Shown: positions 1-64,000 of the stretch, one piece after another
How the letters are laid out: each line of letters opens with the position of its first letter
How positions within the stretch are numbered: the first letter of the stretch is position 1
Assembly: GCF_001697225.1 (NCBI RefSeq)
Contig: NZ_CP014671.1
Coordinates: forward strand, 1,736,001 to 1,800,000
DNA length: 64,000 bases
Reading direction: 5' to 3'
Origin: Immundisolibacter cernigliae
GTDB taxonomy: Bacteria; Pseudomonadota; Gammaproteobacteria; Immundisolibacterales; Immundisolibacteraceae
Notes under the pieces: model-generated
Database searches by the model: none
What the model saw: only the letters and a program-made list of their open reading frames with translations
Told to the model about the DNA's origin: nothing
Translations under genes and position numbers: made by a program

Positions 1-554
1 TCGGCCTGCCCACCAACGCCGCCGACCGCTACCCGCACGAGTTCTCCGGCGGCCAGCGCCAGCGCATCAGCATCGCCCGCGCGCTGGCCGTGCAGCCGCG
101 CCTGCTGGTGTGCGACGAGCCGACCAGCGCGCTGGACCTGTCCATCCAGGCGCAGATCCTGGACCTGCTGCAGGAACTGAAGGCCGAGCTTGGCCTCAGC
201 TATCTGCTGATCACCCACAACCTGGGCGTGGTCGAGTATCTGGCCGATGAGGTGGCGGTGATGTACCTGGGCAGGATCGTCGAACACGGCCCGGTGGCCG
301 GCGTGCTGCAGGCGCCACAACACCCCTACACGCGCGCCCTGCTGGCGGCCGTGCCGCGCGTGGCGCTGGACGCCACCCCGGAGCCACACGTCGCGGCCGG
401 CGATCCGCCCTCGCCCGCGGCGCCGCCGCCCGGTTGCCACTACCACCCGCGCTGCCCGCTGGCCACCGACCTGTGCCGCCAAACCTATCCGCCCACGGTG
501 ACGCTGGCCGGCGGGCTGCGGGTGGCCTGCCATCACATAGACGACAACCGGTAA
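1..554 (+). CDS. Oligopeptide/dipeptide ABC transporter ATP-binding protein, C-terminal part (5' end outside window)
   Basis: This is the end of an ATPase subunit of a peptide/nickel-type ABC importer; the reading frame is open from base 3. It shows the ABC signature SGGQRQR, the Walker B and D-loop stretch [12 protein letters not shown], and the switch histidine in [17 protein letters not shown]. The last 80 or so residues contain [12 protein letters not shown] and a cysteine-bearing GCHYHPRCP segment, which is the oligopeptide/dipeptide transporter C-terminal domain of the DppD/DppF/OppD/OppF families. It should energise uptake of peptides at the inner face of the membrane, with permease and binding-protein genes expected upstream. 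The Walker A half is not visible, so DppD-like and DppF-like cannot be separated. Confidence 0.93.
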
Positions 555-887
555 CAGCCGCTAGCCGGACCTTTGTGTTGGGCGTTTTACGCGCCATGGG
601 GGCAGCTGCGCCTCCGCGCGTGCGGTGGTCCGAGCGTTGCGATGCGCGCACACGCCGCGGCGACGCGCCGGATCAGCCGATCCTTACGGATTCCGAATTA
701 CGGCGCCGCGGCGTGATTCGCTTTGGGCAAACTGGCCAGCGGCTGCCGGGATACCCCATCGATACCGTTGACGCCGGTCAAGATCGCCTGCCGGCCCCGT
801 CCGCATGATGCGTTCTGCGTTTCACCCGGCGCGCCCCGCTCGTCGGACCACCGCATGGACGACGTCGCTCATAAGGAGATGAGAACG
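555..887. other. Intergenic region, no gene seen
   Basis: About 330 bases between the ABC ATPase and the desaturase. I see no convincing gene or repeat. Open frames here lack ribosome sites and family resemblance. The only useful signal is an AAGGAG ribosome binding site at 873-878, which sets the desaturase start at 888 rather than at the in-frame ATGs at 855 or 879. Confidence 0.5.
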
Positions 888-1826
888 ATGGCAACACACG
901 CCCCGGCCCCCAGCGAAACCCTGCTGCGCGAGTACATGCGCGCCCCGTTGCTGGCCATACCGACCGCGCTACTAGCGGTCCTCATGCTGGGCGGCATGGC
1001 GGCCGTCTGGTACCTGTGCCTGAGCGGCCGCATGAGCTTCTGGGCCGGCGCGCTGATCAACGGCCTGCTCAGCTACGGCCTGTTCAGCCCGATTCACGAC
1101 GGCGCCCACCGCGCCATCTCGCGCATCGGCTGGCTCAACGAAACCATCGCCGACGTGTCGCTGCTGTTCCTGTTCCCCTACGCGCCGATGGTGGCGCTGC
1201 GCTGGCTGCACAACCAACACCACATTCACGCCAACGGTGCCCAGGATCCGGACCGCTTCGAACATGACGGGCCCGGCTGGCAGGCGCCGCTGCGCTGGGC
1301 ATTCTTCGACCTCTGGTACATCTGGTACTTCTTCACCCGCGGCCAGCACCTGGTGAAGAAACACAGGAAGGAACTGATCGCGTTCTACAGCTGCCTGGCG
1401 CTGGCGGTCGGCACCCTGATCGCGCTCGGCTACGGCTACGAGCTGTTCATGCTGTGGTTCATCCCGACGCGCATCTCGCTGTTCCTGATCGCCCTGGTGT
1501 TCGTCATCCTGCCGCACCACCCGGCCATGGTCAGCCATCACGAGGATCCGTACCTGGCCACCACCATGCGCATGGGCTGGGAATGGCTGCTCACGCCACT
1601 GCTGGTGTATCAGAACTACCACCTGATCCATCACCTGTACCCGACGGTGCCGTTCTACAAGATGCACCGCGTCTGGTACCTGCGCTACGACGAGCACGCC
1701 CGGCACAACGTCAGCTACCAGACGGCGTTTGCGCTGGAGCCGCAGAACATCGAGCTGCACCGCAAGTTCCAAGCAACAGCGGGCGTGACCGGCAACGGCT
1801 CCGCCGCCCCCCTGTCGCCAGCCTGA
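888..1826 (+). CDS. Membrane fatty acid desaturase / carotenoid hydroxylase-like di-iron protein
   Basis: This is a 312-residue integral membrane protein of the fatty acid desaturase superfamily. The three histidine clusters that bind the di-iron centre are visible in order: HDGAHR (HxxxH), HNQHHIH (HxxHH) and YHLIHHLYP (HxxHH). Between them lie hydrophobic stretches that could make four or more membrane spans. The family oxidises unactivated C-H bonds in acyl chains or carotenoids, using O2 and an electron donor. The short form with an NYHLIHH box resembles enzymes acting on fatty acids or beta-carotene, and the substrate cannot be told from sequence. The start at 888 has AAGGAG nine bases upstream. 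A GC-rich hairpin follows the stop. Confidence 0.8.
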   Translation: MATHAPAPSETLLREYMRAPLLAIPTALLAVLMLGGMAAVWYLCLSGRMSFWAGALINGLLSYGLFSPIHDGAHRAISRIGWLNETIADVSLLFLFPYAPMVALRWLHNQHHIHANGAQDPDRFEHDGPGWQAPLRWAFFDLWYIWYFFTRGQHLVKKHRKELIAFYSCLALAVGTLIALGYGYELFMLWFIPTRISLFLIALVFVILPHHPAMVSHHEDPYLATTMRMGWEWLLTPLLVYQNYHLIHHLYPTVPFYKMHRVWYLRYDEHARHNVSYQTAFALEPQNIELHRKFQATAGVTGNGSAAPLSPA

Positions 1827-1839
1827 CGCAGATCATCAC

Positions 1840-1871
1840 GACGGCCCCGACGCCTAGCGCGGGGGGCCGTC
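1840..1871 (+). terminator. Hairpin after the desaturase gene
   Basis: Perfect 9-bp stem GACGGCCCC (1840-1848) and GGGGCCGTC (1863-1871), 13 bases after the desaturase stop. There is no T-tract, so it may stall or protect the transcript rather than be a classical intrinsic terminator. Confidence 0.45.
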
Positions 1872-1930
1872 TGTGCGCTGCAAAGGGCCTGTCCCTGTGT
1901 GTCGGGTTGTGACGCTCGCACGTCCTGGAA

Positions 1931-2064
1931 GTGATTCTGGTCTATCCGAACTTCAGCTCATGCCGAACGCGGCCTATCGCCGTCCGTGGGGCGGCGCAGC
2001 AAGCGTGGTCTGCTTAGTCCGGTCATCCCGGATTCCGCTGCGCTTCATCCAGGCTACGGTTGCT
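1931..2064. repeat. Dispersed repeat A, copy 1 (zinc-ribbon tail plus GTAG hairpin)
   Basis: About 134 bases that recur at 5754-5844 and 9389-9528. The first part resembles the 3' end of a zinc-ribbon coding sequence, with a one-base deletion here. The second part, 2027-2057, is a hairpin with a GTAG head read on the minus strand (CCTGGAT...ATCCGGG). The TAG of this head is the stop codon of the neighbouring terC gene. Confidence 0.75.
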
Positions 2065-3010
2065 GACGGCGCGCCTGCCACAGGCTCACCAGCACGCTGG
2101 TGGCCAGAATCAGCGCCACCAGCCCCAGCGCCACACCGATCGGCAGCTTGTACAGCTCGGCCAGCAGCATCTTGGCGCCGATCAGCACCAGCACCAGCGC
2201 CACGCCGTACTTGAGCAGGTGAAAGCGCTGCGCCATGTCGGCGAGCAGAAAGTACAGCGCCCGCAGGCCGAGGATGGCGAACATGTTCGACGTGAACACG
2301 ATGAACGGGTCGGTCGTGATGGCATAGATGGCCGGAATGCTGTCCACCGCGAACACCAGGTCGCTGACCTCGATCATCACCAGCACCAGGAACAAGGGCG
2401 TGAACCACAGCACGCCGTCCCGGCGCACGGTGAAGCGGTCGCCGTGGTAGTCGTCGGTCACCCGCAAGTGCCCGCGCAGCCAGCGCAGCACCGGGTTTTT
2501 CGCCAGATCCGGCGCGTGGTCGGCGAACAGCAGCATCTTGACGCCGGTGGCCACCAGCAATGCGCCGAACAGGTACAGCACCCAGTGAAAGCGCGCGATC
2601 AGCAGCGCGCCGGCCAGGATCATCACCGCGCGCATCACGATCGCACCCAGCACGCCGTACAGCAGCACCCGCCGCTGGTACTCGGCCGGCACGGCGAAGT
2701 AGCCGAAGATCATCACGAACACGAAGATGTTGTCGACCGCCAGCGCCTTCTCGACCAGATAACCGGTCAGGAATTCGAGCGCCCGCTGGTTGGCAATCTC
2801 CCGGCCCAGCTGCCCGTCCAGCCACCACCACAACCCGGCGTTGAAGCCCAGCGCCAGCGCCACCCACACCAGCGACCAGACGCCTGCCTCGCGCGCGCTG
2901 ACCCGGTGCGCCCCCTGCCGGCCGAGCAGCAGCATATCGATGGCCACCATCATGCCGATGAAGGCGACGAAGCCCGTCCACATCCAGCCGTTGCCGATCG
3001 TCTCGATCAT
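2054..3010 (-). CDS. TerC family integral membrane protein (Alx-like)
   Basis: This 318-residue TerC-family membrane protein has about eight to nine hydrophobic spans. Acidic residues sit within spans in EKALAVDNIFVF and EVSDLVFAVDSIPA, the paired motifs typical of TerC/Alx. Family members have been linked to manganese export and to metal or pH stress. The length fits Alx-like proteins. It follows the htpX and zinc-ribbon genes on the same strand after a 97-bp gap and may share their transcript. Its stop codon is the TAG inside the GTAG head of a repeat hairpin, so the last codons may have been set by repeat insertion. I saw no yybP-ykoY-type leader, though 97 bases leave little room for one. 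Confidence 0.88.
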   Translation of the reverse strand: MIETIGNGWMWTGFVAFIGMMVAIDMLLLGRQGAHRVSAREAGVWSLVWVALALGFNAGLWWWLDGQLGREIANQRALEFLTGYLVEKALAVDNIFVFVMIFGYFAVPAEYQRRVLLYGVLGAIVMRAVMILAGALLIARFHWVLYLFGALLVATGVKMLLFADHAPDLAKNPVLRWLRGHLRVTDDYHGDRFTVRRDGVLWFTPLFLVLVMIEVSDLVFAVDSIPAIYAITTDPFIVFTSNMFAILGLRALYFLLADMAQRFHLLKYGVALVLVLIGAKMLLAELYKLPIGVALGLVALILATSVLVSLWQARRQQP

Positions 3011-3107
3011 GGTGTCGCGTTCTCAGGGAGTCATAAATCCAGCGGCCGGCCATGCGCCGCCCGCCTGCGGTGACGCCGGCCGGGCCGGCTGCAGGGGCGC
3101 GCCAGGT

Positions 3108-3389
3108 TCAGTCGAAGTCGAACAGCTCGCCGAGCAGGCCGCGCTTGCGCGATTTCGGGTGGCGATGATCGCGACCGCGATGGTCGTCATCACCGGGACG
3201 AAGATCGTGCTCAGGCGGCGCCTGCCGGGGCGCCGCCCGCGGACGGCCCTCATTGGCGCCGGCGCGTTCGATGATCTTGTCCAGTTCGCCGCGGTCCAGC
3301 CACACGCCGCGGCAGCGCGGGCAGTAGTCGATCTCGATGCCGTGGCGCTCGGTCATCTGCAGGTCGATCTGGCAGTTTGGGCACTGCAT
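3108..3389 (-). CDS. Small zf-TFIIB-like zinc ribbon protein
   Basis: A 93-residue protein that begins MQCPNCQIDLQM and has a second cysteine pair in YCPRCRGVWLDRGEL. This CPxC...CPxCxGxWLDxGEL pattern is the zf-TFIIB/YjdN-like zinc ribbon found in small bacterial proteins of unknown role. The C-terminal half is rich in His, Asp, Arg and Pro and looks disordered. GGAGG upstream of 3389 supports this start over longer in-frame options. It lies 35 bases after htpX and so probably forms an operon with it. The family often sits near membrane proteases or envelope stress genes, but no function can be assigned. Confidence 0.85.
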   Translation of the reverse strand: MQCPNCQIDLQMTERHGIEIDYCPRCRGVWLDRGELDKIIERAGANEGRPRAAPRQAPPEHDLRPGDDDHRGRDHRHPKSRKRGLLGELFDFD

Positions 3390-3424
3390 GGCGATATCCT
3401 CCGGGTGATCGGAAAAGGGCTGGC

Positions 3425-4303
3425 TCAGAGGGCGGCGCGCAGCGCCGCGATGCGCTCTTCGAGCGGCGGGTGGGACATGAACAATCGCGCCAGGGCCTTG
3501 CCGCCCAGGATGCCGAAGGCGTTCAGCGATGCCGGCAGCGCCTGCGGCTCGTGCACGGCACGCAGGCGCTCCAGCGCCGCGATCATGGCGCCGCGCCCGG
3601 CCAGGCGCGCGCCGCCGGCATCGGCGCGAAATTCGCGCCGGCGGCTGAAGGCCATCACCACCATCGTGGCCAGGATGCCCAGCAACAGCTCGCACACCAG
3701 ACTGGTGATCCAGAAGCCGGGGCCGGGCGCCTCGCGCTCCTGCCCGCCGGCCAGCGCACGGTCGACGGCGTAGCCGACGATGCGCGCCAGCGCGATCACG
3801 AAGGTGTTGACCACGCCCTGGATCAGCGTCAGCGTCACCATGTCGCCATTGGCGATGTGGCTGAGCTCGTGTGCCAGCACCGCCTCCACCTGGCGCCGGT
3901 CCATCTGTTCGAGCAGGCCGCTGGACACCGCCACCAGCGAGCGCGAGCGGCTGGGACCGGTGGCGAAGGCGTTCGGCTGCGGCGAGTCGAAGATCGCCAC
4001 CTGCGGCATCGGCAGGCCGGCCATCTGCGCCTGCCGCGCCACGGTATCGAGCAGCCAGCGCTCGGTGGCGTCGGCCGGCTGGCCGATCACCCGCGCGCCG
4101 GTGCTGCGCACCGCCATCCAGCGCGACATGGCAAGGGAAATCAAGGCGCCGCCCATGCCGAACACGGCGGCGAATCCGAACAGCGCCGGCAGGTCGAGGC
4201 CGTTCTGGGTGAGGAACCGATCCACGCCGAGCAGGCGGCTGGTCACCGCCAGCACCGCCAGCACGGCGAGGTTGGTAAGCAGGAACAAACCGACACGTTT
4301 CAT
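3425..4303 (-). CDS. htpX: Membrane zinc metalloprotease HtpX
   Basis: HtpX is an M48-family endopeptidase of the inner membrane that degrades misfolded membrane proteins, in partnership with FtsH. The 292-residue length is typical. Two N-terminal membrane spans precede the catalytic HELSH zinc motif; further hydrophobic segments follow, then the ERxxx region and the conserved FMSHPPLEERIAALR C-terminal motif. It is divergent from a NhaR-like regulator gene and leads a probable operon with the small zinc ribbon gene and perhaps terC. Confidence 0.95.
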   Translation of the reverse strand: MKRVGLFLLTNLAVLAVLAVTSRLLGVDRFLTQNGLDLPALFGFAAVFGMGGALISLAMSRWMAVRSTGARVIGQPADATERWLLDTVARQAQMAGLPMPQVAIFDSPQPNAFATGPSRSRSLVAVSSGLLEQMDRRQVEAVLAHELSHIANGDMVTLTLIQGVVNTFVIALARIVGYAVDRALAGGQEREAPGPGFWITSLVCELLLGILATMVVMAFSRRREFRADAGGARLAGRGAMIAALERLRAVHEPQALPASLNAFGILGGKALARLFMSHPPLEERIAALRAAL

Positions 4304-4413
4304 AACGAGCCTCGGACTTCAGATAACGACGCCGGGGCAGCCTACGACAAGCTTGATAACAATAAAAATCGATTTTTTAATGGTCCATACCCAATGTAAT
4401 TCCGAGTAAATGG
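4304..4413. promoter_or_regulatory. Divergent promoter region between htpX and the nhaR-like gene
   Basis: About 110 bases, with an AT-rich core at roughly 4350-4400 containing A and T runs. It must hold promoters for both genes and is the natural place for a LysR-type operator, but I cannot pick a unique T-N11-A site with confidence. Confidence 0.5.
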
Positions 4414-5340
4414 ATGCGCGGCCTCAACTACAACCACCTGTACTACTTCTGGACCGTGGCGCGCGAGGGCAGCGTCATCGGCGCGGCCAAGGTGCTGTTC
4501 CTGACGCCGCAGACCATCACCGGCCAGTTGCGCGCGCTGGAACGCACGCTGGGCGGACGGCTGTTCGCCCCGGCCGGGCGGGGCATTGCGCTCACCGAGC
4601 TCGGGCATCTGGCATTCGGCTACGCGCAGGAGATCTTCCGGCTGGGCTCGGAAATGCAGGCCGCCGTCGCCGGACGCAGCATCGACCGGCCGCTGCCGTT
4701 TCGCGTGGGCGTGGTCGACGTGCTGTCGAAGGTCATCGTGCAGCGGCTGCTGGCGCCGGCCCTCGCCCTGGACCGCCCGGTGCAGCTCGCCTGCCGGGAA
4801 GGCCCGCTCGAGGATCTGGTGGCGGAACTGGCGCTGCACAGGCTCGACCTGGTGCTGGCGGACACGGCACTGGCGGCCAATCTGGAGCTGCGCGCCTTCA
4901 GCCACCTGCTGGGCGAGTGCGGGATCAGCTTCTTCGCCGCGCCGGTGGTACGCGAGCGCCATCCCGGGCGGTTTCCGGACCTGCTGCGCGAAGCGCCGCT
5001 GCTGCTGCCGGCGCCCCGCGGGGCGCTGCGCGGCGCCATCGACCACTGGCTGGACCGCCATGACATCCGCCCGCTGATCGCCGGCGAGTTCGACGATGCC
5101 AGCTTGATGAAGTCCTTCGGCCAGGCCGGCGCGGGCGTGTTCGTCGGCCCGAGTGCGGTGGCGGATGACATCGTGCGCCAGTACGGCGTGGTCCTGATCG
5201 GCGCCACGGACGAAGTACGCGAGCGCTTCTACGCCATCTCGACCGAGCGGCGCCTGCGCCACCCGGCGGTCAGGGTGGTCACCGAGGGCGCGCGCAGTTC
5301 GCTGTTTCTTTCCGGCAACGCCGAAAAACCGCATCCATGA
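4414..5340 (+). CDS. nhaR: NhaR-like LysR-family transcriptional activator
   Basis: This is a 308-residue LysR-type regulator. The N-terminal winged helix begins RGLNYNHLYYFWTVAREGS and contains the recognition region TPQTITGQLRALE. The NYNHLYYFW opening is characteristic of NhaR and its relatives. The C-terminal part is a periplasmic-binding-protein-like effector domain. Classical NhaR activates the Na+/H+ antiporter gene nhaA in response to sodium, but no nhaA is in this window. Position suggests a possible link to the divergent htpX operon, which is inference. The ATG at 4414 has only a weak ribosome site, and an ATG in another frame lies at 4410. Confidence 0.85.
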   Translation: MRGLNYNHLYYFWTVAREGSVIGAAKVLFLTPQTITGQLRALERTLGGRLFAPAGRGIALTELGHLAFGYAQEIFRLGSEMQAAVAGRSIDRPLPFRVGVVDVLSKVIVQRLLAPALALDRPVQLACREGPLEDLVAELALHRLDLVLADTALAANLELRAFSHLLGECGISFFAAPVVRERHPGRFPDLLREAPLLLPAPRGALRGAIDHWLDRHDIRPLIAGEFDDASLMKSFGQAGAGVFVGPSAVADDIVRQYGVVLIGATDEVRERFYAISTERRLRHPAVRVVTEGARSSLFLSGNAEKPHP

Positions 5341-5408
5341 CGTTTTCAGCTCGCCACACCCAGGATTCCGCTGCGCTTCATCCAGGCGACGGTTGCTGGC
5401 AGTGGCGG

Positions 5409-5593
5409 GTAGGGTGGGCAAAGCACAGCGTGCCCACGCGGTTGTTCAATAACTCACTGGTCACGTCTACGGTTTACGATTCGACATAGGGAATTTCTCA
5501 AGACGGCCAGCGCGAAAAATTCGTGCGGCATCAGCTCGGAATATCAACAACCCGGCTATGTAATCGCGTGGGCACGCTGCGCTTTGCCCACCC
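5409..5593. repeat. Facing pair of GTAG-type hairpins (REP family 3)
   Basis: The left arm, 5409-5440, starts GTAGGGTGGGCA and closes with TGCCCAC. The right arm, 5565-5593, is its inverse with one mismatch over about 29 bases. Each arm is itself a hairpin, so the unit looks like a REP doublet (BIME). The spacer of about 125 bases shows no gene. Confidence 0.75.
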
Positions 5594-5671
5594 GCTCGCT
5601 GATTCAAACCAACGGGGCTCCACGATTCCCGGGGCGGTTCACAGACCGAACGGACCGCACTTCTGAGTTAG

Positions 5672-5824
5672 GTGACGCGCGGGGACTTCAGCACACCCAG
5701 TTGCCCGAAATGCGAGATCAAGATGATCCGCAAGGCCGGACGCGCCGGGCGGAGTGATTTCTGGTCCTGCCCGAACTTCGGCTCATGCCGAACGCGGCCT
5801 ATCGCCGTCCGTGGGGCGGCGTAG
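5672..5824 (+). pseudogene. Remnant of a topoisomerase-type C4 zinc-ribbon protein
   Basis: A 51-codon open frame that begins with GTG after a stop codon. It encodes CPKC, then a basic stretch, then DFWSCPNFGSCRTRP: two cysteine pairs in the spacing of the topoisomerase C-terminal C4 zinc finger (CPxCx...FWxCxxFxxCR). That domain normally sits at the end of larger DNA-binding proteins, so this is probably the 3' end of a lost gene. The final third lies inside repeat A, and the same codons recur at 9389 onward. It could be a real 50-residue peptide, but I consider this unlikely. Confidence 0.5.
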
Positions 5825-5844
5825 CAAGCGTGGTCCGCATAACA
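5754..5844. repeat. Dispersed repeat A, copy 2
   Basis: Near-identical to the first 90 bases of the copies at 1931 and 9389. In this copy the zinc-ribbon frame is continuous and the terminal GTAG hairpin is absent. Confidence 0.75.
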
Positions 5845-5895
5845 CAAAAGGCGGAATACGCTGCGCCGTACGCCATATATGCGGGCGCGATTCTT

Positions 5896-5999
5896 GTAGG
5901 AGCGGGCCATGCCCGCGACCGCGACCGCGACCGTTCAAATCGGGCGCATCGAGTGTGATTGATTGCAACGTTCCTGTCGCGGGCATGGCCCGCTCCTAC
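5896..5999. repeat. Facing pair of REP hairpins (REP family 1)
   Basis: 5896-5920 reads GTAGGAGCGGGC, CAT, GCCCGC and then GACC; 5976-5999 is its reverse complement. The same hairpin occurs at least seven more times around the RAYT gene at 58.7-59.7 kb. Confidence 0.9.
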
Positions 6000-6077
6000 A
6001 GGCAACCAATCACATCGGAAACAGGTCGCCGACTTCGTGCAAGGTGCGTTAGAACCGTAGCGGGCGCCGTGGCCGGA

Positions 6078-6112
6078 TCATCCTGGATTCCGCTGTGCTT
6101 CATCCGGGCTAC
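6078..6112 (-). repeat. GTAG hairpin of repeat A type, single copy
   Basis: On the minus strand it reads GTAGCCCGGAT, a loop, then ATCCAGG. It is the hairpin half of repeat A without the zinc-ribbon part and lies 18 bases beyond the stop of the next gene. Confidence 0.7.
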
Positions 6113-6129
6113 GGTTGATATATTGTGTT

Positions 6130-6588
6130 CTACCGGCTATTGATTTCCTGGATCTGCCTGTGATAATCGTCCATGATCTTGTTAAACCGGATTTGCCTTT
6201 CCAGCCGGTCAAAGCGTTCTTCCATTCTAGCCTCACGTGCAGTTTCCTGACTAGCTGCCGCTTCGTTCGCCCTGCGCGCCTCATCGGCGGCCTTTTCGGC
6301 CCTTTGATGCGCGGCCTTGCTCTCCGTGCGCGCTGCTTCTGCGGCCCTTTTTGCATTGAGACGGTTAGCCTGCTCAATAATCAGGCTTGGTGCTGGCTCC
6401 TGGTTAAGCGGCACGGTCCCGCCCGTATAGCGCGCCTCAATTTTGGCATCACTATCAAGCGGACAGTGCGCGGCAAAATGCGTAAGTCCCTTTTCGTCTT
6501 TCCATTGACACGTGCCGGCTTGTGCGGCTCCTGCCAGGACCGATGCGGCCAAGGCCATGTTCCCTATCGCGATTTTTATTGAAGACAT
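6130..6588 (-). CDS. Hypothetical periplasmic protein with DUF4124-like start and coiled coil
   Basis: A 152-residue protein. The N-terminus MSSIKIAIGNMALAASVL, ending in AGAAQA, is a clear Sec signal peptide. After the cleavage site come CQWKDEKGLTHFAAHCP, resembling the short DUF4124 envelope domain, and a cysteine pair that could form a disulfide. From about residue 75 to the end the sequence is Ala/Glu/Arg-rich with a heptad-like pattern, so a coiled coil is likely. GGAGG nine bases upstream favours the start at 6588 over an earlier in-frame ATG at 6624. It lies directly downstream of the broken DnaJ-Sel1 gene on the same strand. Function unknown. Confidence 0.7.
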   Translation of the reverse strand: MSSIKIAIGNMALAASVLAGAAQAGTCQWKDEKGLTHFAAHCPLDSDAKIEARYTGGTVPLNQEPAPSLIIEQANRLNAKRAAEAARTESKAAHQRAEKAADEARRANEAAASQETAREARMEERFDRLERQIRFNKIMDDYHRQIQEINSR

Positions 6589-6631
6589 ACTCTGTAACCT
6601 CCAACTGGCATTTCTCATGTCCATTTGCCGC

Positions 6632-7063
6632 CTACTGCCCCAAGCCCTCCGACTTAGGCGTCCATTCCCGCGCCAGCCGCTTCGCTTCGGCTATTTGCGC
6701 TGGAGTCATCCTGGCGGCGGCTTGGTCGCGGTTCTTGACGACCTGCTCGTGCGATTCCGATTTGGTTAGTGCTTGAGACGCTGCAAGGCTGTACCACTTG
6801 TGCGCCTGCACATAGTCCTGCGGCACGCCTCGGCCGTAGTCGTACATGGTCCCGAGGTTGTTCTGGGCCGCAGCATCGCCTTGCTCTGCCGCCAGGCGAT
6901 ACCACTTGACCGCCTGAACGTAGTCCTGCGGCACGCCTTGGCCCTTGTCGTACATGAACCCGAGGGTTCTCTGGGCCGCAGCACGGCCTTGCTCTGCCGC
7001 CAGGCGATACCACTTGACCGCCTGAACGTAGTCCTGCGGCACGCCTTGGCCTAGGTGTTCCAT
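6632..7063 (-). pseudogene. 3' fragment of the IS-disrupted DnaJ-DUF2628-Sel1 gene
   Basis: This fragment encodes Sel1 repeats, visible as GVPQDYVQAVKWYRLAAEQG and close copies about every 36 residues, plus a charged C-terminal tail. The insertion sequence at 7056-8135 cut it from its 5' part at 8142-9178. The IS left end happens to supply ATG GAA CA in frame before the target CCTAGG, so a 143-residue Sel1 protein could be made from 7063 if transcribed. Joining both parts after removing the IS and one target copy restores a continuous Sel1 repeat and an uninterrupted frame of 487 codons including the stop. Confidence 0.92.
7050..7055. repeat. Target site duplication, left (CCTAGG)
   Basis: The six bases CCTAGG flank the IS on both sides (7050-7055 and 8136-8141). 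They match the NCTAGN target reported for IS481. Confidence 0.9.
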
Positions 7064-8135
7064 CCCGGATCATCATATAGTTCCGTCTCGGTCCCCGCTG
7101 CTGCTGGCGCGCGAGGTGTTCCGGGAGCTGGCAGGGGACGGGAAAGCGGTTGATCGGGAGGTGTCCGCATGCTGATTGCACTGCACAAACAAGCCCGCAC
7201 CACGCCCCACGTGCGGGCGCAGATCGCGGCCAGTGATGAGCCGGTGGCGGTGCTGGCCCGCCGCTTTGGCGTCACCGAGCCGACGATCTACAAATGGAAG
7301 CGGCGCCCGGATGTCTACGACCGGCCGCACACCGCGCACCGCCTGCAAACGACGTTGACCCCCGGCCAGGAGGCGATCGTGGTCTACCTGCGCCGGGCCC
7401 TGCTGCTGCCGCTGGACGACCTGCTGGCGGTGACGCGCGAGTTCCTGTGTCCGGACGTGTCCCGCTCCGGGCTGGACCGCTGCCTGCGCCGCCACGGCGT
7501 GGGCAACCTGCGCGCCCTGCGCCCGGCGCCGGACAAAGCGGTCAGCAAGACCTTCAAGACCTACGTGCCCGGCTTTGTGCACGTCGACGTGAAGTACCTG
7601 CCGCAGATGGCCGACGAGGACCGGCGCCGGTTCCTGTTCGTGGCCATCGATCGGGCCACCCGCTGGGTTTACGTGGCCCTGAAAGCCGACAAGAGCGCGC
7701 GCTCGGCGCGCGCCTTCCTCAGTGCCCTGGCCACGGCCTGCCCGGTGCGCATCACGCGCCTGCTCACCGACAACGGCACCGAGTTCACGGACCGGCTGTT
7801 CGGGAGCCGGGCGCGGGCCCCGACCGGGACGCATGAGTTCGATCGCCTGTGCCAGGAACTGGGCATCGAGCACCGTCTGACGCCCCCGCGCCACCCGCAG
7901 ACCAATGGCATGGTCGAGCGCTTCAACGGGCGCATCGCGGACCTGCTGCGCACGCACCACTTCAGGTCCAGCGAGGACCTGGAGCAGACCCTGCACCGCT
8001 ATGTCACGCTCTACAACCACCACTTGCCGCAGAAGGCACTGAACGCCCAGACTCCGGCTCAAGCGCTTCAGCACTGGTACGCTTCAAAACCGGAGCTGTT
8101 TCATCGAAGGCCAAATAATCGGCCGGGACGTGACA
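7056..8135 (+). mobile_element. IS481-family insertion sequence (1,080 bp)
   Basis: The element runs from TGTTCCATCCCGG at the left to the inverse of TGTCACGTCCCGG at the right. The terminal repeats share TGT, a C, and TCCCGG, with weaker matches beyond. It is flanked by a perfect 6-bp CCTAGG duplication and carries one transposase gene. Removing the element plus one duplication repairs the host gene exactly, so both ends are defined to the base. The undamaged flanks and intact transposase indicate a recent insertion. Confidence 0.95.
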
Positions 8136-8140
8136 CCTAG
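7169..8140 (+). CDS. IS481-family transposase (DDE)
   Basis: A 323-residue transposase. An N-terminal helix-turn-helix region (about residues 20-45, LARRFGVTEPTIYKWKRR) should bind the IS ends. The integrase-fold core carries the catalytic triad D140 (HVDVKYL), D201 (TDNGTEF) and E250 (QTNGMVERFNG). GGGAGG just upstream supports the ATG at 7169. The frame leaves the IS at its last base: the codons GAC ACC TAG use four IS bases and five bases of the duplicated target, so the stop codon belongs to the target site and not to the element. The protein looks intact. Confidence 0.95.
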   Translation: MLIALHKQARTTPHVRAQIAASDEPVAVLARRFGVTEPTIYKWKRRPDVYDRPHTAHRLQTTLTPGQEAIVVYLRRALLLPLDDLLAVTREFLCPDVSRSGLDRCLRRHGVGNLRALRPAPDKAVSKTFKTYVPGFVHVDVKYLPQMADEDRRRFLFVAIDRATRWVYVALKADKSARSARAFLSALATACPVRITRLLTDNGTEFTDRLFGSRARAPTGTHEFDRLCQELGIEHRLTPPRHPQTNGMVERFNGRIADLLRTHHFRSSEDLEQTLHRYVTLYNHHLPQKALNAQTPAQALQHWYASKPELFHRRPNNRPGRDT

Positions 8141-9178
8141 GTAGTACATGGCCCCGAGGTTGCTCTGGGCCTCGGCATCGCCTTGCTCTGCCAGCAGCCG
8201 GAACGTCTGTGCGGCAGCGCCGTGATCGGCGCGTTCATACGCGGCAAGAGCGTCGTCCAAAGATGGTGGGGCGGCCGCCACTGGCACCACTGCTGGCTTG
8301 GCTATTGCGAACGATTTAGGTGTAGCCGGTGGCGCATCAGCAGTGGCATCTGGACTGGGCACCGCCAGATGGCTTGGCTTGCTGGCTATAGGCGAATTCG
8401 CCGAATCAATCAAGACCGTAACGATGAATAGAGCACCCAGACTACCGCTTGCCCAAATTACCCATGAATGCACACCCCCTTCACGGCGAAGACGACCAAG
8501 TTGCGAGCCTATATCACCCTTCGCCATTCTTGCACTTAACACCCTTCTTTTTGCTTGGCGGTAATAGAAGGCATTGGCATAGTGCGCAAAAACATATAAA
8601 GGAAATAAATGAATTAAATTGCCAACGGCTGCCCTTCCTGTATTCACTAAAACAAAAGAAGCAACCAGCGTCGTCGAGAAGAGAAAAAAGAACCCATACA
8701 TTTTACGATAAAGTAACCAGGCTGGGCCGCCTAAAAATGCCGCCCAATTCCAGCTACGGTGCAACCCAACCCCCTTATAATCAAAATTTTTAAATATCGC
8801 GAGGTAATAATCTTTGTTCCTTTCGCCAATATAGGCCTCGATTGCCCCTGCATCCGGGGCGTTTGATGCGTCTTTTGACGTGCCAGCCTCATGCACTTCC
8901 GACTTATCTTCGGCAGCGTACTCTTCCTCTGGCTTGTTTTCGTTCTGGCGCTCCTTCCGCCTTAGCCATATATCGTATGTTTTCCGCTTTTCCGGGTCAG
9001 AAAGGATAGAATAGGCTTCGACAAGCTCTTGCACGATGCGCGTAGCTTCGGCGGGGTCGCCCTGGTATTTATCTGGATGATAGCGTTGCACAAGCGCCTT
9101 GTAGGCTGCACGAATAACAACGTCCTCGGCAGACGGTGTAACGCCAAGAATCTGGTAATAATATTTGGTGTATGACAT
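8084..9178 (-). pseudogene. 5' fragment of the IS-disrupted DnaJ-DUF2628-Sel1 gene
   Basis: This fragment starts with a J domain (residues 1-70) containing the HPD motif in YHPDKYQ, which stimulates Hsp70. A charged linker follows, then a DUF2628-like segment (WNWAAFLGGPAWLLYRKMYG) with about three membrane spans, another span near VIWASGSLGALFIVTVLI, an Ala/Pro-rich linker, and the first Sel1 repeat. Host sequence ends at 8142; the last 15 codons read into the IS and stop at 8084. The ancestral protein of about 486 residues was probably a membrane-anchored J protein with a Sel1 protein-binding domain. Base composition is AT-richer than the flanking core genes, suggesting acquisition. Confidence 0.9.
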
Positions 9179-9388
9179 GCTGATTAAGTACGCTGTTAGT
9201 TAGACATCGGCAAAACAGCGGAGCAAATAGGCGGTACCCAGAATCCGCAAGTACCCTGCGGCCCCTTACCTACGCTGCCTGCGCAGCCTAGCGCCAGCAG
9301 CACGGGGCTGATGTAGCGTCCCTGCATGCCCTGTCAGATCAGGCTCGATCATACCGCAGTCAGCCCAACCGACGGCTCGATGGGTGAA

Positions 9389-9528
9389 ATGATTTCTGGT
9401 CCTGCCCGAACTTCGGCTCATGCCGAACGCGGCCTATCGCCGTCCGTGGCACGGCGCAGCAAGCGTGGTCCACGTAGGCTGGATCATCCCGGATTTCGCT
9501 GCGCTTCATCCAGGCTACGGTTGCTCAC
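9389..9528. repeat. Dispersed repeat A, copy 3
   Basis: A full-length copy: the zinc-ribbon codons (DFWSCPNFGSCRTRPIAVRG in frame) followed by the GTAG hairpin at 9488-9518 on the minus strand. It overlaps the last bases of the DUF2971 gene. The remainder of the gap 9179-9388 shows no gene. Confidence 0.75.
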
Positions 9529-10247
9529 GCGGGAAACTGCGCGAGCGCGGACATTCGAACAGGGGCCTTAAGCCCATAGCGTTGAGTGACATCCTCGACG
9601 AGTTCGAGGAACCAAGCGTCCGCCTCGGGTGCGACAACAACACTTGTAATCAGCGCGTCAAGGCTCGGCAAGCGACGTTGCATTCCCTCGGGATTCTTCT
9701 CCCAGTCATCTTGTCGTGGCATCAACAATCGGACCTCGCGTTCAAACTCGTAGGCTTCATGCTTAAACTGCAGCGGGTCGGTGCAGCGCCCTATGACCAT
9801 ATCAGGATTCTCAAAGTGATCGATGTACCGGACCTTTTGAATCAAGATAGGCTCTGCCCATGAATCGCAGACAGTGGTTAATCTTCCAGCCGTCGTGTTT
9901 ATCGTGAGACTGGTGGAGGCTCCGCCGTACAACTGCCACAGTGCCATATTATCTTCTGCGCCTAAGCTCCAGCAGCTTATAAACGTGCTCATCCTGCAGC
10001 GCCGGTAGAAGTCTTCGGCGCTTTCGCTCAGTGGGTTTCTGGTGTGCGCTGCATTGATCGCCTTGCGTATCGCAGGGGTCAATGCGCCTTCAAACTTGTC
10101 TGTGAACCGGTCAGCGCGGCGAAGATACAGCGATTGCGAGCGCAGGAGATCGATATACTTGGGGAGATCAACGTAACGTCTGAGAGGAGTTCCGTCTTTC
10201 AAATCGATATGGCGTTGAACTAGGTGAACTACTGGTTCGGTTGCCAC
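9525..10247 (-). CDS. DUF2971 domain protein
   Basis: A 240-residue protein with the DUF2971 pattern: RYVDLPKYIDLLRSQSLYLRRADRFTDKFEG near the N-terminus, then CWSLGAEDNMALWQLYGG. The family is widespread on accessory DNA and near defence genes, and its biochemical role is unknown. The conserved R, D, W and YGG positions look intact. Composition is less GC-rich than neighbouring core genes. The stop lies seven bases from the head of a repeat A hairpin. No obvious operon partner: the next same-strand gene is about 290 bases upstream, across a REP pair. Confidence 0.8.
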   Translation of the reverse strand: MATEPVVHLVQRHIDLKDGTPLRRYVDLPKYIDLLRSQSLYLRRADRFTDKFEGALTPAIRKAINAAHTRNPLSESAEDFYRRCRMSTFISCWSLGAEDNMALWQLYGGASTSLTINTTAGRLTTVCDSWAEPILIQKVRYIDHFENPDMVIGRCTDPLQFKHEAYEFEREVRLLMPRQDDWEKNPEGMQRRLPSLDALITSVVVAPEADAWFLELVEDVTQRYGLKAPVRMSALAQFPA

Positions 10248-10349
10248 GACAGTTCTCTCGGGAGCCTAACGTTGAGTATCTGGAAATCTTCCGCGTTTAA
10301 ACACGGAAATTTCCGCATATCCCGCACGAGTCTTGCTCAGTGAGTTCAT

Positions 10350-10549
10350 GTAGGTTGGGTTGACGCAGGAAGCCCAACATTCATATTCCTCAGCGATGGT
10401 TCGGTGATACGCCACGTCCGCGTGTCCAAGCCTTTTCCGGCGGGTTTGTTTCGAAACAGTGCACCCCGCTCACCCTATCCGTCCGCCGATAACGCATTGT
10501 GTCCTTGCCCGTCGTGGCTTGTTGGGCTTCCTGCGTCAGCCCAACCTAC
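10350..10549. repeat. Facing pair of GTAG-type hairpins (REP family 4)
   Basis: The left arm, 10350-10378, begins GTAGGTTGGGTTGACG; the right arm, 10521-10549, is its inverse with one mismatch in 28 bases. Each arm folds as GTTGGGCT...AGCCCAAC. The spacer of about 140 bases has no gene. The right arm supplies the last codons and the stop of the neighbouring zinc-ribbon gene. Confidence 0.8.
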
Positions 10550-10931
10550 GGCTTGCTGAGCCATGGTTGATATGTTGACTAAGGGGCTCTTCACAGTGGT
10601 GAATGATCTCGCCAGACTCATAGTCCTTAACCGTCTCTCGATAACGGTCATTGTCTCGGTCGATTAACCTCTCATGGAGCACTTGCTTGCCCAAGCGATG
10701 TGAGTAACTTGGCATTGCCTTATCCTCGACATATGGCTTTTTTTCACCGGGGCATTTCGCTTTTACACCAAAGCCATCATGAAGAACAAGCTTTTCTATA
10801 ATTGATAGATTGTAAACGCGCTTATAGCTCCCGCAGTTATAGCATGGGACACGATGTGCCGATGTGTCGCCGCTAGTATCAATCTCGGCACCACAGTTTA
10901 CGCACTCAGCGGAATTAAGCGGAGTTGTCAT
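10536..10931 (-). CDS. Orphan zinc-ribbon hypothetical protein
   Basis: A 131-residue protein of unknown function. A single zinc ribbon is visible near the N-terminus: CVNCGAEIDTSG, then CYNCGSYKRVY. The rest is hydrophilic and charged. The start at 10931 gives MTTPLNSAEC; a longer in-frame start at 10961 is possible. The final residues SRRLG and the TGA stop are read from the GTAG hairpin of REP family 4, so repeat insertion appears to have rewritten the C-terminus. AT-richer than the core genes, and probably acquired along with the DUF2971 gene. Confidence 0.6.
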   Translation of the reverse strand: MTTPLNSAECVNCGAEIDTSGDTSAHRVPCYNCGSYKRVYNLSIIEKLVLHDGFGVKAKCPGEKKPYVEDKAMPSYSHRLGKQVLHERLIDRDNDRYRETVKDYESGEIIHHCEEPLSQHINHGSASRRLG

Positions 10932-11051
10932 GATGGCTAATGCCTGAATTAATCCGACCAACCAAGTTCATGTGGGTTGGGGCCCAGCATCATTTCTCTC
11001 TCGCACGAATCGCCAATGCGCCATATGTGCGTGTCCAGGTCTCTTTTCGCT

Positions 11052-11771
11052 TCACCCACACTTCGACTCCCCGCAATTCAGACACGTCAGACACCCGTCC
11101 ATCATGATCATGGCCTTGGTGCTGCACTTGTAGCAAAGCTGGGCGCCGTCGGGATAGGTGGCGTCGGTTTCGGTTTTGGCCTGGCCGGTGCGGGTTTCGT
11201 ATTCGCTGCGTTTTTCTTCGATCAGTTTCAGTTGGCGGGCGTCGAGTTCGCTGTCGGGCAGCATGCCGATGGTGCGCAGGTGCTGTTCGATCGCATCACC
11301 GATTTCGGCCACCAGGGACGGCATGTAGCGGCCGCCTTTCTTGAAGTAGCCGCCGCGCGGGTCGAACACGGCCTTGAGCTCTTCCACCAGAAAGGTGATG
11401 TCGCCGCCCTTGCGGAACACGGCCGACACGATGCGCGTGAGCGCCACGATCCACTGGAAGTGCTCCATGCTCTTGGAGTTGATGAAGATCTCGAAGGGTC
11501 TGTAGTGCTCGTGCTCGGTGCCGGCGTTCAGCACGATGTCGTTGATGGTCAGATACAGGGCATGTTCGGTGAGCGGGGTTTTGATTTTGTAGGTGGTGCC
11601 GCGCAGGGTCTCGGGCCGCTCCAGCTTTTCGTGCATCTGGATGACTTTGGCGCTTTGCCGCTCGGCGTTTTCTGCCGCCGGCGTTTCGGTTTTGGGCCCG
11701 CTGGTGCGGGCCGGCTCGTCGGCGCCGACCACGCTGTAACCGGTGATTTTCTTTTCGATGCGAATGGTCAT
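11052..11771 (-). CDS. nrdJb: Class II ribonucleotide reductase accessory/C-terminal subunit NrdJb
   Basis: A 239-residue protein that completes the split class II (adenosylcobalamin-dependent) ribonucleotide reductase. A TSCPD domain occupies roughly residues 55-160 (TPLTEHALYLTINDIVLNAG...). The extreme C-terminus carries CYKCSTKAMIMMDGCLTCLNCGESKCG-type cysteines at about 212-238, expected to shuttle electrons from thioredoxin to the active-site disulfide of NrdJa. The start lies 17 bases after the nrdJa stop, so the two are co-transcribed, as in the Pseudomonas split NrdJ. Confidence 0.88.
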   Translation of the reverse strand: MTIRIEKKITGYSVVGADEPARTSGPKTETPAAENAERQSAKVIQMHEKLERPETLRGTTYKIKTPLTEHALYLTINDIVLNAGTEHEHYRPFEIFINSKSMEHFQWIVALTRIVSAVFRKGGDITFLVEELKAVFDPRGGYFKKGGRYMPSLVAEIGDAIEQHLRTIGMLPDSELDARQLKLIEEKRSEYETRTGQAKTETDATYPDGAQLCYKCSTKAMIMMDGCLTCLNCGESKCG

Positions 11772-11788
11772 GGGTTGATTCCTGGCGA

Positions 11789-14700
11789 TCAGAACTTGCC
11801 GTAGTAGCCTTCCTTGAGGGCGTCGAACAGGTTGGCGGCGCTGTGCAGCTCGCCGTCGTATTCGATTTCTTCGTTGCCCTTGGCCTCGATGACGGTGCCA
11901 TCTTCCAGCTCGAAGCGGTAGGTAGTGTTTTCCAGGTCCTTTTCCTTGACCAGCACGCCCTGGAAGGCGGCCGGGTTGAAGCGGAAGGTGGTGCAGCCTT
12001 TCAGACCCTGGTCGTAGGCGTACAGGTAAATGTTCTTGAAATCCTCGAACGGGTAGTCCGTGGGCACATTGGCGGTCTTGGAGATGGACGAGTCGATCCA
12101 GCGCTGCGAGGCGGCCTGGATGTCGACGTGCGCCTTGGGGGTGATGTCCTCGGCGGTGATGAAGTAGTCCGGCAGTTGCTCGGCCGGGTCGGCGCTGCCC
12201 GGGATGGCGCGCGGGTTGACCAGGTGGCGGTAGGCCAGCAGCTCATACGAGAACACGTCCACCTTTTCCTTGGTCTTGCGACCCTCGCGGATGACGTTGC
12301 GGAAGTAGTGGTGGGCGAAGCTGGGCTCGATGCCGTTGCTGGCGTTGTTGGCCAGCGACAGGGAGATGGTGCCGGTCGGCGCGATGGAGCTGTGGTGGGT
12401 GAAGCGGGCGCCGCGCTGGGCAATGGCCTCGATCAGGTCCGGGCGCACGCCGCCGACGCGCTGCATGTAGCGGCTGTAGCGGGCCAGCAGCACGCGGCCG
12501 GGCAGCTTGTCGCCCAGCTTGTGGCCGTCGGCGGTCAGTTCCGGGCGCTTGCGCAGCATGTCCGGTGTGATCTCGAACACTTCGTCCATGATCGGCGCCG
12601 GGCCTTTTTCCTCGGCCAGTGCCACGCCGGCCTCCCAGCCGGCAATGGCCATTTCGCGCGACACGGCGTCGGTGAATTCCAGCGACTGGGCGTCGCCGTA
12701 GCGCCGGCCGAGCATGGTCAGCGTGGAACCCAGACCCAGAAAGCCCATGCCGTGACGGCGCTTGCGGAAGATTTCGTCCCGCTGCTGCTGCAGCGGCAGG
12801 CCGTTGACCTCGACCACGTTGTCCAGCATGCGCGTGAACACGCGCACCACGTCGCGGTATTGGTCCCAGTCGAAACGCGCCTCGGGCGTGAACGGCGCCT
12901 CGACGAAGGTGGTGAGGTTGATCGAGCCCAGCAGGCAGGCGCCGTAGGGGGGCAAGGGCTGTTCGCCACAGTTGTGCGCGTAGAGGCCGTTGGCGTCGAA
13001 GGCGTTGATGCCGGGCACCTGCACGTCGTACACCGCGTGCACGCCGGCGTCGGTGATGCTCTCCACGCGGGCGGTGAAGCGCTCGCGGTTCAGGCTGCGG
13101 TGGTAGCGGGCCAGGGACTGATCCAGACGCGCGGCCTTGTCGCTGTCGGCAAAGCCGACGAGTTGCGCGAACACGGCCAGGTTCTCGCCGCTGATGGCCA
13201 GCTCATGCTGGGCCTGCGTGGCGTACTGCTGCTGGCCGCCCTTGCCGTCGGGCAGCAGCGTGCTACCTGCGGCGCGGCGGTTGCGATACAGCCGCGAGAC
13301 GATGCCCAGGCGCAGCAGCATGCGCTGCGCGGCCTCCAGCTGCGGCAGGTCCGACTGTGCCAAACGCACGCTGACGCCCTTGTCGTGGCTGCCCTGAACC
13401 GAGCCGTCGGCATCGAACAGGCCACGCAGGAAGCCGCGCTGGAAGGCGCTGGAAGCCCGCTCCATGCGCGGGGTGATGCGCTTGTTACCGGGCGCCATGC
13501 CGACTTCGTTGGCCAGGTCCCGGATGGCGGCGGTGGACAGGCGGTGTTCGTTGCGGCCCGGCACTGCCGACCAGCCGGCGAAATCGGCACGGTGCGTGAG
13601 CGTTCGCGCGGCGGCCAGAGCCTCGGCCATCAATGCGCGCGTGCCGTGGGGCAATTCGCCCGGGGTACCGTTGGCTACGGCGGCAGGCTGCCACACGGAC
13701 AGCACGGCCTTGTCAGCCTTGAGGGTGCCGTCCCCCATCAGCAGACCCAGCAGGTAGCCCTGCTCGCGGGTGTATTCGCCCGGCCATTGCGGCGCGGCAC
13801 GGTGGTCGTGCAGCACCACGCGGTCACCCGCTTGCAGTTCACCGGCGGCGCACCATTCGGTCTCGCAGGCGTAACGTGTGAAACGCGACACGCGCAGCAC
13901 GCGGTGATCGGCAGTCAGAGTCAGACCATAGCCTTCCGTGGTTTGCAGCCTGACCACCGGCTTGTCGGCAGTCTTGAAGAATCCCTCGGGGCCGGTGCTG
14001 TGATCCTGCCCGTTGACGCGCGCCAGGAAGGGCGTGCCGATCAGGTCTGCCACCTGGCGCGGGCCGGCCGCGGTCTGCACCCAGGTGTCGGCCGTCACGC
14101 AGGGGTTGGTGGCCCGGATGTTCTCGCAGAACCAGTTGTTGTTTTCCTCGTTGGCCTTGTCGACCAGGATGAAGCCCGGCTCGGCGTAGTCGTAGGTGGA
14201 GGTCATGATCAGGTCCCACAGCCGGCGCGCCTTGATGGTCTTGTAGACCCGGCAGGCGACCAGGCCCTGGTCGTTGACGATGTAGCCGCGGTGGGTGGGC
14301 CATTCGCGCCAGATGATGTTGTCGGCGCTGTGCACGTCGATGCCGTCGGCGGCGGCCTCGTGGCTGGCAACCGGGAAGGCGAGCTGCCAGTCGCTGCCGG
14401 CCTTGACCGCTTCGATGAACTCGCGAGTGACCAGCAGCGACAGGTTGAACTGGCGCAGGCGACCGTCCTCGCGCTTGGCGCGGATGAAATCCACCACGTC
14501 CGGGTGGCCGACGTCGAAGGTGGCCATCTGCGCGCCGCGCCGGCCGCCGGCCGACGACACGGTGAAGCACATCTTGTCGTAGATATCCATGAACGACAGC
14601 GGCCCGGAGGTGTACGAGCCGGCGCCGGTCACGTAGGCGCCGCGCGGACGCAGGGTGCTGAATTCGTAGCCGATTCCGCAGTTGTGGATCACCAGCAGGC

Positions 14701-16390
14701 CGGCGTTGCCGGCCAGATAGTTGTTGTGTTTCTCGACCGTGAAGTCGTAGAAGGTTTCGGGCAGATCCAGGCCGCGCTCGATGGCCTCGACCGGGCGCAG
14801 ACAGCGGGCGAAGTCGATCAGCGGCGCAAGGGCCGGGAAGCGCTGCGCCCAACGATTCAGCCAGATGCGGCTGACGACTGCCTGGCGGTGGTAGCCGTGA
14901 TAGAAGCCGAGCCGCTGACGTTCCTGGTGGCCAAGCTCGCCCTCCAGGGTGGCCAGCGCTGCGTGCAGGTCGGCTGGCATGACGTAACGGTCGTACTGAC
15001 CGGCTTGGCTGGCGTGGTCCTGAATACGCTGGCGCTTGCCACTGTCGGCCATATAGGCCGCCAATGCGTCCAGGAAGGCCGAGTCGCTGATTTTCAGCAT
15101 GGCGCCGCCGCTGTCGCGCACCGTGTGGCCGTTGTAGTCGTGCTCGCGCGGCTGGCGCACGGTGAGCCCGGCGTGGACACCGAACAGGCCAAGCAGGGCC
15201 TTCAATTCCGCGGCAAACACGGTGTTTTGCGTGGCCAGGGTGACGCTGCCACGCTCGCGGCAGACTGTGCCGTCGGTGTCGATCAGGCCGGCCAGGAATG
15301 GCAGGAAGTGGCGCTCGGGATGGCTCACGATCCAGTCCGGCACGCGCAGGTGGGCGGTCTTGGCGCCGACCTGCCAGTCGATCAGTTCAGCCGCCCGGCT
15401 GGCGGCGAAACTCGCCACGGCAAAGTCCCACACCGGCGTACCGTTGCGGGTGCTGGTGGCCACCACTTGCGCGCGGCTGCCGCAAAAGGCCTGAAAGAAC
15501 GCGGCATAGCGCTCGACCACCTCGCGCTCGGCAGCGCGAATCTTGAACACCAGCCGCCGGCCCAGGGCGGCCGCGCGGTGCTGCCAAGCGCTGCGCGTCG
15601 GCCGGTAGCTGTGGCGTTTTTCGTAGGCGCTGCCATCGCCCAGATGTGCGCCGGCAAACCAGGCTTCCTGCTGCGCCTGCGCGTCGGCCCGCCAGGGGAA
15701 GCAATGCTGCACCAGCGCATCCGACATCCGGACTTCGTCGGCGCGCTGGTAGCTCAGGGCACCGTCCCGGTACACCAGCACCGGGTGGCGGATCGAGGTT
15801 TTCAGGGCCACGCCGTTGGCGCGCAGTTCGATGTTGTCTGCACGCGGCACGTGTGTGGTCAGGTGGCGCTCGATACGACGCATCTGGAAGCGCCGGGCGC
15901 TGCGGTCGTAGGCCAGGATTTGGGCGTGCTTGCCTTGCACCGCCTGCTGGGCGCTGACCAGACCCTGGTCCGTGAACACCCAGGTATCGGGCGCGACACA
16001 GCCGGCTTTCAGTGTCAGCCCGGCCTCGTGGACCTTCTGCAGGATGTCGTCCATCGAGTCCTCGATGGTGCCCGACACGGTGCAGTTGATGGTGGAGGTG
16101 GCCGGCTTGTGCTCCAGCGCGCCGGCGTTGGAGGTGATGCGGCCGGCCGGGATGGCGCCGCGGCGCAGCGCCCACAGGAAGCGTTCGTACCAGTGTTCGC
16201 GCAGGTCCGGCGCTTCGGCGTCGGCCAGGGCGCGCGCCACACGCTGGTAGGTCTCGTCCACGGTGCGGTCGATGACCGTGCCGTCCTTGGCCTTGAGGCG
16301 GTATTTCTTGTCCCAGATGTCCAGCGAGGCCGGCTGGACGGGCACGTCTGCGTTACGCGCAGCTGCGTGAATGGCGACCACCTTGTTCAT
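11789..16390 (-). CDS. nrdJa: Class II ribonucleotide reductase catalytic subunit NrdJa, with two inteins
   Basis: The precursor is 1,533 residues. Removing intein 1 (residues 131-570) and intein 2 (764-1140) leaves 716 residues, a usual size for NrdJa. The enzyme makes deoxyribonucleotides using adenosylcobalamin. Active-site residues: C103 in NCTVSG and C1152 in ACLLGSINL as the redox pair, and the NPCGE motif split by intein 2, giving N762, radical cysteine C1141 and E1143 after splicing. Both splice junctions have Cys at position 1, Asn at the end and Cys at +1. Because intein 2 sits directly before the radical cysteine, unspliced protein should be inactive. A promoter and an NrdR-like box lie upstream. 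Confidence 0.96.
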   Translation of the reverse strand: MNKVVAIHAAARNADVPVQPASLDIWDKKYRLKAKDGTVIDRTVDETYQRVARALADAEAPDLREHWYERFLWALRRGAIPAGRITSNAGALEHKPATSTINCTVSGTIEDSMDDILQKVHEAGLTLKAGCVAPDTWVFTDQGLVSAQQAVQGKHAQILAYDRSARRFQMRRIERHLTTHVPRADNIELRANGVALKTSIRHPVLVYRDGALSYQRADEVRMSDALVQHCFPWRADAQAQQEAWFAGAHLGDGSAYEKRHSYRPTRSAWQHRAAALGRRLVFKIRAAEREVVERYAAFFQAFCGSRAQVVATSTRNGTPVWDFAVASFAASRAAELIDWQVGAKTAHLRVPDWIVSHPERHFLPFLAGLIDTDGTVCRERGSVTLATQNTVFAAELKALLGLFGVHAGLTVRQPREHDYNGHTVRDSGGAMLKISDSAFLDALAAYMADSGKRQRIQDHASQAGQYDRYVMPADLHAALATLEGELGHQERQRLGFYHGYHRQAVVSRIWLNRWAQRFPALAPLIDFARCLRPVEAIERGLDLPETFYDFTVEKHNNYLAGNAGLLVIHNCGIGYEFSTLRPRGAYVTGAGSYTSGPLSFMDIYDKMCFTVSSAGGRRGAQMATFDVGHPDVVDFIRAKREDGRLRQFNLSLLVTREFIEAVKAGSDWQLAFPVASHEAAADGIDVHSADNIIWREWPTHRGYIVNDQGLVACRVYKTIKARRLWDLIMTSTYDYAEPGFILVDKANEENNNWFCENIRATNPCVTADTWVQTAAGPRQVADLIGTPFLARVNGQDHSTGPEGFFKTADKPVVRLQTTEGYGLTLTADHRVLRVSRFTRYACETEWCAAGELQAGDRVVLHDHRAAPQWPGEYTREQGYLLGLLMGDGTLKADKAVLSVWQPAAVANGTPGELPHGTRALMAEALAAARTLTHRADFAGWSAVPGRNEHRLSTAAIRDLANEVGMAPGNKRITPRMERASSAFQRGFLRGLFDADGSVQGSHDKGVSVRLAQSDLPQLEAAQRMLLRLGIVSRLYRNRRAAGSTLLPDGKGGQQQYATQAQHELAISGENLAVFAQLVGFADSDKAARLDQSLARYHRSLNRERFTARVESITDAGVHAVYDVQVPGINAFDANGLYAHNCGEQPLPPYGACLLGSINLTTFVEAPFTPEARFDWDQYRDVVRVFTRMLDNVVEVNGLPLQQQRDEIFRKRRHGMGFLGLGSTLTMLGRRYGDAQSLEFTDAVSREMAIAGWEAGVALAEEKGPAPIMDEVFEITPDMLRKRPELTADGHKLGDKLPGRVLLARYSRYMQRVGGVRPDLIEAIAQRGARFTHHSSIAPTGTISLSLANNASNGIEPSFAHHYFRNVIREGRKTKEKVDVFSYELLAYRHLVNPRAIPGSADPAEQLPDYFITAEDITPKAHVDIQAASQRWIDSSISKTANVPTDYPFEDFKNIYLYAYDQGLKGCTTFRFNPAAFQGVLVKEKDLENTTYRFELEDGTVIEAKGNEEIEYDGELHSAANLFDALKEGYYGKF
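12971..14101 (-). other. Intein 2 of NrdJa (377 residues, LAGLIDADG endonuclease)
   Basis: Residues 764-1140 of the precursor. It begins CVTADTWVQT (block A) and has LTADHRVL (block B, with the TxxH pattern). Two LAGLIDADG-type motifs, YLLGLLMGDGTL and FLRGLFDADGSV, mark the homing endonuclease. It ends VYDVQVPGINAF...LYAHN before Cys+1. Splicing residues Cys1, block B His, penultimate His and terminal Asn are all present, so it looks competent. The insertion point is NP|CGE, immediately before the thiyl-radical cysteine. The endonuclease acidic residues also look intact. Confidence 0.94.
14681..16000 (-). other. Intein 1 of NrdJa (440 residues, LAGLIDADG endonuclease)
   Basis: Residues 131-570 of the precursor. 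It begins CVAPDTWVFTDQG (block A) and has KTSIRHPVLVY (block B, with the TxxH pattern). LAGLIDADG motifs are seen at AGAHLGDGSA and FLAGLIDTDGTV. It ends TFYDFTVEKHNNYLAG...LLVIHN before Cys+1. Penultimate His and terminal Asn are present. The host site is GLTLKAG|CGIGYEF, a different conserved segment from the intein 2 site. The two inteins differ in length and show little sequence similarity beyond the motifs, so they probably arrived independently. Confidence 0.94.
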
Positions 16391-16475
16391 GGATGCTCAG
16401 ACTCCCTGGGTCGTTATGCGTGCGAGGATGCCAACGCGAGCGCGGCTGCCGGTGGCCTTTGGCCAGGGCTATAAA

Positions 16476-16491
16476 ACACAACATCTTGTGA
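16476..16491. promoter_or_regulatory. NrdR-like box next to the nrdJ promoter
   Basis: The 16-base ACACAACATCTTGTGA has CACAA/TTGTG arms separated by four bases, as in NrdR boxes of gammaproteobacteria. It lies just downstream of the predicted -10, overlapping the likely transcription start, where a bound repressor would block polymerase. Identification is by pattern only; no nrdR gene is in the window. Confidence 0.6.
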
Positions 16492-16501
16492 AGGCCGATG
16501 G

Positions 16502-16530
16502 ACATTACGCGCGCCGGGTTGGGACGTCAA
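16502..16530 (-). promoter_or_regulatory. Sigma-70 type promoter for nrdJa-nrdJb
   Basis: On the minus strand there is a -35 TTGACG (16525-16530), a 17-base spacer and a -10 TAATGT (16502-16507). Transcription would start near 16495, leaving a leader of about 105 bases. An AT-rich block further upstream (about 16545-16580) could act as an UP element. Confidence 0.6.
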
Positions 16531-16640
16531 CGGCTGCCAAGAATATTTTTTTATCTTTTAAATAACAGATAGTTAAAATCTCTAATGCAATGGCCTTCAA
16601 GAGTTTTCAAGCCTCCACTTGGGGCCGCTTAAATTCCTTT

Positions 16641-16660
16641 CATCACAATATGTTGTGATG
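16641..16660. promoter_or_regulatory. Second NrdR-like palindrome
   Basis: CATCACAATATGTTGTGATG is a perfect inverted repeat with 8-base arms and contains the same CACAA-N4-TTGTG core as the box at 16476. The two centres are 167 bases apart, near 16 helical turns. It lies between the nrdJ promoter and the yrfG stop and could alternatively act as a short hairpin for yrfG. Confidence 0.5.
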
Positions 16661-16675
16661 GGTCTTGCAGTCGAT

Positions 16676-17332
16676 TCAGGTCTGTGGCAGCAGCTGGCGG
16701 AAGCTTTCGAGCATCGGCAGGTCGGGCAGGAATTGCGGCTCGGCGCGCGAATCCGGCTGCGCGATGGCCAGCAGGTGGCCGATGCCGTAGTCGCGCGCCG
16801 CGCGCAGCACGTGCGCGTTGTCGTCGACCAGCAAGGTGCGTGCCGGGTCGAAACCCTGCTGCGCTTGCAGGCGTGGCCAGAAGTCCGGCGCTTCCTTGGG
16901 CAGGGCCAGATCGTGCGCGCAGATGATCTCGTCCAGCCACGTCGCAAGCCCGGTGCGGGCAAGCTTGAAATCGAGCCCGCTGCGGTGCGAGTTGGTGACC
17001 AGCACGCGCCGCTTGCCGGCCGCGCCCAGCCATTCCAGGAATTCGGGCACCTGCGGGCGCAGGCCGATCAAGTGCGCCAGCTCGGTATTGAGCGCCGCCA
17101 CGTCCAGTTCCAGCAGCTCGCTCCAGTAGGCCATGCAGTAGAAATCCAGCGTGCCGCGGCGGCTCTCGGCCTGGCCGTGGATGACGCTGCGCGCCTCGTG
17201 CAGGCCCAGTCCGCGCCGCTCGCCCCAGGTGCGCGGCAGGTGCTCGAACCAGAAGGCGTTGTCGTAGTGCAGGTCCAGCAGCGTGCCGTCCATGTCCAGC
17301 AGCACGGTGTCGATGCAGCTCCAGTCGATCAT
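16676..17332 (-). CDS. yrfG: GMP/IMP nucleotidase, HAD family (YrfG)
   Basis: A 218-residue HAD-superfamily phosphatase. Motif I is DMDGTLLDLHYDN, with the nucleophile Asp; motif II is the Thr/Ser in VLVTNSH; motif III includes the Lys in LALPKEAPDFW; motif IV is LLVDDN. The sequence and length match YrfG, which dephosphorylates GMP and IMP. The start overlaps the stop of the upstream yggU gene (ATGA), so they are translationally coupled. It ends the yggS-proC-yggT-yggU-yrfG operon. Confidence 0.9.
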   Translation of the reverse strand: MIDWSCIDTVLLDMDGTLLDLHYDNAFWFEHLPRTWGERRGLGLHEARSVIHGQAESRRGTLDFYCMAYWSELLELDVAALNTELAHLIGLRPQVPEFLEWLGAAGKRRVLVTNSHRSGLDFKLARTGLATWLDEIICAHDLALPKEAPDFWPRLQAQQGFDPARTLLVDDNAHVLRAARDYGIGHLLAIAQPDSRAEPQFLPDLPMLESFRQLLPQT

Positions 17333-17634
17333 GACGAAGCCCCCAGCAGGCCCGCCAGGCGCGGGGCGAGCTCGCAACCGGCGCGGATGCTGACTGTCTT
17401 GCGCCGGCCGGTGCTGCCGCTGGCGACGCTCAGCGCGCTGCGTGGCAGGTCCAGGCACTCGGCCAGAAACTGCACCAGCGCCGCGTTGGCGGCGCCGTCC
17501 ACCGGCGGCGCGGTCAGGCGCAATTTCAGGCGGCCGTCGTGCAGGCCGGCCAGTTCGGTGCGCGCCGCCCGTGGTTGCACCAGCAAATCGACCAGCCAGA
17601 CCGCGCCCTGGCGACGATACGGCGCTGCGTTCAC
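17329..17634 (-). CDS. yggU: DUF167 family protein YggU
   Basis: A 101-residue DUF167 protein, with the signature LLVQPRAARTELAGLHDGRLKLRLTAPPVDGAANAALVQFLA near the N-terminus and GSTGRRKTVSI later. The function is unknown; the fold is small alpha/beta. It overlaps both neighbours by four bases (yggT upstream, yrfG downstream). The usual proteobacterial order after proC-yggT is conserved. Confidence 0.92.
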   Translation of the reverse strand: MNAAPYRRQGAVWLVDLLVQPRAARTELAGLHDGRLKLRLTAPPVDGAANAALVQFLAECLDLPRSALSVASGSTGRRKTVSIRAGCELAPRLAGLLGASS

Positions 17635-18224
17635 AGGCCCTGCACCATGATCCGGGCCGCCAAAACGATGAACGGCTGTACCAGCAGGATGTTGACCAAC
17701 TGCACCGCCACCAGCGCCAGCAGCACCGAGAAATCCATGCCGCCCAAGGGCGGGATGATGCGCCGCAGCGGCGCCAGCAGGGGTTCGGTAAGCTGTTCGA
17801 GCAGGCGCAGCATGGGGTTGTAGCCGGCGCCGGCGGCGACCACCCAGCTGGCGATCGCCCGCACGATCAGCAGCGCGCTCAGGGTCAGCATCAGCAGCGA
17901 CAGGGATTGCGCCACCGCCATCAGCAGCGCGCCGATCAGGCCCGGCAGGTAGCCGCGCAGGCCACTGAGGGCATATACCTCCAGCAGCTTGACCAGCAGC
18001 AGCAACACAACCAGCGCCGGCTCGACCCGTGCGCGCATCGGCAGCACGCGGCGCAGGGGTTTGAGCACCGGCTGCGTGACCTTGTAGACGGCCTGCGACA
18101 GCGGGTTGCGAAAGTCGACGTCCATGGCCTGGAACAGCAGGCGCAGCAGCACCAGCGCCGCGTACAGGCCAAACGCCGTCTGTACCAGGAACAGACCGGC
18201 CTGGGTGAGGGGCGAATACACCAT
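17631..18224 (-). CDS. yggT: YggT family membrane protein
   Basis: A 197-residue membrane protein with two copies of the YGGT module. Each has two spans separated by a short basic/proline loop (RNPLSQAVYKVTQPVLKPLRRVLP and GYNPMLRLLEQLTEPLLAPLRRIIPP). YggT has been linked to osmotic and potassium homeostasis, but its biochemical role is not settled. It lies 3 bases downstream of proC and overlaps yggU by four bases. Confidence 0.92.
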   Translation of the reverse strand: MVYSPLTQAGLFLVQTAFGLYAALVLLRLLFQAMDVDFRNPLSQAVYKVTQPVLKPLRRVLPMRARVEPALVVLLLLVKLLEVYALSGLRGYLPGLIGALLMAVAQSLSLLMLTLSALLIVRAIASWVVAAGAGYNPMLRLLEQLTEPLLAPLRRIIPPLGGMDFSVLLALVAVQLVNILLVQPFIVLAARIMVQGL

Positions 18225-18227
18225 GCC

Positions 18228-19049
18228 TCAGTCCTGCGCCTGCCGCGCCAGTTCACCCGCGCGGCGGTTGGCGGCGCCGATTGCCTCGTTGAACAGCCTT
18301 GCCAGCCCGCCGGCCTGCAGCACCTCGAGCGCCGCCTGGGTGGTGCCGCCGGGCGAGGTGACCTGCGCCCGCAGCGTGGCGGGGGCATCACCGCTCTGGG
18401 TGGCCAGCACGGCCGAGCCCAGCGCCGTCTGCAAGGTCAGCCGGCGCGCGACATCGGCGCTCAGGCCCAGTGCCACGCCGGCTTGCTCCATGGCTTCCAT
18501 CACCGCAAAGAAATACGCCGGACCGCTGCCCGACAGCGCCGTGACGGCGTCCAGCTGCGCCTCGTCCGGCACCCACACCACGCTGCCCACGGCACGCAGG
18601 ATGTGCTCCGCCTGCTGCCGCTGCGCGGCGCTGGCCCGGGCATTGGCGTGCAGGGCGCTGATGCCCTGGCGCACCAGCGCCGGCGTGTTGGGCATGCAGC
18701 GCACAACCGGGAAATTGCCGCCCAGCCAGGCGTCGATATCGGCTTCGGTAACCCCGGCAACGATCGACACGATCAGCGGCCGCGTGGACGCAAAGTGCGC
18801 GGCCAGGCCCCGGGCCACCGATTTGAGCACCTGCGGCTTGACCGCCAGCAGCACGACGCTGGCAGCGCCGACCAGATCCTCGCCGCGCGCTGCGGTCAGC
18901 ATGCCGAACTCGCGCGCCAGCGCCTCGCGGCGGTCCCCATCAGGCTCGGCAGCGGCCAGGCGCTCGGCCGGCGTACCGTCGGCAATCAGTCCGCCGAGCA
19001 GCGCACGGCCCATGTTGCCGCCGCCGATGAAGACGATTTCACCCGCCAT
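18228..19049 (-). CDS. proC: Pyrroline-5-carboxylate reductase ProC
   Basis: A 273-residue enzyme that reduces pyrroline-5-carboxylate to proline with NAD(P)H. The N-terminal Rossmann motif is FIGGGNMGRALLGGL, followed by LAVKPQVL, RCMPNTPALVRQG, and the C-terminal substrate and dimer region SGSGPAYFFAVMEAMEQAGVALG. SPGGTTQAALEVL, a typical late motif, is also present. It follows yggS by 25 bases in a conserved operon. Confidence 0.97.
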   Translation of the reverse strand: MAGEIVFIGGGNMGRALLGGLIADGTPAERLAAAEPDGDRREALAREFGMLTAARGEDLVGAASVVLLAVKPQVLKSVARGLAAHFASTRPLIVSIVAGVTEADIDAWLGGNFPVVRCMPNTPALVRQGISALHANARASAAQRQQAEHILRAVGSVVWVPDEAQLDAVTALSGSGPAYFFAVMEAMEQAGVALGLSADVARRLTLQTALGSAVLATQSGDAPATLRAQVTSPGGTTQAALEVLQAGGLARLFNEAIGAANRRAGELARQAQD

Positions 19050-19074
19050 GCCGATTGTCCTTTTCCAAGCCGCA

Positions 19075-19794
19075 TCAATGCCGCGTTGGACGCGGCCCGA
19101 ACAGGGCAGTGCCGATGCGCACTATCGTGGCGCCCTCGGCGACCGCCGCTTCCAGATCGCCACTCATGCCCATCGACAGCGTATCGAGGTCAAAACCCTG
19201 CCCGCGCAGTTCCAGCCACAGCTCGCGCAGCGCCCGCAAGGGTCGACGCTGATCGGCGAAATCGGACGCCGGCGCCGGAACGGCCATCAGTCCACGCAGA
19301 CGCAGCTGCGGCAATCGAGCCACTGCGCGCGCCAGATCGGCCACAGCGACCGGCGCCACGCCGGCCTTGCTCGGCTCGGCATCGATGTTGACCTGCAGGC
19401 ATACGTTCAGTGGCGGGCGGGCCGGTGGACGCGCAGCGGCCAGACGCAGCGCCAGCTGCTCGGACGCCAGCGTATGCACCCAGTCGAAGCGCTGGGCGAC
19501 CTGCGCTGCCTTGTTGCCCTGGATGGCGCCGATGAAGTGCCACTCCAGATCGAGGTCGGCGCAGCCGTCCAGTTTCGGGCACGCTTCCTGCAGGTAGTTT
19601 TCCCCGAAGGCACGCTGGCCCAGCGCAGCGAGTTGCCGAATGTATTCGACAGGCTGGGCCTTGCTCGCCGCCAGCATCACGACACTGCCCGGCGGGCGAC
19701 CAAAACGGTGCTGGGCAACGCGCAGGCGTTCCTGAACGGCCCACCAGCGGGCACCCAGAGACGTTAAAGAATTTGCAGCAGTGGCAGATGTAAT
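19075..19794 (-). CDS. yggS: YggS family pyridoxal-phosphate homeostasis protein (start uncertain)
   Basis: A PLP-binding TIM-barrel-like protein that buffers free pyridoxal phosphate. Visible motifs are LAASKAQPVE (PLP Lys), FGENYLQEA, WHFIGAIQGNKA, VNIDAEPSKAGVAP and LSMGMSGDLEAAVAEGATIVRIG. The first ATG or GTG (19680) would remove about 38 residues of the usual N-terminal helix. Upstream in frame I see no ATG, GTG or TTG; the most sensible start is an ATT codon at 19794, with GGGG upstream. A CTG start or a sequencing error is possible. It is divergent from pilT, as in Pseudomonas. Confidence 0.88.
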   Translation of the reverse strand: MTSATAANSLTSLGARWWAVQERLRVAQHRFGRPPGSVVMLAASKAQPVEYIRQLAALGQRAFGENYLQEACPKLDGCADLDLEWHFIGAIQGNKAAQVAQRFDWVHTLASEQLALRLAAARPPARPPLNVCLQVNIDAEPSKAGVAPVAVADLARAVARLPQLRLRGLMAVPAPASDFADQRRPLRALRELWLELRGQGFDLDTLSMGMSGDLEAAVAEGATIVRIGTALFGPRPTRH

Positions 19795-19887
19795 GGCATA
19801 ACCCCACTGTTGGATCGCGGCGCAGTATAGCAGCGGCCCCTACCGCCCCCGGGTCCGAGGGGCGCTCGCGCAAGGTGCATCGACCGA

Positions 19888-20925
19888 ATGGACATCACTG
19901 AACTGCTGGCATTCACGGTTACCAACAAGGCGTCCGATCTGCATCTGTCGGCGGGCATGCCGCCGATGATCCGCGTCGATGGCGATGTGCGCCGGCTCGA
20001 CCTGCCGGCGCTGGACCACTCGCAGGTCCACGACATGGTGTACGACATCATGAACGACCGCCAGCGCAAGGACTACGAGGAGTTTCTGGAAACCGACTTC
20101 TCGTTCGAGATCCCCGGCCTGGCGCGTTTTCGGGTCAACGCCTTCAACCAGCACCGCGGCGCGGCGGCGGCCTTCCGCAACGTGCCCAACAAGATCCTGA
20201 ACCTGGAGGAGCTCGAAGCACCGCAGGCCTTTGCCGAACTGGCCATGCTGCCGCGCGGCATCGTGCTGGTGACAGGACCCACCGGTTCGGGCAAGTCGAC
20301 CACGCTGGCGGCCATGCTCGACGAGAAGAACCGGGCCGAATACGGCCATGTGGTCACCATCGAGGATCCGATCGAGTTCGTGCACGAGAGCAAGCGCTGC
20401 CTGATCAACCAGCGCGAGGTGCACCGCGATACGCTGGGCTTCAGCGAGGCCCTGCGTTCGGCCCTGCGTGAGGACCCCGACACCATCCTGGTCGGCGAAA
20501 TGCGCGACCTGGAAACGATCCGCCTGGCGCTGACTGCGGCCGAAACCGGGCATCTGGTGTTCGCCACCCTGCACACCAGCTCGGCCGCCAAGACCATCGA
20601 CCGCATCATCGACGTGTTTCCGTCGGGCGAGAAGGACATGGTGCGCGCCATGCTGTCCGAATCGCTGCGCGCGGTGATCGCGCAGACCCTGCTCAAGCGC
20701 ATCGGCGGCGGACGCATCGCCGCGCACGAGATCATGATGGGCACGCCAGCGATTCGAAACCTGATCCGCGAGAACAAGGTGGCGCAGATTTACTCCGCCA
20801 TCCAGACCGGCCAGGCGCACGGCATGCAGACCCTGGACCAGTGTCTGCAAAAGATGGTCACACATCGCAAAGTGAGCCGGGAAGACGCCGCCGTGCGTGC
20901 CGTCAACAAGGAACTGTTCCGCTAG
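19888..20925 (+). CDS. pilT: Type IV pilus retraction ATPase PilT
   Basis: A 345-residue hexameric ATPase that powers pilus retraction and twitching motility. Motifs: Walker A GPTGSGKSTT, Asp box TIEDPIEFVHES, Walker B ILVGEMRDLETI, His box HLVFATLHTSSAAKTIDRI, and the PilT-specific C-terminal AIRNLIRENKVAQ. It acts in the cytoplasm at the base of the pilus. It is followed after 44 bases by pilU and faces the yggS operon across a 93-base gap. Confidence 0.97.
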   Translation: MDITELLAFTVTNKASDLHLSAGMPPMIRVDGDVRRLDLPALDHSQVHDMVYDIMNDRQRKDYEEFLETDFSFEIPGLARFRVNAFNQHRGAAAAFRNVPNKILNLEELEAPQAFAELAMLPRGIVLVTGPTGSGKSTTLAAMLDEKNRAEYGHVVTIEDPIEFVHESKRCLINQREVHRDTLGFSEALRSALREDPDTILVGEMRDLETIRLALTAAETGHLVFATLHTSSAAKTIDRIIDVFPSGEKDMVRAMLSESLRAVIAQTLLKRIGGGRIAAHEIMMGTPAIRNLIRENKVAQIYSAIQTGQAHGMQTLDQCLQKMVTHRKVSREDAAVRAVNKELFR

Positions 20926-20969
20926 CCGGCAACCGCCCGCCGGAACTGCCTCATCACCCGGAGACTGCC

Positions 20970-22169
20970 GTGATCGATTTCGCCACCCTGCTGCAGATGA
21001 TGGTCGACCAGAACTCGTCGGACCTGTTCGTGACCGCCGGCGTCGCGCCCAGCATCAAGACGCACGGCGCCGTGAAGCCGGCCTGTGAGGGAAAGTTCAA
21101 CGCCGAACAGGCGCGCGAGATGTGCTACGGCATCATGAACGAGCGCCAGCGCACGCAGCTGGAGAACACCTTCGAGTGCCAGTACGCCATCTCGGCGCGC
21201 GGCATCGGGCGCTTCCGCGTCAGCACCTTCATCCAGCGCGGCAACGTCGGCATGGTGGTGCGCAAGATCGAGACCCACATCCCGACCCTGGAAGAGCTGC
21301 AGGTGCCGATGGTGCTGCGCGAGATCTCCATGATCAAGCGAGGCCTGGCGCTGATGGTGGGCGGCACCGGCACCGGCAAGTCGACCACCCTGGCGGCCAT
21401 GGTCGGCTACCGCAACCACAACAGCACCGGCCACATCATCACCATCGAGGATCCGATCGAGTACCTGCACGACCACGCCGGCTGCATCGTCACCCAGCGC
21501 GAGGTGGGAGTGGACACCATGTCCTTCGAGGACGCGCTCAAGAACACGCTGCGCCAGGCGCCCGACGTGATCCTGATCGGCGAAATCCGTGCCCGCGAAA
21601 CCATGGAACACGCCATCGCCTTTGCCGAAACCGGCCATCTGTGCCTGGCCACGCTGCACGCCAACAACGCCAACCAGGCGCTGGACCGCATCATCAACTT
21701 CTTTCCCGAGGACCGGCGCCAGCAGCTGCTGATGGACCTGTCGCTGAACCTGCGAGCGATCGTCTCGCAGCGCCTGCTGCCGACTGCGGACGGCAGCGGC
21801 AGGCGAGCGGCGGTGGAGGTAATGCTGGCCAGCCCGCTGATCACGGACCTGATCCGCAAGGGCCTGGTGCACGAGATCAAGCCGATCATGGCGCGCTCGA
21901 ACGAGCTTGGCATGCGCACCTTCGATCAGGCCTTGCACGCCCTGTATGCCGAAGGCGTCATCACCTACGACGAGGCCATCGCCAACGCCGATTCGGCCAA
22001 CGATTTGCGCCTGCTGATCAAGCTGGAGCGCGATGGCGCGGCGACCCAGATGGCGCAGGATTCGCAGAAATTCTCACTCAAGCAGGAGGTCAAGGACGAG
22101 CCGGCACCGCTGGTGTTCAGCCGTCCGCTGCCGATGGCCTCCCGACCGGGCGAAGGCCAGAACAGCTAG
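20970..22169 (+). CDS. pilU: PilT/PilU-type pilus retraction ATPase
   Basis: A 399-residue paralogue of PilT that supports retraction, especially under load. Motifs: Walker A GGTGTGKSTT, TIEDPIEYLHDH, ILIGEIRARETM, and HLCLATLHANNANQALDRI. The start is GTG at 20970 with CCGGAG upstream; a longer in-frame ATG lies inside pilT and is not needed. The tail after residue 350 is Gln/Lys/Pro-rich, as in PilU. A REP doublet lies downstream. Confidence 0.96.
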   Translation: MIDFATLLQMMVDQNSSDLFVTAGVAPSIKTHGAVKPACEGKFNAEQAREMCYGIMNERQRTQLENTFECQYAISARGIGRFRVSTFIQRGNVGMVVRKIETHIPTLEELQVPMVLREISMIKRGLALMVGGTGTGKSTTLAAMVGYRNHNSTGHIITIEDPIEYLHDHAGCIVTQREVGVDTMSFEDALKNTLRQAPDVILIGEIRARETMEHAIAFAETGHLCLATLHANNANQALDRIINFFPEDRRQQLLMDLSLNLRAIVSQRLLPTADGSGRRAAVEVMLASPLITDLIRKGLVHEIKPIMARSNELGMRTFDQALHALYAEGVITYDEAIANADSANDLRLLIKLERDGAATQMAQDSQKFSLKQEVKDEPAPLVFSRPLPMASRPGEGQNS

Positions 22170-22212
22170 GGAACGGCGTTTCCCGCAGTGCGGGGACGCG
22201 CTGCCAAAAACT

Positions 22213-22265
22213 GTAGGAGCCCGGCTGCGCCGGGCGATCATCGCGCAGCGAAGCTGCGCTCCTAC
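22213..22265. repeat. Facing GTAG hairpins downstream of pilU (REP family 2)
   Basis: 22213-22236 reads GTAGGAGCCCGGCTGCG and closes with CCGGGC; 22242-22265 reads inversely from GTAGGAGCGCAGCTTCG. The arms differ in stem sequence but share the GTAGGAG head. They sit between convergent pilU and the flavin oxidoreductase gene and could also end transcription. Confidence 0.8.
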
Positions 22266-22339
22266 CAGGTTTCTCCCCGTGGCGGGCGCCGAGAAATCCC
22301 GGATGGATTCAGTCAGCGCTTCCCCAGGACCCAGCCGGC

Positions 22340-23302
22340 TCAACGCACCGGCAGACGCCCGAGCGCAGCACCCGCCTCGACCAGAAAATCCCGCACGATG
22401 CTGCCGGCCGGCTTGATGTCGTGCACGCCGCCGCAGCTTTGGCCGGTCGGCAGGCAGCCGCGGTCCGGGTCATCGCTGGTGCCCAGCAGGTCCAGCACAC
22501 CGGCTTGCCGCGACACCTCCATCTGCTGCGGAAACGGCAGGATGTCCGCCTCGCGGCCGACCCAGGAATCCGTGTAGCTGTTGCGAAAGCCGCGCATCTG
22601 CTTGCCGCTGTAACAGCGCGTGAGCGTGGTGTCGCTGGCCTCGGCGCTGACGATGCGCCGTTTCCACGAATCGACGGCGCGGGCCTCGTCGCTGGCGATG
22701 AAGCGCGTGCCCAGCACCACGCCCTGCGCGCCCATGGCCAGCGCCGCCACCAGCTGACTGCCGTGGGCGATGCCGCCGGCCGCCAGTACCGGCGTGTCGC
22801 CGGCCGCCGCCACCACCTGCGGTATCAGGCTCCAGGTGCCGATGTTGCCGGTGTGGCCGCCGGCATCGGTGCCTTGCGCCACGATGAAATCCACGCCGGC
22901 CGCGACCACCTTTCGGGCGTGGCGGGGCGCGCCGATCATGGCGCCGACTTTCATGCCGGCCCGGCGCAGCTGGGGCATCAGTTCGACCGGCAGGCCCAGC
23001 GCCGACAGGAAGATCGGGCAACCCTCGTCCATCATCACGTCGATTTGGGCGTCGAACACGCCGGCCATCGGCACCAGCAGGTCCAGCGCCCAGGGCTTGT
23101 CGGTGAGGGACTTGATCTCCCGGATGTGCTCGCGAATCTGCGCCGGCTCCACCCCGGCGGCGCCGTACACACCAAGGCCACCGGCATTGCTGACCGCGGC
23201 GACCAGTTTGGGCCAGGACACGCCGCCCATGCCGGCCAGCACGATCGGCAGGTCGATACCGATGCGTTCGCAAAACGGGGTACGAAATTGGCTTGAAGTC
23301 AC
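22340..23302 (-). CDS. NAD(P)H-dependent flavin oxidoreductase / nitronate monooxygenase family
   Basis: A 320-residue FMN-binding TIM barrel of the nitronate monooxygenase (2-nitropropane dioxygenase) family. It has LPIVLAGMGGVSWPKLVAAVSNAGGLGVYG at the start, the phosphate/flavin segment VAQGTDAGGHTG, and ALAMGAQGVVLGTRFIASDEA. Family members oxidise nitronates or act as NAD(P)H:quinone or enoyl reductases. It follows the dioxygenase beta subunit by 8 bases, so it is probably co-transcribed and may act on a dioxygenase product or supply electrons. That role is inferred. Confidence 0.85.
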   Translation of the reverse strand: MTSSQFRTPFCERIGIDLPIVLAGMGGVSWPKLVAAVSNAGGLGVYGAAGVEPAQIREHIREIKSLTDKPWALDLLVPMAGVFDAQIDVMMDEGCPIFLSALGLPVELMPQLRRAGMKVGAMIGAPRHARKVVAAGVDFIVAQGTDAGGHTGNIGTWSLIPQVVAAAGDTPVLAAGGIAHGSQLVAALAMGAQGVVLGTRFIASDEARAVDSWKRRIVSAEASDTTLTRCYSGKQMRGFRNSYTDSWVGREADILPFPQQMEVSRQAGVLDLLGTSDDPDRGCLPTGQSCGGVHDIKPAGSIVRDFLVEAGAALGRLPVR

Positions 23303-23310
23303 GGGCAGCC

Positions 23311-23805
23311 TCAGACCAGATAGAAATCGAGCAGGGTCGGGATGTAGTCGTTCAGCACGCTGATCTTCTGGCGCGTGATGCGCCAGTCGGCGCCGTCGCG
23401 GCGCAGCGTGTGCTGGTAGTGGCCAAAGTAGGCCTGCGACTGCGCCCGCCAGTGGTAGTCCACCCGAAAGGCGGCAAACAGCCGGATCGCGTCGTCACCG
23501 GCTTCGTCCACCTGGATGTTGGTGATGGCGTGACAGGTGCGCGGCATGGGGTCGGACGCCACCGAGGTGCCCGACTGCACCCGCCACACCCGGTCCGCCA
23601 GACGCGAGCGCAGGTCGTAGTAGATCAGCGACACCTGCGTGTCCGGGTCTTCGGTCTGGCGCTGCTCGCTCAGCCAGGCCGGCACCCAGTACTCGCAATC
23701 CTCGGTGAACAGGTCCAGCCATTCCTGCCAGCGCCGCTCGTCGAGCAGCCGGCCCTGGCGGTACAGCAGCGCGCTGCCGGTGGTGAGTGCCTGTTCGGGA
23801 CTCAT
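23311..23805 (-). CDS. Aromatic ring-hydroxylating dioxygenase beta subunit
   Basis: A 164-residue protein with the NTF2-like cone fold of small subunits of Rieske oxygenases. Visible family features are LYRQGRLLDERRWQEWLDLFTEDCEYWVPAW, then YDLRSRLADRVWRVQSGTS and a C-terminal RKIFVLNDYIP-like segment (RQKISVLNDYIPTLLDFY). It supports the alpha subunit structurally. The start overlaps the alpha stop by four bases (ATGA), which favours 23805 over a longer in-frame start. Confidence 0.9.
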   Translation of the reverse strand: MSPEQALTTGSALLYRQGRLLDERRWQEWLDLFTEDCEYWVPAWLSEQRQTEDPDTQVSLIYYDLRSRLADRVWRVQSGTSVASDPMPRTCHAITNIQVDEAGDDAIRLFAAFRVDYHWRAQSQAYFGHYQHTLRRDGADWRITRQKISVLNDYIPTLLDFYLV

Positions 23806-25163
23806 GGCGTCAGCTCGCTGGCCAGGCCGACCTTGATGCGCCGCGCCCACTCGCGATACGAGCCGTGGAACACGGTTTCGTCCTGCACGTCCGAGCGGCC
23901 GCTGGACGAGGTCAGCGGCGTGATGCCGATCTCCCGCGCGAACTCATCCGGCCCCTGAATCACCTGGCCCAGCCCGCGCAGATGGCCGAGGCCAACCGCC
24001 GGCCCACCGCGCGCCGCAAGACCGGCCTGCACCGACTCGTAAACGCGCGAGTCGTCCGGCGTGGCCAGGCCGGTCGGGTTGAAGAAATCCTCGAACTGGT
24101 GAATCCGCAGCTTGCGCTGGTCGGCCGGCTCGCCCTGCGGGCCGATGCAGTAGCTGCGCATCTCGGTGCGGTCCACCGCCAGCGGGCGCATGACGCGCAT
24201 CTGGATGCAGGCGTTGCACGAGAACTGCAGGTTCGGGAACACCGTGAAATTGATGGTCCTGAGCATCATGTCGGCCCGCTGCTGGCCGACGCGCGCCTTG
24301 AGCGCGTCGTACTGGCGGTACAGCGGGCGCACTTCCGGGTTGGCGGTATGGATCCAGATCGCGCCGTGGCCGTTGGCGAAGGTGTAGCTGCCCGACGGGA
24401 TGGCCGGATCGACGAAATCGGCGATGTCGATGTTGCGAAAATTGCTGCCGCCGCTGGCGCGCGAGGCGGCGATGTTCATGAAGCTCGGGTGGGTGGAGGT
24501 CAGGTGATAGGCGTCCAGACAGTTCTCGAGCTGCATCTTCCAGTTGGCGTCGTAGGTGTAGTACGAGCGGCCGGGGATGACCTCGGTGCCGTGCTCGGAC
24601 TGGTCGACGATCATGTCCAGGAACGCGCTGATGCCGGCCAGGTGTTCCTCCAGCGGCGGCACGTCGGGACTGAGGCTGCCGAACAGGAAGCCGCGGTAGT
24701 TGCCAAAGCGCGCCAGCGGCGGCAGGCGCGTGTCGGCCTGCTCGAAATGCGCCGGGTACGCGCCCTGCGCGCGGTCCTTGACCAGCACGCAGTCGCCGCG
24801 GGCGTCGAAGGTCCAGCCGTGGTACGGGCAGACGTGGAACTTGCGGTTGCCCGATTCGCTCTGGCACACCGCCGCGCCCTTGTGCGGGCACACGTTCAGG
24901 AAGGCGCCGAGCTTGCCCTTGTCGTCGCGGTGCAGCAGCACCGGCTGGCGGCCGATCCAGGTGGCCAGGTAGTCGAGCGGTTTGGGCAGCTGCGTTTCGT
25001 GCGCCAGGAACACCCAGTGGCGCTCGAACACGTGGCGCATTTCCAGCTCGAACAGCGCCGGGTCGCGGTACACGTCACGGTGGACATCGAACACGCCGGC
25101 GGCCGGGTCGTCGCGCAGGTAGCGTTCGGGCAGCGGCAGGGCGCTGTCATGGATGGCGTTCAT
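23802..25163 (-). CDS. Rieske aromatic ring-hydroxylating dioxygenase alpha subunit
   Basis: A 453-residue catalytic subunit. The Rieske [2Fe-2S] ligands are CPH near residue 92 and CPYH about 20 residues later. The mononuclear iron site follows as NCLDAYHLTSTH, the usual D..YH....H pattern. Such enzymes insert O2 into aromatic rings or carry out related oxidations in catabolism of benzoate-, anthranilate- or PAH-type compounds; the substrate cannot be read here. No ferredoxin or ferredoxin reductase gene lies nearby, so electrons must come from elsewhere or from the downstream flavoprotein. GGAGGAG precedes the start. A class II aldolase operon diverges from it. Confidence 0.93.
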   Translation of the reverse strand: MNAIHDSALPLPERYLRDDPAAGVFDVHRDVYRDPALFELEMRHVFERHWVFLAHETQLPKPLDYLATWIGRQPVLLHRDDKGKLGAFLNVCPHKGAAVCQSESGNRKFHVCPYHGWTFDARGDCVLVKDRAQGAYPAHFEQADTRLPPLARFGNYRGFLFGSLSPDVPPLEEHLAGISAFLDMIVDQSEHGTEVIPGRSYYTYDANWKMQLENCLDAYHLTSTHPSFMNIAASRASGGSNFRNIDIADFVDPAIPSGSYTFANGHGAIWIHTANPEVRPLYRQYDALKARVGQQRADMMLRTINFTVFPNLQFSCNACIQMRVMRPLAVDRTEMRSYCIGPQGEPADQRKLRIHQFEDFFNPTGLATPDDSRVYESVQAGLAARGGPAVGLGHLRGLGQVIQGPDEFAREIGITPLTSSSGRSDVQDETVFHGSYREWARRIKVGLASELTP

Positions 25164-25376
25164 GGGTTTCTCCTCCGGTCCACGGGCGGCGATCCGCCGC
25201 TGCGTTTGTTAGCTGTCGCGTAGGCGCCATCCGTGGCGCGGCAACTTTAACGATCGTAAGGTAGGTGCCGCAAGCGCGCCGCCGGGCGCTATGCTTCACC
25301 GAACTCGCGCCGGTACATCGGCGCACCGTTCACGTGGCTACGGATGGCCCGCCCATGACCCGAGGAGAAACACGCC

Positions 25377-26174
25377 ATGAACCAGCCTCGTGACTTCGAA
25401 CTGCCGGTCGGCATCCGCCCCGACCAATGCTCGCCCGAAGAATGGCAGACGCGAGTGGAGCTTGCCGCCGCCTACCGCCTGGCCGACCGTTTCGGCTGGT
25501 CGATGCTGATCTTCAACCACATCACCGCCCGCGTGCCGGGCAAGGACGATCATTTCCTGATCAACAACTTCGGCCTGATGTACGACGAGATCACGGCCTC
25601 CAACCTGCTCAAGATCGATCTGGACGGCAAGCTGGTCGGCGACTATGTCGGTGAGACGCGCGTGAACCGCGCCGGCTACGTGATCCACAGCGCGATTCAC
25701 GCCGCCCGCCACGATGTCGGCTGCGTGATGCACACCCACACCGTGGCCGGCGAGGCGATATCGACCTGCGCCACCGGCCTGCTGCACGTCAATCAGGACT
25801 CGATGCAGCTGACCGGCCAGGTGGCCTACCACGAGTTCGAGGGCCTGGCCGTCGACGATGGCGAGAAGCAGCGCCTGGTGGCCGACTTTGGCGACAAGAA
25901 GGTGCTGGTGCTGCGCAACCACGGCATGCTGACGGCCGGCAGCAGCGTCGGCGAAGCCTTCATGCTGATGTGGTTGCTGGAACACGCCTGCCGCGTGCAG
26001 GTGGCGGCATTGTCGATGGGCCAGCCGCTGCACGGCGCGCCGGAGGTGCTCGGGCGCATCGCCGAGCTGGTGCCCACCCAGCAGGGCATCATCACGCCGA
26101 CCGGCCTGGGCGGACTGCCGTTCCGGTCGCTGATGCGCTGGCTGGACCGGCAGGATTCCAGTTACCGAAACTGA
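25377..26174 (+). CDS. Class II aldolase/adducin family protein
   Basis: A 265-residue zinc-dependent aldolase-like protein. The metal site is built from CVMHTHTVAGEA and LRNHGMLTAGSSVGEAF; the N-terminal part has WSMLIFNHITARVPG. Family members cleave sugar phosphates or act as decarboxylases/aldolases on hydroxy acids in aromatic or carbohydrate catabolism. GAGGAG lies nine bases upstream. It faces the Rieske dioxygenase operon, which suggests a related catabolic role, but substrate specificity is unknown. Confidence 0.88.
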   Translation: MNQPRDFELPVGIRPDQCSPEEWQTRVELAAAYRLADRFGWSMLIFNHITARVPGKDDHFLINNFGLMYDEITASNLLKIDLDGKLVGDYVGETRVNRAGYVIHSAIHAARHDVGCVMHTHTVAGEAISTCATGLLHVNQDSMQLTGQVAYHEFEGLAVDDGEKQRLVADFGDKKVLVLRNHGMLTAGSSVGEAFMLMWLLEHACRVQVAALSMGQPLHGAPEVLGRIAELVPTQQGIITPTGLGGLPFRSLMRWLDRQDSSYRN

Positions 26175-26203
26175 GCTGCGCTTTCACACAGGGAGGGGTG
26201 ACC

Positions 26204-26599
26204 ATGCCACTGGCCAGATTCGTGCTGATCTTCACCGGCATTTCGTTTTTCGGATATGCCGTCGCCTGCTTTGTGTATCCGGTCGAGGTGGCTGGCCGCT
26301 TCACCGGCTACGGCCTCGAAGCCGCTGCCGGACTGGTCGAGGTGCGCGCCATGTACGGTGGGCTGCAGGCCGGTTTCGGCGTCTTCTGCCTGCTGGCCGG
26401 CTGGCGGCGGGAATGGACGGTGCCGGGCCTGACGGCCATTGCCACCGTGATGGGTGGCCTGGTTCTGACGCGCAGCATCGCCATGGGCATCCACGGTCCG
26501 GCCGGCGCGAATCCCGGCGCCGCCATCTACGAGGGCATCACCACCGCGCTGGCGGTGTTCGCGCTGATCCGCCTGCGTGGCCTGCGGGAGCGCGTGTGA
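26204..26599 (+). CDS. DUF4345 family membrane protein
   Basis: A 131-residue protein with about four hydrophobic spans: FVLIFTGISFFGYAVACFVY, AMYGGLQAGFGVFCLLAG, VPGLTAIATVMGGLVLTRS and GITTALAVFALIRLRG. This fits the DUF4345 family, which has no known function. A strong GGGAGGGG precedes the ATG at 26204. It follows the aldolase by 29 bases and touches the next gene by one base (TGATG). Confidence 0.75.
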   Translation: MPLARFVLIFTGISFFGYAVACFVYPVEVAGRFTGYGLEAAAGLVEVRAMYGGLQAGFGVFCLLAGWRREWTVPGLTAIATVMGGLVLTRSIAMGIHGPAGANPGAAIYEGITTALAVFALIRLRGLRERV

Positions 26600-27045
26600 T
26601 GAGCTGGGCCAAGCGTCTGATTTGCCTGTTCATTGCCGTCAGCGGCGCAGCCGGAGCCGATCCCATGCAAGAGGTTCTCGCAGTCGATGACGCCCGCACC
26701 GCGGCCCTGATCGCCGCCGACCGGCCGGCCCTGGACCGCACCCTCGCGCGGGAACTGCGCTACGTGCACAGCAACGGCCTGACACAGGACCGGGCCACGT
26801 ATCTGGATGCCACCATCGGTGGCACCATGCAGTACCGCGTCATCAGGCCGCTGCAGCGGCAGGCGCGCCCTATCGCCGAGACAGTGGTGCTGCTGACCGG
26901 CAGCAATCACGTTGAAGTCGTGCTCAATGGCAGGCCGCTGCAGGCCGAGGTGCTGTACACCGCGGTTTACCTGCAGGAAGACGGCGCCTGGAAGATGACC
27001 GCCTGGCAGTCCACACCCGCCCCGGCCGAGAGCCCCACGCCGTGA
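26599..27045 (+). CDS. Secreted DUF4440/SnoaL-like protein
   Basis: A 148-residue protein. The N-terminus, [20 protein letters not shown], looks like a signal peptide. The remainder has the NTF2-like pattern of DUF4440: [36 protein letters not shown], then [10 protein letters not shown] near the end. Such proteins bind small molecules or have ketosteroid-isomerase-like folds. The start codon overlaps the upstream stop by one base, and its own stop overlaps the next gene by four. Confidence 0.75.
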
Positions 27046-28505
27046 CGACGCTTTCCCTGGGCGCCAGCGCCGCTGGCGTCCCGGTTGACCTGCTGGTCGG
27101 CATGGCCAACCGGCATGGCCTGATCGCCGGCGCCACCGGCACCGGCAAGACCGTCACCCTGCAGACCCTGGCCGAGGGCTTCTCGCGGGCCGGGGTACCG
27201 GTGTTCCTGGCCGACGTGAAGGGCGACCTGTCCGGCCTGGCGCAGGCGGCGCAGCCGGGCGAGCGCATCCTGGCCCGCGTGGCCGAGCTGGGCATCACGG
27301 ACTACGCGCCGCGCGCCAACCCGGTAGTGTTCTGGGATCTGTACGGCAAGGCGGGCCACCCGGTGCGGGCCACGGTGTCCGATCTGGGGCCGTTGCTGCT
27401 GGCAAGCCTGCTGGAACTGAACGACACGCAGACCGGCGTGCTGTACGCGGCGTTCAAGGTGGCGGACGACCAGGGTCTGCTGTTGCTGGACCTGAAGGAT
27501 CTGCGCAGTTTGCTGGCCTGGGTGGCCGACAACTCGGCCACCCTGCGCGGCCAGTACGGCAACCTCAGCGGCGCCAGCGTGGCGGCCATTCAGCGTCAGC
27601 TGCTGGTGCTGGAAGCAGACGGTGCCGCGCTGTTCTTTGGCGAGCCGGCGCTCGATCTGGCCGACCTGACGCGAACGGATTTCTCCGGCCAGGGCGTGAT
27701 CAGCGTGCTCGACGCCACCGCGCTGATGCCCCGGCCGCGCCTGTACGCCACCTTCCTGCTGTGGCTGCTGGCCGAGCTGTTCGAGCGGCTGCCGGAAGTC
27801 GGCGACCTCGACCGGCCGCGGCTGGTGTTCTTCTTCGACGAGGCGCACCTGCTGTTCGACACCGCGCCCAAGGCGCTGCTGGAAAAGATCGAACAAGTGG
27901 TGCGCCTGATCCGCTCCAAGGGCGTCGGCATCTACTTCGTCAGCCAGAACCCACAGGACATTCCGGACCCGGTGCTGGGCCAGCTCGGCAACCGCGTGCA
28001 GCACGCGCTGCGCGCCTTCACGCCGCGAGACCGCGCCGCCGTGCGCGCCGCGGCACAGAACTTTCGCGCCAATCCGGGGCTGGACGTGGAAAGCACGCTG
28101 ACCGAGCTGGCGATCGGCGAGGCGCTGGTGTCGGTGCTCGACGCGCGCGGCATGCCAACGCCGGTCGAGCGCACGCTGATCCGCCCGCCGCAGTCGCGCC
28201 TGGGCCCGCTCACGCCGGCCGAACGGACCGAACACATGGCCCGCTCGCCGCTGGCCGGGCGTTACGACACGCCGGTCGACCGCGAATCGGCGCACGAGCT
28301 GCTGGCCGCGAGGACCAGCGCCGCCGTGGTCGCGCCGGCCGCTGCACCTGAGCCGCGAAGCGAAACGGCTGCCCCCCGGCGCGGCCGCGAGCCGGACACG
28401 CTGCTGGAAACCACCGCCAAAAGCGCCCTGCGCGCCATCGGCAGCCAGCTTGGCCGACAGCTGGTGCGCGGCGTGCTGGGTTCGTTGCTGGGCGGCCGGC
28501 GCTAG
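27042..28505 (+). CDS. HerA-like/DUF853 ATPase (YjgR family)
   Basis: A 487-residue P-loop ATPase of the HerA/FtsK superfamily. Walker A is GATGTGKT near residue 31; Walker B is [12 protein letters not shown] near residue 265; sensor-type [11 protein letters not shown] follows. The C-terminal part, with [24 protein letters not shown], is typical of YjgR/DUF853. The molecular role of YjgR is not established; HerA relatives translocate DNA. The GTG start overlaps the preceding stop by four bases, so the gene is coupled to the DUF4440 gene. Confidence 0.88.
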
Positions 28506-28531
28506 TTGCGGGCGGGAGAACCGCCGACGCG

Positions 28532-29170
28532 TCAGGTGAGCTGGTACCGCTGCGCGTGCGTGTCCAGCAGCTCCTGCTGGGCGTTGATGCGCGGGAACGG
28601 CGCGTCCGGCACCGGCACGCCCAGGAACGCGCACAGCGGCGCCCAACCCCGGGCCACGTCATACACCAGCAGGCGCTCGGCCGGCAGGGCGTCCTGCACG
28701 GCGCGGTTGTGGCGCTCGAAGACCTCGATCACGTGCGCGCGGTCGTCGATGCGGCCCGCGAAGATGCGTTTTTGCACGATGTCGCGCGCCATCACGATCT
28801 GCCGCCGGGCCGCCTCGTCGTGCGGCATTTCCGGCGCGCCCATGAAGCGAAACAGCGTGCTGTCGATGCTGCTGAACCAGCGCGCGGCATCGCGCACGGT
28901 AAGGATCACCTTGGCCTGCGGATAGAACGCCGCCAGTTCGCGCCAGAAATGGCTGGCCGGCCAGTCCACCGCGGCCCGGAAATCGCCGAGCAGGCTGTCC
29001 CAGTCGCCGCGCGCGCCGGCGGCGAACTGCTGCCACATCGGCCCGTGCTCGATGTGCTCGAAGATGCGCGTCATGTGGTAGCACGGACCGAAGCCGAGTT
29101 GTTCGAGGGCCGCCTTCAGCGACAGCGTGCCGGTGCGGCCCATGCCGGCGCCGATTACTTGCAATGCCAT
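28532..29170 (-). CDS. Sulfotransferase family protein
   Basis: A 212-residue protein with the PAPS 5'-phosphosulfate loop GAGMGRTGTLSLKAALEQLG at the N-terminus and a 3'-phosphate region near FWRELAAFYPQAKVILTVRD. This is the single-domain sulfotransferase family common in bacteria and related to eukaryotic secondary-metabolite forms. The acceptor substrate is unknown. AAGGAG supports the start at 29170. It is convergent with the HerA-like gene and upstream of nothing obvious in its pathway. Confidence 0.85.
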   Translation of the reverse strand: MALQVIGAGMGRTGTLSLKAALEQLGFGPCYHMTRIFEHIEHGPMWQQFAAGARGDWDSLLGDFRAAVDWPASHFWRELAAFYPQAKVILTVRDAARWFSSIDSTLFRFMGAPEMPHDEAARRQIVMARDIVQKRIFAGRIDDRAHVIEVFERHNRAVQDALPAERLLVYDVARGWAPLCAFLGVPVPDAPFPRINAQQELLDTHAQRYQLT

Positions 29171-29227
29171 GCGCGCTTGCTCCTTGAATGGACGTCACGA
29201 CGACCGGCGCAGACCGCGGCCCCGGCG

Positions 29228-29758
29228 TCACCTGTGCGGGGAATGGTAGGGCACGGCCTGGCCGGCAAGGGCCGCCAGCGCCGTCCTCACGTCGGCAAAC
29301 TCCTGCAACTGTTGCAGCGTGGCGACCGTCGGCCGGATCAGATGCAACTCGCCCCGCCAGCCGGCATCGAGCGCGTCGGCCGGGCGCAGCCAGCGGTAGT
29401 CCACCGCCTCCACATCGTCGATGCGCACGCCGCCGCAGCCGTTGGCATCGGCAACGAAAAACCAGGTCGCATAGCGGCGCGGTTGCCCCGGCGGCGTGGT
29501 CCAGTGGGCGACTTCCACCAGGGCGTCGGGGTCCAGCAGCAGCCCGGCTTCCTCGGCCGCCTCGCGCACCGCCGCGTAGCGCGGCGCCAGGTCGGCGCCA
29601 CGGTGATGATCGGCCGCGTCGACCCGCCCGCCGGGGAACACCCAGGCACCGGGCGCGAACACCAACGTCGGGCTGCGCTGCAACAGCAGCACCTCAAGGC
29701 CGTGCGCGCCGTCGCGCAGCGGTGCCACGGTGGCCGCCGGCTGTACCGGGACGGTCAT
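29228..29758 (-). CDS. NUDIX hydrolase
   Basis: A 176-residue NUDIX protein. The box is seen as FPGGRVDAAD...AAVREAAEEAGLLL, with the longer spacing found in the CoA/NUDT7-NUDT19 type of NUDIX enzymes. It should hydrolyse a nucleoside-diphosphate-linked compound such as CoA derivatives. The ATG overlaps the stop of the YdcF-like gene (ATGA), so the two are coupled. Confidence 0.85.
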   Translation of the reverse strand: MTVPVQPAATVAPLRDGAHGLEVLLLQRSPTLVFAPGAWVFPGGRVDAADHHRGADLAPRYAAVREAAEEAGLLLDPDALVEVAHWTTPPGQPRRYATWFFVADANGCGGVRIDDVEAVDYRWLRPADALDAGWRGELHLIRPTVATLQQLQEFADVRTALAALAGQAVPYHSPHR

Positions 29759-30507
29759 GCGCCGCCGCCGTAGCGCAGGCGGTACCAGGCGCCGCCCAGA
29801 TACTCGTGCAGCGCCAGCGTGGAGCGCGCCAGCGCCGTCGCATCGGGCAGCCAGTCGAGGGCGTCGAAGCGGCGCTCGGCCGGCACCAGCGTCGGCGCCG
29901 GCAGCACGGTAAAACCGACGCGCCGGAACACCGCCGCGGCGCGCGGCAGATGCCAGGCGTGGCTGACCAGCGCAATGCGGTCTATGCCATCGGCCGCCAG
30001 CAGCTGGCGTGCGTAGCGGGCATTGTCGTAGGTAGTCAGCGCGCGACCCTCCACCCAGCGCGCCCGCACGCCCCAGTCGAGCAGGGTTTCGGCCATCAGC
30101 TCGGCCCCCGGCCTGCGGCCGGCCAGCGCCCCGTCGGTGACCAGGACCGGCAAGTTGACTTCCCTGGCGAGCCTGGCGCCGTAGCGCAGTCGCTCCAGCG
30201 CCAGCGCCGACACCGTTGCACCGTCGTAGTCCGCCAGACCCCGCTGCGCGCCCGCACCCAGGATGACCACCGCCTGCGCCGTGCGCAGTGCCTGTGCGTC
30301 GAGCGGGGGGTAGCGACTGAGCGAATCGAGCAGCGCATCGGCGACGCGGCCGCACGACAGCACCAGCAGCAAGGCCGCCCCGACTACACCGACGCCGTGC
30401 ACCACGCGCGGCCGGCGCGCCGCCACGGCCGCCGCCAGCAGCAGCAGCGCGAACAGCCCCGGCGGCTTGAGCAGCGCCGCCAGCACCTTGACGGCGTAGA
30501 ACTCCAC
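29755..30507 (-). CDS. YdcF/ElyC-type DUF218 membrane protein
   Basis: A 250-residue protein with two N-terminal membrane spans (LLKPPGLFALLLLAAAVAA and VVGAALLLVLSCG) and a periplasmic DUF218 domain: AVVILGAGAQ, LVTDGALAG, RALTTYDNARYA and VSHAWHLPRAAAVFRRVGF. Relatives such as ElyC and SanA act in envelope integrity and in recycling of the lipid carrier or enterobacterial common antigen. It follows lipA by 2 bases. Confidence 0.87.
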   Translation of the reverse strand: MEFYAVKVLAALLKPPGLFALLLLAAAVAARRPRVVHGVGVVGAALLLVLSCGRVADALLDSLSRYPPLDAQALRTAQAVVILGAGAQRGLADYDGATVSALALERLRYGARLAREVNLPVLVTDGALAGRRPGAELMAETLLDWGVRARWVEGRALTTYDNARYARQLLAADGIDRIALVSHAWHLPRAAAVFRRVGFTVLPAPTLVPAERRFDALDWLPDATALARSTLALHEYLGGAWYRLRYGGGA

Positions 30508-30509
30508 GT

Positions 30510-31454
30510 TCAGGCCACGGCGTGGCCGGCGGCCTGCAGGTCGGCGTGGTAGGACGAGCGCACCAGCGGACCGCTGGCGACGTTCGAGAAGCCCATTTCC
30601 CGGCCGCGCGCCGCCAGCTCGGCGAAGGTGTCCGGCGTCACGTAGCGGCGCACCGGCAGGTGATGCGCGGACGGCGCCAGGTACTGGCCGATGGTCAGCA
30701 TGTCGACGTCATGGGCGCGCAGGTCGGCCATCACCGTGAGCACCTCCTCGTCGGTCTCGCCCAGGCCCAGCATCAGGCCGGACTTGGTCGGCAGCTGCGG
30801 CAGCAGCGCCTTGCAGCGCTTGAGCAGCGCCAGCGAGCCCTGGTAGTCGGCGCCCGGCCGGGCCGCCGCGTACAGGCGCGGCACGGTCTCGATGTTGTGA
30901 TTGAACACGTCCGGCGGCGCGGCACTGAAGATCTCCAGAGCGACGTCGATGCGGTGGCGAAAGTCAGGTACCAGCACCTCGATGGTGGTGGCGGGCGAGC
31001 GCTCGCGCACGGCGCGGATGCAGTCCACGAAGTGACCGGCGCCGCGGTCGGGCAAATCGTCGCGGTCCACCGAGGTGATGACCACGTACTTCAGACCCAG
31101 CGTGCCCACCGCATCGGCCAGGTGCGCCGGTTCGCTGGGGTCCAGCGGGTCCGGGCTGCCGTGCGCCACGTCGCAGAACGGGCAGCGGCGGGTGCACTTG
31201 TGGCCCATGATCATGAACGTGGCGGTGCCCTTGCTGAAGCACTCGCCGATGTTCGGGCACGACGCTTCCTCGCACACCGTGTGCAGGGCGTTGTCGCGCA
31301 GCAGCGTCTTGACGCGCTGGAAGTTGGGGCCGGCCGGCAGGCGCACGCGCAGCCAGTCCGGCTTGCGCAGCGGCGCGGCGGCCGGCTCCACCTTGACCGG
31401 GATGCGCGAGACCTTGTCCAAGCCGCGCTGGCCGAGCTTGCGGGAAGTGGTCAC
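30510..31454 (-). CDS. lipA: Lipoyl synthase LipA
   Basis: A 314-residue radical SAM enzyme that inserts two sulfurs into octanoyl groups on lipoyl domains. The radical SAM cluster is CTRRCPFC; the N-terminal auxiliary cluster cysteines are in [30 protein letters not shown] and the final [10 protein letters not shown], including the conserved RSSYHA, are present. AAGGA precedes the GTG at 31454, which I prefer to a TTG start at 31487. No lipB is adjacent. Confidence 0.96.
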
Positions 31455-31596
31455 GGCGGCGTTCCTTGCTGGGTAGGGAGAAGTCAATTCTAGAATCCTC
31501 GGAGGGATGTGCTGAAACGCGCGATGATCGCCCGGCGCGGTCGCACTCTATCCCGACCCGCCTTGCTATAGCCTTCAAGCGTCTGCGGACACCCAC

Positions 31597-32553
31597 ATGG
31601 AATCAGACCACCATCACCACCACGGCCCGCTGAGCGACGGGCGCCTTGCGTGGGCCATCGCCATCAATGTGCTGCTGACGGTGGTGCAGGTGGCGGCCGG
31701 CGTGGTATCCGGCTCGCTGGGCTTGATTGCGGACGCGCTGCACAACCTGTCCGATGCCGCGTCGATGGGCATTGCGCTGCTGGCACAGAAGATCGCCCGC
31801 CGCCCGGCCGACCGGCTGATGACCTTCGGCTACCAGCGCGCGGAGCTGGTGGCGACGCTGATCAACGTGACCGCGCTGCTGCTGGTGGGCGGTTATCTGC
31901 TGATCGAGGCCATCAGCCGCTTTGTGTCGCCGACACCGGTGCAGGGCTGGCCGGTGGTGATCGTGGCCGGCGTGGCGCTGGTCATCGACATCCTCACCGC
32001 GCTGATCATCTACCGCGGCGCCAGGCACAGCCTCAACATTCGCGCGGCTTTCGTGCACAACGTAACCGACGCGCTGGCCTCGGTGGGCGTGATCGTGGCC
32101 GGCACGCTGATCCTGTTGTATGACCTCATCGTCGCGGACCTGCTGGTGACGGTGGCGATTTCCGGCTACGTCATTTATCAGGCCATGGGGCTGCTGCCGC
32201 GCACCGTTCGCCTGTTGATGGGGGCCATGCCGGACGACCTGGAATACGACGCCATCGTGGCGGCGCTGCGCGCCACCCCCGGCGTGCGCGACATCCACCA
32301 CCTGCACGTGTGGAATCTGGACGAGCACCGCCGTGCGCTGGAGGCGCACCTGGTGCCGGAAGCGGACGACCTGGCCGCCTTCGAGCAGCTCAAGCACCGG
32401 GTACGCGAGGTGCTGCGCAAGCGCTTTCACGTGGAGCACGCCACGCTCGAGCCGTGCATTGCCGACCGTACGGGCGCGCCCATCGTGCGCATGCAACCGC
32501 CACATCGTCACGAGGCGGCGGCAGGCAGCGACAAGACCGGTCGCGCACATTAA
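31597..32553 (+). CDS. Cation diffusion facilitator (CDF) metal efflux protein
   Basis: A 318-residue inner membrane Zn2+/Cd2+-type exporter with about six spans. The paired metal-site motifs HNLSDA and HNVTDA (HxxxD twice) mark zinc-transporting CDFs. The cytoplasmic C-terminal domain has GVRDIHHLHVWNLDEHRRALEAHL. The N-terminus has a run of five histidines that may sense or gather metal. It works by proton antiport. It is divergent from lipA. Confidence 0.93.
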   Translation: MESDHHHHHGPLSDGRLAWAIAINVLLTVVQVAAGVVSGSLGLIADALHNLSDAASMGIALLAQKIARRPADRLMTFGYQRAELVATLINVTALLLVGGYLLIEAISRFVSPTPVQGWPVVIVAGVALVIDILTALIIYRGARHSLNIRAAFVHNVTDALASVGVIVAGTLILLYDLIVADLLVTVAISGYVIYQAMGLLPRTVRLLMGAMPDDLEYDAIVAALRATPGVRDIHHLHVWNLDEHRRALEAHLVPEADDLAAFEQLKHRVREVLRKRFHVEHATLEPCIADRTGAPIVRMQPPHRHEAAAGSDKTGRAH

Positions 32554-32677
32554 GTGAAGCAACTGCACCTGACGGCGGACAAGCGCCAGCGATGGCACAA
32601 ACGCAAGCTGCGGCGCGGCTGCGGCACAATCGCGACGCAGCCGGTCAGGCGCGACCGGCCTTCAGGGAGGAGGGGAT

Positions 32678-33349
32678 ATGGAATCGCTGACCGCCGCCAC
32701 GGCGCTGTTTCTGGGCATGCACTGGATTGTGTCCGGTAGCCCGCTGCGAAATGTGGTCGTCGCCCGCACCGGCGAGGGGCCGTTCAAGGCCGGCTTCGCG
32801 CTGATCATCGCCATCAGCATCGCCTGGATGGGCTGGGCCTACGCTCACGCGCCGTATGTCGAAACCTGGGGCACGGCGGCGGGCCTGAAGCCGCTGAGCT
32901 GGGTGCTGATGGCGCTGGCCTTCGTCCTGTTGGCAGCCAGCGCGACGGCCAAAAACCCCACCACGCTGGGCAGCGTGCCGCCGGATCAGGTGCAGGCGCG
33001 CGGCATCGTGCGCATCACCCGCCACGGCGGGCTGTTCGGGCTTGGCCTGTGGGGTCTCTCGCACTTTCTGGTCAACGGTGACTGGGCCTCGCACCTGCTG
33101 TTCGGCAGCTTCGCGTTCCAGGGCCTGATCGCGCCGCTGAACCTGGACCGCAAGTACCGCCAGCGCTTCGGCGCGCCCTGGGAAAGCTTCGCCCGGCAGA
33201 CCTCCTACCTGCCGTTCGTCGCCATCCTGCAGGGGCGAAACCGCCTGGTGCCGGGCGAGATCAACTGGCTCGCCGTGGCGGTGGGCCTTGGCCTGTTCGG
33301 GCTGACGCTGGCCTACCACCAGGCCTGGTTCGGGGCGTCGGCGCTGTGA
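32678..33349 (+). CDS. NnrU family membrane protein
   Basis: A 223-residue NnrU-family membrane protein with about six spans. Family features are FLGMHWIVSGSPLR, ARGIVRITRHGGLFGLGLWGLSHFLVNGD and YRQRFGAPWESFARQTSYLPF. NnrU was first linked to nitrite/nitric oxide metabolism, and similar proteins act as steroid or isoprenoid isomerase-like membrane enzymes. GGGAGGAGGGG precedes the ATG. No denitrification genes are nearby. Confidence 0.85.
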   Translation: MESLTAATALFLGMHWIVSGSPLRNVVVARTGEGPFKAGFALIIAISIAWMGWAYAHAPYVETWGTAAGLKPLSWVLMALAFVLLAASATAKNPTTLGSVPPDQVQARGIVRITRHGGLFGLGLWGLSHFLVNGDWASHLLFGSFAFQGLIAPLNLDRKYRQRFGAPWESFARQTSYLPFVAILQGRNRLVPGEINWLAVAVGLGLFGLTLAYHQAWFGASAL

Positions 33350-33383
33350 AGCCGGCGGGGCGTCCCTGCCCCGCGGCCGCGCG

Positions 33384-33800
33384 TCAGTTGCTCACGCCCT
33401 GCGCATCGCGGGCGTCGAACACCTGCTCCAGCACCTTGATGCCGTTGATGGCGGTCGGAAAGCCGACATAAACCGCCTGTTGCGAAACGGCTTCGACGAT
33501 CTGCTCGCGCGTGCAGCCGATGTTCAGCGCCACATTGGCGTGCAGTTTCAGCTCCAGCTCGGCGCCGATGGCGGTCAGCACCGCCACGTTCAGCAGCTCG
33601 CGCGTCCTGGGGTCCAGCCCCGGGCGCGACAGCACGTCACCGAGCACGAACTCCATGGCCTGGCGCGCCATGTGCGGCGCCACCTTGTTCAGGGTGTTCA
33701 TGACCGAATCGGTCACGCTCGGGCCCTTGGAAAACTCGGCGATCTTGGCCTGACCCCTCTGGTAGCGGACTTCGTTCACGTAATCGGCGTTGTCGGACAT
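33384..33800 (-). CDS. Carboxymuconolactone decarboxylase family protein
   Basis: A 138-residue all-helical protein of the CMD family. It has LDPRTRELLNVAVLTAIGAELELKLHANVALNIGCTREQIVEAVSQ and then a typical VGFPTAINGIKVLEQVF. It lacks the CxxC pair of AhpD peroxidases, so it is nearer the decarboxylase/lactonase branch of aromatic catabolism. AGGAG supports the start at 33800; an in-frame ATG 39 bases upstream is less likely. Confidence 0.85.
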   Translation of the reverse strand: MSDNADYVNEVRYQRGQAKIAEFSKGPSVTDSVMNTLNKVAPHMARQAMEFVLGDVLSRPGLDPRTRELLNVAVLTAIGAELELKLHANVALNIGCTREQIVEAVSQQAVYVGFPTAINGIKVLEQVFDARDAQGVSN

Positions 33801-34003
33801 GGGTTTCTCCTGTGTGTTTTCTGCTGACAAAGGTGCCACGCCAGCACCCGACGCAACTGTGACACGAAGCAGTCGGCCGCACAGCCATTGCGCGCGCCGA
33901 CGCTGACAACGGAACTATCCCCCCGCGCTTCGATCGAAAAAGCTGTCGTCATGGCGACGACCTACCCTTATCCCTCATGAAAGATCAGGAGTCCAAGCAC
34001 ACC

Positions 34004-34609
34004 ATGAAACGCGCAACATTCTTGTCAACCATACTCGCCACCGGCACCCTGGGCGTGGCCACCCTGGCGACAGCACCCGCCCTGGCTGCAAGCGATGGCG
34101 AGGACTGGACGGGCCCCAAGGCCTATGTCGGTGCCGGCGGCAGCTTCGCCAAGATCGACGATGCAAAGGTGGATGACAACGACGTCAGCACCGGCGACCT
34201 GAGCGACTTCGATGACGACCACGTCACCTGGCAGGCCTTCGCCGGCGTGATGGTCACGCCGTGGCTGGGCGTGGAAGCCGGCTACCTGGACCTGCCCAAG
34301 TACGACGACAACGGCTTCGAGATCGACGGCCACGGCTACACCGCCACGGCCTTGCTGGCGGCACCGCTGGGAGACCGCTTCGAGGTCTACGCCAAGGGCG
34401 GCCGGGTCTGGTGGGATGCGCAGGCGGACGGCCCGCTCGGCTTCGACGCCGACATCGACGGTAATGACTGGCTGTACGGCGCGGGCCTGAACGTCGGCCT
34501 GGTGCCGAACCTGAGCCTGCGTCTGGAGTACACCCGCTACCAGCTGGACGGTGACCGTGCCGAGGCCGACCTCGACCTGGCCACCGCAGGCCTGCAGTTT
34601 CAATTCTGA
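34004..34609 (+). CDS. Outer membrane beta-barrel protein (OmpA/OmpW-like, 8 strands)
   Basis: A 201-residue secreted protein. The signal peptide is MKRATFLSTILATGTLGVAT...APALAA. The mature part alternates polar and hydrophobic residues in about eight strand-like segments (AYVGAGGSFAKI, WLGVEAGYLDL, RFEVYAKGGRVWW, LSLRLEYTRYQL) and ends in FQF, a C-terminal aromatic outer membrane signature. The start at 34004 has AGGAG upstream. An acidic loop near residue 45 could bind cations. Exact porin class unknown. Confidence 0.8.
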   Translation: MKRATFLSTILATGTLGVATLATAPALAASDGEDWTGPKAYVGAGGSFAKIDDAKVDDNDVSTGDLSDFDDDHVTWQAFAGVMVTPWLGVEAGYLDLPKYDDNGFEIDGHGYTATALLAAPLGDRFEVYAKGGRVWWDAQADGPLGFDADIDGNDWLYGAGLNVGLVPNLSLRLEYTRYQLDGDRAEADLDLATAGLQFQF

Positions 34610-34630
34610 CTGATTGACCCATCGGCCGAT

Positions 34631-34672
34631 GGCGTCTGCACCATGCCCCGCCCCGGGGGTGGTGCAGACGCC
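34631..34672 (+). terminator. Strong hairpin after the barrel protein gene
   Basis: Perfect 13-base arms GGCGTCTGCACCA (34631-34643) and TGGTGCAGACGCC (34660-34672), with a GC-rich loop, starting 21 bases after the stop. No T-tract. The remaining gap to mltD (34673-34992) shows no gene. Confidence 0.55.
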
Positions 34673-34992
34673 TGCGCCGAACCCTCTTCGCCGGACCTTC
34701 CGCCGCCAGAACGCTTGCCGCGCGTGGCTGTTCCACAGCGTGCAAGACCGCTGCACCCCGCAGCCCGGCCTGCGTAGCGGTTTGAATGGCGACAGCACGC
34801 CCCCTGTCGACCACTTCCCGAGCGCCGCTGCCACAGGCGCACGCCGCGCCTTGAACCCACTGCCCGCACACCGGCACACTGTGCGGGACTTGGGCGTCTG
34901 CGGGGCATCCCGCCAGCGCTTCGCCTCCCGCAACCTCACGCCCACGGTGCCCATCCGGACGCCCGCCGCAGCCACAGCCGAGCCCGATCCCG

Positions 34993-36324
34993 ATGCCAAT
35001 CCGCCTGTTGCTTGGTCTGCTGTTGTGCTGCGCCACCGGCGTGCACGCGCAGCCCGAGGCACTGCCACGCCCGGCGGCGCTGGAGCCGGCGGTGCGCTTC
35101 TGGAGCCGCGTGTTCAGCGAGGTCGATACGCGTAGCGGTTTCCTGCACGACGATCGGCACCTGAACGTCGTCTACGGGACGTTGCGCTGGTCCGGCGACC
35201 TGGAGCGCGGCGCCCGCCAGGCGATGGTCGAGCCGCAGCGCCTGGCGATCCAGAACATCCTCCTGGGTCTGGCCGATGGCGACGCCGACACCTCCGACCC
35301 CCAGGTGCGGCGGGTACGCGCGCTGTGGCAGGGCGCCTCGCCCACGCAGCTGCGCGAGGCGGCGAGCCGGGTGCGCTTTCAGCTCGGCCAGGCCGACCGC
35401 TTCGCCGCGGCGCTGCGCCGCTCCGGCACCTGGGAAGAGCACATCCGCCGCACGCTGGGCCAGTACGGCGTGCCGCAGGAAATCGGCGCCCTGCCGTACG
35501 TGGAATCGGGCTTCGATCCGCTGGCCGGCTCGCACGTCGGGGCGGCCGGCCTGTGGCAGTTCATGGCCAGCACCGGGCGGCAGTTCCTGCGCATCGACAA
35601 CTTCGTGGACGAACGCTACGACCCGCACGCGGCGACCGTGGCGGCGGCCAAGCTGCTGCGCGGCAACCACGATGCGCTGGGCACCTGGCCGCTGGCGCTG
35701 ACCGCCTACAACCACGGCCGCGCCGGCATGCGCCGGGCCGTCGACAGCATGGGCACCGACGACATTGCCACGCTGATCGAGCGCTACGACGGCCCGGCCT
35801 TCGGCTTCGCCTCGCGCAACTTCTACCCGACCTTCCTGGCGGCGCTGGAGCTGTCGTCGGCGCCGGAGCAGCACTTCGGCCCCATCGTGAAGGCGCCACC
35901 GGCACAGATCCGCGAGGTCACCTTGCCGTCCTACCTGCCCCTGCGCGCCGTCGAGCAGGGGCTGGGCGTGGACCGCACCACGCTGCGCCTGCTCAATCCG
36001 GCCCTGCGCCGCACGGTGTGGGACGAGACCGGGTTACTGCCGAAAGGCTATGACCTGCGCCTGCCGGCCGGCACTTCCAACGCCGACGCGCGCATCGCCG
36101 ACATCGGCCGTCGCTCCGGCCAGGCGGCACCGGTCCAGGAGCTTCGGCACCTTGTGCGCCGCGGCGAAACGCTGAGTGGCATCGCTGCCCGCAACGGCCT
36201 CAGCACCCGCCAGCTCGCCGCCCGCAATGGCCTGAAGCCGACCGCGCAGCTGCGTATCGGCCAGACCTTGAAATTACCGGCGCCGCCGGCACGTCTCGCC
36301 CCGACACCGCAGGCCAAGCGCTGA
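34993..36324 (+). CDS. mltD: Membrane-bound lytic transglycosylase D-like protein with LysM
   Basis: A 443-residue periplasmic lytic transglycosylase. A signal peptide (MPIRLLLGLLLCCATGVHA) is followed by an SLT domain with the catalytic Glu in YVESGFDPLAGSHVGAAGLWQFM and then NFVDERYDPHAATVAAAKLL. A LysM domain near the C-terminus (LVRRGETLSGIAARNGLSTRQLAARNG...LRIGQTL) binds peptidoglycan. It cleaves murein with formation of anhydro-muropeptides. Only one LysM is obvious, whereas E. coli MltD has two. Confidence 0.93.
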   Translation: MPIRLLLGLLLCCATGVHAQPEALPRPAALEPAVRFWSRVFSEVDTRSGFLHDDRHLNVVYGTLRWSGDLERGARQAMVEPQRLAIQNILLGLADGDADTSDPQVRRVRALWQGASPTQLREAASRVRFQLGQADRFAAALRRSGTWEEHIRRTLGQYGVPQEIGALPYVESGFDPLAGSHVGAAGLWQFMASTGRQFLRIDNFVDERYDPHAATVAAAKLLRGNHDALGTWPLALTAYNHGRAGMRRAVDSMGTDDIATLIERYDGPAFGFASRNFYPTFLAALELSSAPEQHFGPIVKAPPAQIREVTLPSYLPLRAVEQGLGVDRTTLRLLNPALRRTVWDETGLLPKGYDLRLPAGTSNADARIADIGRRSGQAAPVQELRHLVRRGETLSGIAARNGLSTRQLAARNGLKPTAQLRIGQTLKLPAPPARLAPTPQAKR

Positions 36325-36492
36325 CGCCGGACTTGCAGGGTCGCTCGCCGTCGCGCATTGCGAGGCATCAAAAAGTCCGCGATCGGCATTGAATAAGGCG
36401 TTGCCGGCGCAAGCGACTTTCGAAGCCGGACAATGGACATCCGGCATCGCGCCACGATGCCGTACCCGACCCGCAGACCGGCCCGCTCGTGA

Positions 36493-36648
36493 CTACAGGA
36501 TCCGCAGATTGCTTCCGCCAAACAGCCCGATCAGACCGATGATGATCAGATAAATGGCGACGATGTAGTTCAGCAGGCGCGGCACCATCAGGATGAGAAT
36601 GCCGGCAATCAGCGAAACGAGTGGGCCGAGACTGAGCGTCACGTTCAT
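36493..36648 (-). CDS. DUF3096 small membrane protein
   Basis: A 51-residue protein, easily missed by gene finders. It reads MNVTLSLGPLVSLIAGILIL, then MVPRLLNYIVAIYLIIIGLIGL, then GGSNLRIL: two hydrophobic spans with the PRLLNYIVA(I/L)YLI(I/L)IG(L/I)IG signature of DUF3096. Function unknown. AAGGAG six bases before the second ATG supports the start at 36648 over 36654. It is downstream of the cyclic glucan synthase on the same strand, past a hairpin, and may be a separate transcript. Confidence 0.85.
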   Translation of the reverse strand: MNVTLSLGPLVSLIAGILILMVPRLLNYIVAIYLIIIGLIGLFGGSNLRIL

Positions 36649-36675
36649 GTTCATCTCCTTGGGTCAGATTTAATG

Positions 36676-36698
36676 AACCGCTGAAGTATTCAGCGGTT
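36676..36698. terminator. Hairpin at the end of the cyclic glucan synthase gene
   Basis: Perfect 10-base arms AACCGCTGAA and TTCAGCGGTT around a 3-base loop. It overlaps the stop codon of the large gene. On the plus strand it is followed by CTTTGATT; on the minus strand by CATTAAATC. It could partly separate the glucan synthase from the DUF3096 gene. Confidence 0.65.
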
Positions 36699-39600
36699 CT
36701 TTGATTGCGCGGGTGACATCATCCTTATTTCGACGGCATGGTCCCTGCGATCGTCGACCAAGTGAATGGTTTGGTCCGGGCGTTCGACACCGTCCACCGT
36801 CATGCGCATCGCTTCGGCCTGCGCAGCGTCGCAGACGACTTCCTGCGTTACCACGACATGGTAGACCGTCTCCCGATAGCGGTAGTGAAGCTTGAAAGCC
36901 TGCCAATCGGCGGGCAGGCAGGGCGCCAGATGCAGCCTGTCGGCTTCGAGCCGCAAACCGAGCAACGATTCCATGATGAGGCGGTACATCCAGCCGGCAG
37001 AACCCGTGTACCAGCTCCAGCCGCCGCGGCCGATGTGTGGCGCGACCGCATAGACGTCGGCGGCGACGACGTAGGGCTCCACCTTGTAAGTCGCGATGGC
37101 TGCCGGCGAACGCGCATGGTTCGCCGGATTGATCATGGTCAGCAGTTCCCAGGCGCGTTGCCGATCGCCGAGTGCCGCAAACGCCATCGCCGCCCAGATG
37201 GCGCCGTGGGTGTATTGGCCGCCGTTTTCGCGCACACCGGGCACGTAGCCGCGGATGTAACCCGGATCGACGGCCGATTTGTCAAAGGGCGGATCGAGCA
37301 GCTGGACCAGTTGGCTGTCGCGGCGCACCAGGCGCTGGTCGACCGACTCCATGGCCAGCAACGAGCGGGCCGAGCTGACCGAACCGGTCGCCCCGGATTG
37401 CCCGACCTGGGACAGCACCGACCAGCTCTGCGAAATCGAGTCGATCTGGCATTCGGCGCTGCCCGCCGAGCCCAGCGGCGTGCCGTCGTCGAACCAGGCG
37501 CGGCGGTACCAGGCGCCATCCCAGGCATGTGCGTCGATGTCGTGGCGCAACTGCTGCGCCTGCGTCAGGCAAAAGTCCGCAAAGGCGGTGTCGCCATGCC
37601 CGCGCGCCAGCTCGGCAAACTGCCGCAGCACGGTGCACAGGAAGAAGCCCAGCCAGACGCTCTCGCCGCGGCCCTGCATGCCGACCAGGTTCATGCCGTC
37701 GTTCCAGTCGCCGCCGCCCATCAGCGGCAGGCCGTGCGCGCCGAAACGCAGGCCGTGGCGGATGGCGCGCACGCAGTGTTCGTACAGGCTGGCTGAATCG
37801 GGCGAGCGGCCCGGCAGATCGTAGTAGGAATCGTCCTCCGGGTTGACCGGGCGGCCCTCCAGAAAAGGCACGGGCTCGTCCAGCACGCCAGTGTCGCCGA
37901 TGCTCGCCACGTAGCGGCAGACCGCCAGCGGCAGCCACAGGTAGTCGTCCGAACAGTGGGTGCGCACGCCGCGGCCGGCCGGCGGATGCCACCAGTGCTG
38001 GACATCGCCCTGCGGGAACTGCCGGCTGGCGCACAGCAGCAGGTGTGCGCGCACCAGCGCGGGCTCGGCATGGACCAGCGCCATCGTGTCCTGCAACTGG
38101 TCGCGAAAGCCGAAGGCGCCACCGGACTGGTAATAGCCGCTGCGGGCCCAGATTCGGCAGGCGAGGGTCTGGTACAGCAGCCAGCCGTTGGCCAGCACAT
38201 TGACCGACGGGTCCGGGGTTTCCACCTGCACCGCGCCCAGGGTGTGGTTCCAGTAGTGCCAGACGGCTTCCAGTGCCGTGCGCGCCGCCGCGCCGCCGCG
38301 AAAACGCTGCACCAGCGCGGCGGCATCGTCGGCATTGCGCCCGACACCGAGCCGGAACACGATCTCGCGCTCCTGCCCGTCGGCCAGATCAAAACTCACC
38401 TGGATCGCGCCGCAGGGGTCCAGGCCCGCTCCGACCTTGCCGGACAGATGCGCGCGCCGCAGCGCGGCCGGATCGCGCAGGCTGCCGTTGCGGCCGAGAA
38501 ATTCGGTGCGATCGCCGCACAGGCGCCGCATCGGGTCATCGACGTCGAAGAAGGCCACCGGCTCGGCGAACTCGGGGTTGTAGGGGTTGCGGGCGCACAG
38601 CGCGCCGCTTTTCGGGCTGATCTCGGTGGTCACGTGCATGGCCGATTTGGCCGGCAGATCGCCCAGCACCCACTCCACGTAGCCGGTGGCCGAGAGCTTG
38701 CGCGCCCGGCCCGACAGATTGCGCAGCTTCAGCACCGAGAACTTGATCGCCGCATCGGTGGCCACGTACACCCACAGCTCCGAGCGGATGCCGTGGCTGA
38801 CGTGCTCGAACACGCTGTAGCCGAAGCCGTGCCGGGTGACGTAGGGCGCCTGCGCGCGCGCCGGCAGGGGCGTGGGCGACCAGAACTCACCGGTTTCCTC
38901 GTCGCGCAGGTAGAGCGCCTCGCCGCTGCCATCGCTCACCGGGTCGTTGTGCCAGGGCGTGAGGCGGAATTCGTGGGCGTTCTCGCTCCAGCTGTAGGCG
39001 CCGCCGCTCTCCGAGACCACGGTGCCGAAGTGGGGGTTGGCGAGCACGTTGACCCAGGGTGCCGGCGTCACCTCGCCGGGCGCGAGCGCAATGACATATT
39101 CGCGTCCGTCGGGGGTGAAGCCGCCCAGGCCATTGGCCAGGATCAGATCGCGCCGGGTGAGCGCGGGGTCGATGGGGGCGCCGCCTTCCGGCCGCGGCGC
39201 ACGGGTGGGCACAAAGCGCAGCGGGCGCGGCTCCACCGGCCCGCGCCGGCCGAGCTGTTCGGCCAGAGTACCGCGGTCGTCGGCGATCACCGCGCGCGCC
39301 ACCGCCTGGAACAGGATGCGATCCTCGGCGGAGATCTGTTCCGCCGAGCGCACGAAAATGCCGCCCGGCCGGTCGATCACGTTGGCCTCGGTGCCCGAGG
39401 CGATCAAGCCCATGATCTGGTCGTGCAGTTGCTGCCGGTAACCGGCGTGATCCTCGTTCCAGATCACCAGGTCCACCGCCAGCCCCTTCAGGCGCCAGTA
39501 GGCATGGGCCTGCACCAGTTGACGCACCAGCTCCATATTGTTTGCATCCGCGATCTGCAGCAGCACGATCGGCAGATCGCCGGAAATGGCATAGCCCCAC

Positions 39601-42600
39601 AACCCGGACTGGCCCCGGCGATTGCGAATCAGCACGGCGGGGTCGGCGCGCAGGACGTCGTCGGCATAAATGATCGCGCTCGCCAGGCGCGCATACAGCT
39701 GCGCATCGGCCTCGCTGGCATTGAGCTGACGCAGCACCACCTGGCTGTGGGTCCAACCGAGCTCGAAGACGCGGTCCGCCAGATGCCGATCCTGGTATTT
39801 GTCCACCAGGCCGAGCGCCAGGTCGCGGCTTTCGGCAACGCCGGACACGATGTCCAGGGTCACCGTCTGTTCCGGTTCGAGGGCCACGACGCGGCGGATG
39901 GCGACGATCGGGTCCAACACCGAGCCCGCGCTGCCGGACAGAGCGCCGGACTCACTCAGCGCCAGCGGCGCGGCCGGGCTGCGCGTGCGGCCGATGAAGC
40001 GCAGGCGGTCGGTCTCGAAGGACGGGGCACTCGCCTGCTCGCCGCGCACCACCATCAGGTGGAACATCCAGGGCGGCCGTTCGTCGTGGGAGCGGGGCCG
40101 GCGCGTGCACAGGATGGCGCGCCGCTCGGGCAGCAGCTCGGTCTGTACGAACAGGTTGCTGAACGCCGGATGCAGCGCGTCGGCAGCAGCCGGCGCAATC
40201 ACCACCTCGGCGTAGCTGGTCAGCTCGATGTGCCGGCGCTGGCGCGAGCGGTTGGTGATGCGCACCCGGCGCAGCTCGATATCGTCCTCGGGCGAGACCA
40301 CGATGTCGGTATGGGTTTCGATCTGCCCGCGATCCGCGCCGCTGCCGACGGCGTCGCGACGGCGAAACTCGGCGCGCCCCTCGGAGAAAATCGCCTCGAA
40401 GTGCTCCGCGCGCTTGAGAGTCGGCTGATGGGTAGTCGACCAGAACGCCCCACTGGCCACATCACGCAGGTAACAGAAGCTGCCCCAGTTGTCGCAGGTC
40501 CCATCCTCGCGCCAGCGGGTGACGGCAAGGCCCTGCCAGCGGCTGTAGCCGCCGCCCGCGTTGCTGACCATGACGTGGTAGCGGCCGTTCGAGAGCAGCT
40601 GTACCTGCGGCAGCGGTGTGTCGGCAGTGTCAAACACGCGGATCGGTATCTCCGCGGCGACCGCCGTGGAGCGCACCTCGGACAGCTGCGCCGTGTGCGG
40701 AAACAGGGCGGTAGCCTGCGGAACCCGCTCCTGGAGCAGCAGCAGCACCGCCTGGAACATCGGCTCCGACACGAAGCGCCGCTGCATCGGCCGGTCCAGC
40801 AGCAGATAGGCCAGTGCCAGCAGGCTCATGCCCTGGTGATGGGCCATGAAGGAGCGCAGCAGCGCGCTCGAATGCCCGCGCCGCTGGCGGGCCGGCGTGT
40901 GGTCGATGGCCTCGAACAAGCCGAACCGGCCCAGCGTCCCTTCGGCCGCGAGGCGCTGCAGATTCAGGCAGGCCGCCTCGGGCGCCACCATCAGCGCCAT
41001 CACCGAGGCATAGGGCGCGATCACCAGATCCTCGGCCAGGCCGCGCTTGAGTCCCAGGCCCGGCACGCCGAAGGCGCGGTACTGGTAATTGAGCTGGGCG
41101 TCGACCGTGTTGTAGCCGGATTCCGACATGCCCCAGGCCACGCCGCGCTGCTTGCCGTACTCGATCTGTCTCGCCACCGCCGCCCGGCAGGTCTGGTCGA
41201 GCAGCGTGTTCTCATAGGTCGGCATCACCAGCAGCGGCATCAGGTACTCGAACATCGAGCCGCTCCAGGACAGCAGCGTCGGTGCGCCGGTGGTGCCGGT
41301 CAGCAGGCGGCCCAGGGCGAACCAGCTATCCTGCGGCAACTGGCCCTGGGCGATGGCGACGAAGCTGCACAGGCGCGCTTCGGAGGCCAGCAGATCGTAG
41401 TAGCCCGAATCCAGCCGGCGCTCATCGACGTTGTAGCCGATGGTCAGCAGGTTGCGCGCCTTGTCGAACAGGAAGTCGTAGTCCAGGCGCGCGAATTCGC
41501 CGGCCTGCAGCGCCAGGGCTTCGATGGCGGCGATGCGCTCGCGGGCCCGCTCGCTGCCTTGCCTGACGCAGCCAAGCGCAGCAGTGAGCGCCTCGCGCTG
41601 CGCAGCGTCGGGCGCAGCGGCGATGCGCGCCGCGAGGCGCCCATCCAGGGTTGCAAGTTCGCGCAGGGTCGGGATGGCCTTGATGTCCGCCCAGGGGTCA
41701 TCGGCCACACTGTCGCAAGCGGGCGCCATGCCACCGGGCACTTCCGGCAGCGCCAGCCAGGGCGCAAGGAAAATCAGCTCGTCCAGCGCCGCCCGGCATT
41801 GCCCGGCCAGCGCCTCGGCCCAGATGCGCGCTTCGTCGTCGGGCGCAGCAGCGTCGGGCACAGCAGCGTCGGGCACAGCGTCGCCGCTGCCCTCGCGAGC
41901 GCTGGCGAGCGCAGCGGCGCCGGTCGCCAGGCGTTCGAGACTGGACCGCACTGCCACCAGGGACCCCGGCGGGGCGGCGCAGATGGAGTCCAGTTCCCTG
42001 CGTAAGCCGGCCACCTGCCGGGCGGCGGCAGCATCCATTGCGTCCGCGACAATCGCCAGCGTGTCGCGCAGGCCCTCGAACAGCCGCGCCGGCAGGATCC
42101 GGTCATCGGCCAGCGCCAGCAGGCCCGGGCGCAAGGTCAGCAGATGGCCGGCGAGGTTGCCGCTGTCGACGGACGAGATGTATCTGGGGCGCAGCGGCTG
42201 CAGGGTCCGCGTGTCATACCAATTGTAGAAGTGTCCCCGGTACCGATCGAGGCCAGCCAGCGTGCGCAGGGTATTGCCGGTGCGCAGGATCAGTTGTCCG
42301 GCCGTGAGGTAGCCGAAGTCGTAGGCGGACAGGTTGGCCAGCAGGGCGAGACCGATGTTGGTCGGCGAGGTGCGGTGCGCGACCGGCTCGGCGCGGTCGT
42401 CCTGCACATTGTCGGGCGGCAGCCAATGGTCCTCCGGGCCGACGAAGGTCTCGAAGAAGGCCCAGGTCCGCCGCGCCAGCACGCGCAGGAAGCGGGTCTG
42501 TTCGGCCGTCAGGGCCGCCTCGCGGCGCACCCGCGGGCGGCTGATCCACCAGGCGATGGCCGGTGATGCCAGCCACAGCAGCAGGATCGGTGTTGCCACG

Positions 42601-45600
42601 ATCAGTGCCGCCGGGCGGGTGGCCAGCAGCAGGCCGGCACTCGCCAGCGCGATGGCGGGGGCGATCCACATGGCGCGCACGCTGGCGGCCAGATCGCTGC
42701 CGCCCGGCCTCGCCAGCTGGCGATCGACCTCGCTGGACGGGTTCCATTCCAGCAGCCGTCGGCGCGTGACCAGCATCCGCCACAGCGTGCGGGCGATGGC
42801 GTCCAGGCTGAACGCCGCCTCATACGGCAGGCAGGCGAGCTCGAACGCAAGCTGCGCCAGGCGCCGCGACGCCGACTGCCCGATGGCGGTCAGATGTTGC
42901 CGCCACAGCACCTCGTCCGGCTTGCGGCACAGATCGAGCAGCGTGGCGCACAGCGCCGGCAGCAGCAGGATGGCGATCACCGCCAGGCTCCAGAAGCCCG
43001 GCGACCCCAGCGCCCAGCCCGACAACAACAGCAGCGTCAGGGCCGCCGGGACCAGGCTGCGGCGCAGGTTGTCCAGCAGCTTCCACTGCGACAGCGTCGA
43101 CAGCGGATTGCGCTCCCGTGGCGCGCCGAGCGGGCCGGGCACACGCCGGCGCAACCAGCCGGCCAGTTGCCAGTCGCCGCGAATCCAGCGCCGGCGGCGG
43201 CTCACATCCAGGCCGTAGCGGGCCGGATAGTCCTCGTAGAGCTGCACGTCGCTGAGCAGGCCCGAGCGCGCGTAACAGCCCTCCAGCAGGTCATGGCTCA
43301 GGATCCGGTCGTCCGGAAAGCGCCCGCCCAAGGTCTGCTCGAAGGCGTCGACGTCGTAGATGCCCTTGCCGATGAACGAGCCTTCGCCGAACAGGTCCTG
43401 GTAGACATCCGAGACGGCGCGTGTGTAGGGATCGATGCCCGCCTCGCCGCTGAACAGCTGCGCGTAGCGCGAGCGATTCGCCCCCGGCAGGCTGGCGGCC
43501 ACGCGCGGTTGCAGGATGCCGTAACCGGCCATCACCCGGCGTTTGGCCACGTCGTAGCGGGGGCGGTTCAGCGGATGCGCCATGGCGCCGACCAATTGCC
43601 GCGCCGCATCGCGCGGCAATTGGGTGTCCGTATCCAGGGTGATCACGTACTGCACGTCGCCCAACTCGGCCGTGTCCCCGACCACCAGTACAAAGGCGTC
43701 GCCGGCGCTGCCCCAGCTGGCGCCGCGCAGCAAGGCGTTCAGGTCCGCCAGCTTGCCGCGCTTGCGCTCATGGCCCATCCAGCAGCCTTCCCGCGGATTC
43801 CAGCGCCGCGGACGGTGGAACAGGAAGAACCGGTCGCCGCGAGGCTGATCGCCGTCAGATGCGTATTTCCGGTTCAGCGCCGCAATCCGCTGCCCGGCCA
43901 GTTGCAGCAGTGCTGCGTCCTCGGCAAGTGCTTCCTGCTGCGCGTCCGCAAAATCGGTCAACAGGCCGAAGTGCAGGTGTGCGTCCCGATTGGCCAGAAA
44001 CCGCACCTCGAGCGCTTCGACCAGCGCCTCGACGCCGGAGGTGCTGGTGAGCAGGGTCGGCACCACCACCAGCGTGCGCACCTGCGGCGGGATACCTTGG
44101 GAGAAGTCCATGCGGGGCAGTGGCTGCGGCGTCACCAGCAGGCTGGAGAACCAGTTCACCAGCGCCCCGGCCAACTGACTGGCCGCCAGCAGCGCCAGCA
44201 TGCCGATCGGCGCCCATGCCCAGCGGGGCAATTCGGCCATCGGCATGCCTGTCATCAGCACAGCGCTGATGAGCACCGTGAAAAGGACGATCCCGCCCAG
44301 ATGAACCAGCAGCGGCGACCGGCCGAGCGCCCTGCGCGCCGCCGCCAGCGGCGAGCGGCGCACCTGCACCCTGAGCTCCAGTTGCGCCCGGCCCTCGTCG
44401 ATCAGGTAGTAACCGACGTGCGAGGCGCGGCCATCGGCGCCGGCTGGCGTCGCCATGGCCGCGGTGCGCGCCAGCTCGATCGCCCGGCGCGCCACCTCGC
44501 CCTCGTCCACGGCGCTCCTTTTTGCCATCGCCTCGGTGGCGTGGCGATAGCGGTCGCGGGTGGCAAAATCCATTCCGCCGTAAACACCGCCCGGATCCTC
44601 CCGCAGGGTTTGCTCGACGACGCTCAGGGTCTCGACGAACTCGCGCCATTCCAGCGCACCCAGCACCCGCAGGCTGCCGATGCTGTTGCTGATGGACACC
44701 TGGTCGGCGGCCTGCTGCTGGTTCTCGGACTGCACCAGCTGGGCGATGGTCAGGCCGGCTTCCGCCAGGCGCTGTTCGATCCAGCTCAACGGCAGGGCAA
44801 GGGCCGGACCCCGTCCCTGCAGGCGGCGTGCGAGCTCGGCGACGAAGGTGCCGACCATCGGCGGATCCGAGCGCGCCATGTCGGCGACCACCAGGATCAG
44901 GCTCTTGGGATCCTGCTCGGCGGCCTGCGTCATCCGGTCCGCCCAGGCATCGGCCAGGTCGCGCTCGGCCCAGCCGGCGCCGATCCGCACCGCGATGCGG
45001 CGCAGGTTCTCGATCACGGCCAGCCGCAGCATGATCGGGATCGCCCACAACTCGCCAATGCGCAGCGCGGTGACGGTCTGGTAGGCGGCCACGAAGCGGC
45101 TGAGGCTTTGCGCGTCCACCCGGCCGTCGCCGTGGGCGATCGTTTCCAGGGCAATGTCGTACACCCGCGGATGTCCCGCCGCCGAGGCCTGGGCGAGGTG
45201 CGGAAGCTCGCGTATGTAAGCTTTGGGCAGGTGCCGCCGTGCGGTACGGATCTGTTCTTCGACCAGATGGAAGTTGTCGAGCAGCCATTCCGCGGCCGGT
45301 GTGATCTGGCGCCCCTGTGAGACCGCCGCGGTCAGCAGGTTGCACACATCGACCAGCACCGTCTCGTTGGCCGCCAGACGATCGAGCAGCCGGTCCGCTG
45401 CGCGCCCCGCCCCCAGCCGATGCGAGCGCGCCAGCACCAGGCCGTGCTCCGCCATCTGATCGGCGCTGAACAACTCCGATCGCAAGGGAGCTTCGAGACT
45501 GGCCGACGACCGGGGCCAGCCATCACGGCCCGGGGCGGTCCCCATGCGTCGCGAAAGACCAGTGAAGTTCATGCCAGTGTTCAATGCAGGGAAAGCCTTT

Positions 45601-45653
45601 GGTGAGGCGCGATCTGCATGACACATATCGCATCGAGCACGCAGGCCATCCAT
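36690..45653 (-). CDS. ndvB: Cyclic beta-1,2-glucan synthase (NdvB/ChvB-like, GT84 + GH94)
   Basis: A protein of up to 2,987 residues, close to rhizobial NdvB. Cyclic beta-1,2-glucans are made at the inner membrane and act in the periplasm in osmotic adaptation and host interaction. Membrane spans occur near residues 449-500, 860-905 and 985-1045. The glycosyltransferase between them has [13 protein letters not shown] (674-680 region) and RRWIRGDWQ (821-829). The C-terminal half is a GH94-type phosphorylase domain with [25 protein letters not shown] and [11 protein letters not shown]. The start is uncertain: MNFTGL at 45572 or the ATG at 45653. Frame is intact throughout. No ndvA-type exporter is nearby. 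Confidence 0.93.
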
Positions 45654-45792
45654 TCAGTGATCGCCCGCAGGGCGCTCAGCTTGCCCTCTTTTGCCGCCGC
45701 GCGCCGTGCCCTGGCGAACCTACGTTTGCCCGGCGCCTCGAAATTGCGCGGCATACGGAAAAACCGAGGCCCGCAACGTCGGGCCTGTGGAG

Positions 45793-46602
45793 TCAGCCTC
45801 GCCAGGCGTGAAAGTGTTGCACCGGGCCGTGACCGTGGCCGACATCGAGGGAATCCGCAGCGGCGATGGCGGCGGTCAGATAGGCCTTGGCGTCGGCCAC
45901 CGCCCGCGGCATCGCCAGGCCGTGGGCGAGTCCAGCCGCGATGGCCGCCGACAGCGTGCAGCCGGTGCCGTGGGTGTTCGCGGTGGGGATGCGCCGGCCG
46001 GGGAATTCGACGAACTCCCGTCCGTCGTAAAGCAGGTCGGTGCAGTCCTCGCCGGGCAGGTGCCCGCCCTTGAGCAGCACCCAGGCCGGGCCCAGCGCGT
46101 GCAGCGCGCGCGCTGCCTCGCGCATGGCCGGCAAATCCGCGGGCGGCGGGGCGTCCAGCAGGGCGCCGGCCTCCGGCAGGTTTGGCGTGATGACGGTCGC
46201 CAGCGGCAGCAGCTCGCGACGCAGGCGCTCCACGGCCGATTCGGCCAGCAGAGCGGCGCCGCTCTTGGCCACCATCACCGGGTCCAGCACGATGGCCGGC
46301 GGCCGCCAGCGGCGCAGGCAGTCGGCCACCGCGGTCACCACGTCGGCAGCGCCCAGCATGCCGAGCTTGACCGCATCGACGCGGATGTCATCGAACACGG
46401 CGTCGATCTGCGCCGCCACGAATGCCGGCGGCAACGGCTGGATGGCGCTCACGCCGCGGGTGTTCTGTGCCGTCAGACCGCTGAGCGCCGCCATGCCGTA
46501 CACGCCCAGCGCGGCGAAGGTTTTAAGGTCGGCCTGAATGCCCGCGCCGCCGGACGGGTCCGAACCGGCGATGCTCAGCACGTTGGGGATGGCGGGCGAC
46601 AT
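45793..46602 (-). CDS. thiD: Hydroxymethylpyrimidine/phosphomethylpyrimidine kinase ThiD
   Basis: A 269-residue ribokinase-fold enzyme that phosphorylates HMP and HMP-P in thiamine synthesis. It has SIAGSDPSGGAGIQADLKTF at the N-terminus, LDPVMVAKSG, ITPNLPEAGALL, and the C-terminal anion-hole/catalytic GTGCTLSAAIA. Length is standard. It is divergent from ridA. A TenA-like gene lies across ridA. Confidence 0.96.
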   Translation of the reverse strand: MSPAIPNVLSIAGSDPSGGAGIQADLKTFAALGVYGMAALSGLTAQNTRGVSAIQPLPPAFVAAQIDAVFDDIRVDAVKLGMLGAADVVTAVADCLRRWRPPAIVLDPVMVAKSGAALLAESAVERLRRELLPLATVITPNLPEAGALLDAPPPADLPAMREAARALHALGPAWVLLKGGHLPGEDCTDLLYDGREFVEFPGRRIPTANTHGTGCTLSAAIAAGLAHGLAMPRAVADAKAYLTAAIAAADSLDVGHGHGPVQHFHAWRG

Positions 46603-46710
46603 GGGGCAGGACTGGCGGGCTTACGAAGGTGGTCGCAGTATAGGACCCGCCTTTTCAGACCGGCATGGCGCCTGCGCGCCGGCCTGCACAATGACCCGAG
46701 GAGAACCACC

Positions 46711-47103
46711 ATGAACAACCGCACCGTTCCCGCGCCGCCGCATTTTGCGGACAAGTTCGGCTACTCGCAGGCGCGCCGCGTCGGTGATTTCATCGCCGTG
46801 TCCGGCACACCGGGGCGGGATGCCAGCGGCAGCGTGGTTGGCGAGGGCGATGCCTACGCGCAGGCGCGCCAGGCGCTCGAGAACGTGAAACGCAGCGTGG
46901 AGGCGCTGGGCGGGCGGCTCGACCAGGTGGTGCGCACGCGGATTTACCTGACCGACATGAGCCACATCTGGGACATCGGGCGGGCGCATCTGGAGTTTTT
47001 CGGCGGCATCGATCCGGCCACCTCGCTGGTGAAGGTGACCGGTTTTTTCGACCCGAAGATTCTGGTCGAGGTGGACTGCGACGCGGTGGTTGTCGCCGGC
47101 TGA
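46711..47103 (+). CDS. RidA family protein (YjgF/YER057c)
   Basis: A 130-residue trimeric RidA-family protein. Motifs: YSQARRVGDFIAVSGTPGRD, QALENVKRSVEALGG, VVRTRIYLTDMSHIWDIGRAHLEFFGG, and the C-terminal VEVDCDAVVV. RidA proteins hydrolyse reactive enamine/imine intermediates. The conserved Arg of the active site is present in VVRTRIYLTD. GAGGAG supports the start at 46711; longer in-frame options are not needed. Confidence 0.9.
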   Translation: MNNRTVPAPPHFADKFGYSQARRVGDFIAVSGTPGRDASGSVVGEGDAYAQARQALENVKRSVEALGGRLDQVVRTRIYLTDMSHIWDIGRAHLEFFGGIDPATSLVKVTGFFDPKILVEVDCDAVVVAG

Positions 47104-47122
47104 CGGGGACGGGCCGGGCGGC

Positions 47123-47824
47123 TCAGGCGGCGGGTGTTTCGCCTGTCGCGAGGCGCTGCGCCTGGCGCTCGACGCCGGCGTAGAACAGCCGCTGCGCCTC
47201 CAGGATCAGCGGCAGGCCGCGGCGAATCTGCGCCTCTACCTCAGGCGTGAGCCACGGCTCCATGGGCCGCCACACCTTGATGCCGGCATGTTCCAGATCC
47301 GCCGACAGGTGGTAGCGGAAGAAGAACACCTGCTGCTCGGTCAGGCCCAGGTGCTCGATCCAGCGGTCGGGGTGAAAGTTGTGCCCCGGCAGCGCGGTCA
47401 GCACGAACTCGTCGATGGACGAGCCCAGCCAGCCGACCGTCCAGTGCCAGTCCCGCGCCAGGTGCTCGAGCAGGCCCAGCGCGGCGGCGGTTTCGGTTTC
47501 CGGCACGGTGGCGTTCATCTGCGCGTCGGTCAGGCCGACATTGCGGCCCATCTCCCACAGGATCTTGGTGTGCGCCGCCTTAATGGCGGGGTCGTAGACC
47601 AGTTCCTCGCCCATCTGCGAGATGGTGCGGCGCACGATGGCCTGGTCCGGGCAGCGGCTGACCCAGGCCGGGCGCATCACCGAGCTGAAAAAGCGGTTAC
47701 GCAGCACGTGCTGCAGGATGTAGGCCTGCCCGCGCGGCAGGGTCAGCGGCGCCAGCACCCAGGGCCAGGTTCTGGCGGCGTCGAGCGCCGTGCTGGCGAT
47801 GTCCGACAGACGCAGTGCCGTCAT
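47123..47824 (-). CDS. TenA/PqqC-like heme-oxygenase-fold protein
   Basis: A 233-residue mostly helical protein resembling the TenA/PqqC and iron-containing redox (HDO) group. Candidate metal or substrate residues are in SQMGEELVYDPAIKAAHTKILWEM, ETETAAALGLLEHLARDWHWTVGWLGSSIDEF and FFRYHLSADLEHAGIKVW. GAGGA upstream favours the start at 47824. The nearness of thiD suggests thiamine salvage (TenA hydrolyses aminopyrimidines), but E/H-rich helices also fit a di-iron oxidase. It converges with ridA. Confidence 0.6.
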   Translation of the reverse strand: MTALRLSDIASTALDAARTWPWVLAPLTLPRGQAYILQHVLRNRFFSSVMRPAWVSRCPDQAIVRRTISQMGEELVYDPAIKAAHTKILWEMGRNVGLTDAQMNATVPETETAAALGLLEHLARDWHWTVGWLGSSIDEFVLTALPGHNFHPDRWIEHLGLTEQQVFFFRYHLSADLEHAGIKVWRPMEPWLTPEVEAQIRRGLPLILEAQRLFYAGVERQAQRLATGETPAA

Positions 47825-47861
47825 GGATTTTTCCTCGGCGGGGTTGTGACTTGCGGGTCGG

Positions 47862-48587
47862 TCAAGGCACGCTGCGTTCGCCACCGCGATAGCTTTTCAG
47901 CAGCAGCGTACCCTGCGAGCGGCCGCGCTTGTGGCGGTCGACGCGCACCGGGAAGTAGTCCAGATCCGGCGCACACCACAGGGTGACGGTGTATTTGCCG
48001 CCGGTCTGCGTGCGCTGCACCTTGATGGTCTTGAAAGTCCCGGCGGGGGTGGAAATCTCCTCCTCGCCCTGGGTTTCGAGCCGGTACTCGCGAATCTCGC
48101 CATCCGATCCGTACAGCACCGGCAGCACCAGGCTGGTGCCGCCCTTGGCCAGCGTGCGGCGCAGCGCCTCGACGTAGGTCAGTTCGTCCAGGGTGCCGGG
48201 CAGCAGCGTTGCCGGCGGGCGGTCGCCCTGGCGCTCGCGGGTCTGTTTGGCTTTCCAGTCGAACAGGAATTCGTAATCGCGCTGCTTGCGCCCGCCGCTG
48301 CGGGTGTGTGCGTAGCGCTGCGGTTGCCAACCGTCGCTGTCGACGGCGCCCTCGCTTTCGTCGTGGAAGGTCTCCTGCGTGAACAGGGCCACCACGCCGC
48401 CGGGCGTCACATCCAGCGTGTACCGGTAGCGACCATCGGCGGCCTTGTAGGTCTGCACGGCCTCGCCGCCCTCGATGCTGCCCTGAGTCACCGTATAGGT
48501 TGCCTGCCATTGGGCCGGCGGGTCGGCACGGACCGCCGCCGCAGCAAGCAGGGCCAGCACCGTGACAAACAGACGCCCTTTATTCAT
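47862..48587 (-). CDS. DUF3108 family periplasmic protein
   Basis: A 241-residue protein with a signal peptide ([21 protein letters not shown]). The mature part has the DUF3108 pattern: ATYTVTQGSIEGGEAVQTY, DELTYVEALRRTLAKGG, and TFKTIKVQRTQTGGKYTVTLWCAPDLDYFPVRVD. Function unknown; the family often follows purN in gammaproteobacteria. GGGAGG supports the start, which overlaps the purN stop by eight bases. Confidence 0.85.
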   Translation of the reverse strand: MNKGRLFVTVLALLAAAAVRADPPAQWQATYTVTQGSIEGGEAVQTYKAADGRYRYTLDVTPGGVVALFTQETFHDESEGAVDSDGWQPQRYAHTRSGGRKQRDYEFLFDWKAKQTRERQGDRPPATLLPGTLDELTYVEALRRTLAKGGTSLVLPVLYGSDGEIREYRLETQGEEEISTPAGTFKTIKVQRTQTGGKYTVTLWCAPDLDYFPVRVDRHKRGRSQGTLLLKSYRGGERSVP

Positions 48588-49248
48588 CGAGTCCTCCCGT
48601 GGCGGCGAACTGGACCGGCGCCGCCAGCGGCAGGCCGTCGAGTCGCACCGTGTCCCCGCCCAGCGCCAGCCGCCCGGCGGCATACCACCCTATGACCAGC
48701 GGATAGAGCCGGTGTTCCGCCGGCAGCACGCGTGCCGCCAGCGTGTGCGGCGTGTCGCCGGCCTGCACCGGCACGCGGATCTGCGCGATCAGTGGCCCGC
48801 CGTCCACGGCGGCGGTGACGAAATGCACGCTCGCGCCGTGTTCGGTGGCGCCCGCCGCCAGCGCCCGCGCGTGTGTGTCCAGACCCGCAAAGGCGGGCAG
48901 CAGCGAGGGGTGGATGTTGATCAGCCGGCCGCGGTAGTGGTGCACGAAATCGGCCGTCAGTACGCGCATGAAGCCGGCCAGCACCAGCAGCTCGGCTTGC
49001 GCGGCGTCGAGCGCGGTGACCAGCGCCTGCTCGAAGGCGTGGCGATCCGGGTACTGACGATGGTCGACCGTTGCGGCGGACAGTCCGGCGGCCGCGGCCA
49101 GATCGAGCCCTGCGGCGCCCGGCCGATTGCTGAGCACCAGCACCACCTGCGCGGCGAGTCTGCCGGCGCCGATGGCGTCGAGAATGGCTTTCAGGTTACT
49201 GCCGCGGCCGGAGATCAGCACCGCCAGGCGCAGCGGGCGCGCCGTCAC
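48580..49248 (-). CDS. purN: Phosphoribosylglycinamide formyltransferase PurN
   Basis: A 222-residue enzyme of purine synthesis that formylates GAR with 10-formyl-THF. Motifs: [14 protein letters not shown], the catalytic Asn and His in [22 protein letters not shown], and [20 protein letters not shown] carrying the catalytic Asp. The GTG start overlaps the purM stop by four bases. Confidence 0.96.
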
Positions 49249-50297
49249 GGCTCCAGCACGACGCCCGGGCCATCGCCGCGCGGCACGATCTCGCCGACCC
49301 GGCAAGCGCTCTCGCCGGCTTCCTGCAGCCGGGCGATGGCCTCGTCGGCTCGCTCGGCCGGCAGTACCACGATCAGCCCCAGGCCGCAGTTGAAGGTGCG
49401 CCACATTTCCGGGGCGGCGATGCCGCCGTTGCGTTGCAGCCAGTCGAAGATCGCCGGCCGCTGCCAGGCGCGCGTGTCCAGCCGCGCCGCCAGGCCGTCC
49501 GGCAGGATGCGCGGGATGTTCTCGGGCAGGCCGCCGCCGGTGATGTGGGCGATGCCGACCACCGGCAGCGCCGCCAGCAGTTCGAGCACCGGCTTGACGT
49601 AAATGCGCGTCGGGGCGAGCAGGGTGGCGCCCAGCGTGCTGTCGCCAAACGGCGCAGCCAGGTCCGCGCCGACGGTCTCCACAACCTTGCGCGCCAGCGA
49701 ATAGCCGTTCGAGTGCAGGCCACTGGAGGCCAGGCCGATGACGGCATCGCCTGCCCGGATGGCCTGACCGTCCAGGATGCGCGCCTTCTCGACCACGCCG
49801 ACGCAAAAACCGGCCAGGTCGTAATCGCCGGCCGGGTACATGCCGGGCATCTCGGCCGTCTCGCCGCCGGCCAGCGCGGCGCCGGCCAGCTCGCAGCCGT
49901 GGGCGATGCCGGCGATGACGCTGGCGGCGGTATCCACGTCCAGCTTGCCGGTGGCGAAATAGTCAAGGAAAAACAGCGGCTCGGCGCCCTGCACCAGCAC
50001 GTCGTTGGCGCACATGGCGACCAGGTCGATGCCGACCGTGTCGTGCACGCCAAGATCGATGGCCAGGCGCAGCTTGGTGCCCACGCCGTCGGTACCGGCC
50101 ACCAGCACCGGCTCGCGAAAGCGCTTGGGCAGTTCCAGCAGCGCGCCGAAGCCGCCGATGCCGGCCAGCAGCTCCGGCCGGCGGGTGCGCGCGGCCAGCG
50201 GGCGGATGCGGTCGATGAGCGCATTGCCGGCGTCGATGTCGACACCGGCGTCGCGGTAACTGAGGCCGGAGGTGGGGCTGACGGGCGCGTCGCCCAT
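49245..50297 (-). CDS. purM: Phosphoribosylformylglycinamidine cyclo-ligase PurM
   Basis: A 350-residue enzyme that closes the imidazole ring to form AIR. Motifs: [72 protein letters not shown] and [14 protein letters not shown]. The ATG at 50297 gives MGDAPVS; a GTG at 50312 is possible. Divergent from the DUF2066 operon across an 80-base region. Confidence 0.96.
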
Positions 50298-50377
50298 GAC
50301 GTTGAGACTCACGGTGGGGCACGGATCGGGGCACAATGGTAGCCGCTCCCCCCGCTTACCGCCTAGCCGCGCCCACC

Positions 50378-51397
50378 ATGCGCCTGCCCCTGCCGCTCGT
50401 TTGCGTCGTCCTTGCGCTGGGTCTTTGCCGGCCCGCGGCGGCGCTCGATCTGTACCAGGCCAGCGCCCCGCTGGCAGACGCCGGTGATGCAGCCCGCACC
50501 AGCGCCGTGACAACTGCCTTCGGGCGCGTGCTGGGGCAGGTCGCCGGCCGTCCGGCGGCGGCAGCGCTGGCCCAGCAGCCGGCCGGACGCGCGGCCGCGC
50601 AGCTGGCGCTGCTGGGCTTCGGCAGCAAAACCGGCCCGGCTGGCGAGCCGCTGATCGAGGCCCGCTTCGAGCCGCGCGCGGTGCGCGAATTCCTGGCCGC
50701 CCAGCACGTCGCCATCTTGCCGGACCAGCGCCCGACCCTGCTGCTGTGGCTGCTGGCCGGCACCGATGCAGGACCGACCTGGGTCGGCGCCGACGAGCCG
50801 CTGGAGCTGGCATCCATGCTGGCGCAAGCCGCCGCCGACCGCGGCCTGCCGTTGCTGCTGCCGATGCTGGATCTGGGCGAGCGGGCCAATCTGCCGGCCA
50901 GCGTCGACCCCGCGGACCCGGCCAGCCTGGCCGCGCTGAGCACGGCCGCCGCCCGCTACCGGCCGGACGGCGTGCTCTATGGCCGGCTGGATGGCGGTGG
51001 CGAGCGCTGGCGGGCCGAGCTGCGCCTGGCGCTGCCCGGCAAGGACGATGCCGTGTGGTCCGCGACCGGCACGAGTCAGCAGGCGGCCGTGGATGCGGCG
51101 CTCGACCGGCTTGCCCTGCAGCTTGCGCCGGCCGCTGCGCCGCCCGATGGGCCGCTTGCGGCGGTGCAGATTGCCATCGACGGCGTCGATGGCATGGCCG
51201 CCTACGGACGCGTCTGGGAGCACCTGGGACAGGTGCCGGGCCTGCGCGGCCTGCGTCCGCTGGCGCTGGGCAACGGCCGGGCGATGTTCCGCTTCGAACT
51301 TGCCGGCGGCGAGGCCGCGCTGGCCGGCCGCGTGGAGCCGGGCGCACCGTTCGCGCGCGTGGCCGGCGAAGCCCCCACTTACCGGTATCAGCCATGA
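50378..51397 (+). CDS. DUF2066 domain periplasmic protein
   Basis: A 339-residue secreted protein with a signal peptide ([22 protein letters not shown]). The mature part matches DUF2066, with [33 protein letters not shown] near the start and [18 protein letters not shown]. It lies in the conserved order purM / DUF2066 / perM / hda. Role unknown. The perM start overlaps its stop. Confidence 0.88.
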
Positions 51398-52461
51398 CCC
51401 CACTGCTGCAACGCCGCCTGCTGATCGGCGCCGTCGCCACTGGCGCGCTGGTTTTGGTGTATCTGTTGGGACCGGTGCTGGCGCCGTTTTTCGGTGCCGC
51501 CCTGCTGGCCTACATCGCCGACCCGCTGGTGGAACGCCTGCAGCGCCTGCTGCCCCGCAGCTGGGCCACCGCGCTGGTATTTGCCGTCCTGAGCCTGGCG
51601 GGACTGCTGGCGCTGCTGTTCGCCATTCCGGCCCTGCAACGCCAGCTGGTCAGCCTGCTGGAGCAACTGCCGCGTTTTCTGGACTGGCTGGAGCAGACCC
51701 TGATGCCGTGGTTGCAGGCACACCTGGACCTGCCGCCCGACATGCTGTCGATGGCCTCCGCCCGTGCCTGGTTGCAGGACCACTGGGCGCAGGCCGGCAC
51801 CTACGCCGCGCAGGGGCTGGGGCAACTGCTCACTTCGGGGCTGGGACTGATCGGCATTCTGGTCAACGTGGTGGTGGTGCCCGTGGTGACCTTCTACCTG
51901 TTGCGTGACTGGCCGCAGCTGCTGGCACGCGTCGATGCCCTGTTGCCGCACCGCTGGCGGCCGGCGGTGCGCGAATTCGCCACCGATGCCGACCGCGTGC
52001 TCAGCGGCTTCCTGCACGGCCAACTGCTGGTGATGCTGGCGCAGGGGACGTTCTATGCGGTCGCGCTGTCGGTAGTCGGCCTGAATCAGGCGCTGCTGAT
52101 CGGCTTTGCGGCCGGTCTGGTCACCTTCGTGCCCTACCTGGGCGGCGTGATCGGCCTCACCCTGGCGCTGATCGCCGGCCTGGTGCAGTTCCAGGATCTG
52201 CCGCATCTGCTGGCGATCGGCGGCGTTTTTGCTGCCGGCCAGCTGCTCGAAAGCCTGCTGCTGACGCCGCTGCTGGTCGGCGACCGCCTCGGCCTGCACC
52301 CGGTGGCGGTGATTTTCGCCGTCATGGCCGGCGGCCAGTTGTTTGGGTTCTTCGGCGTGCTGCTGGCGCTGCCGGTCAGCGCCGTGCTGGTGGTGCTGCT
52401 GCGCCGGGCGCTGACCCGCTACCAGGACAGCGCCTGGTACGCGCAGGAACCGCCGTGCTGA
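51394..52461 (+). CDS. perM: AI-2E family transporter (PerM-like)
   Basis: A 355-residue membrane protein with about eight spans and a cytoplasmic or periplasmic domain between spans 3 and 4. It has [39 protein letters not shown] and the late [22 protein letters not shown] motif of the family. It may export small molecules or act as a cation antiporter; the autoinducer role is not general. The ATGA overlap with DUF2066 and a 7-base overlap with hda show tight coupling. Confidence 0.9.
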
Positions 52462-53207
52462 GTGCCCAGCAGCCGCTGGCGCTGAGCCTGCGTGCCGACC
52501 AGACCTTTGGCAGCTTCATCAGCCCGCCGGGCACCGCCGCCACGCGCGCGCTCCAACTGGCGCAGTCGCTGGCCAGCGGGCACGAACGCACGCCGCTGTA
52601 TCTGTGGGGCCCGGCCGGCTGCGGCAAGACGCATCTGCTGACGGCAGCGCTGGCAGCCGCCGCGACGCATGGCCTGCGCTCGGCCTACCTGCCGTTGCGC
52701 GAGCTCGGCGCCGCCGGCGTCGTCGCGGCGGTAAGCGCCTTCGAGCAGTTCGCGCTGGTGTGCGTGGATGATCTTGACGCCATCGCGGGTGACGAGCCGG
52801 CCGAGCTGGCGCTGTTTCATCTGTACGACCGGCTGCGCGCCAACGGCGGGCGCATCATCGTCACCGGCAACGCCACGCCCACGGGCCTTGGCCTGTGCCG
52901 GCCGGAACTGAAAAGCCGCCTCGGCTGGGGCGTGAGCTGCCGGCTGGAAACCCTGCCTGATCCGGACAAGCGCGCATTGCTGCTGCGCCGCGCCGCCGAC
53001 CAGGGCCTGAGCCTGGGCGAGCCGGTGGCCGACTACCTGCTGCGCCACCACAGCCGCGACCTGCACGACCTGCTGACCACGCTGGATCGGCTGGATCGGG
53101 CCACCCTGGCGGCGCAGCGACATCCGACGCTGCCGTTCGTGCGCCAGCTGCTGGAATCGGTCGATGCCGAACAGGCAAGCGCCGCCACCCCCGCCGATTC
53201 GGCGTGA
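52455..53207 (+). CDS. hda: DnaA regulatory inactivator Hda
   Basis: A 250-residue DnaA-like AAA+ protein that, with the sliding clamp, stimulates ATP hydrolysis on DnaA. Motifs: LSLRADQTFGSFISPPG near the N-terminus (clamp-binding region expected at the extreme start, here [12 protein letters not shown]), Walker A GPAGCGKTHLL, Walker B LVCVDDLDA, and sensor II/arginine-finger regions (GWGVSCRLETL, LLTTLDRLDRATLAAQR). GTG start, overlapping perM by seven bases. Confidence 0.92.
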   Translation: MLSAQQPLALSLRADQTFGSFISPPGTAATRALQLAQSLASGHERTPLYLWGPAGCGKTHLLTAALAAAATHGLRSAYLPLRELGAAGVVAAVSAFEQFALVCVDDLDAIAGDEPAELALFHLYDRLRANGGRIIVTGNATPTGLGLCRPELKSRLGWGVSCRLETLPDPDKRALLLRRAADQGLSLGEPVADYLLRHHSRDLHDLLTTLDRLDRATLAAQRHPTLPFVRQLLESVDAEQASAATPADSA

Positions 53208-54253
53208 GCCGAGCCACCCTGCCCGAGTTCGCCACCCGCCTGCTGGCCTGGCATGCCCGCGCCGGGCGTCACGACCTGCCCTGGCAGCGCCCGCGCACGC
53301 CGTACCGGGTGTGGCTGTCCGAGATCATGCTGCAGCAGACACAGGTGGCGACCGTGATCCCCTACTTCGAACGCTTCACGGCGCGCTTCGCGACCCTGCC
53401 TGACCTGGCCGCGGCGCCGCTGGACGAGGTGCTTCACCTGTGGACCGGCCTTGGCTACTACGCCCGGGCCAGAAACCTGCACCGGGCCGCGCAGCAGGTA
53501 TGCGAACAGCACAGCGGACAGCTGCCGAGCGAGCTGGAAGCCTTGTCGGCGCTGCCCGGCATCGGCCGCTCCACCGCCGCCGCCATCCTGGCGCAGGCCC
53601 ACGGCCAGCGGCAGCCGATCCTGGACGGCAACGTCAAGCGCGTGCTGTGCCGCCACCGGGCGGTGCCCGGCTGGCCCGGCGAGACAGCGGTCCAGAAACA
53701 GTTATGGCGGATCGCCGATGCGCTGACGCCGGCCGGCCAGGCCGCCGACTACACGCAGGCCATCATGGATCTGGGCGCGCTGGTGTGTACCCGCGCCCGG
53801 CCGCGCTGTGCGGACTGCCCGGTCAGCGCCGATTGCCTGGCGCGGGCCGCCGGCTCGGTGGCCGACTATCCACAGCCGCGGCCGCGCCGCGCCCTGCCGC
53901 AGCGCCGCACCTGCCTGCTGCTGCTGCGCCGGGCCGACGGCAGCGTGCTGCTGGAACGCCGTCCGCCGGCCGGCATCTGGGGCGGCCTGTGGTCGCTGCC
54001 GCAGTACGAGGGCGATCTGGACTCGCTTTCGGAATGGTGCCGGCAGCGCTACGGCCTGCTGCCCGGCGCGCTGCAGGCCGGTGACGGTTTCGTCCACACC
54101 TTCAGCCATTTCCGGCTGCACATCACGCCGCTCGAATGCCCGGTCAGTCCTGCCGACGCCGTTTTGGACGCCCCGGACCGGCTTTGGTATAACCCGATCA
54201 ACCCCCCGCGTCTTGGCCTGGCGGCGCCCGTCCGCCGTCTGTTGTTCGCCTGA
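53204..54253 (+). CDS. mutY: Adenine DNA glycosylase MutY
   Basis: A 349-residue base-excision enzyme that removes A opposite 8-oxoG. The catalytic Glu is in SEIMLQQTQV; the helix-hairpin-helix is LPGIGRSTAAAIL, with the Asp in LDGNVKRVL. The [4Fe-4S] cluster is C-x6-C-x2-C-x5-C (CTRARPRCADCPVSADC). The C-terminal NUDIX-like domain reads 8-oxoG. The GTG start overlaps hda by four bases. Confidence 0.97.
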   Translation: MSRATLPEFATRLLAWHARAGRHDLPWQRPRTPYRVWLSEIMLQQTQVATVIPYFERFTARFATLPDLAAAPLDEVLHLWTGLGYYARARNLHRAAQQVCEQHSGQLPSELEALSALPGIGRSTAAAILAQAHGQRQPILDGNVKRVLCRHRAVPGWPGETAVQKQLWRIADALTPAGQAADYTQAIMDLGALVCTRARPRCADCPVSADCLARAAGSVADYPQPRPRRALPQRRTCLLLLRRADGSVLLERRPPAGIWGGLWSLPQYEGDLDSLSEWCRQRYGLLPGALQAGDGFVHTFSHFRLHITPLECPVSPADAVLDAPDRLWYNPINPPRLGLAAPVRRLLFA

Positions 54254-54274
54254 CGCCCATCTGTGGAGCTTCCC

Positions 54275-54544
54275 ATGCGTACCGTTCACTGCGTGATCCT
54301 TGGCCGCGAAGCGGAGGGTCTGGACCGCCCGCCCTATCCCGGCCCACTCGGCCAGCGCATCTTCGAGCAGGTGTCGCGCGAGGCCTGGCAGACCTGGCTG
54401 GCCCACCAGACCATGCTGATCAACGAGAACCGCCTGTCCCTGATCGACCCCGAGGCGCGCAAGTTCCTGCAGCAGGAAATGGAAAAGTTCCTGTTCGGCG
54501 ACGGCGCCACCAAGCCCGAAGGCTACGTGCCGCCCGCCGAGTGA
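54275..54544 (+). CDS. yggX: YggX family Fe(II) trafficking / oxidative damage protection protein
   Basis: An 89-residue protein: [20 protein letters not shown] with the conserved Cys in [31 protein letters not shown] and [15 protein letters not shown]. It protects Fe-S enzymes from oxidative damage. It sits directly after mutY, the conserved arrangement. A GTG at 54263 is an alternative start. thiO begins one base after its stop. Confidence 0.95.
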
Positions 54545-54545
54545 C

Positions 54546-55637
54546 GTGGGCCATGTAACCGTCGTCGGGGGCGGCGTCATCGGCCTGATGGCGGCGCGCG
54601 AGCTGCGCGCGGCGGGCCTTGACGTGACCGTGCTCGACCGGGGCGAGATCGGCCGCGAGGCGTCCTGGGCCGGCAGCGGCATCCTGTCGCCGCTGCACCC
54701 GTGGCGCCAGCCGGATGCCGTGCAGCCGCTGAGCCTATGGAGCCAACGGGCCTATCCGGACCTGGCCGCTGCGCTGGCGGCCGAATCCGGCATCGATCCC
54801 GAACTGCTGCCAAGCGGACTGCTGCTGCCGGACTGCACCGATGCAGGCGCGGCCCAGGCGTGGGCCAAGCGCTGGCAGGTGCCGCTCGAATCCCTCGACG
54901 CCACCGCGCTGCGTCGAGCCGAACCCGCGCTCGCACCCCATTGCGCCGGCCTGCTGCTGCCGCAAGTGGCACAGGTTCGCAATCCGCGCCTGATGCGCGC
55001 CCTGCGCATCGCCCTGCAGCGGGCCGGCGTGGCGTTCGAGGAACACTGCGAGGTGCTCGGCTTCGCGCCGCGCGAGGACCGCATCGCGGCGCTCGACACC
55101 CGCGACGGCCGCCGGCCGGTCGATGTGCTGCTGGTCACCACTGGCGCCTGGACTGGCGATCTGCTGCGCACCTGTGGCCTGGCGCTGCCGATCGCGCCGG
55201 TGCGTGGGCAAATCCTCGCCCTGCAGACCGAGCCAGGTCTGATCCGCCATGTGGTCCTGGCGGAGGATCATTACCTGGTGCCGCGCCGCGATGGCCTGCT
55301 GCTGGCCGGCAGCACGGTCGAGCACGTCGGCTTCGACAAAACCCTTGCGCCGAGCTCCGCCGCCGCCCTGCGCGCCGCTGCCGCCCGGCTGGTACCGGCG
55401 CTGGCCGACGCGCCGCAGGTAGCGCACTGGGCGGGCCTTCGCCCCGGCAGCCCGGACGGCACGCCCTACATCGGCCGCCACCCGCAGTTCGAAAACGTGT
55501 ACGTCAGCGCCGGTCACTACCGCAGTGGTCTGACCCTGGCGCCGGCTTCGGCGGCACTGGTGAGTGCGCTGATCACCGGGCAACGGCCGCCGCTGGATGG
55601 CGCGGCGTATCAGTTGGAGCGGGCAGATGCGGGTTGA
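54546..55637 (+). CDS. thiO: Glycine oxidase ThiO-like FAD-dependent oxidoreductase
   Basis: A 363-residue member of the DAO family. The FAD Rossmann motif is VTVVGGGVIGLMAARELRAAG; the GSGILSPLHPW segment and the C-terminal YIGRHPQFENVYVSAGHYRSGLTLAPASA are typical of ThiO. It converts glycine to an imine for the thiazole of thiamine. GTG start, one base after yggX. The partner thiS/thiG genes are not in the window, though thiD is 8 kb away. Confidence 0.88.
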   Translation: MGHVTVVGGGVIGLMAARELRAAGLDVTVLDRGEIGREASWAGSGILSPLHPWRQPDAVQPLSLWSQRAYPDLAAALAAESGIDPELLPSGLLLPDCTDAGAAQAWAKRWQVPLESLDATALRRAEPALAPHCAGLLLPQVAQVRNPRLMRALRIALQRAGVAFEEHCEVLGFAPREDRIAALDTRDGRRPVDVLLVTTGAWTGDLLRTCGLALPIAPVRGQILALQTEPGLIRHVVLAEDHYLVPRRDGLLLAGSTVEHVGFDKTLAPSSAAALRAAAARLVPALADAPQVAHWAGLRPGSPDGTPYIGRHPQFENVYVSAGHYRSGLTLAPASAALVSALITGQRPPLDGAAYQLERADAG

Positions 55638-55719
55638 TTTTCGACGCCGTGTGGCTCAAGTTGGGTAGAGCGCGGTAACCGCAGCGCATTGCAGCGTCAC
55701 TCGGCGGTGCACATGGTTC

Positions 55720-55782
55720 GGCGACCTGCCGGCGCACAAGGCCGCACGGCTCGATCCGGTGCTGGCACTGGCGGCGCGGTGA
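55720..55782 (+). pseudogene. Possible remnant of a MacB/FtsX-type permease C-terminus
   Basis: 21 codons read GDLPAHKAARLDPVLALAAR and then a stop. The PAxKAARLDPVxAL pattern is the usual end of MacB-like ABC permeases. No upstream frame of such a gene remains. The match is short, so this is only a hint. The rest of 55638-55891 shows nothing else. Confidence 0.25.
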
Positions 55783-55891
55783 GTGGCGCACCTCATCCGG
55801 CGACTTCGGTTCGGGTGCGGTGATAGAGGTGGAGTCGGCTCGCGTGTTCAGGCGTATAAAGTGCCAAACAGCAATCGAGGTATTCCCACCC

Positions 55892-56113
55892 ATGGTCGAT
55901 GCAGCCCTTCTTTCCCGCGTAAAGACCATGAGCCCGGCCGATCGGCTTGAACTCATCGGGGCCGTCTGGGAAACACTAACCCCCGCGGACGCGCCAGTCA
56001 CAGACGAGGAGAAAGCTCTACTCGATACTCGTCTGTCCGACCTGGAAAACAAGCCGGAAGACCAAAGCCCTTGGTCGGAAGTTCAAGCGCGGCTTCGGCA
56101 ACAATTGCCTTGA
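55892..56113 (+). CDS. Addiction module antitoxin (RelB/ParD-like, TIGR02574 type)
   Basis: A 73-residue antitoxin of the putative addiction module component family: LLSRVKTMSPADRLELIGAVWETL, then PVTDEEKALLDTRLSDLENKPEDQSPWSEVQARL. The DxR(L)xxxxxxPxxxxxW(x)E(V) pattern is diagnostic. The ATG at 55892 gives MVDAALL. Its stop overlaps the toxin start by four bases (TTGA). The toxin gene is broken, so this antitoxin may now be an orphan. Confidence 0.85.
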   Translation: MVDAALLSRVKTMSPADRLELIGAVWETLTPADAPVTDEEKALLDTRLSDLENKPEDQSPWSEVQARLRQQLP

Positions 56114-56421
56114 GTTACAGCGTTTATGTCCGCAAGACCGCCGAGCGCGAGCTTGTTGAGGCGCAGATGTGATACGAGGCGCAGCAAAAGGGCCTGGCGG
56201 CGCAGTTTCATATCGCGTTCATTGCCACTCTTGGCACGCTTGCAGAAACACCGCTCATCTATCCCGAGCTGTATCGCGAAGTACGCAGGGCGGTATTGCG
56301 CCGATTTCCCTACTTGGTCTGGTATCGCGTCCAGGATATGGACATCACCGTTCTCGCCTGTACCCACTGCAAGATCGACCCGAGCAAACTGCCGGTACGT
56401 TTGCGTAGAAGCAAGTCGTAG
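56110..56421 (+). pseudogene. ParE/RelE-type toxin gene with an in-frame stop
   Basis: A 104-codon frame from TTG, overlapping the antitoxin stop. It encodes a ParE-like toxin: YVRKTAERELVEAQM, stop, YEAQQKGLAAQFHIAFIATL, then LYREVRRAVLRRFPYLVWYRVQDMDITVLACTH. Codon 21 is TGA at 56170-56172, where the family usually has Trp (W-YEAQ); a single TGG to TGA change explains it. There is no frameshift, and the rest is well preserved, so the inactivation looks recent. A sequencing error is the main alternative. Confidence 0.85.
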
Positions 56422-56529
56422 AAGCACAGACGAATACGGCGCAATGCGCTCTGCTTATTGTGTGACCAGGAATTTTTGAACGTGGCCTCGTATACAACGT
56501 TGTTCGCTTGGCGCCCTGGTCGCGCCGGC

Positions 56530-58596
56530 TCAATCCGCCAGCCGCTCCATCAACGCCTGCTGCGCCGACACCGGCGGGGTGTCGCCGGCCTCCAGGCGCC
56601 GGTAGCTGCCGTCGGTTTGCAGTTCCCAGGCCTGCGCGGTGTCGGCCTGGTACAGCGCCAGTTCGTCGATCACGCGCTGGCGCAGGGTCGCGTCGCTGAT
56701 CGGAAAGGCCACCTCGACGCGGCGAAAGAAATTGCGTTCGGCCCAGTCGGCGCTGCCGCAATAGACCTCCGGCGCGCCGTCGTTGTGGAAATAGAAGACC
56801 CGCGTGTGTTCCAGGAAGCGGCCGATGATCGAGCGCACGCGGATGCGCTCGGACACGCCCGGCACGCCGGGGCGCACGGCGCACATGCCGCGCACCAGCA
56901 GTTCGATGTCCACGCCGGCCTGCGCCGCGGCGTACAGCGCCTGGATGATGCGCGGCTCGACCAGGGCGTTGAGCTTGATCACCAGCCGCGCGGGGCGGCC
57001 GGCGGCGGCATGCTGCGCCTCGCGCTCGATCTTGGCCAGCATGGCCTCGTGCAGGGTGAACGGTGATTCGAGCAGGCGCTCGAGCGCCCCCACGGACCCC
57101 AGGCTGGTCAGCTGCAGGAACACCCGCACGATGTCGCCGGTGATCGCCTTGTCGCAGGTGAACAGGCCGTAGTCGGTATACAGGCGGGCGGTGCGCAGGT
57201 GGTAGTTGCCGGTGCCAAGGTGCGCGTAGTGGCGCAGGCCGCGGCCCTCGCGGCGCACCACCAGGCTCATCTTGGCGTGCGTCTTGTAGCCGACCACGCC
57301 GTACACCACGTGCGCGCCGGCTTCCTGCAGGCGGTTGGCGAGGGCGATGTTGGCCTCCTCGTCGAAGCGCGCGCGCAGCTCGACCACCACCGTCACTTCC
57401 TTGCCGGCCCGCGCCGCCGCCACCAGCGCGTCGACGATGACGGACGCCTCGCCGGTGCGGTACAGGGTCTGCTTGATGGCCAGCACGTCCGGGTCGCTGG
57501 CCGCCTGCTGCACGAACTCCACCACCGGCAGGAACGATTCGAACGGGTGGTGCAGCAGCACGTCGCCCTTGGCGATGGCGGCGAAGATGTTGCCGCCGCG
57601 ACCCAGCGGCACCGGCAGGCCGGGCGTGAACGGCGCAAAGCGCAGGTCCGAGCGATCCGGCAGATCGCACACCGCCAGCAGGCGATTCAGGTTGACCGGA
57701 CCGTTGACCCGGAACAGGTCGATCGGCTCGAGACCCACCTGCGCCAGCAGGTAGTCGGTCATGGTCTGCGGGCAGGTGTCGGCCACTTCCAGGCGCACCG
57801 CGTCGCCGTAGCGGCGGGATTGCAGCTCGCCCTCCACCGCCCGCAGCAGGTCGTCGACTTCTTCCTCGTCCACGAACAGGTCGCTGTTGCGGGTGACGCG
57901 GAACTGATAGCAGCCCTTGACCTGCATGCCGGGGAACAACTGGCCGACGTGGGCGTGGATCACCGACGACAGGAACACGAACTGGTGCTGGCCGGCTTCG
58001 GTATGCGGCAGCGGGATGATGCGCGGCAGCGAGCGGGGCGCCTGCACCACGGCATTGCCGCTGCGCCGGCCAAAGGCGTCCGTGCCGGACAGCGCGACGA
58101 TGAAATTGAGGCTCTTGTTGAGCACCTTGGGGAACGGATGGGCCGGGTCCAGGCCGAGCGGGCTCAGCATCGGCGCCAGTTCGTGTTCGAAGAACTCCTG
58201 CACCCAGGTTGCCTGCGCGGGCGTCCACTCGGCACGGGCGACGAAGCGGATGCCCTGCTCGGCCAGCGCCGGCAGCAGCGTGTCGTTCAGGATGCGGTAC
58301 TGGATGTCGACCTGCTCGTGCACGCGGGCGCCGATGGCCGCCAGCAACTCGGTCGGGCCGAGCTGATCCGGCCCGGCCTGCGCGGAGCCGAGTGCCTGCA
58401 GCTCCTGCAGACGGGCCACGCGAATCTCGAAAAATTCGTCCAGGTTGGTGCTGAAGATGCACAGGAAGCGCAGCCGCTCCAGCAACGGCAGGCGGGCATC
58501 GAGCGCCTGCGCCAGCACGCGCCCGTTGAACTCCAGCAGGCTCAGCTCGCGGTTGATGTACAGGTCCGGACGCTTGAGGTCGATGTCGTCGGTCAT
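56530..58596 (-). CDS. ppk1: Polyphosphate kinase 1
   Basis: A 688-residue enzyme that makes polyphosphate from ATP. Features: YINRELSLLEFNGRVLAQAL at the N-terminus, FLCIFSTNLDEFFEIRVA, and the autophosphorylation region with the conserved His in YAHLGTGNYH followed by TARLYTDYGLFT. A PLD-like second half contains KTHAKMSLVVRREG and CGSADWAERNFFRRVE. Start at 58596; an ATG 15 bases upstream is also possible. No ppx or phoU is adjacent. Confidence 0.96.
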   Translation of the reverse strand: MTDDIDLKRPDLYINRELSLLEFNGRVLAQALDARLPLLERLRFLCIFSTNLDEFFEIRVARLQELQALGSAQAGPDQLGPTELLAAIGARVHEQVDIQYRILNDTLLPALAEQGIRFVARAEWTPAQATWVQEFFEHELAPMLSPLGLDPAHPFPKVLNKSLNFIVALSGTDAFGRRSGNAVVQAPRSLPRIIPLPHTEAGQHQFVFLSSVIHAHVGQLFPGMQVKGCYQFRVTRNSDLFVDEEEVDDLLRAVEGELQSRRYGDAVRLEVADTCPQTMTDYLLAQVGLEPIDLFRVNGPVNLNRLLAVCDLPDRSDLRFAPFTPGLPVPLGRGGNIFAAIAKGDVLLHHPFESFLPVVEFVQQAASDPDVLAIKQTLYRTGEASVIVDALVAAARAGKEVTVVVELRARFDEEANIALANRLQEAGAHVVYGVVGYKTHAKMSLVVRREGRGLRHYAHLGTGNYHLRTARLYTDYGLFTCDKAITGDIVRVFLQLTSLGSVGALERLLESPFTLHEAMLAKIEREAQHAAAGRPARLVIKLNALVEPRIIQALYAAAQAGVDIELLVRGMCAVRPGVPGVSERIRVRSIIGRFLEHTRVFYFHNDGAPEVYCGSADWAERNFFRRVEVAFPISDATLRQRVIDELALYQADTAQAWELQTDGSYRRLEAGDTPPVSAQQALMERLAD

Positions 58597-58727
58597 GGCC
58601 GCTGCGCGCATTGGGTTGGCAAATTTATTGATGCTACTGCGCTCAGATTACAGAACGGCTTCAGCGCATCCGGCAGCAGTCTATGTGGGTTCGGGCCGAT
58701 GGCGCTGCGTCCCCTCGTGGCCCTGGG

Positions 58728-58796
58728 GTCGCGGGCATGGCCCGCTCCTACAAACGAGCAGGCCGTTCTGTCGGAGGAGCGGGCCATGCCCGCGAC
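58728..58796. repeat. Facing REP hairpins 3' of the RAYT gene (REP family 1)
   Basis: 58728-58751 is the inverse orientation (GTCGCGGGCATGGCCCGC, then TCCTAC), and 58773-58796 is the direct orientation with a GGAG head. They bracket the transposase gene on its 3' side. Confidence 0.9.
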
Positions 58797-58830
58797 CAGA
58801 GTCATCCCTGCGAAGACAAACGCCCCGCGC

Positions 58831-59298
58831 CTACAACCAGACGGCATTCCAGAACGGGTAATCGCCTACCCGGTCCACCAGGCCTGCGCGCACCGGGTTG
58901 CCGACCAGGTATCGCGCCACCGCGCGCAGGTCTTCCTCGTTGCGCAGGGCGTGGTCGTAGTACGCCGGTGCCCACAACGCGCCGTGCCGGCAGAGCACGG
59001 GATTGGCCGCGCGTGCACTGGCCGATTTGAGGCGGCTGACCACCTGCGCCAACGGATCGCGGGTGCCCAGTTCGATCAACCAGTGCGCGTGGTCCGGCAT
59101 CAGCACCCAGGCCAACGCAGAGGCATCGCCCCACACCTCCCCGCGAGCCAGGCAACGGCCAACCGCGCAGGCAGCCGCAAAGTCGGCAAAGAACGGCGTC
59201 CGGTCGTGGGTGGCACACGTCACGTGGTAAACGTGACAGGGTGCGCAGTAGCGTCCGCGACGCAATGCCGCATGACCCGGCCGGCGAAAGGTGTTCAT
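58831..59298 (-). CDS. REP-associated tyrosine transposase (RAYT, Y1/HUH family)
   Basis: A 155-residue Y1-transposase-like protein. The HUH pair is H70-A-H72 in WVLMPDHAHWLIEL, the catalytic Tyr is in YYDHALRNEEDL (113-116), and the last part has ARYLVGNPVRAGLV. This is the RAYT pattern, and it lies among many copies of one REP hairpin. RAYTs nick and move REP palindromes as single-stranded DNA and are domesticated, single-copy genes. The ATG at 59298 gives MNTFRRPGH. The hairpins carry GTAG heads, as expected for RAYT targets. Confidence 0.93.
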   Translation of the reverse strand: MNTFRRPGHAALRRGRYCAPCHVYHVTCATHDRTPFFADFAAACAVGRCLARGEVWGDASALAWVLMPDHAHWLIELGTRDPLAQVVSRLKSASARAANPVLCRHGALWAPAYYDHALRNEEDLRAVARYLVGNPVRAGLVDRVGDYPFWNAVWL

Positions 59299-59307
59299 CC
59301 ACCCATT

Positions 59308-59682
59308 GTAGGAGCGGGCCATGCCCGCGACCGCGACGCTGCGTGCCGGCGTGGCGCTATGGAATGGCGTCGTGCCATCCCGACGTGCGTCTGCCGTCGA
59401 TCCCGACCGTGTATGGCCGCCCCTGGCCCGCAGGTCGCGGGCATGGCCCGCTCCTACTAAATGCAGGTCATTCCCTTGTAGGAGCGGCCCATGGCCGCGA
59501 CCGCAACGCGGCGTGCCGGCGTGGCTCCGTGGAATGACGCCGGGCCCGTCGTGGCATCCCGACGCGCGTCTGCGTCGATCCCGACCGTGTGTGGCCGCCC
59601 CTGGCCCGACGGTCGCGGGCATGGCCCGCTCCTACAAATCGGCAGGCCCTTTCTTTTGTAGGAGCGGGCCATGCCCGCGACC
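59308..59682. repeat. Cluster of five REP hairpins in two near-identical units
   Basis: Hairpins at 59308-59332 (+), 59433-59457 (-), 59478-59502 (+), 59611-59635 (-) and 59658-59682 (+). The segments 59308-59457 and 59478-59635 are copies of each other including the DNA between hairpins, so a facing-pair unit of about 150 bases was duplicated in tandem. The hairpin at 59478 has GGCCCATGGCC in place of GGGCCATGCCC, a compensated stem change. No gene is seen here. Confidence 0.9.
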
Positions 59683-59745
59683 GGGATGGCGCACCCGATC
59701 GCCACCCCGCGCTGACCGAAGCCTCCGCAAAGGAGTGCGGGCAGA

Positions 59746-62682
59746 TCAGGCCAGCGGCGCGATCAGCGCGGCGTAGCGGGTGAACAGGAAGGCGACGCGC
59801 TGGGCGTCGCCGGCGTAGCTGCGGGCGCCGCCGTCGGGGCGGTAGGCGGCGTCCACGGCGCGGTCCAGCGCCTGGTGGGCACGCAGCAGAGCAGCCGGCA
59901 TGGTCAGCGGGTCGTAGAGCTGCGCCAGCGTGGCGCCGGGAAAGCCGGCGCGGGCGTCCAGCACGGCTTGCGCGGCCTGTTCGATGGTGGCGCGCAGTTC
60001 CGCGGCGCGCGCTTGGGCATCGTCGCCGGTGGCGTCGGGCTGCGCGGTGATCCCCGGCCAGGGAAAGTTGTTGTAGACGATCTGCGCGGAGTAGCGGTAG
60101 TCGCTTTTCAACCGGCCGCAGACGTAGCGCACCCAGGCCATGTGCATGGCGCAGTGCAGCACGCCGAAGTGGTAGAGCGTGGCGTTGGGGACGATCTTCA
60201 CCAGGTTGCTACACAGCGTGTCCGGCCCCAGAAAGCCGATCGGGATGTAAGCCCGCCGCTCCGAAGACACTTCCGGCACCACCAGGTACGGCCCGGCCGG
60301 CATGTTTTCCACGTGAAAGCGCGCCGGCGTGGCCGCGAGCTTGCGCGTGGGTGCGCTCTTGCTGGCCAGGCGCAGGGCGCGCACGGCCTCGACGCGCTCG
60401 CGGGCCAGCGGCAAGTGCGCCAGCACCTGCGGCGGACATTCGCCCAGCCACAGGCACCAGCGCTCGTAGCCGTTCAGGAACTCGTCGGCACCGATCCAGC
60501 GCCGGAAGTACGGCGCGGCCTGCGGCTCGCGCGCCAGGAAGGCTGTTTTTTCGTCCGTGGTGAACAGGTAATGGCCGCCGTCGATGGGCTTGTTGCCGAT
60601 GCCGATTTCCGGCACCGGGCACAGCGGGTGCCCGCGGCGGTCCAGCAGGATTTCCGGCGCATCCGCGAGATAGGCGTTGATGTGGCTGGCGGCATGCTCG
60701 TGCGGCACGGCGTCCGGCTTGGCGTAATCGAACAGGCGCTTGTGCGGCAGGTCTTCGCGCCCAAAGCCCAGGATCACGCAGTGCACCGCCGCCTTGCCGG
60801 GGGCTTCGTTGGTCCACCGAAAGGTGCGGTGGGCGAACTGGATGTGCAGCCCGCGGCGATACAGCTCACTCCACAGCACGCCGACCTGCTCGCCCTGGCT
60901 GATGGAGTTGGTGGACACGAAGGCGCAGCGGATGCGTTCACGCGCCGCGTCGTCCTGCCGCTCCAGGGTGACGAAGATGTCCTCGATGCCGGGTGCCTTG
61001 CCCTTGCCGGCGAAGCGGGCGTCCTGAAACTGGCGCTTGTCCGGGCTGGCGAAGCCTTCCTTGCTACCGGACAGGTACTGCGCGGCCTTGAAGTACCAGC
61101 CGGCCACGTAATCCAGCAGGCCGGCGTTGGCTACGCCGCCGGCCACGTAGGCAAAGTCCTTGCGCTGGGTGTCGTCCATGAACTTGGCGCCGATGAACGG
61201 CGGATTGCCCAGGATGTAGTTCAGCCGCTGCGGCGGCACGAAATCTTCCCAGTCCAGACGCAGCGCGTTGCCGACGCGGATGTTGGGCGCCTTGTCCAGC
61301 GGCAGGCGGGCGAAGTACTCGCCAAACTCGCGCCCGGCTTCGAGGTTCATCTGGTGGTCGGTCAGCCACAGGGCGAGCTGCGCCACCTGCGCCGGGAATT
61401 CCTCCAGCTCGATGCCGTGGAACTGGTCCACGTTGACCTGCACGGCGTCGAACACGTGCGCGGTGGCGTGGCCGAAGGCGGCGGCGGCGCGCAGCACGTC
61501 CAGTTCCAGCCGGCGCAGCTCGCGGTAGGTGACGACCAGAAAATTGCCGCAGCCGCAGGCCGGGTCCAGAAAGTTCAGCGCGCGCAGCTTCTTGTGGAAC
61601 TCGAACAGGCGGTTCTGGTTCTGTTTGACGCTCTCGAACTCGGCCCGCAGTTCGTCCAGAAACAGCGGCCCGATGACTTTCAGGATGTTCGCTTCGGAGG
61701 TGTAGTGGGCGCCGAGCTGCCGGCGCCGCTCGCGCGCGTCCAGGTCAATGACCTTCTGGAACATGGCGCCGAAGATGGCCGGCGAGATGGCCGCCCACTG
61801 AAAACGGCAGCAGTCCAGCAGCAGGGCGCGCGTGCCGGCGGTGAACTGGGCAATCGGCAGCGGCTCTTCGAACAGCCGCCCGTTGACGTGCGGGAAGACG
61901 CGCAGCAGGTCGCGCAGATGCTGCTGGCGCAGTTCGGACTTGGTGTCGAGCACCTGGAACAGCTCCGCCAGCGCGGTGCCGGTGTCGGCGCCGTCGTCGT
62001 CGGAGTGCTCGATCAGGTCCAGGAAACTGTCCTTGGGGCTGAAGATGCCGGTGTCGTCCGCAAACAGACAGAACAGCAGCCGCACCAGGTACAGCTGCAA
62101 GCCGTGGCCGGCGCGGCCGGTGGCCGGGTCCACGCCGTAGCCGTCGCGGCGCAGCGCGTCGTGCAGGGCGCCCAGCAGTTCGACGGCGCGAATGTTGAGC
62201 GGGTCTTCGTCGCGCACGCGCACGTCGGCGTAGCCGGCGATGAAGCCGAAGCGCTCGATGTGGCGCGCCAGCGCGCCGAGCGGGAATTCGTCCTGGCGGC
62301 CGGTTTCGAGGTCGTACAGGCGGATGCGGGCGAAGTCCGACACCACCACGTAGCGCGGCAGCTCGTGGTCCGGGATGCCGGCGAAGTAGTCGGTGGCCTG
62401 CGTGTAGGCGGCGGCAAGATCCGCCCCGGCGCTCTTGTGCTCACCCAGCAGCAGACCCGGCCAGAACACGTCGATGCGCCCCATGCCGGGCCGGCCGAAG
62501 CGTGCCGCGGCGCGCTCGAACACCACCTGCGCGCGCCGCCGGTGCACGCCGAACACGGCCAGGAACTCGTTCCAGAAGGTCTGCGCCTCGGCCCGCTCGG
62601 AGCCGGCATCCGCCCAGTCGCGGGCAAAGGCCACGGCGCGGGCGCGGATGTCGGCCCAGGTGAGGCGGGTGGGGGCGTTCAT
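59746..62682 (-). CDS. MmeI-like type IIL restriction-modification protein
   Basis: A 978-residue single-chain nuclease-methyltransferase. The nuclease site is D71-x9-E81-H-K83 (RIDVFWPGLLLGEHKS), the same spacing as MmeI. The methyltransferase has motif I DPACGCGNFLV (371-382) and motif IV NPPF (493-496), gamma-class order for adenine N6 methylation. The C-terminal third should be the target recognition domain. One protein would thus cut unmethylated foreign DNA and mark host DNA on one strand. Relatives (YeeA) have similar layout but uncertain cutting. The ATG overlaps the Fic stop by four bases, so they are coupled. The site recognised cannot be read. Confidence 0.88.
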   Translation of the reverse strand: MNAPTRLTWADIRARAVAFARDWADAGSERAEAQTFWNEFLAVFGVHRRRAQVVFERAAARFGRPGMGRIDVFWPGLLLGEHKSAGADLAAAYTQATDYFAGIPDHELPRYVVVSDFARIRLYDLETGRQDEFPLGALARHIERFGFIAGYADVRVRDEDPLNIRAVELLGALHDALRRDGYGVDPATGRAGHGLQLYLVRLLFCLFADDTGIFSPKDSFLDLIEHSDDDGADTGTALAELFQVLDTKSELRQQHLRDLLRVFPHVNGRLFEEPLPIAQFTAGTRALLLDCCRFQWAAISPAIFGAMFQKVIDLDARERRRQLGAHYTSEANILKVIGPLFLDELRAEFESVKQNQNRLFEFHKKLRALNFLDPACGCGNFLVVTYRELRRLELDVLRAAAAFGHATAHVFDAVQVNVDQFHGIELEEFPAQVAQLALWLTDHQMNLEAGREFGEYFARLPLDKAPNIRVGNALRLDWEDFVPPQRLNYILGNPPFIGAKFMDDTQRKDFAYVAGGVANAGLLDYVAGWYFKAAQYLSGSKEGFASPDKRQFQDARFAGKGKAPGIEDIFVTLERQDDAARERIRCAFVSTNSISQGEQVGVLWSELYRRGLHIQFAHRTFRWTNEAPGKAAVHCVILGFGREDLPHKRLFDYAKPDAVPHEHAASHINAYLADAPEILLDRRGHPLCPVPEIGIGNKPIDGGHYLFTTDEKTAFLAREPQAAPYFRRWIGADEFLNGYERWCLWLGECPPQVLAHLPLARERVEAVRALRLASKSAPTRKLAATPARFHVENMPAGPYLVVPEVSSERRAYIPIGFLGPDTLCSNLVKIVPNATLYHFGVLHCAMHMAWVRYVCGRLKSDYRYSAQIVYNNFPWPGITAQPDATGDDAQARAAELRATIEQAAQAVLDARAGFPGATLAQLYDPLTMPAALLRAHQALDRAVDAAYRPDGGARSYAGDAQRVAFLFTRYAALIAPLA

Positions 62683-63839
62683 AGCGGCTGGGTGTCCTCG
62701 GACAGGATGTCCAGACAGGCCGTGTAGACGAACACGCGGTTGCGCTGGCGGCCGGGCAGCTCGCGGACCATGCCCAGTTCGACGAGGCGACGAAAGACCG
62801 CAGTGACCGTGGTGCGGTTGATGCCGGTGGCGGCGACGGCCTCGGCAACGCGGCTCACGGGGCGCTGCTGCAGGTGACGGTGCACTTCCAGTGCGGACGT
62901 GGCGATGCGTCCCAGGCCGCGGATGCGCTCGCGATCCTGTTCGAACAGGCCCAGCAACCGACGCGCGGCATCCACTGCCTGCTGCGCAGTCTCGGCCACG
63001 CCTTTGAGATAAAAGCCAAGCCAGCCTTCCCAGTCGCCGTGGGTGCGCACGCGCTGCAGGCGGTCGTAGTACTCCAGCCGGTGCACCTTGAAATACAGGC
63101 TCAGGTACAGCAATGGCTGGCGCAGCACGCCGGCATCCACCAGCATCAGGATGATCAGCAACCGCCCGAGGCGGCCGTTGCCGTCCAGAAAAGGGTGAAT
63201 GGTTTCGAACTGCACGTGCGCCAGTGCCGTCTTGACCAGCACCGGCAGGCCGCCGTCATCGCCGTGCAGGAAGCGTTCCAGGGCGTCCAGGCATTCGGCC
63301 AGCCGCTCGGGCGGTGGCGGCACGAAGGCGGCATTGCCCGGCCGCGTGCCGCCCAGCCAGTTCTGACTGCGCCGAAACTCGCCCGGTTGCTTGTGCGCGC
63401 CGCGGCCGTGGGCAAGCAGCACGCCGTGAATCTCGCGCAGCAGGCGCAGGCACAGCGGAAAGTCCCCGGCCAGGCGCTTGAGGCCATGGTCCAGCGCGGC
63501 CACGTACTGCGAAACCTCCGCCACGTCATCCAGCGGGGCGCCGGGGGCTTCCGCAAGCTCGAACAGCAACAAATCGGACAGGGACGACTGCGTGCCCTCG
63601 ATCTGCGAGGACACCACCGCCTCGCGCCGCACGTACTGGTACAGGAACAGGTTGCGGTCGGGCAGCAGATCGGCAATGCCGTCCAGGCGACCGAGCGCAC
63701 GGTTGGCCTGTTCGAGCAGGGTCAGCAGGTCGGCATCGATTGCCAGCGGCGGGTCCGGCGGCAGCGGCGCCGGGACATGGGCCCGGTAGGTTTCGCCGGC
63801 CGTGGCGCAGTGCACGTACTGGCCGCTGTTTCGCTCCAT
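62679..63839 (-). CDS. Fic family protein (class II, with wHTH)
   Basis: A 386-residue Fic protein. The catalytic motif HPFLDGNGRLGR (215-226) is complete. An inhibitory helix motif S-x3-E-G is at 77-82 (SSQIEG), so this is a class II, self-inhibited AMP transferase (or de-AMPylase). The C-terminal 70 residues look like a winged helix (SRVAEAVAATGINRTTVTAVFRRLVELGMV), which may bind its own promoter. It is the first gene of a two-gene unit with the MmeI-like gene. The target protein is unknown. Confidence 0.9.
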   Translation of the reverse strand: MERNSGQYVHCATAGETYRAHVPAPLPPDPPLAIDADLLTLLEQANRALGRLDGIADLLPDRNLFLYQYVRREAVVSSQIEGTQSSLSDLLLFELAEAPGAPLDDVAEVSQYVAALDHGLKRLAGDFPLCLRLLREIHGVLLAHGRGAHKQPGEFRRSQNWLGGTRPGNAAFVPPPPERLAECLDALERFLHGDDGGLPVLVKTALAHVQFETIHPFLDGNGRLGRLLIILMLVDAGVLRQPLLYLSLYFKVHRLEYYDRLQRVRTHGDWEGWLGFYLKGVAETAQQAVDAARRLLGLFEQDRERIRGLGRIATSALEVHRHLQQRPVSRVAEAVAATGINRTTVTAVFRRLVELGMVRELPGRQRNRVFVYTACLDILSEDTQPL

Positions 63840-63863
63840 GGGCGGTCCCGCAAGGCCACTAAA

Positions 63864-63950
63864 GTTGCGTAACGCTAAGCCCGGCTCGGCGCTTATGCAA
63901 CCTTATCGGCTGAACGTTGCATAAGAGGCTGGCGTGGCGCGCCTTATGCA
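63864..63950. promoter_or_regulatory. Four alternating TTATGCAA-like half-sites upstream of fic
   Basis: Half-sites GTTGCGTAA (63864-63872), CTTATGCAAC (63892-63901), GTTGCATAAG (63916-63925) and CTTATGCA (63942-63949 region) alternate in orientation. The middle two form a perfect 10-base inverted repeat with a 14-base spacer. Their placement just before the fic start suggests an operator. The winged helix of Fic is a possible binder, but this is inference. Confidence 0.55.
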
Positions 63951-64000
63951 GTGCCCGCGGCGTATCGGGCCCACGAGGTCAAATCTCGGTGTGGCGCTGA

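Follow-up and report, generated by a model that had tools for sequence, protein, structure and literature searches.

Widely spaced NrdR-like boxes and a mid-loop IHF-like site suggest repression by DNA looping at gammaproteobacterial nrdJ promoters

Introduction

Looping repressors that are aided by a bending protein are already known. In the lac and gal systems, two operators flank or lie beside the promoter at helically phased distances, and the gal loop contains the bending protein HU. The repressor NrdR has until now been treated as a protein of two boxes that stand 15-16 bp apart, their normal separation, or one turn more (PMC12051234). NrdR depends on paired boxes that an integer number of turns separates, its affinity for single boxes is 530-1000 times lower, and it has been surveyed with a limit of at most 50 nt between boxes (PMC12051234). 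At the Pseudomonas aeruginosa nrdJ promoter, mutation of NrdR box 2 mimics an nrdR mutant (PMC4409342). A limited literature search that included the available portions of PMC12176259, PMC9110341, PMC4409342, PMC5343134, and PMC12051234 returned no report of NrdR acting via a long loop.

Here we describe an nrdJ upstream region of Immundisolibacter cernigliae in which two NrdR-like boxes lie on either side of the promoter. An initial annotation of this region had suggested that such a distance could imply looping, and we extend this suggestion with an analysis of nrdJ upstream regions from the same class.

Materials and Methods

The window is the whole stretch of DNA that was analyzed, 64,000 nucleotides of contig NZ_CP014671.1. 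From the class to which it belongs we assembled 158 nrdJ upstream regions representing 82 families. The source matches came from one search in which 215 of 370 genomes matched (with places listed for part of them) and another in which 30 of 56 matched. One genome with 187 bases upstream (G217) and second nrdJ-like matches per genome were left out, and regions with fewer than 200 bases upstream or at most 50% identity were also dropped (among them those of G004, G011, G012, and G055). A set of named contigs contributed 80 of 589 loci, of which 77 were usable, three beginning inside the gene, and 76 entered the layout count. We counted a region as long when its boxes stood 140-215 bp apart, which places G182 (135) and G045 (227) just outside this class. 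The genomes are kin by descent, and thinning by family reduces, but does not remove, the effect of shared descent.

Results

The gene that we propose to be regulated is nrdJ (11789..16390, minus strand). It encodes a ribonucleotide reductase of class II, the adenosylcobalamin-dependent type, which contains two inteins and matches the profile TIGR02504 at 517 bits against a cut-off of 400. The two inteins carry LAGLIDADG-type endonuclease domains; nrdJ frames are equally long in G001 and some other relatives and short in others. Searches of the genome gave a single match to PF02867 and none to the class I small subunit (PF00268) or the class III enzyme (PF13597), and nrdJ is the sole ribonucleotide reductase gene detected. 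Both boxes lie in the 285-bp gap between nrdJ and an upstream gene in the same direction (16676..17332, minus strand), which encodes a GMP/IMP nucleotidase-like protein of the HAD type, likewise a nucleotide-pool enzyme. The genome also encodes NrdR (TIGR00244, 190.7 bits; cut-off 124.65), whose sequence has the residues D15, R17, and RRRR that are named in PMC9110341, and IHF alpha (149.4 bits; cut-off 111). The best match to IHF beta, at 112.8, is slightly below its cut-off of 115.

The proximal NrdR-like box, CACAACATCTTGTG, occupies positions 16477-16490, which corresponds to about +6 to +19 if transcription starts near 16495, as we infer. The distal box occupies 16641..16660 with its core, CACAATATGTTGTG, at 16644-16657 and has a predicted center about -155 from the same start; neither box is assigned a strand. 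The initial annotation had placed two CACAA-N4-TTGTG sites 167 bp apart, and the coordinates bear out this start-to-start distance, which leaves 153 bp between the two 14-mers. The distal site had also been called a perfect 20-base palindrome. This is not the case: its 8-base arms, CATCACAA and TTGTGATG, are palindromic, but the TATG center is not self-complementary. The site is found in relatives, being present in G001 and G007 and carrying one mismatch in G002. Exact CACAAN4TTGTG has two matches in the 3.24-Mb genome, both of them the nrdJ boxes; because the pattern read backwards also gives two matches, the count by itself is at chance level. We set aside two other readings of the palindromes, a terminator hairpin and a known RNA family, given that no hairpin was called within 16380-16700 and nothing reached the gathering score within 16350-16720.

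The core reported in the published NrdR survey, C.[AT].A[AT].[AT].G, fits both boxes. They precede a gene for a ribonucleotide reductase, and NrdR is encoded in the genome; they thus deserve the label NrdR-like that they had been given. That they belong to a different regulator is compatible with an assignment made from sequence, but the fit of the published core, the nature of the downstream gene, and the weak partners that accompany single boxes at the classic NrdR spacing (described below) make this very improbable. The 153 bp between the boxes falls outside the separations of the classic tandem type, 14-17 or 24-27 bp, and the earlier remark that the spacing is unusual agrees with the normal separation given in PMC12051234.

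A matrix built from strict boxes detects 1.44 sites per region in the 158 upstream regions, compared with 0.002 in shuffles. Two strong boxes stand 143-214 bp apart in 78 of these regions, drawn from 42 families, and the wide pair is thus a recurrent layout of gammaproteobacterial nrdJ. Four regions have two strong boxes within the 28-45 bp range, at the classic distance of 31-32 bp, and the remaining layouts are one strong box (52 regions), none (20), or other (4). When the 52 single-box regions are re-read allowing weaker partners, 32 become classic, 13 long, and 7 unclear. The strong sites of the 76 named-contig regions fall into 19 long, 2 classic, 43 single, and 12 without a box.

Chance palindromes do not explain these pairs. 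Among 370 genomes of the class, 35 have strict pairs (CACWAN4TWGTG) at a distance of 145-175 bp and 16 have them at 176-206 bp, whereas the reversed-pattern control gives 0 and 4 of 370, respectively. Of the 51 genomes with a strict long pair, 50 have it upstream of nrdJ, as judged from nrdJ places or, where these were unlisted, from tblastn. The one pair located elsewhere (G128; L151, 1501-1671) has boxes 157 bp apart, one of them without an AT center, and a DnaA-like box inside. Strict classic pairs counted genome-wide (distance 18-48) are found in 6 of 370 genomes and in 8 of 370 with the control pattern and are hence uninformative. In a phylum sample of 397 genomes, many of them of the same class, only the genome of the window and G720 match at a distance of 153-183 (control 11/397), and any conclusion about absence outside the class reaches no further than this sample and a single strict pattern. 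The G720 cores have no AT center, and tblastn places no nrdJ N-terminus at the locus.

The single boxes and the long pairs differ in their neighbors. Positions at the classic offset from the box, or one turn beyond it, hold a weaker partner in 35 of the 52 single-box regions, compared with 5 of 52 at control offsets, and the same test on long pairs gives 8 of 78 for the proximal box (control 3) and 8 of 78 for the distal box (control 9). The published core likewise identifies a classic-spacing partner in 8 of 78 long regions and in none at a control spacing. A single motif thus occurs at this gene in two geometries, with weaker partners beside most single boxes and mostly without them in long pairs. 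The idea that a long region consists of two classic pairs with weak partners fails for most regions, though 8 of 78 have such a partner. These eight are also what can be cited for regarding the two boxes as separate operators, the proximal one serving the nrdJ promoter and the distal one some other transcript, made from a second nrdJ promoter or as a separate RNA of the gap; each box would then be occupied alone or with a weak neighbor. We consider that arrangement quite unlikely given the partnerless majority and the helical phasing of box distances presented below; moreover, in the window no further core was found near either box, no promoter was called in the gap, and the upstream gene, which has the same direction, ends 15 bp before the distal box arm. 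One upstream region (L260, from G317) has three boxes, namely a long pair 179 bp apart and, at a distance of 32 bp from its proximal member, a weak partner of the classic kind, and is perhaps a form between the two geometries.

When the long regions are aligned on the -35 element, they share TTGACAG, a 17-bp spacer, and TAnnCT. TTGACA is matched at at least five of six bases in 72 of the 78 long regions, compared with 7.4 in shuffles, and the proximal box begins 39-43 nt past the start of the -35 element in 64 of these 72. The set-wide alignment assigns to the window the -35 hexamer TTGACG (16525..16530, minus strand) and, across a 17-bp spacer, the weak -10 hexamer TAATGT (16502..16507, minus strand). 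A generic promoter scan does not call the nrdJ promoter of the window because this -10 is weak. The proximal box begins 12 nt beyond the end of the candidate -10, so that the predicted start region overlaps it, which agrees with the overlap first proposed from the window. The putative operators lie on either side of the promoter in the set and likewise, with a weak -10, in the window.

The DNA between the boxes contains a candidate site for the bending protein IHF, which bends DNA by about 160 degrees (PMC9820253). In the window this IHF-like site, TAACAGATAGTTA (16563..16575, plus strand), lies near mid-loop at about -74 and has one mismatch to the consensus WATCARNNNNTTR (8 of 9 specified bases); the exact consensus does not occur in the loop of the window, and a site of equal quality appears in 6.1% of shuffles of that loop. 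With a matrix trained on the other families, 62 of 78 long regions have their best IHF-like site on the strand opposite nrdJ at loop fraction 0.40-0.53, compared with 2 that have it on the other strand, and the trained motif reads WWWCAATNNGTTA, near the IHF consensus. A motif score above 9 is reached by 61 of 78 long and 12 of 52 single-box regions, the matrix having been trained on the long set. The plain IHF consensus places 34 of 78 best sites mid-loop on one strand; 300 permutations gave a mean of 10.1 and a 95th percentile of 17, the largest reaching 35. Exact consensus matches occur in 18 of 78 loops, and scrambled patterns occur in 1, 1, 10, 4, 3, and 2; the 10 matches of one scrambled pattern fall at the same mid-loop place as the IHF-like site and are perhaps variants of it. 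Among the 24 named loci of the long class, 21 have no 24-mer in common with the first set; the mid-loop site is present in the same orientation in 19 of the 21. The DNA that separates the IHF-like site from the -35 element includes an AT-rich stretch.

Across the genomes, the distances from box to box, which by eye cluster near 156, 167, 178, and 189, show helical phasing (R 0.478 over the 78 regions, for periods of 10-11.5 bp), a property that a single genome could not reveal. Phasing is retained for 70 distinct family-distance values (R 0.525, p 0.0005 against jitter, the floor of the test) and when one region is taken per family (n=42, median p 0.0099, again the floor). The phasing is sharper when measured from the IHF-like site. 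Proximal arms, from this site to the box center, measure 72-75, 82-86, 92-96, and 105-107 bp with single values of 90 and 117, and distal arms measure 70-74, 81-85, and 93-97 bp with single values of 63, 76, and 104. The proximal arms give R 0.746 at 10.90 bp (bootstrap period 10.4-11.3) and the distal arms R 0.770 at 11.15 bp (bootstrap period 10.65-11.8), both with p 2e-4, the floor of the test. With one value per family (n=35), R is 0.773 for proximal and 0.791 for distal arms. Both arms of the named loci give R 0.81, but the 19 loci belong mostly to one phase class (92-96 with 81-85) and support the place of the site more than the period. Of 33 arm differences of at least 4 bp between members of one family, 20 deviate by no more than 2 bp from a multiple of 10.9, which is little above the approximately 46% expected.

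Phased arms to either side of a bend site are the trace expected of a loop that is clamped by NrdR and bent by IHF, and they support the looping that was initially suggested for this spacing. The same measurements bear on a different role for IHF, that of an nrdJ activator whose bend would bring upstream DNA into contact with RNA polymerase; the proximal box would then block the start and the distal box, bound separately, would disturb the IHF wrap, with no bridge between NrdR molecules. On the proximal side the phasing from IHF-like site to box (R 0.725) nearly equals that to the promoter (0.634 and 0.678), the bootstrap is not decisive, and the two cannot be separated; the AT-rich stretch noted above also suits an activator. 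The distal arm, which in the proposed loop contains no promoter, is phased too, which favors the loop over IHF acting on RNA polymerase alone, and a role for singly bound boxes sits poorly with the 530- to 1000-fold weaker binding cited above from PMC12051234. We therefore consider the activator role unlikely.

A DnaA-box-like sequence, TTATCCACA, lies inside 5 of the 78 loops, compared with 0.2 in simple shuffles (G306, G123, G225, and others; loci L206, L216, and L209), and none was seen in the loop of the window. These boxes raise a possible link between nrdJ and replication.

Discussion

We propose, with a probability of roughly 0.75, that nrdJ is shut off when its promoter is folded into a DNA loop that is clamped by NrdR and bent by IHF. 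At high dATP, one NrdR tetramer would grip the proximal box with one Zn-ribbon pair and the distal box with the other; because the boxes are 16 turns apart, a single tetramer could occupy both only by means of a loop. IHF bound near the loop middle would introduce a sharp bend that allows two arms of approximately eight turns to run side by side, such that the boxes meet on the right helix faces and the promoter, located in one arm, is closed off. When dATP falls, NrdR would change its oligomeric state and release the DNA, and nrdJ would be transcribed. Read directly from the genomes are the two boxes and how widely they are kept at nrdJ, the phasing, a mid-loop motif of fixed orientation, where the promoter lies across the set, and the genes for NrdR and IHF alpha, with a candidate for IHF beta; NrdR and IHF binding, bridging by one tetramer, and repression are the interpretation that we place on them, and the dATP switch is borrowed from published NrdR work.

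We lean toward a broader proposal, namely that class II ribonucleotide reductase is under the control of a widespread NrdR-IHF-NrdR repressosome across much of the Gammaproteobacteria, with a dATP-sensing tetramer closing loops of approximately 145-215 bp. The spread of arm lengths would then record the helical repeat in the cell (approximately 11 bp), and IHF, together with the DnaA boxes that some loops contain, could couple the supply of dNTPs to growth phase and replication. If the loop is real, 78 of the 158 gammaproteobacterial nrdJ promoters sampled have a layout beyond the reach of the published 50-nt search (PMC12051234), NrdR belongs among the looping repressors, and control of dNTPs involves a bending protein.

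Several described NrdR systems share features with this locus. The classic sites of Escherichia coli nrdHIEF and nrdDG, with boxes 15-16 bp apart, have the same core, a ribonucleotide reductase promoter, and an integer number of turns from one box center to the other (PMC12051234, PMC12176259), but the boxes of the window are 153 bp apart and enclose a promoter and an IHF-like site. The Streptococcus pneumoniae sites, with 25-26 bp spacers, also accommodate extra DNA between boxes in a unit of approximately one turn; they have one extra turn compared with approximately 13 in the window, and no bend site is reported for them (PMC12051234). Listeria monocytogenes nrdAB, where one box pair is proximal and another distal, resembles the window in having an additional NrdR site farther upstream than that at the promoter, although each of its sites is a full close pair and each site in the window is a single box (PMC12051234). 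The P. aeruginosa nrdJ promoter is similar in that it serves a class II enzyme and has two reported NrdR boxes, of which box 1 overlaps the -10 and box 2 abolishes repression when mutated, a comparison that covers the enzyme class, the number of boxes, and the effect of the mutation (PMC4409342).

Outside the NrdR family, the lac and gal loops are the closest parallel. The nrdJ loop that we propose would differ from them in using a repressor of a different family, a Zn-ribbon/ATP-cone protein that senses dATP and ATP, and in having an IHF-like site in place of HU.
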